A stretch of DNA of 46,634 nt from Lachnospiraceae bacterium (GTDB taxonomy: Bacteria; Bacillota; Clostridia; Lachnospirales; Lachnospiraceae), in contig JAFUPV010000066.1 of NCBI GenBank assembly GCA_017472605.1, forward strand, positions 1 to 46,634, given 5' to 3'. Each line of letters begins with the position of its first letter. Positions within the stretch are counted from its first letter, which is position 1. The notes under the pieces are model-generated. The model was not told where the DNA came from. It saw only the letters and a program-made list of their open reading frames with translations, and made no database searches. The position numbers were made by a program, and so were the translations under genes. Positions 1 through 46,634 of this stretch are shown one piece after another.

Positions 1-615
1 AAGCTGGAAGTCAGTGAAGATCCGCTGCGGTTAGCGCTCCAATATGCAATGGTGGGAAATTACATCGATTTTGGTGCAGTGGGTATTGTGGATGAGACAT
101 ATCTTACTGCGCTGCTGAAGGATGCAGCGCTGAATTCTGTGGATGAGCGGACGTTTGCCCAGCTGAAGCTGGAGCTGGAATCAGCAGAAAAACTTGTTTA
201 TCTGACCGATAACTGCGGTGAGATTGTAATGGATAAGCTGCTGATTGGGCAGCTGAAGGCACTTTACCCGCAGATGGAACTGACTGTAATTGTCAGGGGC
301 GGTGAGGTGCTGAACGATGCGACCGTTGAGGATGCCGTCCAGGTTGGTCTGACCGAACTGGTTCCAGTGATCGACAATGGAAATTCGATTGCTGGAACCT
401 GGATGGACGAAGTGTCTGCGCAGGCAAGACATGTGATGGAGGATGCGGATCTGATTCTGGCAAAGGGGCAGGCAAACTATGAGACACTGCGCGGATGCGG
501 AATGAATATTTACTATATTTTTCTGTGTAAGTGCGAAATGTTTGCGCGGATGTTTCAGGTGCCCAGATTTTCAGGAATGCTGCTGAAAGAAAGAGAGACT
601 GGCATCGGTATATGA
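1..615 (+). CDS. DUF89 / ARMT1-like damage-control phosphatase, 5'-truncated
   Basis: The reading frame is open from base 1, so the true start lies outside the window; an ATG at 49 is internal. The visible part has the family landmarks: GNYIDFGA near the left edge, the metal-binding DNCGE motif (about 215-229) and a late AKGQANYETL segment. DUF89 proteins are metal-dependent phosphatases thought to remove damaged or surplus phosphometabolites; the substrate cannot be told from sequence. About 204 residues are present, against roughly 280-300 in complete bacterial members, so the N-terminal helical part is missing. The gene ends 25 bases before the thrS promoter and shows no functional link to it. 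The family call is good; the specific function is unknown. Confidence 0.85.
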   Translation, partial: KLEVSEDPLRLALQYAMVGNYIDFGAVGIVDETYLTALLKDAALNSVDERTFAQLKLELESAEKLVYLTDNCGEIVMDKLLIGQLKALYPQMELTVIVRGGEVLNDATVEDAVQVGLTELVPVIDNGNSIAGTWMDEVSAQARHVMEDADLILAKGQANYETLRGCGMNIYYIFLCKCEMFARMFQVPRFSGMLLKERETGIGI

Positions 616-640
616 TACCCGGTTATTTTCATCTTACCGC

Positions 641-669
641 TTGACAGCAGCAAAACAACGTGCTACTAT
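641..669 (+). promoter_or_regulatory. sigma-A promoter of the thrS T-box transcript
   Basis: TTGACA (641-646), a 17-nt spacer, and TACTAT (664-669). It sits directly before the T-box leader, so transcription should start near 676. Confidence 0.8.
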
Positions 670-675
670 AAACCC

Positions 676-965
676 AATAACATAGGAAAAGCAATGACGG
701 AAACGAGTAGTCTGCAGGAATCATCCAGAGAGAACAGCGTTTGGTGGAAGCTGTTTATGACAAGTGCTTACGAAAACCATTCCAGAGCTGTCGTGCCTAA
801 GATTCGATGCAGGGAACGTAATAACCTGCGCAAAATCGTTAAGCGTGACCGTATGCCTGCGTTAAAGGATAGGATTTGATGGAATCTGAAGTAAAAAGTT
901 AAGGTGGAACCGTGCGATATGCACCCTTAGAGGTACTGGGAACAGTATGTCTGGGGTGCTTTTCT
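676..965 (+). promoter_or_regulatory. T-box riboswitch leader of thrS (threonine specific)
   Basis: A leader of roughly 290 nt with T-box landmarks: AGTAG (706-710) at the base of stem I, a GGTGGAAG distal-loop-like element (743-750), a likely specifier ACC followed by A (776-779), and the T-box sequence AAGGTGGAACCGTGCG (901-916) just before a terminator. The TGGA in the T-box would pair with NCCA of a tRNA with U73, which fits Gram-positive tRNA-Thr. Uncharged tRNA-Thr should favour the antiterminator and raise thrS expression. The class is secure from the T-box sequence plus the downstream gene; the exact specifier was placed by eye. Confidence 0.9.
921..965 (+). terminator. T-box-controlled terminator before thrS
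   Basis: GCACCC (921-926) and GAGGTACTG pair with CAGTATGTC and GGGGTGC around a GGAA loop, followed by TTTTCTT. It lies directly after the T-box bases, as expected for the switchable terminator. Confidence 0.85.
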
Positions 966-1065
966 TATGTTGTTTATTACCCGAATCGGGCAGAGCGGCG
1001 GATTCAAGAGGAGTGATCCGTTCTGGTGCAGACGGGAAACAAAAAATCAAAAGGAGACATAAGAA

Positions 1066-2829
1066 ATGAAGGTTTTACGAAGAAACGGGCAGGTAATCGA
1101 AGGAAGTTTTGAGGAAAAGGAGATTCGGGAGGCATTCTGGCATACAAGTGCCCATGTGCTGGCACAGGCAGTGAAACGTCTGTATCCGGAAACAAAGTGC
1201 GCGATTGGTCCTGCCATTGAGAACGGGTTCTACTATGATTTTGAGTTCGGTTTTGCTTTTACAGAGGAACATCTGCAGGAAGTGGAAGCTGAGATGAGGA
1301 AGATTGTGAAGGAATCGCTGTCCCTTCAGGTAAGCGAAGTGAGCCGGGAAGAAGCAATCCTGTGGATGGAGAAAGCGGAGGAACCCTATAAGCTGGAACT
1401 GATCCGGGGATTGCAGGAAAAGGAAAAAATCTATTTCTACCGTCAGGGAAGCTACACAGAGTTCTGTGCAGGGCCGCATATTTCCAACACATGTCAGATC
1501 AGGGCATTTAAGCTTCTGTCCGTCGCAGGTGCCTATTGGCGCGGTGATGAAAACAATAAGATGCTGACACGCATTTACGGCATTTCCTTCCCGAAAGCGG
1601 CTCAGCTGGAACAGCATTTGAAGCAGTTGGAGGAAGCCAGGCTGCGGGATCATCGAAAGCTTGGCAGGGAGCTTGGATTGTTTTCCATCATGGATGAAGG
1701 CCCCGGACTTCCGTTTTTCCTTCCGAAGGGACTGGTGCTGAAAAATCTGCTGATTGATTACTGGAGAGAGATTCACAGAAGGGAAGGATATCTGGAAATT
1801 TCAACACCGATCATGTTGAACCGCAGGCTCTGGGAGACTTCCGGACACTGGGACCATTACCGGGAGATCATGTATTCCCTGAAAGTGGATGACGAAGATT
1901 TTGCGATCAAACCGATGAACTGTCCGGGAGGATTGCTGGTGTATCAGATGGAGCCTCATTCCTACCGGGAGCTGCCCCTTCGAATCGGCGAACTGGGACT
2001 GGTACACCGAAACGAAAAGTCCGGAACACTCCATGGTCTGATGCGTGCCAGATGCTTTACACAGGACGATGCTCACATTTTCATGATGGAAAATCAGGTC
2101 ATGGATGAAATAAAGAATGTGGCGAAGCTGATTGATGAAGTGTATCAGAAATTTGGTTTTGACTATTTTATCGAGCTGTCAACAAGACCGGAAAACAGCA
2201 TCGGAAGTGATGAAGACTGGGAACTGGCAACAGCTGCATTGAAACATGCAGTGGAAGAGATGGGAATTCCATATGTGATTAATGAGGGAGACGGCGCCTT
2301 CTATGGACCAAAGCTTGATTTTCATCTGAGGGACTCGGTTGGAAGAACATGGCAGTGCGGTACAATTCAGCTGGATTTCCAGCTTCCCCTGCGGTTTGGC
2401 GCGGAATATATCGGGGCAGACGGAGAAAAGCATCGTCCCATCATGATCCATCGTGTTGTGTTCGGTTCCATTGAGCGGTTTATCGGAATCCTTATCGAGC
2501 ACTATGCAGGAAAATTCCCGGTGTGGCTGTCTCCTGTTCAGGTGAAGGTGCTTCCTGTGTCAGATAAATATCTGGATTATGCGGCTCATGTTGCAGCGGA
2601 ACTGAAACAAAGGGGAATCCGTGTGGAAGTGGATGAGCGGGATGAGAAGCTGGGATATAAAATCCGGGAGGCAAGGCTGGACAAGGTTCCGTACATGTTG
2701 ATCGTTGGCGAGAAGGAAGCGGCAGATGAGCTGGTTTCCGTCCGGCAGCGGGATGCGGCGGACGGAAACCAGGAAATGGGAAGGATGAGACTGGAGGAAT
2801 TTGCGGCGAGAATAAAGAATGTGATCTGA
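1066..2829 (+). CDS. thrS: Threonyl-tRNA synthetase, short form without TGS domain
   Basis: Class II synthetase that charges tRNA-Thr. The editing domain begins almost at once, with HTSAH at residues 26-30 and the editing Cys in FCAGPH (about 134). The catalytic core follows, with MNCPGG (about 285), motif 2 around GLMRARCFTQDDAHIF and motif 3 around GSIERFIGILIEHY. A C-terminal anticodon-binding domain starts near FPVWLSPVQV. The protein is 587 residues, against about 640 in typical bacterial ThrRS, because the N-terminal TGS domain is absent. The ATG follows AAAAGGAGACATAAGAA, a good ribosome-binding site, so the short N-terminus is not a start-site error. Regulated by the upstream T-box. 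Confidence 0.97.
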   Translation: MKVLRRNGQVIEGSFEEKEIREAFWHTSAHVLAQAVKRLYPETKCAIGPAIENGFYYDFEFGFAFTEEHLQEVEAEMRKIVKESLSLQVSEVSREEAILWMEKAEEPYKLELIRGLQEKEKIYFYRQGSYTEFCAGPHISNTCQIRAFKLLSVAGAYWRGDENNKMLTRIYGISFPKAAQLEQHLKQLEEARLRDHRKLGRELGLFSIMDEGPGLPFFLPKGLVLKNLLIDYWREIHRREGYLEISTPIMLNRRLWETSGHWDHYREIMYSLKVDDEDFAIKPMNCPGGLLVYQMEPHSYRELPLRIGELGLVHRNEKSGTLHGLMRARCFTQDDAHIFMMENQVMDEIKNVAKLIDEVYQKFGFDYFIELSTRPENSIGSDEDWELATAALKHAVEEMGIPYVINEGDGAFYGPKLDFHLRDSVGRTWQCGTIQLDFQLPLRFGAEYIGADGEKHRPIMIHRVVFGSIERFIGILIEHYAGKFPVWLSPVQVKVLPVSDKYLDYAAHVAAELKQRGIRVEVDERDEKLGYKIREARLDKVPYMLIVGEKEAADELVSVRQRDAADGNQEMGRMRLEEFAARIKNVI

Positions 2830-2835
2830 CGGGAG

Positions 2836-3009
2836 ATGGCAGGGGAATCAGATACCTATCTGGAGCTGGAAGAATTCGATCAGGCGCTGATGGTTCTTGG
2901 AATTCCGAAAGATGCCAGTGAGGAGGGCTATGAAAACTGCGACTTTGATCAGGAATATGTGGAGCGATTCCTTCGGATCATTCGATCAACGGAAAGAACC
3001 GCTCCCTGA
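2836..3009 (+). CDS. Small acidic hypothetical ORF (57 codons), doubtful
   Basis: An ORF in the same frame as thrS starts two codons after its TGA, encoding an acidic peptide beginning MAGESDTYLELEEFDQAL and ending STERTAP. GGGAG directly abuts the ATG, too close for a normal ribosome-binding site. No domain is recognised. It could be a translationally coupled small gene, the remnant of a larger one, or chance. It lies between thrS and the convergent spoIIID, where nothing else is visible. Confidence 0.3.
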   Translation: MAGESDTYLELEEFDQALMVLGIPKDASEEGYENCDFDQEYVERFLRIIRSTERTAP

Positions 3010-3065
3010 GTGTTCCGGATGAAAGAGGAACCGGATATCTGGCTGGTCATTTCGAAACCGATGCG

Positions 3066-3320
3066 TTACGCATGCTGCTGTAAATATTTCTCCTTTGTCG
3101 CCATTCCGCCGCGAATGTGCCGCTCGGACTTATTGATATCAAGAATGACTCTTGCCTGGCCTGCCAGTGCCGGATTGATCTTTTGCAGACGTTGGGTCAC
3201 ATCCTTATGTACGGTTGACTTGCTGACACCGAACTCCTTGGCAGTCTGTCTCACTGTTGAATGATTCACAATGATATAATTTCCTATTTCAATGGCCCGC
3301 TCCTCGATATAATCTTTCAA
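3066..3320 (-). CDS. spoIIID: Sporulation transcription factor SpoIIID
   Basis: An 84-residue DNA-binding protein of the mother-cell sporulation programme, where it acts with sigma-E to switch genes on and off before sigma-K. The sequence matches SpoIIID throughout: KDYIEERAIEIGNYII, the helix-turn-helix TVRQTAKEFGVSKSTVHKDV and the basic tail RHIRGGMATKEKY. The start is the TTG at 3320-3318: GGGAGG lies 5 nt upstream and the protein then begins with the conserved KDYIEER. A longer ATG reading from 3371 would run through the promoter. Its presence marks an endospore-forming lineage. Confidence 0.95.
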   Translation of the reverse strand: MKDYIEERAIEIGNYIIVNHSTVRQTAKEFGVSKSTVHKDVTQRLQKINPALAGQARVILDINKSERHIRGGMATKEKYLQQHA

Positions 3321-3348
3321 AAGAGCCTCCCATAAATTGAATTTGTAC

Positions 3349-3377
3349 AGTTTATGAGGAAAAGAATTCAATTATGA
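3349..3377 (-). promoter_or_regulatory. Candidate sigma-E promoter of spoIIID
   Basis: On the minus strand TCATAATT (3377-3370), a 13-nt spacer, then CATAAACT (3356-3349). These resemble the sigma-E hexamers (about GTCATATT and CATACAAT) and lie about 29 nt before the TTG start. Read by eye. Confidence 0.5.
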
Positions 3378-3390
3378 AAGTAAAATAGGA

Positions 3391-3418
3391 TTGACAAAAT
3401 CCGGGCAGGAGTTACAAT
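3391..3418 (+). promoter_or_regulatory. sigma-A promoter of the M55 peptidase gene
   Basis: TTGACA (3391-3396), a 16-nt spacer and TACAAT (3413-3418), 29 nt before the ATG. It diverges from the spoIIID promoter. Confidence 0.7.
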
Positions 3419-3446
3419 TAAGAAATTGATATACGAGGGAGGACTC

Positions 3447-4250
3447 ATGATGAGATTATTAATTAGTTCGGATATTGAAGGAACTGCAGGAATCGCAACC
3501 TGGGGGGAAACGGAAAAGAAAGACCAGGAATATGCGTATTTTCGTCGGCAGATGACAAAAGAAGTCAGCGCTGCCTGCCGCGGAGCGATGGAGAGCGGAA
3601 AGGAAGTGGAGATTCTGGTAAAGGATGCCCACGACAGTGCATGCAACCTGATTCCGGAAGCGCTTCCAGAGGAAGTAAAACTTCTGCGCGGCTGGGAAGG
3701 TGCGCCTGGAAGCATGATGGCAGGAATCCGCGAGAACATCGACGCAGTAGCCATGACCGGCTACCATTCCGCTGCCTACACGGATGGAAATCCGCTTGCT
3801 CATACCATGAATACACAGAATCAGTATGTCCGGATCAACGGAAAGCCGGCCAGTGAATTTATGATCAATGCGTACACAGCTGCTTACTATGGCGCATCCA
3901 TTCTTTTTGTCAGCGGAGACAGAGCTCTCTGCGAATCCGCAAAGGAAATCTGCCCCAACATTGAGACGGCTGCTGTGGAAGAGGTCTATGGAGGTGCTGT
4001 CATTGCAATGCACCCGATGAAAGCGCAGGAACTGATTTACGAGGGCATGCAGCGTGCCATGCAGAAAGATCTGCAGGAAACAAAAATTGCGCTTCCGGAG
4101 CACTTTACAGTGGAAATTGAGTTTAAGGAGTACACGAAGGCTTACAAGGGCAGCTTCTATCCGGGCGCAAAACGTGTCGGAACAAAGGGAATTGTGTTTG
4201 AGCATGATGATTACTATGAAGTGCTGAGATTCCTCTTCTTTACCCTGTAA
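3447..4250 (+). CDS. M55 family D-aminopeptidase (DppA-like)
   Basis: Zinc peptidase of family M55, whose known member DppA of Bacillus releases N-terminal D-amino acids from peptides and may recycle cell-wall peptides. Metal-binding segments are visible in order: SSDIEGTAG at the N-terminus, KDAHDSACN, a GYHS histidine, and ASEFMIN with the conserved Glu. Length (267 residues) is normal. GAGGGAGG precedes tandem ATGs at 3447 and 3450, and either could be used. No transporter genes flank it, unlike the dpp operon, so a housekeeping or sporulation-linked role is possible but unproven. Confidence 0.88.
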   Translation: MMRLLISSDIEGTAGIATWGETEKKDQEYAYFRRQMTKEVSAACRGAMESGKEVEILVKDAHDSACNLIPEALPEEVKLLRGWEGAPGSMMAGIRENIDAVAMTGYHSAAYTDGNPLAHTMNTQNQYVRINGKPASEFMINAYTAAYYGASILFVSGDRALCESAKEICPNIETAAVEEVYGGAVIAMHPMKAQELIYEGMQRAMQKDLQETKIALPEHFTVEIEFKEYTKAYKGSFYPGAKRVGTKGIVFEHDDYYEVLRFLFFTL

Positions 4251-4337
4251 GAACCGGGGATAAGATCAGAAGGGACTGCCGCAGCCTGCTTCTCATCAGA
4301 TGGGTGGGCTTTTGCTCCTGTTTCCAGAAACGGAAGG

Positions 4338-4387
4338 ACAGAAAGAAATCGGAGGTGAAGAATGACTCACCTCCGATTTCTTTCTGT
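4338..4387. terminator. Perfect 21-bp inverted repeat between convergent genes (bidirectional terminator)
   Basis: Arms 4338-4358 and 4367-4387 are exact reverse complements around an 8-nt loop. The right arm contains the last codons and TGA of the ANTAR gene on the minus strand. On either strand the 3' arm ends in a T/C-rich tract, TTTCTTTCTGT, rather than a pure T run. The position between convergent genes suggests a shared terminator. Confidence 0.65.
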
Positions 4388-4966
4388 ATAAGTCTTTATA
4401 ATATCCTCTGCTACACAACGTTTTGAAGAACAGGAATCCATCGCCCGTTTCTCAATGTAGCGGTGGGCATCCGGCTCGCTCATGTTAAGTTCGCTGATCA
4501 GAAGCCACTTGGCCCGGTTTACAATGCGGATTTCCTCCATTTTTTTCTCAATGGACAGTGTTTTCTTCTCAAAATGGCGCAGGTGTTCTCTGGAACTGAT
4601 CATCCAGCTTAAAGCAATCGCCATAGTCGGTTTGGAAGTTGGCTTTTCCAGAGTAAAGACACCGTGAATTGCAACTTTGTTATAAATATCATCATGAATA
4701 TCATTGCGGACAACAAGAAGAACGACGGTTTCTCTGTCTGAACAGACATCAATCGCAAAACGGATTCCCGGATCATCCGACAGCGGTGAATTGATCAGAA
4801 CAAAGTCATAGGGCCGATCCGCAATTGCTCTTCTTATGGAACTGATGTTCGAGATGGTCCGGATCGGATAGTAAAAAGACTCGGGAAGCAGAGATGCCAG
4901 ATTGGTATTAAAATTCTCTGCCGCTGATACGACAAGAATACTGTAAGTTCGTTCTTGCAAGCTCAT
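4367..4966 (-). CDS. ANTAR-domain antitermination response regulator (GlnR/NitR-like)
   Basis: A 199-residue protein with an N-terminal receiver-like domain (SILVVSAAEN through FTLEKPTSKPT), a short coiled linker (HLRHFEKKTLSIEKKMEEI) and a C-terminal ANTAR RNA-binding domain (IRIVNRAKWLLI, then SEPDAHRYIEKRAMD). ANTAR proteins bind paired RNA hairpins and prevent terminator formation. The receiver is atypical: where a phospho-acceptor Asp is expected the sequence reads DFVLINSPLSD, so phosphorylation is uncertain. It is the last gene downstream of the glutamate synthase/glnA operon. Clostridium saccharobutylicum has a comparable ANTAR gene downstream of glnA. AAGGAG precedes the ATG. Likely targets are the two leaders at 9.8-10.1 kb. 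Confidence 0.9.
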   Translation of the reverse strand: MSLQERTYSILVVSAAENFNTNLASLLPESFYYPIRTISNISSIRRAIADRPYDFVLINSPLSDDPGIRFAIDVCSDRETVVLLVVRNDIHDDIYNKVAIHGVFTLEKPTSKPTMAIALSWMISSREHLRHFEKKTLSIEKKMEEIRIVNRAKWLLISELNMSEPDAHRYIEKRAMDSCSSKRCVAEDIIKTYTERNRR

Positions 4967-4992
4967 GCAGCGTTTCTCCTTTTAGCTGTTCT

Positions 4993-5126
4993 TACATCCA
5001 GACGAACATGCCTGTGACACGTTCGATCGGATTGTTCCTACATCCAGGCGAACGTGCCTGTGACACGTTCGATCGGATTGTTCCTACATCCAGGCGAACG
5101 TGCCTGTGACACGTTCGATCGGATTG
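4993..5126 (-). repeat. Three tandem 46-bp hairpin repeats between glnA and the ANTAR gene
   Basis: Units start at 4993, 5039 and 5085 with an exact 46-nt period; the last is cut at 42 nt. Each contains CGAACGTG and CACGTTCG separated by 7 nt. Copies 2 and 3 are identical over their shared length. Copy 1 differs at two bases, one in the stem, where it gives a G-U pair in minus-strand RNA but an A-C mismatch in plus-strand RNA. The array begins 2 nt after the glnA stop and ends 26 nt before the ANTAR start codon. There are no unique spacers, so it is not a CRISPR. Confidence 0.9.
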
Positions 5127-5128
5127 AC

Positions 5129-6340
5129 TTATTGGCAGCAATAAATATCCAGAATTTCAGCAGGGACATGTTCTTTGATGAATTCACTCTGAGCAGCTGC
5201 GGCACAGGCCTGAGCGCGGTTTTTCGGCAGCTGCCTGTAGGTCGCAAGCGTCTGCGGATCTGCCTTAAAGAGGTTAAAATCAGCGGCGGGCGGAAGGGGA
5301 AGATGATGTTCAATCCCGTACAGTGCCGCATAGATCATCAGAGTAAAAGCCAGATAGGGATTGGCAGAAGGATCCGGAGAGCGGAGTTCGGCGCGGCGGT
5401 ATTCTCCTGCAGCCGCAGGAACACGAATCAGCTGAGAGCGGTTTTCACTGGACCAAGAGATATATCCCGGAGCCTTGTTTTTACCAAAGCGTTCATAGGA
5501 ATTATCGCTGGGATTCAGAAAAGCAGTCATATCCTCCACTTTATCCAGAATTCCTGCGATCACTTGAGGAAGAAGATCACGGTCGTCATTGGCTTTTACA
5601 GAGATGTTAATGTGAAAGCCGCTGCCGGGCTTATCCTCAAGAGGCTTCGGACTGAAATCGGCATAAAGACCATTATGTCCCGCAACTGTTTTTACAATGG
5701 TCTGGAACGTCATTGCATTATCGGCGGCAGACAGCGGATCAGAATAGCGGAAATCAATTTCATTCTGACCCGGTCCCTCTTCATGGTGAGAACTTTCCGG
5801 ACGGATGCCCATCTGGGAAAGGGTCAGGCAGATTTCACGGCGGATGTTTTCTCCTTTGTCATCCGGTGCAAGATCCATATAGCCGGCATTATCATAAGGG
5901 ATCTTTGTCCGTTTCCCGTTGTCGTCCAGCTGAAACAGATAAAATTCCTGTTCGGCGCCAAAGGAAAACCGGTATCCTGCTTTCCCAGCAGTTTCAATCG
6001 CCTGGATCAGAAGAGTTCTGGTGTCACATTCGAAGGGTCTTCCATCCGGATAGGAGATGGTGCAGAACATGCGGACCACGCGTCCATGTTCCGGACGCCA
6101 GGGCAAAATCATCAGTGTGGCAGCATCCGGATGAAGGAGCAGGTCGGAATGGGTCTCATCACCAAATCCGTCAATGGCAGAACCGTCAATGGCAATTCCC
6201 TGCTCAAAGGCACGGGGAAGCTCCTGGGGCATGATGGAAATGTTCTTCTGCCTTCCAAAAACATCGCAGAATGCAAGACGAATAAACTTTACATCTTCTT
6301 CCTCAACGAACTGGATAACCTCCTGTCGCAAATATTTCAT
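5129..6340 (-). CDS. glnA: Glutamine synthetase, type I-like, short C-terminus
   Basis: ATP-dependent ligase making glutamine from glutamate and ammonium. Core motifs are in order: GAEQEFYLF (glutamate and metal binding), HHEEGPGQNEIDF, GSGFHINIS, the ATP-binding stretch around NSYERFGKNKAPGYISW with ENRSQLIRVP, and AELRSPDPSANPYLAF. At 403 residues it is shorter than the usual 440-470: it stops at ILDIYCCQ, where relatives continue for about 30 residues, and the 46-bp repeat array begins 2 nt later. GAAAGGAAAG precedes the ATG. It is the fourth gene of the glutamate synthase operon, so the GS/GOGAT pair is co-expressed. A second, type III enzyme is encoded divergently. Confidence 0.92.
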   Translation of the reverse strand: MKYLRQEVIQFVEEEDVKFIRLAFCDVFGRQKNISIMPQELPRAFEQGIAIDGSAIDGFGDETHSDLLLHPDAATLMILPWRPEHGRVVRMFCTISYPDGRPFECDTRTLLIQAIETAGKAGYRFSFGAEQEFYLFQLDDNGKRTKIPYDNAGYMDLAPDDKGENIRREICLTLSQMGIRPESSHHEEGPGQNEIDFRYSDPLSAADNAMTFQTIVKTVAGHNGLYADFSPKPLEDKPGSGFHINISVKANDDRDLLPQVIAGILDKVEDMTAFLNPSDNSYERFGKNKAPGYISWSSENRSQLIRVPAAAGEYRRAELRSPDPSANPYLAFTLMIYAALYGIEHHLPLPPAADFNLFKADPQTLATYRQLPKNRAQACAAAAQSEFIKEHVPAEILDIYCCQ

Positions 6341-6366
6341 GCTTTTTCTTTCCTTTCTATGACTTA

Positions 6367-7086
6367 TTAATTTGCTACATACATCTGTCTGTATGGATTG
6401 CTGCTGTCCGGCGTAACGACGGTAAAGGTTTCCTGTAAAATTTCATCCAGCGGATATCCGAATAATTCACAGAATTCGCTCAGATAGTCCCTGATCGCAA
6501 CTAACGTGTCCCCTGCTGCCGTTTTTGTGGTGACCTGTCCCGGAAAACGAACCCGGCTGCAGTCACCCCGCAGGTACATGGTTCCGCCATGCATACCGGT
6601 GCACGGAAAATTGCCGACAATCTTCTTTCCGTCTGTACCAAGACCAAGAACAATAATAATTCCGCCGGCCTGGTATTCGCCCAGAAAGCTGCCGGCAGTA
6701 CCGCCGATTACCATCACCGGCACCTTCTCCCGGTATGCTTTCATGTGAATACCGGCGCGGTAGCCTGCGTTCCCTTTCACAAAGATATGACCGCCCCGCA
6801 TGGCATAGCCGGCCGCGTCACCAATGTTTCCGTGGATGATGATCGTTCCGTCGTTCATTGTATCGCCGACAGCGTCCTGGGCATTTGCATGTACCGTGAT
6901 CTGAGCGCCGTTAAGATAAGCGCCGAGGGCGTTTCCGGGAATTCCGCTGACGGTAATGGAACGGCCGGAAATACCGGCACCGATGAAACGCTGTCCGCAG
7001 CAGTTGGTAATGGTGCAGTCACCATTGCTGTCGCGAAGAACCTGATTCAGTTCTGTATATTCATAATTCAAAGCATTAATTACCAT
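6367..7086 (-). CDS. Glutamate synthase GXGXG (alpha C-terminal) module
   Basis: A stand-alone version of the C-terminal GXGXG beta-helix domain of glutamate synthase, with repeated GN/GD-A-G turns such as GNIGDAAGYAMRGGHI and GNAGYRAGIHMK and a late GGTMYLRG. In split, archaeal-type enzymes this part supports the FMN subunit structurally. ATG 7086 is preferred because GGGAGG lies 9 nt upstream and MVINALNYEYTELN resembles the usual N-terminus. An alternative ATG at 7110 overlaps the upstream stop as ATGA. About 239 residues, normal for a separate module. Confidence 0.9.
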   Translation of the reverse strand: MVINALNYEYTELNQVLRDSNGDCTITNCCGQRFIGAGISGRSITVSGIPGNALGAYLNGAQITVHANAQDAVGDTMNDGTIIIHGNIGDAAGYAMRGGHIFVKGNAGYRAGIHMKAYREKVPVMVIGGTAGSFLGEYQAGGIIIVLGLGTDGKKIVGNFPCTGMHGGTMYLRGDCSRVRFPGQVTTKTAAGDTLVAIRDYLSEFCELFGYPLDEILQETFTVVTPDSSNPYRQMYVAN

Positions 7087-7106
7087 AAATTGATACCTCC
7101 CGGATT

Positions 7107-8114
7107 TCATTCGCCAGCATGTGAGATTCCCAGAATCTCCAGTTCCTTCTGGGTCAGTCCGATACCGCGCAGCATCAGGCGGTTGCCCCGCAGAGCTTCA
7201 ATGGAGTTGATACCCATTCCGCCCAGCAGCTCCTTAATCTCGTGTTTCCAGGCGGTCATCAGGTTGATAAGGCGCTCACTTCCGACATCCGGATTCAGGC
7301 GCCTGACCAGTTCCGGACGCTGGGTAGCAATTCCCCAGTTGCATTTGCCGCTCTGGCAGGTGCGGCAGAGATGACAGCCAAGAGCAAGGACGGCGGCAGT
7401 TGCCACATAACAGGCATCTGCGCCAAGGGCCACCGCTTTTACCACGTCTGCGGCGCTGCGGATGCTTCCGCCCACTACCAGAGAAACGCTATTACGGATT
7501 CCCTCATCACGGAGACGCTGATCGACAGCAGCAAGAGCCAGTTCAATGGGAATACCAACATTGTCACGGATCCTGGTCGGCGCGGCACCGGTACCGCCGC
7601 GGAAACCATCAATGGCAATGATATCAGCTCCGCTTCTGGCGATACCGCTGGCAATAGCGGCAATGTTATGGACGGCGGCAACCTTTACAATGACAGGCTT
7701 TTTATATTCCGTTGCTTCTTTCAGAGAGAACACCAGCTGACGCAAATCCTCAATGGAATAGATATCATGGTGAGGAGCGGGAGAGATGGCATCGGAGCCT
7801 TCCGGAATCATTCGTGTGCGGGACACATCGCCGACGATTTTTGCCCCGGGCAGATGACCGCCGATACCGGGTTTTGCGCCCTGACCCATTTTGATTTCAA
7901 TGGCCGCGCCCGCTTCCAGATAATCCTTATGGACACCAAAACGGCCGGAGGCTACCTGGACAATGGTGTGTTCCCCATAGCAGTAAAAATCTTCATGAAG
8001 TCCGCCTTCACCGGTATTATAGCAGATACCAAGCTGAGACGCGGCTCTGGCCAGGGATTCGTGGGCATTGTAGCTGATGGAGCCGTAACTCATGGCTGAG
8101 AACATGACCGGCAT
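7107..8114 (-). CDS. Glutamate synthase FMN-binding domain (C-terminal part of interrupted module 2)
   Basis: TIM-barrel FMN domain that makes glutamate from 2-oxoglutarate and ammonia channelled from the amidotransferase module. Visible: MPVMFSAMSYGSIS, the EIKMGQGAKPGIGGHLPG phosphate-binding region, HHDIYSIEDL, and the Fe-S cysteines CHLCRTCQSGKCNWG. The frame continues upstream through 23 sense codons to an in-frame TAG at 8186-8184, directly joined to the ferredoxin ORF. As annotated here, translation restarts at ATG 8114, which has GGAG 6 nt upstream, and loses about 24 residues of the usual domain start (KRDESGNLICQLEPQLELS). Confidence 0.75.
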   Translation of the reverse strand: MPVMFSAMSYGSISYNAHESLARAASQLGICYNTGEGGLHEDFYCYGEHTIVQVASGRFGVHKDYLEAGAAIEIKMGQGAKPGIGGHLPGAKIVGDVSRTRMIPEGSDAISPAPHHDIYSIEDLRQLVFSLKEATEYKKPVIVKVAAVHNIAAIASGIARSGADIIAIDGFRGGTGAAPTRIRDNVGIPIELALAAVDQRLRDEGIRNSVSLVVGGSIRSAADVVKAVALGADACYVATAAVLALGCHLCRTCQSGKCNWGIATQRPELVRRLNPDVGSERLINLMTAWKHEIKELLGGMGINSIEALRGNRLMLRGIGLTQKELEILGISHAGE

Positions 8115-8183
8115 GGAAAGCTCCAGCTGAGGCTCCAGCTGGCAGATCAGATTGCCGGATTCATCCCGCTTGACAGACTGCGG

Positions 8184-8612
8184 CTATTTGCCAAGGAAAA
8201 CACGTGTCTCCATAGGCTCTCTCAGAGGGTCAATAGGAGGGTTGGTTACCTGAGAGGCATTGATCAGAATTCTGTCCCAATAAACGGGAAGCGGCTTTGG
8301 ATTGCCCATAGAGGAAAGAAGGACGCCGCCACTGTTTGCCTGCTTGTAGATCTCCTGAATGGTATCATTCTGCCAGTTTGCATTTTCACGGAGCGCGCAG
8401 TTGCTTTTTACGATTTTCAGAGCTCTTGTTGGGCAGAAAGAAACACAGCGCTGGCAGTTGACACATTTTGTTTCATCACTGATCAGAATGCCGCGTTCCG
8501 CGTCAAAGCGATGGATCTCATTGGAACACTGCCGTTCACAGAGCCGGCAATGGATGCAGCGGCTGTCATTTCGAATCACTTCAAATTCAGGGTATATAAA
8601 TTGGATACTCAT
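8184..8612 (-). CDS. Glutamate synthase ferredoxin domain (N-terminal part of interrupted module 2)
   Basis: A 142-residue ORF with two [4Fe-4S] motifs, CIHCRLCERQC (about 18-28) and CVNCQRCVSFCP (about 47-58), followed by the linker NPPIDPLREPMETRVFLGK that normally leads into the FMN barrel. It should pass electrons to FMN. Its ATG overlaps the stop of the upstream amidotransferase gene as TGATG, so translation is probably coupled. It ends at a TAG in frame with the next ORF. Confidence 0.75.
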   Translation of the reverse strand: MSIQFIYPEFEVIRNDSRCIHCRLCERQCSNEIHRFDAERGILISDETKCVNCQRCVSFCPTRALKIVKSNCALRENANWQNDTIQEIYKQANSGGVLLSSMGNPKPLPVYWDRILINASQVTNPPIDPLREPMETRVFLGK

Positions 8613-9706
8613 CAGAACGCACCATCCTTTACTTTCACAATCACCGGTTCGCCGCCGGCAGGAGCGAAGATATTCTGCGCATCCGGTTCCATGACGCGGA
8701 TCGCCGCTTCCTCACTGGCAATGAATACCTTGTCATCCTTTTCCCCCACAACCATCGATCGCAGTTTAAGCCGGTCATTCAATGCCATCATTCCGCCGTT
8801 AAAACCAAAGACGATGGAGAATGGACCGGTGATCAGCAGATTGGAAAAGGCGGTACGCAAAAAGAGGTGCTTCTGTTTGTCAGCTTCATCCGTTTTTGCC
8901 TCAATGGTGCTCCAGAACGGAGCCGCGATCACACTTGCCGCCTCATTCAGAGTCAGTCCCTGAACGCGGATCAGGTAATCCATGATATAGGTAATGACTT
9001 CCGTATCCGTCTGAAGGGTGCATTTGTAGCCAAACATTTCAATAAAACGCCGATTGGCATCATAAGAAGAAATTTCTCCATTATGTACGATGGAATAGTC
9101 AAGAAGCGTGAATGGATGAGCGCCTCCCCACCAGCCTGGTGTGTTGGTCGGATAACGGCCGTGTGCTGTCCAGGAATAACCTTCATATTCGTCCAGGCGG
9201 TAAAACACACCCACGTCTTCCGGAAAACCGACTGCTTTAAAGGTTCCCATATTCTTACCGCTGGAAAAGACATAAGCTCCCGGCATGTCGGTATTGATCT
9301 TCATAACTGTTCTGGCGACAAATTCTTTTTCATCCAGCTGCATGGAAGTCAGGACAGATTGAAGCGGCGCAACGAAATAGCGCCATATAACAGGTTCGTC
9401 GGTGATTGCGGGAATCTTTCTGGTCGGAAGTATTTCTGACTTTACAATCTCGAACCGTTCCTTCAAAAAAACTTCACAGTCCTTTCTGGTCGAACGGCTG
9501 TTATAGAAAAGATGTAACGCATAAAAATCCCTGTATTCGGGATATATCCCATATCCGGCAAAACCGCCGCCGAGACCGTTGGAGCGGTCATGCATTGGTT
9601 TCATGGAATTAGCAATCATTTCACCGGACATCCGGTTCCCTTCTTTTGAGATAACGGCAGCAATTGCGCAGCCGGAAGGGATTCTGACTTGACCTTCAAT
9701 TTTCAT
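8612..9706 (-). CDS. Glutamate synthase glutamine amidotransferase module
   Basis: Class II (Ntn-type) glutaminase part of a split glutamate synthase; it should release ammonia from glutamine. Cys13 in IPSGCAIAAV is the likely nucleophile, so the N-terminus must be trimmed or act differently from enzymes with Cys at position 2. Other family marks are HGRYPTNTPGWWGGAHPF, IVHNGEISSYDANR and QTDTEVITYI. Length is 364 residues, normal for the separate module. First gene of the minus-strand operon; GAAAGGAAG precedes the ATG. The operon has no small NAD(P)H-dependent subunit here, so the electron donor must come from elsewhere, for example ferredoxin. Confidence 0.92.
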   Translation of the reverse strand: MKIEGQVRIPSGCAIAAVISKEGNRMSGEMIANSMKPMHDRSNGLGGGFAGYGIYPEYRDFYALHLFYNSRSTRKDCEVFLKERFEIVKSEILPTRKIPAITDEPVIWRYFVAPLQSVLTSMQLDEKEFVARTVMKINTDMPGAYVFSSGKNMGTFKAVGFPEDVGVFYRLDEYEGYSWTAHGRYPTNTPGWWGGAHPFTLLDYSIVHNGEISSYDANRRFIEMFGYKCTLQTDTEVITYIMDYLIRVQGLTLNEAASVIAAPFWSTIEAKTDEADKQKHLFLRTAFSNLLITGPFSIVFGFNGGMMALNDRLKLRSMVVGEKDDKVFIASEEAAIRVMEPDAQNIFAPAGGEPVIVKVKDGAF

Positions 9707-9763
9707 AGGGCTGTCTTCCTTTCAAATAGACTGCGTTACAGAAAGTCTGGAAAAGGCTTCTGT

Positions 9764-9827
9764 AAATAAAAAAGCAGGGGCGTTCATTTCAGATCAGACA
9801 CCATTGTCTGTACTAAAATGAACGCCC
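9764..9827 (-). terminator. Leader terminator of the glutamate synthase operon
   Basis: On the minus strand GGGCGTTCATTT pairs with AAATGAACGCCC, enclosing a smaller hairpin, and is followed by CTGCTTTTTTATTT. It lies between promoter and first gene, so it is an attenuator rather than an end terminator. Its 5' arm overlaps the first ANTAR-type hairpin. Confidence 0.9.
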
Positions 9828-9837
9828 TTGCTCACTT
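9795..9837 (-). promoter_or_regulatory. Paired ANTAR-type RNA hairpins in the glutamate synthase leader
   Basis: Hairpin 1 (9837-9816): AAGTGAGC pairs with GTTCATTT (8 bp with two G-U) around hexaloop AAGGGC. A 5-nt linker follows. Hairpin 2 (9810-9795): CAGAC pairs with GTCTG around hexaloop AATGGT. Both loops have A at position 1 and G at position 4, the published ANTAR-target signature. Hairpin 1 starts at the expected transcription start and shares its loop and 3' arm with the terminator, so the two structures exclude each other. Binding of the ANTAR protein should allow read-through. Confidence 0.75.
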
Positions 9838-9843
9838 GTTTTC

Positions 9844-9872
9844 GTTATACATCGAAGTCGGCATTTTGTCAA
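9844..9872 (-). promoter_or_regulatory. sigma-A promoter of the glutamate synthase-glnA-ANTAR operon
   Basis: Minus strand TTGACA (9872-9867), 17-nt spacer, TATAAC (9849-9844). The predicted start is near 9837, the first base of the ANTAR-type hairpin. It lies back to back with the glnN promoter across about 50 nt of A/T-rich DNA. Confidence 0.85.
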
Positions 9873-9921
9873 TATCGTTTTTTTATCTGAAAAATTTTTT
9901 TGAAAATTTGAAAAAAAGGTG

Positions 9922-9950
9922 TTGACACAAAAAAAACAAAGGTGTATTAT
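9922..9950 (+). promoter_or_regulatory. sigma-A promoter of the glnN operon
   Basis: TTGACA (9922-9927), 17-nt spacer, TATTAT (9945-9950). The predicted start is near 9957, just before an AAGGGC-loop hairpin. Confidence 0.87.
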
Positions 9951-9958
9951 GCTGTGCA

Positions 9959-10010
9959 TAAAGGCAAGGGCGTCTTTGAGGCTGGAACTCAAAGGCGCTT
10001 CTTCTTTTTT
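9959..10010 (+). terminator. First leader terminator of glnN with overlapping ANTAR-type hairpin
   Basis: GCGTCTTTGAG (9970-9980) pairs with CTCAAAGGCGC (9988-9998; 11 bp, one U-G), followed by TTCTTCTTTTTT. An alternative hairpin, TAAAGGC with GTCTTTG around hexaloop AAGGGC (9966-9971), uses the same 5' arm. The loop is identical to that in the divergent glutamate synthase leader. A clear second hexaloop hairpin is not seen; a weakly supported AAAGGC loop occurs at 9991-9996. Confidence 0.75.
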
Positions 10011-10059
10011 GCAGGCAGCTCAAAGCGCTGCAGAAACCGCTCTTAATTTCGTATGACTC

Positions 10060-10110
10060 AGGCAAAGGCGTCGTTGGTGTTGTCCGGCACAAAGACGCCT
10101 TTGCCTTTTT
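10060..10110 (+). terminator. Second leader terminator of glnN
   Basis: AGGCAAAGGCGTC (10060-10072) pairs with GACGCCTTTGCCT (10094-10106), followed by TTTT. Its 5' arm contains GGCAAAGGCGTC, an 11/12 match to GGCAAGGGCGTC in the first terminator, and can present an AAAGGC hexaloop on a short stem. The leader thus carries two terminators in series before the glnN start at 10137. Confidence 0.85.
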
Positions 10111-10136
10111 ATCTGACAGAAAAGGAGAGTTTTACT

Positions 10137-12233
10137 ATGGGAACTGTATCGGAATATTTTGGAAGTCTGGTTTTTGATGACAGAGTAATGAAAGCAAAGT
10201 TGTCGGCAGAGGTATACCAGTCGCTCAAAAAGACAATCGATGAGGGCGCAAAGCTGGATCCTGGTGTTGCCAATGCAGTAGCGGCCGCAATGAAGGATTG
10301 GGCAGTTGCCAATGGTGCAACTCACTATACCCACTGGTTCCAGCCCCTGACCGGCATCACAGCCGAGAAGCATGACAGCTTCATTTCCCCGGCACCGGAC
10401 GGCGGTGTGATTATGGAGTTCTCCGGCAAGGAACTGATTAAAGGCGAGCCGGATGCATCTTCCTTCCCCTCCGGCGGACTGAGAGCTACCTTTGAGGCAA
10501 GAGGCTATACCGCATGGGATCCCACCTCCTATGCATTTATTAAAGGAAAAACACTTTGCATTCCTACCGCGTTCTGCTCGTACGGCGGTGAGGCACTGGA
10601 TAAGAAGACACCGCTTCTTCGTTCCATGGAAGCACTGAACAAACAGGCGCTGCGAATTCTTCATCTGTTCGGAAATGACACGGTCAAATGTGTCCGCACT
10701 TCCGTTGGACCGGAGCAGGAATATTTCCTCATTGATAAAGAAATGTATGAGAAACGCCGGGATCTGAAATATACCGGACGAACCCTGTTTGGTGCGAAGC
10801 CGCCAAAGGGACAGGAAATGGATGACCATTACTTCGGCGTCATCAAGCCAAGAGTTGCCGCCTTTATGGAAGAGCTTAACGAAGAACTCTGGAAGCTTGG
10901 TATTCTTGCGAAAACGGAACATAATGAAGTGGCTCCGGCGCAGCATGAGCTGGCTCCCATCTACACCACCACAAATATTGCTACCGACCACAACCAGTTA
11001 ATGATGGAAATCATGCAGAAGGTAGCTGCGAAGCATGGACTGGTATGTCTCCTTCATGAAAAGCCATTTGCCGGCGTAAACGGAAGCGGCAAGCATAATA
11101 ACTGGTCTATTTCCACCGATACCGGCGTAAACCTGTTGTCGCCCGGTGAGACACCATATGAAAATGCCCAGTTCCTCCTGTTCCTCTGCGCAGTCATCAA
11201 GGCTGTGGATGATTATCAGGATCTACTGCGAATCTCCGTTGCAACTGCAGGAAACGATCATCGTCTTGGCGCAAACGAAGCGCCGCCTGCAGTGGTTTCC
11301 ATCTTCCTTGGTGATGAGCTGAACGCGGTTATGAAGGCAATCGAGACGGATACCCCTTACGAGGGAACAAAGAAGAAGCAGATGAAGCTTGGTGTTGATG
11401 TACTTCCCAAATTTAACAGGGATACCACAGACCGCAACCGTACATCCCCCTTTGCTTTCACCGGCAACAAGTTTGAGTTCCGTATGCTTGGTTCCTCCAA
11501 CAGCATCGCCTGCGCAAACATCATGCTGAACACAGCGGTGGCAGAGAGTCTGAAAATCTATGCAGACAGACTGGAGAATGCGGATGATTTCCAGACCGCG
11601 CTTCATGAGATGATCCGCAAGACAATCAAGGATCATAAGCATATCATCTTCAACGGAAATGGTTATGATGACGCATGGATTCAAGAGGCAACCGAAGTTC
11701 GGGGACTGCTGAACTATCGTACAACGCCGGATTGTGTGCCGCATCTTCTGGATAAGAAAAATGTGGATATGCTGACTGCACACAAAGTATTCTCTGAGAC
11801 CGAGCTGAAATCCCGTTACGAGATTACTCTGGAAAATTACTGTAAGACAGTTATGATCGAAGCAAACACCATGGTGGATATGGCAAAGACGGAAATCGCG
11901 CCGGCTGTAGAAACCTATGCGGCAGAAATCGCAAAGGCGGCAGCGGCCAAGAAGACTCTGAATCCGTCACTGGCATGTGTCTATGAGACAGAACTTGTTA
12001 AAAAGCTGTCCAGACTGGTTGACCGGATCGCCCTTCAGACCGATGAGCTGGAAGCAGCACTCCTTGATCTTTCGTCTGCGGAAACCGTTGGAGCCTGCGC
12101 AGATGCAATCCGTGATACCATTCTGGTAAAGATGGGAGAGCTGAGACTTGCGTGTGATGAAGCTGAGACAGTAACCGCGAAGAAATACTGGCCGTTCCCG
12201 ACCTATGGCGATCTGCTGTTTGGGGTAAAATAA
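10137..12233 (+). CDS. glnN: Glutamine synthetase type III
   Basis: Large (698-residue) GSIII-type glutamine synthetase, a dodecameric ligase making glutamine from glutamate and ammonium. Family marks: [10 protein letters not shown] (about 191-200), the [11 protein letters not shown] segment, [10 protein letters not shown] (about 315), [16 protein letters not shown] and [16 protein letters not shown] lies 9 nt before ATG 10137. A longer reading from 10053 would begin inside the leader terminator and is rejected. First gene of a six-gene plus-strand cluster. Expression is probably set by the two leader terminators and the ANTAR protein encoded 5 kb away. Confidence 0.96.
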
Positions 12234-12253
12234 GATTTGAGAGGTAACTGCTT

Positions 12254-13834
12254 ATGTGTTCAATCATGGGTTATTGCGGTAAAAGTGCCGTGTTGAAGAA
12301 ATTTCAGGAAGGATTGGAAGCCACCGTGTCGAGAGGCCCGGATGACTGCCGGATCATCGAAACCGGTAATGGAATCCTTGGCTTTCGCCGTCTGGCAATC
12401 ATGGATCTGTCTCCCCTCGGAATGCAGCCTTTTGAGCTGAATGGAAGCTATGTTGTCTGCAATGGCGAGATCTATGGATTTGAAGCGCTCAGGAACACAC
12501 TGGCAGAAAATTATACCTTTACCAGTGACTCGGACTGTGAGATTCTGCTTCCAATGTACCGGGAATACGGCACTGACATGTTTGCCATGCTGGATGCGGA
12601 ATATGCCTGCATCATTTATGATGGAGAAACCGGTGAATATATAGCGGCAAGAGATCCCATCGGAATCCGTCCCCTCTACTATGGCTATGATAAAGAGGGA
12701 ACGATTGTATTTGCCAGCGAGCCGAAGAATCTGATTGGCCTGGTTGATAAAATTATGCCGTTTCCTCCCGGCCATTATTATAAGGACGGTCAGTTTATCT
12801 GCTACTGCGACATCGCAGCAGTTGATCATGTATTGGAAGATGATCTGGAAACAGTCTGTAGAAACATTCATGAAAAACTGGTTGCCAGTGTGGAAAAACG
12901 TCTGATTGCCGATGCCAAGGTTGGTTTTCTTCTTTCCGGCGGCCTGGATTCGTCTCTTGTATGCGCCATTGCTGCAAAGAAAAGCAAAACACCGATTCGG
13001 ACATTTGCCATTGGCATGAGTGAAGACGCCATTGATTTAAAATACGCAAAACAGGTTGCTGACTTCATCGGAAGCGACCATCAGGAGATCATCATTACGA
13101 AGGATGATGTCCTTAACAGTCTGAAAACAGTCATTCATCTGCTGGGAACCTTCGATATTACAACGATTCGTGCCAGCATGGGAATGTATCTGATCTGTAA
13201 AGCAATCCATGAGCAGACAGATATCCGCGTCCTTCTGACCGGAGAAATTTCCGATGAACTGTTTGGATATAAATATACGGAATTCGCGCCGGATGCAAAA
13301 GCCTTTCAGGAAGAAGCACAGAAGCGGATCCGTGAGCTCCACATGTATGATGTTCTTCGTGCGGACCGATGCATTAGTGTAAACTCTCTGGAAGCAAGAG
13401 TGCCTTTCGGTGATCTTGATTTCGTGAAGTATGTCATGGCAGTAGATCCCAGGCTGAAGCTGAATACCTATGGAAAGGGAAAATACCTGCTGCGTCATGC
13501 CTTCGAGGAAGGCGATTATCTTCCACACGGCATCCTTTGGCGTGAGAAAGCAGCATTTTCCGATGCGGTCGGCCATTCCATGGTTGACTACCTGAAGGAA
13601 TATGCCGAAGAAGCATATTCCGCAGAAGAATTTGAGGAAGGCTGCAAAGCCTATGAGCACGCCCGTCCGTTTACGAAAGAATCCCTGCTTTACCGCGATA
13701 TCTTCGAAGAGTTCTATACGGGACAGGGAGAGATGATCGTGGACTTCTGGATGCCAAACAAATCCTGGGAGGGCTGCAACGTAAATGACCCGTCTGCCCG
13801 TGTGCTGGCGAACTACGGCGACAGCGGAAAGTAA
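12254..13834 (+). CDS. asnB: Asparagine synthetase, glutamine-hydrolysing
   Basis: Makes asparagine from aspartate, ATP and glutamine. It begins MCSIMGYCGK, so Cys2 becomes the N-terminal nucleophile of the class II amidotransferase domain after Met removal. NGEIYGFEAL marks the glutaminase core. The synthetase domain carries the ATP-pyrophosphatase loop LSGGLDSSLVCAI (about residues 228-240) and LTGEISDELFGY. 526 residues, typical of compact AsnB. GAGAGG precedes the ATG, 20 nt after glnN, in the same operon: it spends the glutamine that glnN makes. Confidence 0.96.
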   Translation: MCSIMGYCGKSAVLKKFQEGLEATVSRGPDDCRIIETGNGILGFRRLAIMDLSPLGMQPFELNGSYVVCNGEIYGFEALRNTLAENYTFTSDSDCEILLPMYREYGTDMFAMLDAEYACIIYDGETGEYIAARDPIGIRPLYYGYDKEGTIVFASEPKNLIGLVDKIMPFPPGHYYKDGQFICYCDIAAVDHVLEDDLETVCRNIHEKLVASVEKRLIADAKVGFLLSGGLDSSLVCAIAAKKSKTPIRTFAIGMSEDAIDLKYAKQVADFIGSDHQEIIITKDDVLNSLKTVIHLLGTFDITTIRASMGMYLICKAIHEQTDIRVLLTGEISDELFGYKYTEFAPDAKAFQEEAQKRIRELHMYDVLRADRCISVNSLEARVPFGDLDFVKYVMAVDPRLKLNTYGKGKYLLRHAFEEGDYLPHGILWREKAAFSDAVGHSMVDYLKEYAEEAYSAEEFEEGCKAYEHARPFTKESLLYRDIFEEFYTGQGEMIVDFWMPNKSWEGCNVNDPSARVLANYGDSGK

Positions 13835-13860
13835 TGGAAAATCGGAATAAAGAGAAGGAG

Positions 13861-13880
13861 ACCGCATAATATGCGGTTTT
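13861..13880 (+). terminator. Weak hairpin between asnB and purC
   Basis: ACCGCAT and ATGCGGT pair (7 bp, 3-nt loop) followed by TTTTCCC. A 12-bp perfect palindrome, TTGTTCGAACAA, lies just after at 13887-13898. The hairpin may lower read-through into purC; no promoter is evident here. Confidence 0.4.
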
Positions 13881-13922
13881 CCCTCGTTGTTCGAACAAGT
13901 TGAGAAAGAGAGGTTTATAAAG

Positions 13923-14636
13923 ATGAACAAGAGAGAACAGCTGTATGAAGGAAAAGCAAAGAAGGTTTTTAAGACGGATGATGAAAATCTACTGATTGTG
14001 GATTATAAGGATGACGCGACTGCATTTAACGGTCTGAAAAAGGGAACAATTGCAGGTAAGGGTGTGATCAATAATAAGATGAGCAACCTGCTGATGCAGA
14101 AGATTGAAAAAGAGGGAATTCCGACTCATTTTGTGAAGGAGCTCAGTGACAGAGAGACACTGGTAAAGAAGGTTTCCATTGTCCCTCTTGAAGTGATTAT
14201 CCGAAACATTGCGGCCGGTTCTTTTTCCAAACGCTACGGTGTGGAAGAGGGCGTTGTGTTTGAAGAACCGACAATCGAGTTTTCCTATAAAAACGATGAA
14301 TTGGGCGATCCGCTCTGCAACACATATCATGCCATTGCGCTGAAGCTGGCCACTGCGGATGAAATGGAACGGATTAAGAAATATGCCTTTGGCGTCAATG
14401 AGATTCTGAAGGAATTCTGGAAGGGATGCGGTGTCACTCTGGTTGACTTCAAGCTGGAGTTTGGCAGGCTGGCAGACGGAACCATTGTACTGGCAGACGA
14501 AATCAGCCCGGATACCTGTCGTCTCTGGGATTCCAAAACCGGAGAAAAGCTGGATAAGGACAGATTCCGCCGTGATCTTGGCGGGGTAGAGGATGCTTAT
14601 GCCGAAGTGATGAAGCGGCTGAAAGAGAATATCTGA
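13923..14636 (+). CDS. purC: SAICAR synthase (phosphoribosylaminoimidazole-succinocarboxamide synthase)
   Basis: Joins aspartate to CAIR with ATP in purine synthesis. The start MNKREQLYEGKAKKVFKT, the middle EVIIRNIAAGSFSKRYG and the end-region LVDFKLEFG and DEISPDTCRLWD are characteristic. 237 residues, normal. GAGAGG lies 9 nt before ATG 13923; an upstream in-frame start at 13887 lies in the palindrome and is less likely. It is the only purine gene in the cluster and the only one after glnN that does not use glutamine directly. Confidence 0.95.
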   Translation: MNKREQLYEGKAKKVFKTDDENLLIVDYKDDATAFNGLKKGTIAGKGVINNKMSNLLMQKIEKEGIPTHFVKELSDRETLVKKVSIVPLEVIIRNIAAGSFSKRYGVEEGVVFEEPTIEFSYKNDELGDPLCNTYHAIALKLATADEMERIKKYAFGVNEILKEFWKGCGVTLVDFKLEFGRLADGTIVLADEISPDTCRLWDSKTGEKLDKDRFRRDLGGVEDAYAEVMKRLKENI

Positions 14637-14642
14637 GCTTAA

Positions 14643-17369
<2,727 letters not shown>

Positions 17370-17377
<8 letters not shown>

Positions 17378-20300
17378 AAGAACGGATATCAAAAAGATTC
17401 TTGTGATTGGCTCCGGACCAATTGTGATCGGTCAGGCCGCGGAATTCGATTATGCCGGAACGCAGGCCTGTCTTGCACTGAAGGAAGAAGGGTATGAGGT
17501 CATTCTCTGTAATTCCAATCCGGCAACAATTATGACTGACCCGTCCATCGCGGATAAAGTGTATATGGAACCGCTGACTCTGGAATACATTGCAAAAATT
17601 ATCCGCTATGAGCGTCCCGATGCGATTCTGCCCGGAATCGGCGGACAGACAGGACTGAATCTGGCGATGCAGCTGGAAAAGAAAGGTGTGCTGGCAGAGT
17701 GCCGTGTGGAGCTGTTAGGAACAAAAAGCAGCAGCATTGAGCGAGCGGAAGACCGCGAACTGTTTAAGGAGCTTTGCGAAAGTCTTGGTGAGCCGGTACT
17801 GCCTTCTGATATTGCCAATTCCATAGAAGAAGGAATCCGGGTGGCGGAAAAAATCGGCTATCCGGTGGTTCTTCGTCCGGCGTTTACGCTTGGCGGAACA
17901 GGCGGCGGTTTTGCTGACAATGAGGAAGAGCTGCTTCCGTTAATGAAAAACGCCCTGATGCTGTCCCCGGTCAGACAGGTGCTGATTGAAAAGAGCATGA
18001 AAGGCTTCAAGGAAATTGAATATGAGGTCATGCGTGACAGAAACGACACCGCAATTACCATCTGTAACATGGAAAATCTGGATCCGGTTGGCATTCATAC
18101 CGGTGATTCCATCGTCGTATGCCCATCGCAGACACTGACCAATAAAGAATATCAGATGCTTCGTGACAGTGCATTGAAAATCATCCGCGCGCTGGAGATT
18201 GAAGGCGGCTGCAACGTTCAGTTCGCCCTGGATCCCAACTCCTTCCAGTATTACCTGATTGAAGTAAACCCCAGAGTATCCCGCTCTTCTGCCCTGGCTT
18301 CAAAAGCCAGCGGTTATCCCATCGCCCGTGTATCGGCGAAAATCGGAGTCGGCATGACTATGGATGAGATTCCCATTGCCAACACACCTGCTTCTTTTGA
18401 ACCGGCGCTGGATTATGTTGTGACAAAAATGCCCCGGTTCCCCTTTGATAAATTTACCGATGCCAACAATTCGTTAAGCACCCAGATGAAGGCGACCGGT
18501 GAGGTCATGAGTGTGGGAAGAACGGTGGAAGAGAGTCTGCTGAAAGCCATCCGTTCTCTGGAAATCGGTCTGTATCATCTTCACAGCCCCAAGTTTGATG
18601 AAATGGGTGAAAAGGAGCTGCTGGATTATATTCAGATTGGTACAGACGACCGAATTTACGCCATTGCTCAGCTGCTTCGAAACGGATGCAGTGAAAAGAA
18701 AATCGTCCGCGGCACTGCCATTGATCCGTTCTTCATCCGGAAGATGAAGAATATCGTGGAAGAAGAACAGGAGCTGAAGGAAAATCCGGGAAATCCGAAA
18801 ATTCTGAGGAAAGCAAAGAAGATGGGATTTTCTGACCGGGTCATTGCAAAATATTGGGGAATGAAGGAAAGGGAAGTGTATCAGCTGCGCAGACAGCTGG
18901 GGATCGTTCCGGTCTACAAAATGATTGATACCTGCGCGTCTGAATTTGAAAGCTACATTCCCTATTTCTACTCCACGTATGAGGAGGAAAATGAATCCAT
19001 TGTTTCCGATAAAAAGAAGGTGATCGTTCTTGGCTCCGGCCCCATCCGAATCGGTCAGGGCGTGGAGTTTGACTATTCAACGGTTCATGCGGTAAAGACC
19101 ATTAAAGCCGCCGGATATGAGGCGATTATCATTAACAACAATCCGGAGACCGTTTCGACCGATTATACCTGTTCTGACAAGCTGTATTTTGAACCGCTGT
19201 GTACAGAAGACGTGATGCATGTGATTGAGCTGGAACAGCCGGTTGGCGTGATCGCGACTCTGGGCGGTCAGACAGCAATCAACCTGGCAGAAACGCTGCG
19301 GGAGCATGGTGTAACAATTATCGGTACGGACTGCGATGCCATTGATCGCGCGGAAAACCGTGATCTGTTTGAAAAACTGCTGGTATCCCTGGAAATTCCT
19401 CAGCCGAAGGGGCAGGCAGTTACTAATATTGAAGACGGTGTGAAAGCAGCGGAAGAAATCGGTTATCCGGTTCTGGTACGGCCAAGTTTCGTTCTTGGCG
19501 GACGCGCCATGCAGATTGTCGCGAAGGAAGAGCACCTGCGTCATTATCTGAAAACAGCGGTTGAAATTGATGAAGATAAGCCTGTGTTGGTGGATCGATA
19601 TATCCGCGGCAAGGAAGTGGAAGTAGACGCGATCTGTGATGGCAGTCAGGTCTTTGTTCCGGGAATCATGGAACTGGTAGAGCGGACCGGAATTCACTCC
19701 GGCGATTCCATCAGTGTATATCCCCCTTACAGCATTTCCGATCGGGTGAAGGAAACCATCCTTGATTATACCAGAAAGCTGGGACTGGGAATCGGTATTG
19801 TGGGACTCTTTAACATCCAGTTTATTGTGGATGAAAACGAGAACGTATATATTATAGAAGTAAACCCGCGGTCTTCCAGAACCGTTCCGTTTCTGTCCAA
19901 AGCCACAGGATACAGTCTGGCCGATATGGCGACGCTTGTGATCCTGGGAAAGAGTCTGAAAGAACAGGGGATCACAGAACTGTACGCCAGAGAAAAGGAA
20001 CGGTATTATGTAAAGGCACCGGCATTTTCCTTCTCCAAGCTGAATGGAATGGATGCCTATCTGTCGCCGGAAATGAAGTCCACCGGTGAAGCCATCGGAT
20101 ATGATCAAAAGCTGCACCGGGCGATGTATAAAGCGCTGATCGCGTCCGGTGTCAGAGTTCAGAATTACGGAACGGTTACGGTTACGTTAGCAGATGAAGA
20201 CAAGGAAGAAGCGCTGCCTTTGATCCGCCGTTTCTATCAGATGGGCTTCAACATCGAAGCTACCATTGGTACAGCCAATTTCCTGAAGGAACATGGAATC

Positions 20301-20549
20301 CGTACCAGAGTCCGCCGCAAACTCAGTGAGGGAAGCGAGGAAATTCTGGAATCCATCCGTGCCGGTTATGTCAGCTATGTGATTAACACACGTGCAGTCC
20401 TGTCCGGAATTCACTATGAAGACGGCATTGCCATCCGGCGCGCGGCCTGCCAGAATAACATTACTATGCTGACTTCGCTGGATACGGTAAAAGTTTTACT
20501 GGATGTACTGGAGGAAACGACGATCGGTATTTCTACGATAGACGCATAA
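17370..20549 (+). CDS. carB: Carbamoyl-phosphate synthase large subunit
   Basis: Makes carbamoyl phosphate from bicarbonate, ammonia and 2 ATP. The two duplicated ATP-grasp halves are clear: [19 protein letters not shown] near residue 10 and [19 protein letters not shown] near 555, with ATP-grasp segments [12 protein letters not shown] and [12 protein letters not shown]. An MGS-like regulatory domain ends the protein ([14 protein letters not shown] through INTRA). 1059 residues, normal. Last gene of the glnN cluster, followed by a strong terminator. Confidence 0.97.
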
Positions 20550-20572
20550 AACATTGCCAAAATCAGAAATGA

Positions 20573-20617
20573 AAACCTTCGGCAGACCGGTTTGGAAGGA
20601 ACCTGCCGAAGGTTTTT
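20573..20617 (+). terminator. Terminator of the glnN-carB operon
   Basis: AAACCTTCGGCAG (20573-20585) pairs perfectly with CTGCCGAAGGTTT (20603-20615), followed by TT. It lies 24 nt after the carB stop. Confidence 0.93.
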
Positions 20618-20665
20618 CTGACTCTGTGAATGGCTGCCGGGACTCACTGACGGCAAATGAAAAAA

Positions 20666-20737
20666 GCTCTGCCAATTGGCAGAGCCGGAAAAAACGATTT
20701 TTTTTGGGGGGGGTACCCGGCAGCAAGCTGCCGGGTA
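20666..20737. repeat. Hairpin-rich spacer with T8G8 tract
   Basis: Three elements in 72 nt: a perfect 20-nt palindrome GCTCTGCCAATTGGCAGAGC (20666-20685), a T8 run joined to a G8 run (20698-20713), and a second near-perfect palindrome with arms TACCCGGCAGC (20714-20724) and GCTGCCGGGTA (20727-20737). The rest of 20618-21059 is A/T-rich and shows no ORF that I believe. The palindromes may be extra terminators; the 16-nt double homopolymer is an obvious slippage site. Confidence 0.75.
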
Positions 20738-20997
20738 TGAGTATGAAAAAGCTTTTTTCAAGTGATGGGGATCAACTTGAATGTACCAGGCTGTTTCCTG
20801 AGTACATGTTCATAATAATCCGTAAATGTGACAGAAATTTGTACAATCTCTGAAAAATGAAGAAAAAAAATAAACAAACCGTGAAAAACAAATTGCGGAA
20901 TTGAAAACAGGGAAAACGCGGTGGGGAACCGGAAGAATCTGCTATATTTTTTTCAAACTTTTTGAAAAATCCGCTTTTCTTCTTTTCTGTTATGGTA

Positions 20998-21003
20998 TAT
21001 AAT
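20998..21003 (+). promoter_or_regulatory. Possible -10 box of the mreB-type gene
   Basis: A consensus TATAAT lies 57 nt before the mreB ATG, but no convincing -35 is found 16-18 nt upstream (T/C-rich sequence), so a strong sigma-A promoter is uncertain. Confidence 0.35.
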
Positions 21004-21059
21004 GATATCGGCAGTCTTTTGTCCTTGGATGGGCGAAGGCTTGAGAAAGGAGTTAAGTC

Positions 21060-22058
21060 ATGGCTTTTGGCGTGTCTACAGATATAGGAATTGATTTGGG
21101 TACAGCCAGTATCCTTGTTTACATTAAGGGTAAGGGCGTTGTATTAAAGGAACCATCCGTGGTTGCTTATGACAGAAACACCAACGAAATTAAGGCAATC
21201 GGTGAAGAAGCCAGAATGATGATCGGCAGAACACCGGGAAATATTGTTGCAATCCGTCCTCTTCGTCAGGGCGTGATCGCAGATTATACCATTACAGAAA
21301 AGATGATCCGCTACTTCATTCAGAAGGCAGTGGGAAAGAGACTGTTCCGCAAACCGCGCATCTGTGTCTGCGTACCAAGCCACATCACAGAGGTTGAGCG
21401 AAAGGCAGTGGAAGATGCAACCTTCAATGCAGGAGCGAGAGAAGTGTTCCTGATCGAAGAGCCGTTAGCAGCAGCAATCGGGGCCGGAATCGATATTTCC
21501 AAGCCGTGCGGAAACATGGTCGTTGACATTGGCGGCGGAACCACTGACGTTGCAGTCATTTCCCTTGGCGGAACGGTTGTCAGTGAATCCATTAAGGTTG
21601 CCGGTGATGACTTTAATGAAGCAATTGTGAGATATATGCGCAAACGCCACAATCTTCTGATCGGTGAACGCACCGGTGAAGAGATTAAAATCAAGATTGG
21701 TACCTGCTATCGCAGAGCAGAAGAACTGGCGATTGATGTCCGCGGACGTAATCTGGTGACCGGACTTCCGAAAACAGTTACCATCACCTCCGATGAGACA
21801 CTGGAGGCACTCAGTGAGTCAGCCAACCAGGTTGTGGAAACAGTACATATGGTACTGGAGAAAACACCTCCGGAACTGGCTGCAGATATCTCGGACAGAG
21901 GAATTGTGCTGACAGGAGGCGGAGCACTGCTTCACGGTCTGGAGCAGCTTCTGGAGGAGCGTCTTGGAATCACTACAATGACAGCAGAGGAACCGACCAC
22001 CTGTGTTGCAGTCGGAACCGGCCGTTATATTGACTTCATGAATTCCATGGAAGACTGA
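21060..22058 (+). CDS. MreB/Mbl-family actin-like rod-shape protein
   Basis: Bacterial actin that forms membrane-associated filaments guiding lateral cell-wall synthesis. Phosphate and connect motifs are present: GIDLGTASILVY (phosphate 1), VVDIGGGTTDVAVISLGG (phosphate 2), and GIVLTGGGALLHGLE (adenosine). 332 residues, normal. It stands alone: there is no mreC, mreD or minC/D next to it, so it may be an extra paralogue (Mbl/MreBH type) rather than the mreBCD copy. AAGGAG precedes the ATG. Confidence 0.93.
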   Translation: MAFGVSTDIGIDLGTASILVYIKGKGVVLKEPSVVAYDRNTNEIKAIGEEARMMIGRTPGNIVAIRPLRQGVIADYTITEKMIRYFIQKAVGKRLFRKPRICVCVPSHITEVERKAVEDATFNAGAREVFLIEEPLAAAIGAGIDISKPCGNMVVDIGGGTTDVAVISLGGTVVSESIKVAGDDFNEAIVRYMRKRHNLLIGERTGEEIKIKIGTCYRRAEELAIDVRGRNLVTGLPKTVTITSDETLEALSESANQVVETVHMVLEKTPPELAADISDRGIVLTGGGALLHGLEQLLEERLGITTMTAEEPTTCVAVGTGRYIDFMNSMED

Positions 22059-22152
22059 TGAAAAGAAGCCTGACAAAGAACACCTGCCGAGTCAGGATAC
22101 ATGTGTGATCGGGAATAACTGAGAAGTGTTTTCGATGGAAAAAGTACGACGT

Positions 22153-22199
22153 GAGCCCCGGATACAGGCAAGGAAGCCTGCTTCCGGGCTCTTTCTGTT
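22153..22199 (+). terminator. Terminator after the mreB-type gene
   Basis: GAGCCC-CGGA-CAGGC pairs with GCCTG-TCCG-GGGCTC around AAGGAA, followed by TTTCTGTT. It ends about 45 nt before recD2. Confidence 0.88.
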
Positions 22200-22243
22200 A
22201 CGGCAGGACGCAAACGTGTGTGGGAGGCATAAGGAGTTGTCAA

Positions 22244-24463
22244 ATGGAAAAAATTGAGGGATATATCGAGCGGATCGTATTCCAGAACAAAGAAAACGGA
22301 TATTGCGTGTTGGCTGTAGCCCACGAAAATGAGGAAAGCATTCTGACCGGTTTCTTTCCGGATGTGTCTCAGGGGGAATACATCCGTGCGCAGGGAGAAC
22401 TAGTTGTACACCCGACCTACGGGGAACAGCTTCGTGTTTCTTCCTATGAATATACAGCACCGACAGACCGCGCGTCGATGGAGCGGTATCTGGCATCCGG
22501 AGCGATTAAGGGGATTGGGGAAGCACTGGCGGCGCGAATCGTCCGCCATTTCGGAGACGACACCTTCCGGATCATGGAGGAAGAACCGGAACGGCTGGCG
22601 GAAATCAAGGGAATCAGCGAGCGGAAAGCAATGGAGATATCTTCTGTTCTGATCCAGAAGAAGGATGTTCGTCAGGCGATGCTTTTCCTGCAGAATTACA
22701 ACATCAGCCAGAACCTTGCGCTGAAAATCTATGAGCGGTACGGACAGGAGATCTACCGGATTCTGAAAGAAAATCCCTATCGCCTGGCCGATGACATTGA
22801 AGGTGTCGGTTTTAAAATCGCGGATGAGATTGCAGTGCGCGCAGGCATTCGTGCAGATTCGGATTTCCGGATCAAAAGTGCACTGGTCTACACACTGCGC
22901 CAGTCCATCAGCCAGGGACATACCTGTCTTCCCTACGAGGAGCTGGTTCAGTCGGCATTTTCTCTGCTTGGAATTGAACTGCGTCAGATTGAGTCACTGG
23001 TTACAGATCTTGTGATTGAAAAGAAAATTGTGGTGAGAAATCAGAACGGGATGCAGATGGTTTACAGCGATTCCTGCTTCTATACGGAACTGGCAGTCGC
23101 ACAGAAGCTGAAGGAATTAAACCTGAGGGATCATGTGCCGCAGCAGGAGATTGAACGCAAACGTGGGCAAATTGAAGCTTCCGAAGGTGTTGAGCTGGAT
23201 GAAAGGCAGCAGTTTGCCGTGGCAGAAGCAGTCAATAATGGACTGACAGTCATCACCGGCGGTCCCGGTACCGGAAAGACAACAACGATTAAAACGATCA
23301 TTCGTTACTTTATTAATGAAGGACTTGATGTGCTTCTGGCTGCACCAACGGGAAGAGCGGCAAAGCGAATGAGTGAAGCCACCGGTTATGAGGCGAAAAC
23401 CATTCATCGTCTTCTGGAGGTGGCAGGCGGTCCGACGGAGGGCAGCGGCTTCTTCGGCAGAGATGAGGAGAATCCGCTGGAGGCAGATGTGGTGATTATT
23501 GACGAAATGTCGATGGTGGACATTTTCCTGATGAACGCGCTGCTGAAGGCACTGGTTCCCGGCATGCGTCTGATCCTGGTCGGCGATGTGAATCAGCTGC
23601 CCAGTGTGGGACCGGGAAACGTGCTGAAGGACATCATCCGGTCCGGACGGTTCCCTGTTGTGCGGCTGGAAAAGATCTTCCGCCAGGCTGCGGACAGTGA
23701 CATCATCATGAATGCCCACCGGATCCATGCCGGCGAGCGGATCCTGCCAAGAAAGGGAAGCCGTGATTTTCTGTTCATTCTCAGGGATAATCCGGGAAAC
23801 ATCATCGGCGCTTCCATCACCCTGCTGAAGGAGAAGCTGCCGGGCTATGTGCATGCCCAGGAGAAGGACATCCAGGTGCTGACGCCGATGCGGAAAGGAG
23901 TGCTTGGCGTGGAACAGCTGAACAATGTGCTTCAGCAGGCGATCAATCCGCCGGATCTGTCCAAGCAGGAGGCGCTTCTTGGAAGCGTGACCTTTCGTGA
24001 AGGGGATAAGGTCATGCAGATTAAGAATGACTATCAGAAGCCCTGGTCCATCATCAACAGCTTCCGCCGCCCGGTGGAAGAGGGAATGGGTGTCTTTAAC
24101 GGGGACATGGGAACTATCCGCGAGATTAATACGGTACTGGAACGGATTACCGTTGAATTTGAAGAAGGCAAACGGGTGGAATATGAATTCAAAGAAGCGG
24201 AAAACCTGGAACTGGCCTATGCGGTAACGATCCATAAGTCCCAGGGAAGCGAATACCCGGCTGTGATTCTGCCCCTGCTTGGCGGCCCGAGGATGTTAAT
24301 GAACCGGAACCTGCTCTACACAGCGGTAACGCGTGCAAAAAGCTGTGTCTGTGTGGTCGGCAGCCTGGAAACCTTTCAGGCGATGATTGACAATGAGCAG
24401 GAACAGAAGCGTTACAGCGGTCTGAAAGAAAGGATTGAAGAAGTAAATGGCCTGGATGGATGA
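22244..24463 (+). CDS. recD2: RecD2-type (RecD/TraA) superfamily 1B DNA helicase
   Basis: Stand-alone 5'-3' helicase for DNA repair and replication-fork upkeep, found in bacteria without a RecBCD-bound RecD. The N-terminal OB-like region (EKIEGYIERIVFQNKENGYCVL) and helix-hairpin-helix segments (LAEIKGISERKAMEI, ADDIEGVGFKIAD) precede the motor: Walker A GGPGTGKTTTIK (about residue 342), IIDEMSMVD, GDVNQLPSVGPG, and the C-terminal YAVTIHKSQGSEYP. ATG 22244 with AAGGAG upstream is preferred; an earlier in-frame ATG at 22151 would lie in the terminator. 739 residues, typical. Overlaps comFC by 17 nt. Confidence 0.93.
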   Translation: MEKIEGYIERIVFQNKENGYCVLAVAHENEESILTGFFPDVSQGEYIRAQGELVVHPTYGEQLRVSSYEYTAPTDRASMERYLASGAIKGIGEALAARIVRHFGDDTFRIMEEEPERLAEIKGISERKAMEISSVLIQKKDVRQAMLFLQNYNISQNLALKIYERYGQEIYRILKENPYRLADDIEGVGFKIADEIAVRAGIRADSDFRIKSALVYTLRQSISQGHTCLPYEELVQSAFSLLGIELRQIESLVTDLVIEKKIVVRNQNGMQMVYSDSCFYTELAVAQKLKELNLRDHVPQQEIERKRGQIEASEGVELDERQQFAVAEAVNNGLTVITGGPGTGKTTTIKTIIRYFINEGLDVLLAAPTGRAAKRMSEATGYEAKTIHRLLEVAGGPTEGSGFFGRDEENPLEADVVIIDEMSMVDIFLMNALLKALVPGMRLILVGDVNQLPSVGPGNVLKDIIRSGRFPVVRLEKIFRQAADSDIIMNAHRIHAGERILPRKGSRDFLFILRDNPGNIIGASITLLKEKLPGYVHAQEKDIQVLTPMRKGVLGVEQLNNVLQQAINPPDLSKQEALLGSVTFREGDKVMQIKNDYQKPWSIINSFRRPVEEGMGVFNGDMGTIREINTVLERITVEFEEGKRVEYEFKEAENLELAYAVTIHKSQGSEYPAVILPLLGGPRMLMNRNLLYTAVTRAKSCVCVVGSLETFQAMIDNEQEQKRYSGLKERIEEVNGLDG

Positions 24464-25157
24464 GTGGCTGTTCCCAAGGCGCTGTCCGGTCTGTCTGGAT
24501 ATCGTGACGCCGCGCGGCGCGTGGATCTGCGATACCTGCAGAGGCGGACTTTCGCCTGTCGTTCAGCCAAGCTGCTTTCGGTGCGGAAGGCAGCTGATTC
24601 ATACCGAAGAAGAATACTGCAGCAGATGCCAAAAAACAGGACGAAGCTTTGACGGAGGAATCGCGGGCTGGAATTACAGCAGCGTTCCGGTTCGCCGCCT
24701 GATCAGCGAGGTCAAGTACCATAATCACAGGCAGCTTCTGGATTATCCGTGCAGAGAAATGGCACTGGCCTACGGGAAAAAGGTGAAAGGCTGGGGAATC
24801 GAATGCCTTGTTCCGATTCCGCTTCATCCGTCAAAGAAACGGAGAAGAGGATTCAATCAGGCAGAGGAAATTGCGGTGCGGCTGGCTGATGTGTGGGGCA
24901 TCCCGATTGAGCGGCGGATGCTGCGCCGTGTCCGCAGAACGCTTCCGCAAAAAGAGCTGGGAGAGGCTGCAAGACTGCAGAACCTCCTGGATGCGTTTGA
25001 TGCAGATCTGCAGATTGCCTGCCGGTACCGCTGTGTCGGACTGACCGACGATATTTTGACAACAGGAAGCACAATGGAAGCATGTACCCGTGTTCTGAAA
25101 GCGGCAGGTGTCAGACAAGTTTTCTGCATTTCCCTTTCTGCAACAGCAGGGCGCTGA
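24447..25157 (+). CDS. comFC: ComF family phosphoribosyltransferase-like protein
   Basis: ComFC-like protein linked to DNA uptake and recombination. The N-terminal zinc-ribbon has four Cys pairs (CPVC, CDTC, CFRCG, CSRC), followed by VKYHNHRQLLDYP, VPIPLHPSKKRRRGFNQAEEIA and a PRPP-loop-like GLTDDILTTGSTM near residue 195. The PRPP motif has LTDD where most members have a hydrophobic residue plus DD. 236 residues, normal. The start overlaps the end of recD2, so the two are probably cotranslated. Without other com genes here, competence cannot be claimed. Confidence 0.9.
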   Translation: MAWMDEWLFPRRCPVCLDIVTPRGAWICDTCRGGLSPVVQPSCFRCGRQLIHTEEEYCSRCQKTGRSFDGGIAGWNYSSVPVRRLISEVKYHNHRQLLDYPCREMALAYGKKVKGWGIECLVPIPLHPSKKRRRGFNQAEEIAVRLADVWGIPIERRMLRRVRRTLPQKELGEAARLQNLLDAFDADLQIACRYRCVGLTDDILTTGSTMEACTRVLKAAGVRQVFCISLSATAGR

Positions 25158-25370
25158 ACAGAACGGTTGTGGAAATCCGCTTTGCGGCATGAACGTTGGC
25201 AGATCGGACGGCAGTTTATTCTTTTTTTAGAAATAGAAGAATTTGTTTAGTCGTGAGCTGCGTGAAAATGTGCTATGATAAGAACAGGTATCGCATACAT
25301 GTGATAAATACAGACATCTGCCTGCCGAAACCGATTGCGGAAGCGGCAGACAGCAGAGTGGAGACTGGTC

Positions 25371-26855
25371 ATGAAACTGAGAACGAAACTAATGATTTCT
25401 TTTTGCTTCATTGTAATGATGCCGACAGCCTTGTTTATTGTTCTGGGAACGACGCTGGTACAGTACCAGGTGCTGTCGTTCCGTTATCAGTACGGCATTG
25501 AAGCATCCCCTTCGGATTTCATGCTGAACAGCACAAAACTGGTAGACCGGATGATCGATCAGTTTCAGCTGGAGCTGGAAGAGAAAATAAGTGTGGATCC
25601 GGATTTTTTTGATGACGGGGAGGCGCTGATTGATTTCTGCAATGAGGTATCCGTGAGCAATGTGGATGTGGTCATCTTCCGTGATAATGCACTTTACTAT
25701 CAGACGGATGATGTGCACCAGTATCTGGCAGAGGACTTCCGGGAAGAACTGGAACAGGGCAATCAGGATCCAAACGCCAGCTATATCGGTGATAAAAATG
25801 TGCTGATCTATCAGGTGATGCAGGGGATGCTGAAAAACGGGCAGCGTCAGACTCTGTATGCAGTTGTTTCCGTGGATCAGTGGATGCCTCAGATGAAGAA
25901 TCTTGTGTTCCAGTCCATCTGCTCCATTGTTTTCATCCTTGTGCTGACGGCGGCGTTTTTTACCATGTGGATCTACCGTTCTGTACTGCGCCCGATCAAT
26001 GTTCTGAAGGATGCGGCAAAAAAAATCAGTGACGGCAACCTGAATTTCCACATCAATGCCAGCGACAAGGATGAGCTGGGCGAATTGTGCATCTGTTTTG
26101 AAGAGATGCGGCAGCGTCTGAAGGAATCTTCCGAAGAGAAAATTCAATATGACGAGGAGAGCAAGGAGCTGATCAGCAACATATCCCATGACCTGAAAAC
26201 ACCGATCACGGCGATCAAGGGATATGTAGAAGGAATCATGGACGGTGTAGCGGACACGCCGCAGAAACTGGACCGCTATGTAAAGACGATTTACAACAAG
26301 GCGGTGGACATGGACCGGCTGATTGATGAGCTGACCTTCTACTCGAAGATTGATACCAACAAGATTCCTTACAATTTCAATAAAATCAATGTAAAGGAGT
26401 ATTTCGCCGACTGTGCGGAGGAGGTTGGAATGGATCTGGAATCGGCAAACATCCGCTTCCAGTATGCCAACTATGTGGATGAATCGGTTCAGGTCATTGC
26501 GGATCCGGAACAGCTGCGCCGTGTGATCAACAACATCATCAGCAACTCGGTCAAGTATTTTGACAAGGAACGCTGTTTCATTAACATGCGCATCCGCGAC
26601 GTGGGTGATTTTATCCAGATTGAGATTGAGGATAATGCAAAAGGCATCGGTCAGAAGGATCTGCCCTACATTTTCGACCGTTTTTACCGGACGGATTCGT
26701 CCAGAAATTCAACGAAGGGCGGAAGCGGTATCGGACTTTCCATTGTGCGAAAGATTATTGAAGATCACGGAGGAAAGATCTGGGCGAACAGTAAGGAAGG
26801 GATTGGCACAGTCATGTGTTTTGTTCTGCGTAAGGTACATGTGGAACAGAACTAA
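25371..26855 (+). CDS. Sensor histidine kinase with HAMP domain
   Basis: Membrane sensor kinase of a two-component system: TM1 (about residues 8-30, LMISFCFIVMMPTALFIVL), an extracellular sensor region of about 140 residues, TM2 (IVFILVLTAAFFTMWIY), HAMP (SVLRPINVLKDAAKKIS), HisKA with the phospho-accepting His in ISHDLKTPITAIKGY, and HATPase with VINNIISNSVKYF, DNAKGIGQKDLPYIFDRFYR and GGSGIGLSIV. 494 residues. ATG 25371 is chosen for its GGAG 7 nt upstream; an upstream TTG frame adds a charged leader that does not belong. It pairs with the response regulator 61 nt downstream. The signal is unknown. Confidence 0.93.
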   Translation: MKLRTKLMISFCFIVMMPTALFIVLGTTLVQYQVLSFRYQYGIEASPSDFMLNSTKLVDRMIDQFQLELEEKISVDPDFFDDGEALIDFCNEVSVSNVDVVIFRDNALYYQTDDVHQYLAEDFREELEQGNQDPNASYIGDKNVLIYQVMQGMLKNGQRQTLYAVVSVDQWMPQMKNLVFQSICSIVFILVLTAAFFTMWIYRSVLRPINVLKDAAKKISDGNLNFHINASDKDELGELCICFEEMRQRLKESSEEKIQYDEESKELISNISHDLKTPITAIKGYVEGIMDGVADTPQKLDRYVKTIYNKAVDMDRLIDELTFYSKIDTNKIPYNFNKINVKEYFADCAEEVGMDLESANIRFQYANYVDESVQVIADPEQLRRVINNIISNSVKYFDKERCFINMRIRDVGDFIQIEIEDNAKGIGQKDLPYIFDRFYRTDSSRNSTKGGSGIGLSIVRKIIEDHGGKIWANSKEGIGTVMCFVLRKVHVEQN

Positions 26856-26916
26856 GCGGTATGCGGCAAAGAGGCAGGGATCATCACCGGCAGAATGAGA
26901 AAACAGGAGGAGTATC

Positions 26917-27606
26917 ATGGCAAAAATTTTGATTATTGAAGATGAGATCAGCATTGCGGAACTGGAGAAGGACTATCTGGAGCTTTCCGGCTTTGACGTG
27001 GATATGGAACATGAAGGGATTTCCGGTCTGAAAAAAGCGCTGGAGGTGGAATATGACCTGATCATTCTTGATCTGATGCTTCCGGGAATGGATGGATTTG
27101 AGATCTGCCGCAAGATCCGTGAGGAGAAGGATGTGCCGGTGCTGATGGTATCGGCAAAAAAGGACGATATCGACAAGATCCGCGGTCTTGGACTGGGAGC
27201 GGATGACTATGTTACGAAGCCGTTCAGTCCCAGCGAGCTGGTTGCCCGCGTGAAGGCCCACCTGGCCCGTTATGAGCGGCTGGTGGGAAGCAATGTTCAG
27301 AAAAATGATACGGTTGAGATCCGCGGTCTCAAGATCGATAAGACGGCAAGACGTGTCTGGGTAAACGGGGAAGAGCGCCAGTTTACAACAAAGGAATTTG
27401 ATCTGCTGACTTTCCTTGCGGAGAATCCGAACCATGTCTACTCCAAAGACGAGCTGTTCCGCCGGATCTGGGACATGGAATCCATTGGTGACATCGCAAC
27501 GGTGACGGTTCACATCAAGAAAATCCGCGAGAAAATCGAATTTGATACGGCAAAACCGCAGTACATTGAAACAATCTGGGGCGTGGGATACCGCTTTAAG
27601 GTGTGA
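26917..27606 (+). CDS. OmpR/PhoB-family response regulator
   Basis: DNA-binding partner of the upstream kinase. Receiver domain: acidic pocket IEDE near residue 8, phospho-Asp in LIILDLMLPGMDG (about 52), the switch MVSAKK and the KPF lysine (about 102). The C-terminal winged helix includes TTKEFDLLTFLAENP and VTVHIKKIREKIE, ending at WGVGYRFKV. 229 residues, normal. ACAGGAGGAG gives a strong ribosome-binding site. Target genes are unknown; the LCP gene lies two genes downstream. Confidence 0.95.
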   Translation: MAKILIIEDEISIAELEKDYLELSGFDVDMEHEGISGLKKALEVEYDLIILDLMLPGMDGFEICRKIREEKDVPVLMVSAKKDDIDKIRGLGLGADDYVTKPFSPSELVARVKAHLARYERLVGSNVQKNDTVEIRGLKIDKTARRVWVNGEERQFTTKEFDLLTFLAENPNHVYSKDELFRRIWDMESIGDIATVTVHIKKIREKIEFDTAKPQYIETIWGVGYRFKV

Positions 27607-27673
27607 CCGCGCCTGGTGTCCCGCTGCCGGATTGGACGGGATCGAATGAAATGCATGGATGGGGGAAGGAAAC

Positions 27674-28321
27674 ATGAAGAAGTACATATTTTTTGATCTG
27701 GACGGCACGCTGACCGATCCGATGGTTGGAATCTGCAAATCTGCTGCCTATGGCCTGGCGCATTTTGGGATTGAAAAGGATTATCGTGAACTGACCTATT
27801 TTATTGGTCCGCCGCTGATGGACACGTACCGTGAGCGGTTCGGTTTTGATGAGGAACAGACGAAGGAAGCGGTGCGCGTATTCCGTGAATATTTTGTGCC
27901 GACCGGCATCTATGAGAATGAAATCTATCCGGGAATTCTTTCGATGCTGGAGCATCTGGAGAAGAAGGGATATTATCTGGCACTGGCGACCTCAAAGCCG
28001 GAGCCGATGGCGGAAATCGTGCTGACTCATTTCGGCATCCGTCCATATATCAGACTTCTTGCAGGAAGCACCATTGACGAGACAAGGACAAAGAAGGCAG
28101 ATGTTCTGAATTATGCGCTGGAAACACTTGGCCTGACGGATCTGTCAGAGGCGATCATGGTGGGGGACAGAAACTATGATGTGATCGGTGCGAAACAGGT
28201 CGGCATGGAATGCATTGGCGTGACCTATGGCTACGGTTCCAGAGAAGAACTGGAGGAAGCCGGAGCCGCTTATGTGGTTGACAGTGTGGAGGAACTGGAG
28301 AAGGTGCTGATGTCTCTGTAA
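27674..28321 (+). CDS. HAD-family phosphatase (phosphoglycolate phosphatase-like)
   Basis: Haloacid dehalogenase hydrolase with the catalytic DLDGTLTDP near the N-terminus, motif 2 in LATSKPEPM, a Lys in TRTKKADVLNYAL and motif 4 MVGDRNYDVIGAKQVGM. The alpha-helical cap sits between motifs 1 and 2, as in the Gph/PGP subgroup. 215 residues. GGGGGAAGGAAAC precedes ATG 27674; an earlier ATG at 27659 overlaps that site. The substrate cannot be assigned from sequence. Confidence 0.9.
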   Translation: MKKYIFFDLDGTLTDPMVGICKSAAYGLAHFGIEKDYRELTYFIGPPLMDTYRERFGFDEEQTKEAVRVFREYFVPTGIYENEIYPGILSMLEHLEKKGYYLALATSKPEPMAEIVLTHFGIRPYIRLLAGSTIDETRTKKADVLNYALETLGLTDLSEAIMVGDRNYDVIGAKQVGMECIGVTYGYGSREELEEAGAAYVVDSVEELEKVLMSL

Positions 28322-28361
28322 GAATGGAGACAGCCGTTTTGGAGTGATGTGGGGGAAAAGG

Positions 28362-30356
28362 ATGGAATCGAAGAAGAAACGGTATGTGGGGCGAATCATA
28401 ACAATCATTCTGCTGGCAGTCATCGTCGGCGCATGTGTCGCCGTGTATGTCGCTTTTCAGCATTACTATGGGAAAAGCAACTATGTCAGCGATGAATCGT
28501 TTACAATCTATTATGGCGAATTTCCGCCGCAGACTGCGGCGGCACCGGCAGAGCCTGTGACTGAATGCGAGACAAAAGAGCTGGAGTCGACTGTGGAGAA
28601 TCAGGAGCCGTCGAAAGAGCCTGTGACCGGGGAGGAACCGGGAACACTGGAAGCAGGGGAAACTGAGGAGGAGCCGGCTCCATTGAAAGAATCGGCGGCT
28701 CAGGAGGATCCGGAATTGCCGGAAGAGTCTGTGACCGGGGAGGAACCGGGAACGCTGGAAGCAGGGGGAACAGAAGATAAGCTGAACCCATTGAAGGAAT
28801 CGGCAGCTCAGGAGGATCCGGAATTGCCGGAAGAGTCTGTGACCGGGGAGGAACCGGGAACGCTGGAAGCAGGGGAAACTGAGGAGGAGCCGGCTCCATT
28901 AAAAGAATCGGCGGTTCAGGAGGATCCGGAATTGCCGGAAGAGTCTGTGACCAGGGATGAATGGGAACTAATAGAAGCAGCGGTGACAGAGGATGGGCCG
29001 GAATCGTTAACCGCATCAGCGACAGAGGAGGGACCGTCATCGTCAGAAGTAACAGCAGCAGAGGTGGAACCGTCAGTCGCAGCAGAGACATCCCTTACCT
29101 CAGTAACTGCCGAGTCGGAAACTGCCGAAGCGGAAACTGCCGAGTCGGAAGCAGCTGAGGCAGATACTGCCGAAGCGGAAACCGCTGAGATAAAAACGAG
29201 TGCGCCGGAAACAGGTGCACCGGAGACAAGTGAGCTGGAGACTGCCGAAATGCAGACAACGGAAGCGCCGACGCCCGCACCGGAGACGGAAGCAACGCTT
29301 GCCAGCAGCGATGAGGAGGAGCTTCGCAGGGAACACGAAGCAGTTGCGCTGGCACTTCAGCAGGCGAAAGAAAAATATGTATACAATCTGCTGCTGATCG
29401 GTGCGGACAGCCGCGGCGGATGGTATGGAAATTCCGATGCGATGATTCTGCTGTCCATCAATACAAAGACAAAAAAGATGTTTATGACCTCCTTTATGCG
29501 TGATCTTTATGCGGATATTCCGCAGATCGGCGTGCGAAAGCTGAATTCGGCCTATGCGCGCGGTGCAGGTCCGCTGCTGGTTGCAACCATCGAATCCAAT
29601 TATCGGATTGATATCAATAATTATGCAAGTGTTGATTTTTCATCCATGTCCGGAATCATTGATCTTCTGGGAGGGGTAGACCTGCAGGTAAGTACTGCCG
29701 AAGCAGAGGTCATGCGGATATATATCGAGGAGATGGCGAAGCTTTACGGACTGGATCCGGAACAATATTACATTACGGGAGGCGGAGTCACCCATCTGAA
29801 CGGAATTCAGGCAGTTTCCTACGCCCGCGTGCGCTATGTCGGAAACGCGGATTATGAGCGAACCTCCAGACAGCGGCGTGTGTTGGAGCAGCTGATCGTA
29901 AAAGCCCGTTCCATGGACACAGCGACGATGCTGAATGTGGTAAACCAGGTTCTTCCGCTGGTTACCCATAACATCGATCCGGCTCAGGTTGTCTCGCTTC
30001 TTGCCGGACTTCCGGACTACCTGAATTATGAAGTGATCATGGACCGGATTCCATATGACGGCGCTTACGGGCACATGGGCGAAATTCTGGTGCCTGATTT
30101 TGATTATACCATTAATCGCCTTCAGGCAACAATTTATGAAGGAATCTATGCGGAACAGATGCCGGAATCGCTGCCGGCAGCAGAGAGCGGGCAGGAACCG
30201 GTGAATGAACCGCAGGAGTTGCCGGAAACCGGCAGGTTCCGGATTCTGGAGCGTCCGCCGCTGCTAAACTGGATGAAAGACCCGGCTGATGTAGCCTGGC
30301 TGACAGGACGTGCAGAGCGCCTGTCTGTTCTGTTTGGCAAAGCAGCTGATTTCTGA
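28362..30356 (+). CDS. LytR-CpsA-Psr (LCP) family protein with acidic repeat stalk
   Basis: LCP proteins attach anionic polymers or glycans to peptidoglycan outside the membrane. Order: basic cytoplasmic start, one TM helix (about residues 10-32), an extracellular stalk of about 280 residues very rich in Glu, Thr, Ala and Pro, then the LCP domain (LLLIGADSRGGWYGNSDAMIL, SFMRDLYADIP, KLNSAYARG, GGVDLQVSTAE, ARVRYVGNADYERTSRQRRVL). The stalk holds three exact-length 36-residue repeats and then short TAE-type repeats. At 664 residues it is about twice the usual size. GGGGG lies 6 nt before ATG 28362; ATG 28347 is an alternative. A short Glu/Pro-rich tail follows the domain. Confidence 0.9.
   Translation: MESKKKRYVGRIITIILLAVIVGACVAVYVAFQHYYGKSNYVSDESFTIYYGEFPPQTAAAPAEPVTECETKELESTVENQEPSKEPVTGEEPGTLEAGETEEEPAPLKESAAQEDPELPEESVTGEEPGTLEAGGTEDKLNPLKESAAQEDPELPEESVTGEEPGTLEAGETEEEPAPLKESAVQEDPELPEESVTRDEWELIEAAVTEDGPESLTASATEEGPSSSEVTAAEVEPSVAAETSLTSVTAESETAEAETAESEAAEADTAEAETAEIKTSAPETGAPETSELETAEMQTTEAPTPAPETEATLASSDEEELRREHEAVALALQQAKEKYVYNLLLIGADSRGGWYGNSDAMILLSINTKTKKMFMTSFMRDLYADIPQIGVRKLNSAYARGAGPLLVATIESNYRIDINNYASVDFSSMSGIIDLLGGVDLQVSTAEAEVMRIYIEEMAKLYGLDPEQYYITGGGVTHLNGIQAVSYARVRYVGNADYERTSRQRRVLEQLIVKARSMDTATMLNVVNQVLPLVTHNIDPAQVVSLLAGLPDYLNYEVIMDRIPYDGAYGHMGEILVPDFDYTINRLQATIYEGIYAEQMPESLPAAESGQEPVNEPQELPETGRFRILERPPLLNWMKDPADVAWLTGRAERLSVLFGKAADF
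28623..28946 (+). repeat. Three in-frame 108-bp tandem repeats in the LCP gene
   Basis: Copies start at 28623, 28731 and 28839, each 108 bp (36 codons), beginning GTGACCGGGGAGGAACCGGG. They differ by a few bases. A degenerate fourth copy starts at 28947. DNA-level identity points to recent expansion. Confidence 0.9.
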
Positions 30357-30407
30357 CCGGAAATGAATTCCGACAGCAATTGAATGGAATTGTATGCAAA
30401 AAAATAC

Positions 30408-30436
30408 TTGACGTGCTTTCATACCTGTGCTATACT
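30408..30436 (+). promoter_or_regulatory. sigma-A promoter of the rpmG-secE-nusG-rplK-rplA operon
   Basis: TTGACG (30408-30413), 17-nt spacer, TATACT (30431-30436). Confidence 0.8.
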
Positions 30437-30450
30437 GGCATAGCGTGTGG

Positions 30451-30471
30451 AAGACGTCAGGTCTTTTTTTT
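30451..30471 (+). terminator. Small hairpin plus T-run in the rpmG leader
   Basis: AAGAC pairs with GTCTT across GTCAG, followed by an eight-T run, about 8 nt after the expected transcript start. The stem is short, so at most a leaky attenuator or pause site. Confidence 0.4.
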
Positions 30472-30523
30472 GTGTGCAAAAAAGAGACCGCAGTAAATTT
30501 AATTACAAGTGGAGGTGGAAGTT

Positions 30524-30673
30524 GTGCGCGTAAAGATCACATTGGCATGTACCGACTGCAAGCAGCGGAACTACAACATGACAAAAGATAAGAAGACACA
30601 TCCTGACAGAATGGAAACCAAGAAGTACTGCAGATTCTGTAAAAAGCATACGACACATAAGGAAACAAAATAA
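30524..30673 (+). CDS. rpmG: 50S ribosomal protein L33
   Basis: A 49-residue protein, [20 protein letters not shown] and onward, with the zinc-ribbon cysteines CTDC and CRFC of the Cys-containing L33 type and the usual basic tail. The start is GTG at 30524, 7 nt after GGAGGTGG. L33 next to secE-nusG is the common Firmicutes order. Confidence 0.95.
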
Positions 30674-30694
30674 GTTTTCGGTAAGGAGCGATTT

Positions 30695-30937
30695 ATGGAA
30701 GAAACAGGAAAGAAGAACACTGCAAAATCCACAGACGCTGCAAAGAAACCATCTTTTGTGAAGCGTGCAAAGGATTTCTGCAAGGGCGTGAAAGCCGAGT
30801 TCAAGAAAATCATCTGGCCGAATAAAGAAGAACTGAAGAAACAGACCACAGCAGTGATTGTTGTTTCTGTTGTTCTCGGTGCTTTTATCAGAATCTATGA
30901 TATGCTGTGCCAGTTTGTAATCAGTTTCATCAGGTAA
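30695..30937 (+). CDS. secE: Preprotein translocase subunit SecE
   Basis: Essential partner of SecY in the Sec channel. An 80-residue single-TM form: charged N-terminus, the conserved amphipathic KGVKAEFKKIIWPNKEELKKQT, then one TM helix (AVIVVSVVLGAFIRIYDMLC). Located between rpmG and nusG as usual; AAGGAG precedes the ATG. Confidence 0.95.
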   Translation: MEETGKKNTAKSTDAAKKPSFVKRAKDFCKGVKAEFKKIIWPNKEELKKQTTAVIVVSVVLGAFIRIYDMLCQFVISFIR

Positions 30938-30950
30938 GAGAGGAACAAGC

Positions 30951-31475
30951 ATGGAAGAAGCAAGATGGTACGTTGTCCATACCTTTTCCGGTTATGAGAA
31001 TAAGGTAAAGGCAGACCTTGAGAAAACAATCGAAAACCGCAATCTCCAGGATCAGATCTTTGAGGTTACGATTCCGCTTCAGGAGGTAACGGAGCGCAAG
31101 GATGGCGAATCGAAGACATCCATGAAAAAGCTGTTTCCGGCCTACGTTCTGGTTCACATGATCCTGAACGATGACACCTGGTATGTTGTGCGGAATACCC
31201 GCGGTGTGACAGGTTTTGTAGGACCGGGATCAAAGCCGGTTCCGCTTACGGACGAAGAGATCGCAGCACTTGGCGGATTCATGAGCGGCTCTGCTGCAGC
31301 AGAATGCCCGTACAGGGAAGGCGATTATATCACCGTTATTCATGGCGCCTGGGAAGGCACGTCCGGTTTGGTTCGTGCAGTAAATGACCAGAAGCAGACA
31401 GTAACCATTTATGTCGACATGTTTGGCCGTGAAACGTCAGTTGAACTCAATTTTACCGAAATCAGGAAAGAATGA
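30951..31475 (+). CDS. nusG: Transcription termination/antitermination factor NusG
   Basis: RNA-polymerase-binding elongation factor. The NGN domain begins WYVVHTFSGYENKVKADLEK and includes KKLFPAYVLVHM and VRNTRGVTGFVG; the KOW domain follows (GDYITVIHGAWEGTSGLVRAV). 174 residues, normal. Starts 14 nt after secE. Confidence 0.96.
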   Translation: MEEARWYVVHTFSGYENKVKADLEKTIENRNLQDQIFEVTIPLQEVTERKDGESKTSMKKLFPAYVLVHMILNDDTWYVVRNTRGVTGFVGPGSKPVPLTDEEIAALGGFMSGSAAAECPYREGDYITVIHGAWEGTSGLVRAVNDQKQTVTIYVDMFGRETSVELNFTEIRKE

Positions 31476-31498
31476 CCTTAACAGGTCGCTGTGTCGCA

Positions 31499-31526
31499 GT
31501 GGGAGGGACATTCCCGCGAATACCAC
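31499..31526 (+). promoter_or_regulatory. Probable ribosomal protein L1 binding site before rplK
   Basis: A 28-nt element beginning GTGGGAGGGA and ending AATACCAC. GTGG pairs with CCAC outside and GGGA with TCCC inside, leaving an asymmetric loop, the known layout of L1 targets that mimic 23S rRNA. It recurs before rplA with two changes in 28. Confidence 0.65.
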
Positions 31527-31547
31527 ATTATTTTAGGAGGTGCCACA

Positions 31548-31973
31548 ATGGCAAAGAAAGTTACAGGATATATCAAATTACAGATCCCGGGTGGAAAGGC
31601 TACACCAGCTCCGCCAGTAGGTCCGGCTCTTGGACAGAAGGGCGTTAATATTGTACAGTTCACCAAGGAGTTTAACGCTAGAACCGCAGATCAGGCTGGT
31701 CTGATCATCCCGGTTGTTATTACTGTTTATGCAGATAAGAGCTTCACTTTCGTCTGCAAGACTCCGCCGGCAGCCGTTCTGTTAAAGAAGGCTTGCAATA
31801 TCCAGACCGCATCCGCTAAGCCAAACAAGGATAAGGTTGCTACAATCTCCAGAGCAGAGGTTCAGAAGATTGCAGAACTGAAGATGCCTGACCTGAACGC
31901 AGGAAGCCTTGAGGCAGCAATCAGCATGATCGCAGGTACTGCTCGCAGCATGGGCATCAGTGTTGTTGATTGA
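31548..31973 (+). CDS. rplK: 50S ribosomal protein L11
   Basis: Part of the GTPase-associated centre of the ribosome. 141 residues: [20 protein letters not shown], then [17 protein letters not shown], and the C-terminal rRNA-binding domain ending MGISVVD. ATG 31548 follows AGGAGG; a longer reading from 31491 would run through the L1-type element and is rejected. Confidence 0.97.
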
Positions 31974-32005
31974 TCAAAGTAGATCCATTTGGATAGATAA
32001 GTAAA

Positions 32006-32033
32006 GTGGGAGGGATATTCCCGCAAATACCAC
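32006..32033 (+). promoter_or_regulatory. Probable ribosomal protein L1 binding site before rplA
   Basis: Copy of the 28-nt element found before rplK, differing at two positions outside the paired blocks. It ends 13 nt before the rplA ATG, directly next to AGGAGG, so L1 bound here could block its own translation. Confidence 0.65.
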
Positions 32034-32046
32034 CAGGAGGTTTATC

Positions 32047-32742
32047 ATGAAAAGAGGAAAGAAGTATGTAGAGGCTGCTAAGCTTGTAGACCGCGCAGCT
32101 CTCTATGATGTAAATGACGCCATTGCCCTTGTTAAGAAGGCAGCCAGTGCAAAATTCGATGAGACCGTAGAGGCTCATATCAGAACAGGTTGTGACGGAC
32201 GTCACGCTGACCAGCAGGTTCGTGGTGCAGTTGTACTGCCGCACGGAACCGGTAAGACTGTACGCGTACTTGTATTTGCCAAGAACGAGAAGGCAGATAT
32301 CGCACGCGAGGCAGGTGCAGACTACGTTGGAGCTGAGGAGCTGATTCCGAAGATCCAGAACGAAGGTTGGCTGGATTTTGATGTTGTTGTAGCTACCCCG
32401 GATATGATGGGTGTTGTAGGACGTCTTGGACGTGTACTTGGACCGAAGGGCTTAATGCCGAACCCGAAGGCTGGTACCGTAACCATGGATGTAGCTAAGG
32501 CTATCAAGGATATCAAGGCTGGTAAGATCGAATACAGACTGGACAAGACCAACATTATCCATGTTCCGTTAGGAAAGGTTTCCTTTACTGAGGAGCAGAT
32601 CGCAGACAACTTCCAGACGCTGATCGACGCTATCATCAAAGCTAAGCCAAGCACTCTGAAGGGAACTTACCTGAAGAGCGTTGTAATTACTTCCACCATG
32701 GGCCCGGGTGTTAAAGTGAACCCGACCAAGTTCTTTGGCTAA
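32047..32742 (+). CDS. rplA: 50S ribosomal protein L1
   Basis: Builds the L1 stalk and acts as translational repressor of its own operon in several bacteria. 231 residues: [56 protein letters not shown], and the end [10 protein letters not shown]. Last gene before a strong terminator. Confidence 0.97.
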
Positions 32743-32758
32743 TTAAATGTTAACAATA

Positions 32759-32792
32759 ACGGGTTTGCCTGGTGACAGGCAGACCCGTTTTT
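32759..32792 (+). terminator. Terminator after rplA
   Basis: ACGGGT and GCCTG pair with CAGGC and ACCCGT around GTGA, followed by TTTT. It separates the rplKA transcript from the rplJL unit. Confidence 0.93.
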
Positions 32793-32826
32793 GCGTCAAA
32801 AAAAGTGAAAAAAAGAAAAAAACGTA

Positions 32827-32855
32827 TTGACATAACGGAAAACATGTGGTATCAT
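32827..32855 (+). promoter_or_regulatory. sigma-A promoter of rplJ-rplL
   Basis: TTGACA (32827-32832), 17-nt spacer, TATCAT (32850-32855). Confidence 0.85.
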
Positions 32856-32861
32856 TTTTCA

Positions 32862-33075
32862 TGTTTGAGCCGTATGGCGAAAACAGTTGCCGAAGACAGC
32901 AGGTGCCGAATGGCGTAAGATGAGATCGCCTGCCGAGGAGATAAGTTTTTTGATAAAGACTATCGATGCTCCCTGCCTTCGTGCGCAGAGGGCTTTTTTT
33001 CGGCCATCTTTTTGGATCTGTGCAAATGGATCCGGTTCGGTTGGAAAACCGGACAAAAAATAAAAAAAGGAGGGC
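32862..33075 (+). promoter_or_regulatory. L10-type ribosomal protein leader upstream of rplJ
   Basis: A structured leader of roughly 210 nt between promoter and rplJ, ending with an intrinsic terminator (32968-33000) and a long spacer before AAAAAAAGGAGGG. It has the position and size of the L10 leader, in which the L10(L7/L12) complex binds its own mRNA. In Bacillus subtilis that leader works by transcription attenuation, which the terminator here would allow. I identify it from context; the kink-turn was not mapped base by base. Confidence 0.7.
32968..33000 (+). terminator. Attenuator terminator in the rplJ leader
   Basis: GCTCCCTGC (32968-32976) pairs with GCAGAGGGC (32985-32993) with one mismatch, followed by seven T. 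It lies 83 nt before the rplJ start codon. Confidence 0.8.
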
Positions 33076-33082
33076 ATATACC

Positions 33083-33574
33083 ATGGCAAAGGTTGAGTTA
33101 AAGCAGCCAGTCGTTGACGAGATTAAAGCAGCGTTAGACGGTGCGAAGGGTGTTGTTCTGGTTGACCATCGCGGTCTGACCGTTGAGCAGGATACTGTAC
33201 TTCGTAAGTCTCTGAGAGAAGCAGGCGTTTCCTATAAGGTATACAAGAATACTCTTGTAAAGCGTGCAATCAAGGGAACCGAGTTTGAATCTCTGACCGA
33301 CTTACTGGAAGGACCGTCTGCTCTTGCTTGCTGCAAGGCTGAGGCTACACTTCCGGCAAACATTCTTTGCAAGTTTGCAAAGGATAACAACAAGCTTGAG
33401 ATCAAGGGTGGTGTTGTAGAGGGTACCTACTACGATGCAAAGGGTATCGAGGTTATCGCAACAATCCCGTCCAGAGAGGCACTTCTTGCAAAGTTCCTGG
33501 GAAGCATTCAGTCCCCGATTACGAACTTCGCACGTGTTATCAAGCAGATCGCAGAAAAGCAGGAAGAGGCTTAA
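33083..33574 (+). CDS. rplJ: 50S ribosomal protein L10
   Basis: Base of the L7/L12 stalk and autoregulator. 163 residues: MAKVELKQPVVDEIKAAL, GVVLVDHRGLTVEQDT, SYKVYKNTLVKRAI, and a C-terminal helix (FARVIKQIAEKQEEA) that docks L7/L12 dimers. ATG 33083 follows AAAGGAGGG; the longer frame from 32966 runs through the attenuator and is rejected. Confidence 0.97.
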   Translation: MAKVELKQPVVDEIKAALDGAKGVVLVDHRGLTVEQDTVLRKSLREAGVSYKVYKNTLVKRAIKGTEFESLTDLLEGPSALACCKAEATLPANILCKFAKDNNKLEIKGGVVEGTYYDAKGIEVIATIPSREALLAKFLGSIQSPITNFARVIKQIAEKQEEA

Positions 33575-33685
33575 ATGCGAAAAACGGTCAATGCGCGGCC
33601 TGATTTGGTCAGCGGCTTAGACCAGAGGAAAGAAAAAAGGCGTAAGCCTGAATCTATGATGAATGATTTATAGGAGGAAAATATC

Positions 33686-34060
33686 ATGGCTAAGTTAACA
33701 GCAGTAGAAATTATCGAAGCTATTAAGGAAATGAGCGTTTTAGAGTTAAATGACCTGGTAAAGGCTTGTGAGGAAGAGTTCGGCGTATCTGCAGCAGCAG
33801 GCGTTGTAGTTGCAGCAGCAGGTCCGGCAGCAGCAGCTGAGGAAGAGAAGACCGAGTTCGACGTTGAGCTGGTTGATGCAGGTGCTGGTAAGGTTAAGGT
33901 TATCAAGGTTGTTCGTGAGGTAACTGGTCTTGGTCTGAAGGAGGCTAAGGATCTGGTTGACTCCGCTCCGAAGGTAATTAAGGAAGCTATCTCCAAGGAA
34001 GAGGCTGAGGATCTGAAGAAGAAGCTTGAGGAAGCTGGCGCTAAGGTTAACCTGAAGTAA
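33686..34060 (+). CDS. rplL: 50S ribosomal protein L7/L12
   Basis: Stalk protein that recruits translational GTPases. 124 residues: N-terminal dimerisation helices ([20 protein letters not shown]), an Ala/Gly hinge ([19 protein letters not shown]) and the C-terminal domain with [26 protein letters not shown] precedes the ATG. The 111-nt rplJ-rplL gap also holds a 32-codon ORF (33575-33673) that I do not trust. Confidence 0.97.
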
Positions 34061-34096
34061 TTTGCCTTTCTGAAAAGAGAGAACAAGAGAAAAATG

Positions 34097-34130
34097 CCCT
34101 GGGATTCTGCAGGAATCCCAGGGTTTCTTT
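34097..34130 (+). terminator. Terminator after rplL
   Basis: CCCTGGGATTC pairs perfectly with GAATCCCAGGG around TGCAG, followed by TTTCTTT. It closes the rplJL unit, so rpoBC is transcribed separately. Confidence 0.95.
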
Positions 34131-34131
34131 C

Positions 34132-34221
34132 ATTATACGGGCAGCGAGATGGAGAGGACTCTTATCCCGGGCAGTGAGCCGGAAACGGCACTTGTCCCGA
34201 GCAACGGGCCGGAGATGGCAT
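34132..34221. repeat. Three degenerate 30-nt tandem units after rplL
   Basis: Units at about 34132, 34162 and 34192 share a core like TTATCCCGGGCAGTGAGCCG with many changes. The region 34131-34397 has no convincing gene; it holds these units and a promoter at 34303. Confidence 0.45.
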
Positions 34222-34302
34222 CTGCACACATGGCAGGAGGGCGCCGATGCACCGGAAGAAACCTGCAAAACGTGCATGGAACATGGAAAAACGGATAAGG
34301 GC

Positions 34303-34331
34303 TTGACGAAAGAATCCGTGACCGCTAAAAT
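34303..34331 (+). promoter_or_regulatory. Candidate promoter of deoB, reading antisense through tRNA-Pro
   Basis: TTGACG (34303-34308), 17-nt spacer, TAAAAT (34326-34331). The next plus-strand gene is deoB at 34554, so the transcript would have a leader of about 215 nt containing the complement of the tRNA gene. Confidence 0.6.
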
Positions 34332-34397
34332 AGTGGTATCAGAAAACAGGGTGGTGGGAAGTGCTGTCTGGAAATGCGGATTGTATTTTGATACAGC

Positions 34398-34425
34398 AAA
34401 AAAGCCGGATTTGTTTCCGGCTTTC
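34398..34425 (-). terminator. Terminator of the tRNA-Pro gene
   Basis: On the minus strand AAAGCCGGA pairs with TCCGGCTTT around AACAAA and runs into TTT, beginning a few bases after the tRNA 3' end. Confidence 0.88.
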
Positions 34426-34429
34426 AAAA

Positions 34430-34503
34430 TCGGGGCGACAAGATTCGAACTTGCGGCCTCATGAACCCCATTCATGCGCGCTACCAAACTGCGCTACGCC
34501 CCG
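34430..34503 (-). tRNA. tRNA-Pro (anticodon GGG)
   Basis: Full cloverleaf on the minus strand: acceptor CGGGGCG with CGCCCCG, D-stem GCGC/GCGC, anticodon stem CATGA/TCATG with loop ATGGGGT (U33, anticodon GGG), 5-nt variable loop, T-arm GCAAG-TTCGAAT-CTTGT, discriminator A. C1-G72 and A73 fit proline identity. CCA is not encoded. It reads the CCC codon. The CAT visible near the loop is part of the stem, so this is not tRNA-Met. Confidence 0.95.
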
Positions 34504-34512
34504 TGCCAAATC

Positions 34513-34541
34513 AGTATAGCAGAAATTCAAACGTTTGTAAA
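34513..34541 (-). promoter_or_regulatory. Promoter of tRNA-Pro
   Basis: Minus strand TTTACA (34541-34536), 17-nt spacer, TATACT (34518-34513). The -35 box overlaps the complement of the deoB ribosome-binding site (AAAGGAG). Confidence 0.8.
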
Positions 34542-34553
34542 GGAGAATTTTTC

Positions 34554-35747
34554 ATGAAACGAATTTTTTTGATTGTTCTTGACAGTGTTGGAATCGGTGA
34601 GATGCCGGACGCTGCCGACTATGGAGATGCCGGAAGCAATACACTTCGCTCTGCGTCTTCCTGGCCGGGATTTCAGATGCCGAACATGAAGAAGCTTGGT
34701 CTGTTCTCCATCGACGGTGTGGACTGTCAGCCGGCAGAGGAGAAGCCTCAGGGAGCCTTTGCCCGTCTGGCTGAAGTTTCAAAGGGAAAAGATACGACCA
34801 TCGGTCACTGGGAAATCGCCGGTCTTGCTTCTTTGAAAATGCTCCCTGTATTTCCGAATGGCTTTCCGCAGGCCCTTTTGGACGAACTGAAACAGGCAAC
34901 TGGAAGAGAAATCCTGTGCAATCAGCCTTATTCCGGAACAAAAGTGATCGAAGACTACGGTGCAGAGCACATGAAAACGGGCGCGCTGATTGTGTATACG
35001 TCTGCGGACAGCGTTCTTCAGATCGCGGCTCATGAGGAAATCGTTCCTCTGCAGCAGCTGTATCAGTACTGTGAGATGGCCCGGAAGATCTGCAGCGGAA
35101 ACTGGGGGGTGGGACGTGTCATTGCCAGACCGTTTAACGGAGCGCCGGGAAGCTTTGTACGCACAAGTGGAAGACATGACTATTCTCTGACACCGCCTGG
35201 AACAACCATGCTTGACCAGATCTGCGAGGCGGGAAAGAGTGTGCTGTCTGTCGGTAAAATCGAAGATATTTTCGGCGGCCGCGGCATCACCAGGGGCGTC
35301 CGCACATCTTCCAATCAGGAAGGAATTGACCGGACACTGGAACGGATGGCAGAATCTTTTGAAGGACTCTGCTTTACCAATCTGGTCGATTATGACATGC
35401 TCTACGGGCACAGAAACGACATCGAAGGCTATGCAAAGGCATTGATGTATTTTGATGAACGGCTGCCGGAATTGCTTGCAGCGCTGAAAGATGAGGACAT
35501 TCTGATGATTACTGCGGATCACGGCTGTGATCCGGCCACACCGTCCACGGACCATTCCAGGGAATATGTTCCTCTTGTGATGGCAGGAAAATCCATTTGT
35601 GCGGGATGCAACCTTGGTACAAGAATGTCGTTTGCGGATATCGGCGCCACCATACTGGATTATCTGGGAATCGAAAGCAGGATCAGCGGAACCAGCTTTT
35701 TGTCAGAGATAATCAGGGAGAACAGCAGTCAGGGAACAGGAGAATAA
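34554..35747 (+). CDS. deoB: Phosphopentomutase
   Basis: Interconverts ribose 1-phosphate and ribose 5-phosphate (and deoxy forms) in nucleoside salvage. Alkaline-phosphatase-fold metalloenzyme: N-terminal metal Asp in MKRIFLIVLDSVGIGEMPDA, GSNTL with the phospho-acceptor Thr, TTIGHWEIAG, and the C-terminal ITADHGCDPATPSTDHSREYVP metal ligands. 397 residues, normal. AAAGGAG lies before ATG 34554; the upstream frame from 34461 lies in the tRNA complement. No other deo or pup genes are nearby. Confidence 0.96.
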   Translation: MKRIFLIVLDSVGIGEMPDAADYGDAGSNTLRSASSWPGFQMPNMKKLGLFSIDGVDCQPAEEKPQGAFARLAEVSKGKDTTIGHWEIAGLASLKMLPVFPNGFPQALLDELKQATGREILCNQPYSGTKVIEDYGAEHMKTGALIVYTSADSVLQIAAHEEIVPLQQLYQYCEMARKICSGNWGVGRVIARPFNGAPGSFVRTSGRHDYSLTPPGTTMLDQICEAGKSVLSVGKIEDIFGGRGITRGVRTSSNQEGIDRTLERMAESFEGLCFTNLVDYDMLYGHRNDIEGYAKALMYFDERLPELLAALKDEDILMITADHGCDPATPSTDHSREYVPLVMAGKSICAGCNLGTRMSFADIGATILDYLGIESRISGTSFLSEIIRENSSQGTGE

Positions 35748-35748
35748 G

Positions 35749-37221
35749 TTGGAACAGATCATTCAGGGAATAGGAGCAGGCTTCGGATGGCTGCTTGATA
35801 ACTGGTTTTATATTAATGTATTGCTGGCTGTAACGATGGTGTTTTTCCAGCGGAATGAACCGGAAACGGTCTGGGCATGGCTGCTTGTTCTGTATTTCAT
35901 CCCCATCGTCGGCTTTTTCTTCTACCTGATCCTTCACCATGACTTCAACAAAAAGCACATGTTCTACGTGAAGGAGCTGGAAGACGAGCTTAACGCCATG
36001 ATCCACCGTTCCTCCCGCGGAGAACTTCCCATGCGGTTTTCCATCAGTGATCCGGACATGCAGAAATATAATCAGCTGGTGACCTATAATCAGGAAGCCG
36101 GTGCTGCTGTTTATACAGAGGACAATACTGTTGAAATCATTACAGACGGCAGGATGATGTTTAGCCGTCTGCTGGAAGAAATCGATAAGGCAGAGCAGTT
36201 TATTCACATGGAATATTACATCATTCAGGATGATGTCATGTTCGATGAGATCCGAAAGCACCTGTTCGAAAAGGCAAAAGCCGGAGTGGAGGTGCGCATT
36301 CTCTATGACGCGCTTGGCTGCCGGTCCATGTCGAAGAAAAAGTGGAAGGAGCTGAACGAGAATGGAATCAGGACCGGTGATTTCTTTCCGGCCAAGCTTC
36401 AGTGGGCTCATGTGCGGATAAACTACCATAATCACAGAAAGATTGTGGTAGTTGATAACCGGGTCGGCTTTGTCGGAGGTTATAATATAGGAAGAGAATA
36501 CATTTCGCTGGACAAGCGGTTCGGCTACTGGCGTGATACCCACATGATTCTGACCGGCTCTTCTGTGGTTGCTCTGAATCTCAGGTTTGCGCTGGACTGG
36601 AACTATGCAACCAAAGAGAACCTGTTTCTGAAAGCGGACTATTTTCAGGAGCAGTATCCGCCGGTCAGAGGGACAACCGGCGTGCAGATCATTACCAGCG
36701 GACCGGACTCAAAGGAGGCGCAGATCCGCAATACCTATGTGTCGCTGATCCATGGCGCAAAGAAACGCATCCTGATCCAGACACCGTACTTCATCCCAGA
36801 TCAGACGGTGATGTCCGCGCTGGAGATCGCGCTGCGTTCCGGCGTGGAGGTTTGTCTGATGATCCCGTGCAAGCCGGACCATCCGTTTGTCTACTGGGCA
36901 ACCTATTCTTACATGGGCGACCTGCTGGAACGGGGAGCAAAGTGCTATATCTATACCGACGGATTTCTCCACGCAAAGGGAATTGTTGTGGACACGGAAG
37001 TTGTCTGCTACGGCACGGCAAACATGGACATCCGCAGCTTCAAGCTGAATTTTGAAGTGAATGCCGTTGTCTATGACAAAGAAATCGCGGAAGAAATGGA
37101 GCTGACGTTTGAACGCGATGTGCTGCAGTGCAGGGAGATCACCTGGGCGAGCTACAGTCGCCGGAACCTGATTGTGCGCCTGAAAGAGCAGATCTCGCGG
37201 CTGCTTTCGCCGGTGCTGTAA
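35749..37221 (+). CDS. cls: Cardiolipin synthase (phospholipase D family)
   Basis: Membrane enzyme joining phosphatidylglycerol units into cardiolipin. Two N-terminal TM helices (FYINVLLAVTMVFF; WAWLLVLYFIPIVGFFFYLIL), then two PLD motifs: HNHRKIVVVDNRVGFVGGYN (about residue 225) and HAKGIVVDTEVVCYGTANMD (about 405). 490 residues, normal. The start is TTG at 35749, one base after the deoB stop, with AGGAG inside the end of deoB; the two are probably coupled. The substrate could be another phospholipid, but the layout is that of bacterial Cls. Confidence 0.93.
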   Translation: MEQIIQGIGAGFGWLLDNWFYINVLLAVTMVFFQRNEPETVWAWLLVLYFIPIVGFFFYLILHHDFNKKHMFYVKELEDELNAMIHRSSRGELPMRFSISDPDMQKYNQLVTYNQEAGAAVYTEDNTVEIITDGRMMFSRLLEEIDKAEQFIHMEYYIIQDDVMFDEIRKHLFEKAKAGVEVRILYDALGCRSMSKKKWKELNENGIRTGDFFPAKLQWAHVRINYHNHRKIVVVDNRVGFVGGYNIGREYISLDKRFGYWRDTHMILTGSSVVALNLRFALDWNYATKENLFLKADYFQEQYPPVRGTTGVQIITSGPDSKEAQIRNTYVSLIHGAKKRILIQTPYFIPDQTVMSALEIALRSGVEVCLMIPCKPDHPFVYWATYSYMGDLLERGAKCYIYTDGFLHAKGIVVDTEVVCYGTANMDIRSFKLNFEVNAVVYDKEIAEEMELTFERDVLQCREITWASYSRRNLIVRLKEQISRLLSPVL

Positions 37222-37261
37222 AAATCCGGGTAAAAAACAGAAAAAAATTACAAAAAATGAG

Positions 37262-37290
37262 TTGACATATTGGCTTTCTGATGATATCAT
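37262..37290 (+). promoter_or_regulatory. sigma-A promoter of rpoB-rpoC
   Basis: TTGACA (37262-37267), 17-nt spacer, TATCAT (37285-37290). About 105 nt of leader precede the rpoB ATG. Confidence 0.88.
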
Positions 37291-37307
37291 GATAGTTGCA
37301 CTATCAT
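37289..37307. promoter_or_regulatory. Dyad over the rpoB transcription start
   Basis: ATGATAG and CTATCAT are exact inverted repeats around TTGCA, overlapping the end of the -10 box and the expected start site. It could be an operator or a 5' RNA hairpin; no regulator is known. Confidence 0.5.
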
Positions 37308-37401
37308 GGAGTAATGTGCCTTTGTCAGCTCATTTTTTATCCATATGTGATGCATATGAATATATGCTGAGATGAAAATATAAAAGCAGGGGTGAACAAT
37401 C

Positions 37402-40400
37402 ATGGAAAAAAACAGAATTCGAAAGGTCGATTCTGGCAGAAGCTTCCGTATGAGCTATTCCAAGCAGAAGGAAGTTCTGGAGATGCCGAATCTGATCGCA
37501 ATTCAGATGGATTCTTATCAGTGGTTCCTCGAAGAAGGGTTAAGAGAGGTCTTTGATGACATTTCGCCCATCGTAGATTACAGCGGAAACCTGAGCCTTC
37601 GCTTCGGTAATTTCCGTTTGTGCCCGGACGAGATCAAGCATACGATCGAAGAGTGCAAGGAAAGAGACGCAACCTATTCCGCACCGTTAAAAGTTCAGGT
37701 TAAGCTCTACAATAAAGAAACAGAAAACATCAAGGAACATGAGATTTATATCGGTGATCTTCCACTGATGACAGATACCGGCTCCTTCGTGATCAACGGA
37801 GCAGAGCGTGTTATTGTCAGCCAGCTGGTTCGTTCCCCGGGTATCTACTATACAATCGGTCATGACAAGACAGGTAAGGAACTTTATTCATCCCAGGTAA
37901 TCCCCAATCGCGGTGCATGGCTGGAGTATGAAACGGATTCCAACGATATTTTCTATGTTCGTGTAGACCGTACCAGAAAGGTTCCGGTGACGGTACTGAT
38001 CCGTGCCCTTGGATGGGGTACCAACGAGCAGATTCTGGAAATCTTCGGTGAGGAGCCAAAGCTTCTGGCAACCATTGCGAAGGATACCAGTGACAGCTAT
38101 CAGACCGGTCTGCTTGAGCTGTACAAAAAGATCCGTCCGGGTGAGCCGCTGTCTGTTGACAGTGCAGCAAGCCTTCTGGAGAGCATGTTCTTCGATGTCA
38201 GAAGATATGACATGGCTAAGGTAGGCCGCTATAAATATAATAAGAAGCTTCACTTCCGCAACCGTCTGAACGGACATGTTCTTGCAGACGATGTGGTTGA
38301 TGAGAGCACAGGTGAGATTATCGCTGAGGCAGGAACCACCATGAACCGCGCAATCGCAACAAAGATTCAGGATGCTGCTGTTCCCTATGTTTTTGTAGAC
38401 GTGGACGGACGCAGAGTAAAGGTTCTTTCCAACATGATGGTAGACGCTTCCAAGTATCTGGACTTCGATCCGGCTGAGGCTGGAATCGGTGAGCTGGTTT
38501 ACTATCCGGAACTGAAGCGTATCCTTGATCTTGGTCTGGAAGGCGAAGAGCTGAAGGACGAGCTGGCTGTCAACATTGCCACCCTGATCCCGAAGCACAT
38601 CCTCAAAGTGGATATCCTTGCCTCCATTAACTATTGTATGCATCTGGAATACGGCATTGGAACCAAAGATGACATCGACCATCTGGGCAACCGTCGTATC
38701 CGTGCTGTCGGTGAGCTGCTTCAGAACCAGTACCGCATCGGTCTGTCCAGAATGGAGCGTGTGGTAAGAGAGCGTATGACAACCATGGATCCCAGCGATC
38801 TGTCTCCGCAGGCTCTGATCAACATCAAGCCGGTAACGGCAGCGGTAAAGGAGTTCTTCGGAAGCTCCCAGCTGTCCCAGTTTATGGATCAGAACAACCC
38901 GCTGGCTGAGCTGACCCACAAGAGACGTCTGTCCGCCCTTGGACCAGGCGGTCTGTCAAGAGACCGTGCCGGATTCGAGGTTCGAGACGTTCACTATACA
39001 CACTATGGACGTATGTGCCCGATTGAGACCCCTGAGGGACCGAACATCGGTCTGATCAACTCTCTGGCATGCTACGCAAGAGTAAACAAGTACGGCTTTG
39101 TTGAGGCGCCTTACCGTGTCCTGGACAAGACCGATCCAAAGAATCCGGTTGTTACGGACGATGTCATCTATCTGACTGCAGATGAGGAAGATGACTACAC
39201 CGTTGCTCAGGCAAACGAACCGCTGGATGAAGAGGGCCACTTCATTAAGAAGATGGTTTCCGGCCGTTTCCGTGAGGAAACCTCCGAGTTCGAGAAGAGT
39301 ACGGTTGATCTGATGGACGTATCTCCGAAGATGGTATTCTCCGTTGCTACATCCATGATTCCGTTCCTTCAGAACGACGACGCAAACCGTGCGCTGATGG
39401 GATCCAACATGCAGCGTCAGGCCGTGCCGCTGATGATGACCGAGGCTCCAGCTGTCGGAACCGGTATCGAGGGCAAGGCTGCCTATGACTCCGGTGTCTG
39501 CGTAATCGCAAAGCATGCCGGCGTTGTTGAGCGTTCCGCATCCAGGGAAATCGTGATCAAGTGCGATGACGGTACCAGAGATGTATACCGTCTGACCAAG
39601 TTCACACGAAGCAACCAGAGCAACTGCTACAACCAGAGACCGATCGTTTACAAGAACGACCGTGTTGCTGCCGGACAGGTAATTGCCGACGGTCCGTCCA
39701 CCAATCAGGGTGAGATCGCGCTTGGTAAGAACCCGCTGATCGGCTTCATGACCTGGGAAGGCTACAACTACGAGGACGCAGTTCTTCTGAGTGAGCGTCT
39801 GGTACAGGATGACGTATATACCTCCATCCACATCGAAGAGTACTCCTGTGAGGCCCGCGACACCAAGCTGGGACCGGAAGAGATTACCCGCGATGTGCCC
39901 AGCATCGGTGAGGATGCGCTGAAGGATCTGGATGAGCGCGGAATCATTCGTGTCGGCGCGGAGGTTCGTGCCGGAGACATCCTTGTCGGTAAGGTAACTC
40001 CGAAGGGTGAAACCGAGCTGACCAGTGAAGAGCGCCTGCTGCGTGCAATCTTCGGTGAGAAGGCAAGAGAGGTAAGAGACACTTCTCTGAAGGTTCCTCA
40101 CGGCTCCTACGGTATCGTAGTTGACACAAAGGTATTCAACCGTCAGAACAGCGATGAGCTGTCTCCTGGCGTAAACGAAGTAGTTCGTATATATATTGCC
40201 CAGAAACGTAAGATCTCAGTCGGCGACAAGATGGCAGGCCGTCATGGAAACAAGGGTGTCGTTTCCCGCGTACTCCCGGTAGAAGACATGCCGTTCCTTC
40301 CAAACGGACGTCCGCTGGACATCGTTCTGAATCCTCTGGGCGTGCCGTCCCGTATGAACATCGGACAGGTGCTTGAGATTCACTTAAGTCTTGCAGCGAA

Positions 40401-41274
40401 GGCTCTTGGCTTCAACATCTCCACTCCGATCTTCGACGGCGCAAACGAGCAGGACATCGCAGATACCCTGACTCTGGCAAATGACTATGTAAACATGGAA
40501 TGGGAAGACTTCAAGGCAAAGTATGAGGATACGCTGAGATCTGAGGTACTTGAGTATCTTGGCGAGCATCTGGAGCATCGTGCGCTCTGGAAGGGCGTTC
40601 CGCTGAATCCGGATGGAAAGGTTCGCCTGCGTGACGGACGTACCGGTGAGTACTTCGACAGCGCGGTAACCATCGGCCACATGCATTACCTGAAGCTGCA
40701 CCATCTGGTAGATGATAAGATCCATGCACGTTCCACCGGTCCATACGCACTTGTTACCCAGCAGCCTCTCGGCGGTAAGGCACAGTTCGGCGGACAGCGT
40801 TTCGGTGAGATGGAGGTATGGGCACTTGAGGCTTACGGTGCTGCCTACACCCTGCAGGAGATTCTGACTGTCAAGTCCGATGACGTTGTAGGACGTGTAA
40901 AGACCTATGAGGCCATCAGTAAGGGCGAGAACCTGCCTGAGCCGGGTATCCCGGATTCCTTCAAGGTACTTCTGAAGGAGCTGCAGGCACTGGCACTTGA
41001 TGTGCGTGTCCTCAGAGATGACAACACCGAGGTTGAGATTACAGAGAATATTGATTACGGTGTAAGTGACTACGCAATGATGGAAGATAACCGTCATTAC
41101 ACCGATGAAGAACTTGCACGTTCCGGATATACCCAGCAGGAAGTAAAGGATGGAGAATTTACCAATGTTGAGCCGGATGCTGATGACGATGATTTTGGTG
41201 ATTCGTTCGATGGCGATTACGATGCAGACTTTGACAGTGATTCCAGTGACGATTACGACGATCTGGATGAATAA
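37402..41274 (+). CDS. rpoB: RNA polymerase subunit beta
   Basis: Catalytic core subunit. 1290 residues with all the usual regions, from [19 protein letters not shown] through the rifampicin pocket [20 protein letters not shown] and [11 protein letters not shown] (about 485-515; residues look wild type), to [19 protein letters not shown] and [20 protein letters not shown]. The last 40 or so residues form a very acidic tail ([20 protein letters not shown]). AGGGGTGAACAATC precedes the ATG. Transcribed with rpoC, 20 nt downstream, from its own promoter rather than from rplJL. Confidence 0.98.
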
Positions 41275-41294
41275 TTTGAGAAGGGAGAGCCATT

Positions 41295-44200
41295 ATGCCT
41301 GAAACAAATAATGAAACAAGCCAGTCTTTGGTTTTTGATGCCATTAAGATCAGCTTGGCTTCACCGGAAAAGATCAGAGAATGGTCAAGAGGCGCGGTTA
41401 CCAAGGCTGAGACCATTAACTACAGAACATTAAAGCCGGAACCGGATGGCCTGTACTGTGAGCGTATTTTCGGACCGAGTAAGGACTGGGAATGTCACTG
41501 CGGAAAGTACAAGAAGATCCGTTATAAGAACATTGTTTGTGACCGATGCGGAGTAGAGGTTACCAAGTCCAACGTTCGCCGTGAGCGTATGGGACATATT
41601 GAGCTGGCAGCTCCTGTCTCTCACATCTGGTATTTCAAGGGTATCCCCAGCCGCATGGGACTGATTCTCGATGTTTCTCCGAGAAATCTGGACAAGATTC
41701 TTTACTTTGCTTCCTACATCGTTCTCGATGCCGGTACCAGCGGACTTTCCTACAAGCAGGTACTTTCCGAGAAAGAGTATCGTGACGCAGTAGACCAGTA
41801 CGGCTACGGCAGCTTCCGCGCAGGAATGGGCGCGGAGGCAATCCAGGAGCTGTTAAAGGCAATCGATCTGGAAAAGGACTCCGAGGAGCTGAAGGCAGAG
41901 CTGAAGGATGCTTCCGGTCAGAAGCGTGCGCGTCTGATCAAGCGTCTGGAAGTAGTTGAAGCGTTCCGCAACTCCGGAAACCGTCCGGAATGGATGATCC
42001 TTGATGCAATCCCGGTAATGCCGGCAGATATCCGTCCGATGGTACAGCTGGACGGCGGACGTTTCGCAACCTCCGACATCAATGACCTGTACCGCCGCAT
42101 CATCAACAGAAACAATCGTCTGCAGAGACTTCTTGAGCTTGGCGCTCCGGATATCATCGTCCGCAACGAGAAGCGTATGCTGCAGGAGGCAGTGGATGCC
42201 CTGATCGATAACGGCCGCCGCGGACGTGCGGTAACCGGACCTGGAAACCGTGCGCTGAAATCCCTTTCCGACATGTTAAAGGGTAAGCAGGGACGTTTCC
42301 GTCAGAACCTGCTTGGAAAGCGTGTTGACTATTCCGGACGTTCCGTTATCGTTGTAGGACCGGAGCTGAAGATTTATCAGTGCGGTCTTCCGAAAGAGAT
42401 GGCAATCGAGCTGTTCAAACCGTTCGTAATGAAGGAACTGGTAAAGAACGGCGATGCAAATAACATTAAGAATGCAAAGAAGATGGTTGAGCGCATGGAA
42501 ACCAAGGTATGGGATGTGCTCGAAGAGGTAATCAAAGAGCATCCGGTTATGCTGAACCGTGCTCCTACACTTCACCGTCTTGGTATTCAGGCGTTCGAGC
42601 CGATTCTGGTAGAGGGTAAGGCAATTAAGCTTCACCCGCTGGTATGTACCGCGTTCAACGCTGACTTCGACGGAGACCAGATGGCAGTTCATCTGCCGCT
42701 GTCTGTTGAAGCGCAGGCAGAGTGCCGTTTCATGCTTCTGTCACCAAACAACCTTCTGAAGCCTTCTGATGGCGGTCCGGTAGCGGTTCCGTCCCAGGAT
42801 ATGGTTCTTGGTATCTACTACCTGACTCAGGAGCGTCCTGGTGCAAAGGGCGAGGGAATGGTATTCAAGAATGTAAACGAAGCGCTGCTTGCCTACGAAA
42901 ACGGCGCAGTAACCCTGCACTCCATCATCAAGGTTCGTGTCCGCAAGGAGATGCCGGATGGAACAGTACTGCAGGATACCATCCAGACAACTCTTGGCCG
43001 CTGCATCTTCAACGAGATCCTTCCTCAGGATCTGGGATTTGTTGACAGAAGCGTTCCGGGCAACGAGCTGAAGCTGGAAGTTGACTTCCTTGTAAAGAAG
43101 AAGGAACTGAAGAAAATTCTGGAGAAAGTCATTAACACTCACGGAGCAACAAGAACAGCAGAAGTACTTGACGCAATCAAGGCAATGGGTTACAAGTACT
43201 CCACAAGAGCAGCAATGACCGTATCCGTATCCGATATGACCGTACCTGCTGAAAAGCCGGCAATGCTGAAGCGGGCACAGGACACCGTAGACGTGATCGC
43301 CAGCCACTACAAGAGAGGATGGATCACCGACGAAGAGCGTTACAATCAGGTAATCCGTACTTGGGAGGCAACCGATAAGGAGCTGACCAATGCGCTGCTT
43401 TCCGGTCTGGACAAGTACAACAACATCTACATGATGGCAGACTCCGGTGCGCGTGGTTCTGATAAGCAGATCAAGCAGCTGGCCGGTATGCGAGGCCTGA
43501 TGGCAAACACAACCGGTAAGGCAATTGAACTTCCGATTAAGTCCAACTTCCGTGAAGGTCTTGACGTACTGGAGTACTTCATTTCCGCTCACGGTGCGCG
43601 TAAGGGACTTTCCGATACCGCGCTTCGTACCGCGGACTCCGGTTATCTGACCAGACGTCTGGTAGACGTTTCTCAGCAGCTGATCGTCCGTGAGGATGAC
43701 TGTTGTGAAGGAAAGGCAATTCCGTTTATGGAAATCCGTACCTTCATGAACGGTAAGGAAGAGATCGAGAGCCTGCAGGAGCGTATGACAGGCCGTTTCA
43801 TCGCTGAGACTGTTACCGATCCGGATACCGGAAAGGTGATTATCCGCGAGAACTGCATGATTACACCAAAGCGTGCTGCCATGATCATGGATGCGTTCAA
43901 CCGCATGGGCCGCGACAGCATCAAGATCCGTACCGTACTGAGCTGTAAGTCTCACGTAGGTATCTGTGCAAAGTGCTACGGTTCCAACATGGCTACCGGA
44001 CAGCCGGTACAGGTTGGTGAGGCAGTTGGTATTATCGCTGCACAGTCCATCGGTGAGCCTGGTACCCAGCTGACCATGAGAACCTTCCATACCGGTGGTG
44101 TGGCAGGTGGAGATATTACACAGGGTCTTCCCCGTGTCGAGGAGCTTTTCGAGGCACGTAAGCCGAAGGGTGTTGCAATTGTCTCCGATATCGCAGGTAT

Positions 44201-45044
44201 GGTAACCGTTAAGGATAACAAGAAGAAGAGAGAGATCATTGTTACTGACACCGAGACCGGTGATTCCAGAACCTACATGATCCCTTACGACTCCCGCATC
44301 AAGCCGCTGGACGGCAAGGTGATCGAGGCCGGCGATGCGCTGACAGAAGGTAGTGTAAACCCGCACGACATCCTGAGAATCAAAGGAGTCCGTGCAGTTC
44401 AGGACTACATGCTTCAGGAAGTTCAGCGTGTATACCGCAGCCAGGGTGTAGAAATCGGTGACCGTCATATCGAGGTAATCGTTCGTCAGATGCTTGAGAA
44501 GATCCGCGTGGAAGAAAGCGGAGATTCCGAGATCCTTCCGGGAATCACCATGGATGTTCTTGATTTCGATGAGATGAACGAAAAGCTGATTGCTGAAGGC
44601 AAGAAACCGGCAGTCGGAAAGCAGATCATGCTTGGTATTACCAAGGCATCTCTGGCAACCAACTCCTTCCTGTCCGCTGCGTCCTTCCAGGAAACAACAA
44701 AGGCTCTGACCGATGCTGCTATTAATGGAAGAATCGACCCGCTGATGGGAATGAAGGAAAACGTAATCATCGGTCAACTGATCCCAGCCGGTACCGGTAT
44801 GAAGCGTTACCGCAACATCAAGCTCAACACAGAGCTGAAGTTTGATGACGAGGTTGCAGTTGACGAGAACGAGGAGATCGCTCTTGACGAAAACGATGAC
44901 ATCAGCTTTGCAGAGGAAGAGAAGGCAGAGGCCATGGCCGCAAGAGCCGATTTTGATTTCGAAGACGAAGTTGATGTGACCGAAGAGGATGGAGAGGAAT
45001 TTGCAGAAGATGACGTGTTTGACGGCGCGGACGACTTCGAATAA
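41295..45044 (+). CDS. rpoC: RNA polymerase subunit beta'
   Basis: Catalytic core subunit. 1249 residues: N-terminal zinc site ([20 protein letters not shown]), the Mg-binding [12 protein letters not shown] (about 453-464), the bridge-helix region [19 protein letters not shown], the second zinc site ([13 protein letters not shown]) and [21 protein letters not shown]. Like RpoB it ends in a long acidic extension (from about [17 protein letters not shown] to GADDFE). No insertions or gaps noticed. Confidence 0.98.
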
Positions 45045-45071
45045 ATCTCTGATATAATTTTAAAAAAGTGC

Positions 45072-45100
45072 TTGACAAGTAAGTCGAGTGCGTATATAAT
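45072..45100 (+). promoter_or_regulatory. Consensus sigma-A promoter of rpsL-rpsG-fusA
   Basis: TTGACA (45072-45077), 17-nt spacer, TATAAT (45095-45100): both boxes match consensus exactly, so probably one of the strongest promoters in the window. Confidence 0.93.
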
Positions 45101-45152
45101 TTGAACGTATGCGTTTTGGACAACCGCCAAAACCATGCGTTCAAATTTTTTT
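45101..45152 (+). terminator. Terminator-like hairpin at the start of the rpsL leader
   Basis: TTGAACGTATGCGTTTTGG (45101-45119) pairs with CCAAAACCATGCGTTCAA (45127-45144) with one bulge and one G-U, followed by seven T. The left arm starts directly after the -10 box, so RNA begun at this promoter has only the inner 11-12 bp, while read-through RNA from rpoC has the whole stem. A second pairing, TGTCCGG (45152-45158) with CCGGACA (45207-45213), encloses the next part of the leader. Confidence 0.75.
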
Positions 45153-45256
45153 GTCCGGAAATCCGTAACGATTCGCGATTCAAAAGCGAGGAGGAAAACG
45201 TCAGGACCGGACAGAAAGTTATAGTCGTTTATTTCAAATCTCAGGAGGTGAATAGA

Positions 45257-45682
45257 ATGCCTACATTTAATCAGTTAGTTAGAAAGGGAAGACAGACTGA
45301 GGATAAGAAGTCTACCGCTCCGGCTCTCCAGAAGGGTTACAACTCCCTGAAGAAGAAGCAGACCAATCTTTCTGCTCCGCAGAAGAGAGGTGTTTGCACC
45401 GCAGTTAAGACCGCAACTCCTAAGAAGCCTAACTCCGCTCTTAGAAAGATTGCCAGAGTTCGTCTTTCCAACGGTATCGAAGTAACCAGCTATATTCCGG
45501 GTGAGGGACACAACCTTCAGGAGCATAGCGTAGTACTGATCCGTGGCGGCCGTGTTAAGGACTTACCAGGTACTCGTTACCACATCGTAAGAGGAACCCT
45601 TGATACAGCAGGTGTTGCTAAGAGACGCCAGGCTCGTTCCAAGTACGGTGCTAAGAGACCGAAGGACGCAAAGAAGAAGTAA
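45257..45682 (+). CDS. rpsL: 30S ribosomal protein S12
   Basis: Decoding-centre protein. 141 residues beginning [13 protein letters not shown], with [20 protein letters not shown] and the loop [14 protein letters not shown]; the lysines changed in streptomycin-resistant strains are present, so it looks wild type. ATG 45257 follows CAGGAGGTGAATAG; the longer frame from 45101 runs through the leader hairpin and is rejected. Confidence 0.97.
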
Positions 45683-45823
45683 TTCACGTTTTTTGATTAG
45701 TGCCGGCATTCGAACGGAAAATCCCATCTTCTGACGGTTGCAGATATATTTGGGCTGGAGATCAAAAGAGACTCCCGGAAACAAGAACCAGCGCGAACAC
45801 AAAGATTATGTGAGTACCGATGA

Positions 45824-46351
<528 letters not shown>

Positions 46352-46372
46352 TCAGTTAAGGAGGATAAAAAC

Positions 46373-46634
46373 TTGGCTGGAAGAGAATATCCGTTGGAGA
46401 GAACCAGAAATATTGGTATCATGGCTCATATCGATGCTGGTAAGACCACATTGACCGAGCGTATCCTTTATTACACTGGTGTTAACTATAAAATTGGTAA
46501 TACTCACGAAGGAAATGCTACCATGGACTGGATGGCTCAGGAGCAGGAGAGATGTATTACCATCACATCCGCAGCTACAACCTGTCACTGGACTCATCAG
46601 GAGCAGGCAAAGACTCCGGCAGATGCTCCGGAGT
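46373..46634 (+). CDS. fusA: Elongation factor G, 3'-truncated by window end
   Basis: GTPase that moves tRNAs during translation. TTG start at 46373, 7 nt after AAGGAGGATA (the usual [20 protein letters not shown] follows). The P-loop is AHIDAGKTT. Only 87 codons are in the window. In switch I the sequence reads [14 protein letters not shown]; the position after Arg is Gly in almost all EF-G, here a TGT Cys codon. Gene order rpsL-rpsG-fusA is the standard str operon. Confidence 0.96.

Follow-up and report, generated by a model that had tools for sequence, protein, structure and literature searches.

The window, by which we mean the whole stretch of DNA analysed (46,634 nt, contig JAFUPV010000066.1 of a Lachnospiraceae bacterium), carries two gene strings that diverge from one intergenic region (Table 1). 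On the minus strand, three subunits of a split glutamate synthase are followed by a type I glutamine synthetase (GSI) and the gene for an ANTAR regulator; an earlier note, made from the sequence alone, had placed an ANTAR gene last in this string, and the Pfam match bears this out. On the plus strand, a type III glutamine synthetase (GSIII) is followed by closely spaced asnB, purC, pyrG, carA and carB. The earlier note missed that this second string is preceded by an attenuator of the same kind.

Table 1. Features of the divergent glutamate synthase and glutamine synthetase operons, with window positions
Feature	Position	Strand	Basis
Sigma-70-type promoter: TTGACA 9872-9867, 17-nt spacer, TATAAC 9849-9844	9844-9872	-	Read from sequence
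P1, predicted ANTAR-type antiterminator hairpin, AAGTGAGC[AAGGGC]GTTCATTT, 8 bp, C:G closing pair	9816-9837	-	Sequence, fold, relatives, covariance model
P2, second A1/G4 hairpin, CAGAC[AATGGT]GTCTG, in terminator apex	9795-9810	-	Folds, covariance model R1
Intrinsic terminator; 5' arm = P1 loop and 3' arm; T-run 9773-9768	9768-9833	-	Folds
gltA-like glutamine amidotransferase subunit of split glutamate synthase	8612-9706	-	Pfam GATase_2 5.8e-11
Ferredoxin-domain and FMN (Glu_synthase) subunit	7107-8612	-	Pfam Fer4 2.2e-10, Glu_synthase 9.8e-129
Glutamate synthase GXGXG subunit	6367-7110	-	Pfam GXGXG 1.8e-26
Type I glutamine synthetase (GSI), directly 5' of ANTAR gene	5129-6340	-	Pfam Gln-synt_C 3.3e-83
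ANTAR regulator; receiver-like N-terminus (Asn59 at phospho-acceptor position); AHRYIEKRAMD	4367-4966	-	Pfam ANTAR 1.8e-14
Divergent-operon promoter: TTGACA, 17 nt, TATTAT	9922-9950	+	Consensus scan, 11/12 bases; such matches at chance number regionally
Divergent P1, TAAAGGC[AAGGGC]GTCTTTG, stem 9959-9978, overlaps terminator	9958-9979	+	R1 23.7 bits
Divergent-leader terminator hairpin, then T-rich run	9968-10000	+	Consensus scan
Second, strong terminator; 5' arm holds weaker P1-like hairpin GGC[AAAGGC]GTC, 3 bp	10061-10110	+	Sequence, fold
Type III glutamine synthetase (GSIII), probable start 10137	10137-12233	+	Pfam GSIII_N 4.3e-81, frame taken from 10053
asnB 12254-13834, purC 13887-14636, pyrG 14655-16283, carA 16280-17377, carB 17370-20549	12254-20549	+	Pfam

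From gltA to the ANTAR gene, a consensus scan gives two weak terminator-like sites only on the minus strand, at 9543 and 7406, both intragenic; this silence lends a single transcript weak support, because the same scan missed the leader terminator. The closed loop proposed in the earlier note, in which the ANTAR protein would act on the leader of a unit containing its own gene, is plausible. An in-frame TAG (8184-8186, minus strand) splits the ferredoxin-FMN subunit into two reading frames; the subunit is one open frame in 30 of 30 relatives having both parts, and the TAG may be a sequencing error, a lesion or a strain difference. Between GSI and the ANTAR gene (4987-5126) lie three 46-bp tandem copies, each hairpin-capable (CGAACGTG/CACGTTCG), which are possibly an mRNA processing or stability element. 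Elsewhere in the window Rfam places a T-box leader at 685-931 and a ribosomal protein L10 leader at 32872-33008, both on the plus strand.

The gltA leader is compact: P1 starts 6 nt past the -10 TATAAC, and a 5-nt linker (TAGTA) separates it from P2, whose loop is of the AANGGY type with a C:G closing pair. The two minus-strand hairpins of the earlier note, with hexaloops AAGGGC and AATGGT that both have A at position 1 and G at position 4 (A1 and G4), hold up in the sequence and in the fold of 9790-9840, where both form (-14.0 kcal/mol, z -2.16; 6 of 200 shuffles equal or better). Its placing of the first hairpin at the predicted transcript start, with loop and 3' arm doubling as the 5' arm of a terminator, is likewise correct: once the downstream part is included (9754-9840), the terminator replaces P1 (-39.7 kcal/mol, z -7.96; 0 of 200 shuffles equal or better). 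P2, in contrast, persists in that fold, nested at the terminator apex, where it is drawn with 6 bp and a tetraloop. Only P1, then, is incompatible with the terminator; the proposal that the double hairpin excludes the terminator therefore stands for P1 and falls for P2.

The simple consensus scan listed neither the gltA-leader promoter, because TATAAC is without the final T, nor its terminator, because the loop is too long for the scan rules. No Rfam family matched the leader at gathering score, and low-score matches below that level were taken as chance. A covariance model of P1 (R1) scores the window P1 at 26.6 bits (E 0.0088), this site being among its training sites, and P2 at 15.6 bits (E 8.1).

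The two P1 hairpins of the window share the loop AAGGGC and differ in their stems. Downstream of the plus-strand copy, the longest GSIII frame, from 10053, crosses the second attenuator; judged by eye, the start is therefore probably ATG 10137, with AAAGGAGAG upstream. Tandem P1 attenuators also precede GSIII in two relatives (L007, 3062 and 3135; L013, 1309 and 1383; minus strand), and these resemble the two terminators of the window's divergent leader.

Conservation was examined in 64 loci found by searching genome contigs with the ANTAR protein; going by their titles, almost all are from Clostridia or from unplaced Bacillota, while four are spirochaetes and one carries the label Dehalococcoidales. 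The gltA leaders are uniform: all 31, the window's own among them, carry an AANGRY loop on a stem of 5 bp or more, whereas dinucleotide-shuffled leaders average 0.013 such hairpins each. Its place is nearly fixed, with 5-9 nt from the -10 to P1 in 27 of the 29 leaders with a -10 scored (31 examined; the window's TATAAC admitted by hand) and exceptions at 3 and 18 nt. In 30 of 31 leaders a terminator incorporates the P1 arm when the best T-run is used; counting by the first T-run, which often lies inside the apical loop, gives 19 of 31. In GSIII leaders anchored at residue 28, P1 is present at 4 bp or more in 29 of 32, and the anchoring matters—with the over-called start the count is 12 of 32. 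Among GSI leaders 16 of 60 pass at 4 bp, 12 of these with a C:G closing pair; the positives are mostly loci where GSI heads the operon, and several other such loci are without P1.

Searches beyond these loci used both patterns and the covariance model. A pattern anchored on TATAAT finds 34 sites in 27 of 391 genomes of the class (reversed-pattern control, 1) and 26 sites in 22 of 295 genomes of the order (control, 2); the window's own two P1 sites fall outside these exact patterns. In the window's own genome, with 150 of 1581 candidates scored, R1 gives 15 matches: 4 lie in the window (P2 included), and the 11 outside it reach 20.3 bits at most. Only three scored matches exceed 20.3 bits and all lie in this intergenic region; both window P1 sites were in the training set, and one match is the second divergent terminator in mirror image. 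Six of the 11 outside matches (C13, C66, C10, C72, C20, C33) were inspected by eye, and none had P1 with a terminator. As an ANTAR-linked marker, R1 alone at E 0.1 proved too noisy (119 of 196 genomes matched) and was dropped.

The genes behind P1 were read at 69 sites, which include opposite-strand neighbour sites and, through shared loci and sister genomes, are not independent; 4 of the 34 class pattern sites, without a locus, were left out. By blastp, 24 sites precede gltA, 15 GSIII, 3 GSI, 3 purC, 2 pyrG and 1 carA; further sites precede purA (1), a Mur ligase (1), glmS-like genes (2), amtB (2) and a P-II gene (1), five of these calls resting on Pfam and the second glmS-like and second amtB on sequence likeness. 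Altogether 55 of 69 sites precede nitrogen or glutamine genes, and 14 precede other or unrecognised genes. Judged from these gene assignments, what the genes have in common is the production, uptake or consumption of ammonium and glutamine.

Published ANTAR targets are pairs of hairpins, and the question is whether P1 and P2 form such a pair here, one recruiting and one antiterminating. The window P2 has the features for it: a C:G closing pair, an AANGGY loop and a linker within the published spacing of 2-25 nt (as given in PMC8164766). By the description in Ramesh 2012 (PMC3369931), a target has two hairpins with similar hexanucleotide loops carrying A1 and G4, the second overlapping the terminator. 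P1 (AAGGGC) and P2 (AATGGT) both have such loops; however, the order is reversed, since here the first hairpin overlaps and excludes the terminator and the second, nested in the apex, does not compete with it. Among 120 distinct P1 attenuators, defined by sequence alone across all loci gathered, a strict second hairpin (C[AANGRY]G) lies inside the attenuator in 4, window included, so that the similar-loop pair is absent from 116. Sixty-three other loop classes together give 5 (Poisson p 1.6e-6), and the second hairpins that exist may thus be selected; under looser criteria a second A1/G4 hexaloop hairpin occurs in 8 of 120, mid-rank among 16 loop classes. The other three strict cases are L052, L094 and L099; L094 and L099 are gltA leaders (of G032 and G101) with the second hairpin nested in the terminator, as in the window. 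A scan requiring two A1/G4 hairpins had found few in relatives, which looked like a refutation; the leaders there carry P1 alone. The earlier note had tied its proposal to related genomes keeping both hexaloops, and of the two it is P1 that they keep. The double hairpin is not the conserved feature; P1 is. We regard paired action as unlikely: from these comparisons the single hairpin appears to be the rule, and the nested second one a rare, perhaps real extra that is present in the window.

A single hairpin is compatible with recent work on EutV. According to the parts of Walshe 2022 (PMC8934654) drawn on here, EutV binding to single hairpins was on a par with that to the pair, the minimal ANTAR motif was redefined as one hexaloop, and a structure-based argument has the ANTAR dimer bind one hexaloop at a time, the first hairpin serving to recruit; on the sequence side P1 fits such a site, with its loop in 31 of 31 gltA leaders and a covarying stem. 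Against it, eutP is described as requiring both hairpins in vivo, and NasR as needing both for full affinity, one alone being bound at about 12 uM (PMC7496416). As far as these sources describe the EutV/eutP system of Enterococcus faecalis (PMC3369931, PMC8934654), P1 shares with it the A1 and G4 hexaloop, a hairpin exclusive with an intrinsic terminator and a resemblance to the eut 13-mer AGCAANGRRGCUY, which overlaps eut terminators. It differs from eutP in position: because transcription starts at P1, there is no room for an upstream recruitment hairpin. In the open literature covered (titles, abstract openings and a few passages, with the Ramesh 2012 supplements and Stutz 2007 outside) we found no description of a single-hairpin ANTAR leader.

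P1 is also associated with the regulator itself. An ANTAR domain was found in 132 of 196 genomes of the order, and twice in the window's own genome (C40:4397-4549 and C6:82103-82240). P1 with an overlapping terminator, strictly defined, occurs in 23 of 36 GSIII leaders from genomes with ANTAR and in 1 of 23 from genomes without (Fisher p 2.5e-6), a statistic that ignores phylogeny and uses leaders hand-picked among the matches listed; the 23 leaders without ANTAR come from 22 genomes, 7 listed as ANTAR-free and 15 simply missing from the list of positives. The exception, G086, is ANTAR-free yet P1-bearing (a 9.7-kb contig, with ANTAR in relatives of its genus). For gltA leaders, obtained from 33 of 34 other genomes (G164, lying at a contig edge, was omitted), the counts are 23 of 31 and 0 of 2 (p 0.085, not significant). 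Thus 13 of 36 GSIII and 8 of 31 gltA leaders of ANTAR genomes fail the strict test, 2 of the latter 8 having P1 with the terminator unscored. In the class, ANTAR is found in 26 of 27 genomes matching the -10 and P1 pattern, against 39 of 53 others hand-picked for size and completeness; the single pattern-positive genome without it, G560, has its match before a gene that is not nitrogen-like by eye. In 18 of the 27, coordinates read by eye put an ANTAR domain on the same contig and strand, at most 10 kb downstream of the match. Of the 61 loci whose ANTAR match is strong, 56 have a GSI gene and 3 a GSIII gene ending no more than 500 nt upstream of ANTAR.

Two observations concern the genome of the window. 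The second ANTAR gene (on C6; L177) has a glutamine-synthetase-like gene upstream and the variant motif AHRYLQKRSMD, and the 4 kb read hold no P1. The order sample holds 21 further genomes of the window's family, and in none of them is there a gltA match at 1e-60, while genomes of other families do have one; the gltA locus may have been gained by transfer or widely lost, or contig C40 may be foreign to the binned assembly (2.58% contamination). Doubt about the origin of the locus leaves the RNA anatomy unaffected.

The window protein is a clear ANTAR protein, with 53.7 bits to PF03861 against a curated cut-off of 27.3, and its N-terminus aligns with receiver domains (PDB 1s8n, 3.2e-10; EutV 6wsh, 0.0022). 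It belongs to a clade that we compared in 39 sequences—the window, 36 of the 64 loci, the C6 protein and G001—in which AHxYIEKRAMD is near-invariant. Compared with EutV, most of these receivers are missing the phospho-acceptor, the position being Asn in 32 of 39 and Asp in 3. EutV numbering was transferred through a gap-free alignment stretch, with the offset of two chosen so that Tyr164 and Met172 matched. Of the EutV RNA-contact residues, Met172 is kept in 39 of 39, the positions of Lys143 and Lys147 are mostly basic, and Arg175 is retained in 21; Tyr164 (His in 39 of 39), Arg168 (Glu in 38), Asn173 (Asp in 39) and Arg177 are not conserved. Judging by these substitutions, the protein side of recognition differs from EutV, as does the RNA side.

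These differences, together with the correlative nature of the ANTAR linkage, leave some room for P1 being read by another RNA-binding protein or by a small molecule. Against such a factor stand the adjacency of regulator and operon, the contrast between genomes with and without ANTAR, and the loop itself: the NasR SELEX consensus, as given in PMC7496416, is a C:G closing pair with A1 and G4, and P1 has all three, before nitrogen genes as in the nasF leader of Klebsiella oxytoca. The lack of an Rfam family at gathering score and the small size of the element, too small for a typical riboswitch, also weigh against it, and we consider a non-ANTAR reader rather improbable.

The stems of P1 bear on whether it has a function of its own. 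They vary widely (TGAGC/GTTCA, AAAGGC/GTCTTT, CAGC/GCTG, GCGGAC/GTCCGC, GCAAC/GTTGC) and covary. Sixty-nine P1 sites gathered for the alignment reduce to 54 distinct 22-mers, of which two (L016:3783-3804 and L027:6357-6378) were dropped by eye to give an alignment of 52 rows (alignment A1). Its covariation score is 0.587, against 0.259 (sd 0.025) in shuffles and 0.194 in the best slid control; cells changed on both sides number 68 against 29.4, and column pair 5-18 alone has GC 26, CG 15 and AU 11. Two of five measures do not exceed shuffles (both-side-change pairs 5 against a mean of 4.9; further pair types 20 against 18.1), and the paired share of 82.1% is biased upward because rows were chosen at 4 bp or more. 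That P1 is the mere foot of a strong terminator, through ordinary attenuation or chance, would agree with the stability of the terminator-containing fold, which exceeds that of P1 alone in all 31 gltA leaders, but is very improbable given that the P1 5' arm, mostly unneeded by the terminator, covaries with the 3' arm and that 22 of 23 GSIII leaders of ANTAR-free genomes have no P1 that overlaps a terminator.

We therefore consider it likely that P1 is a transcript-start antiterminator hairpin for the ANTAR protein of the operon, governing both operons, with one hairpin mostly enough; this reading best explains what was computed, namely the anatomy, exclusivity, conservation, covariation, ANTAR linkage and gene set. 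We infer both the binding of P1 by the ANTAR protein and its direction, read-through when the protein is active. P1 would be the first foldable RNA as RNA polymerase leaves the promoter. Unbound, it would give way to the terminator, which is far more stable and takes over its loop and 3' arm, and transcription would end ahead of gltA; held through its hexaloop (A1, G4 and the C:G closing pair) by active ANTAR protein, it would block the terminator, and the operon would be read. The same hairpin on the opposite strand would control GSIII-asnB-purC-pyrG-carAB, so that a single regulator would act both on the synthesis of glutamine and glutamate and on several genes that consume them. P1 would correspond to the terminator-overlapping hairpin of the classical pair, and a hairpin that is already first out of the polymerase may need no recruiter; the window P2 would be an occasional extra beside it. 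By analogy with NitR, induction under nitrogen limitation is the likely direction. The most speculative of the proposals is that the neighbouring GSI might provide the signal for the ANTAR protein; it is prompted by the receiver mostly lacking a phospho-acceptor and by the adjacency of the GSI gene, which are its entire basis.

In Clostridium saccharobutylicum, nitR adjoins glnA I. Stutz et al. are said to have described, in 2007, ANTAR control of GS/GOGAT by NitR of strain NCP262. NitR is the nearest known system: according to a review (PMC6316151), this ANTAR protein antiterminates genes of the GS/GOGAT cycle when nitrogen is limiting, and the window operon likewise clusters an ANTAR gene with glutamine and glutamate synthase genes, a likeness drawn from the review's description and not from the RNA element. 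The plus-strand GSIII-asnB-purC-pyrG-carAB arm of the window is missing from the NitR descriptions at hand. A Clostridium thermocellum cluster of an ANTAR gene with glutamate synthase genes is mentioned in PMC4676874. Predicted ANTAR targets precede nitrogen genes in Desulfotomaculum reducens (glutamate synthase) and D. acetoxidans, as outlined in Ramesh 2012 (PMC3369931); like the leaders here these are ANTAR-type RNAs before GOGAT or nitrogen genes, partly with an overlapping terminator, but they were found by a two-hairpin model, and the likeness comes from the description and not from a member-by-member comparison. As for signals, NasR is described as responding to nitrate or nitrite (PMC7496416), and its NIT domain is described in PMC3369931.

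The larger finding is best read as predicted ANTAR antitermination of a glutamine regulon in a single-hexaloop variant. A more far-reaching version, which we put forward tentatively, is that a distinct ANTAR subfamily (AHxYIEKRAMD, receiver mostly without a phospho-acceptor, encoded beside glutamine synthetase) may have dropped the recruitment hairpin and left a single first-emerging hexaloop to do both jobs; it might sense glutamine status by contact with the co-encoded glutamine synthetase and antiterminate a regulon with genes for ammonium uptake at one end and for purines, pyrimidines, asparagine and cell-wall precursors at the other.

How widely single-hexaloop ANTAR sites occur in nature was left open in Walshe et al. 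2022, to judge from the passages on this point (PMC8934654). The gltA leaders are a candidate natural single-hexaloop antiterminator—all 31 have the loop, the stems covary and the hairpin keeps its place at the start of the transcript—and they allow a direct test of why two hairpins are required in the systems studied so far. For the bacteria themselves, the findings suggest that a range of Clostridia may run their glutamine economy by antitermination, with the regulator tied to glutamine synthetase.
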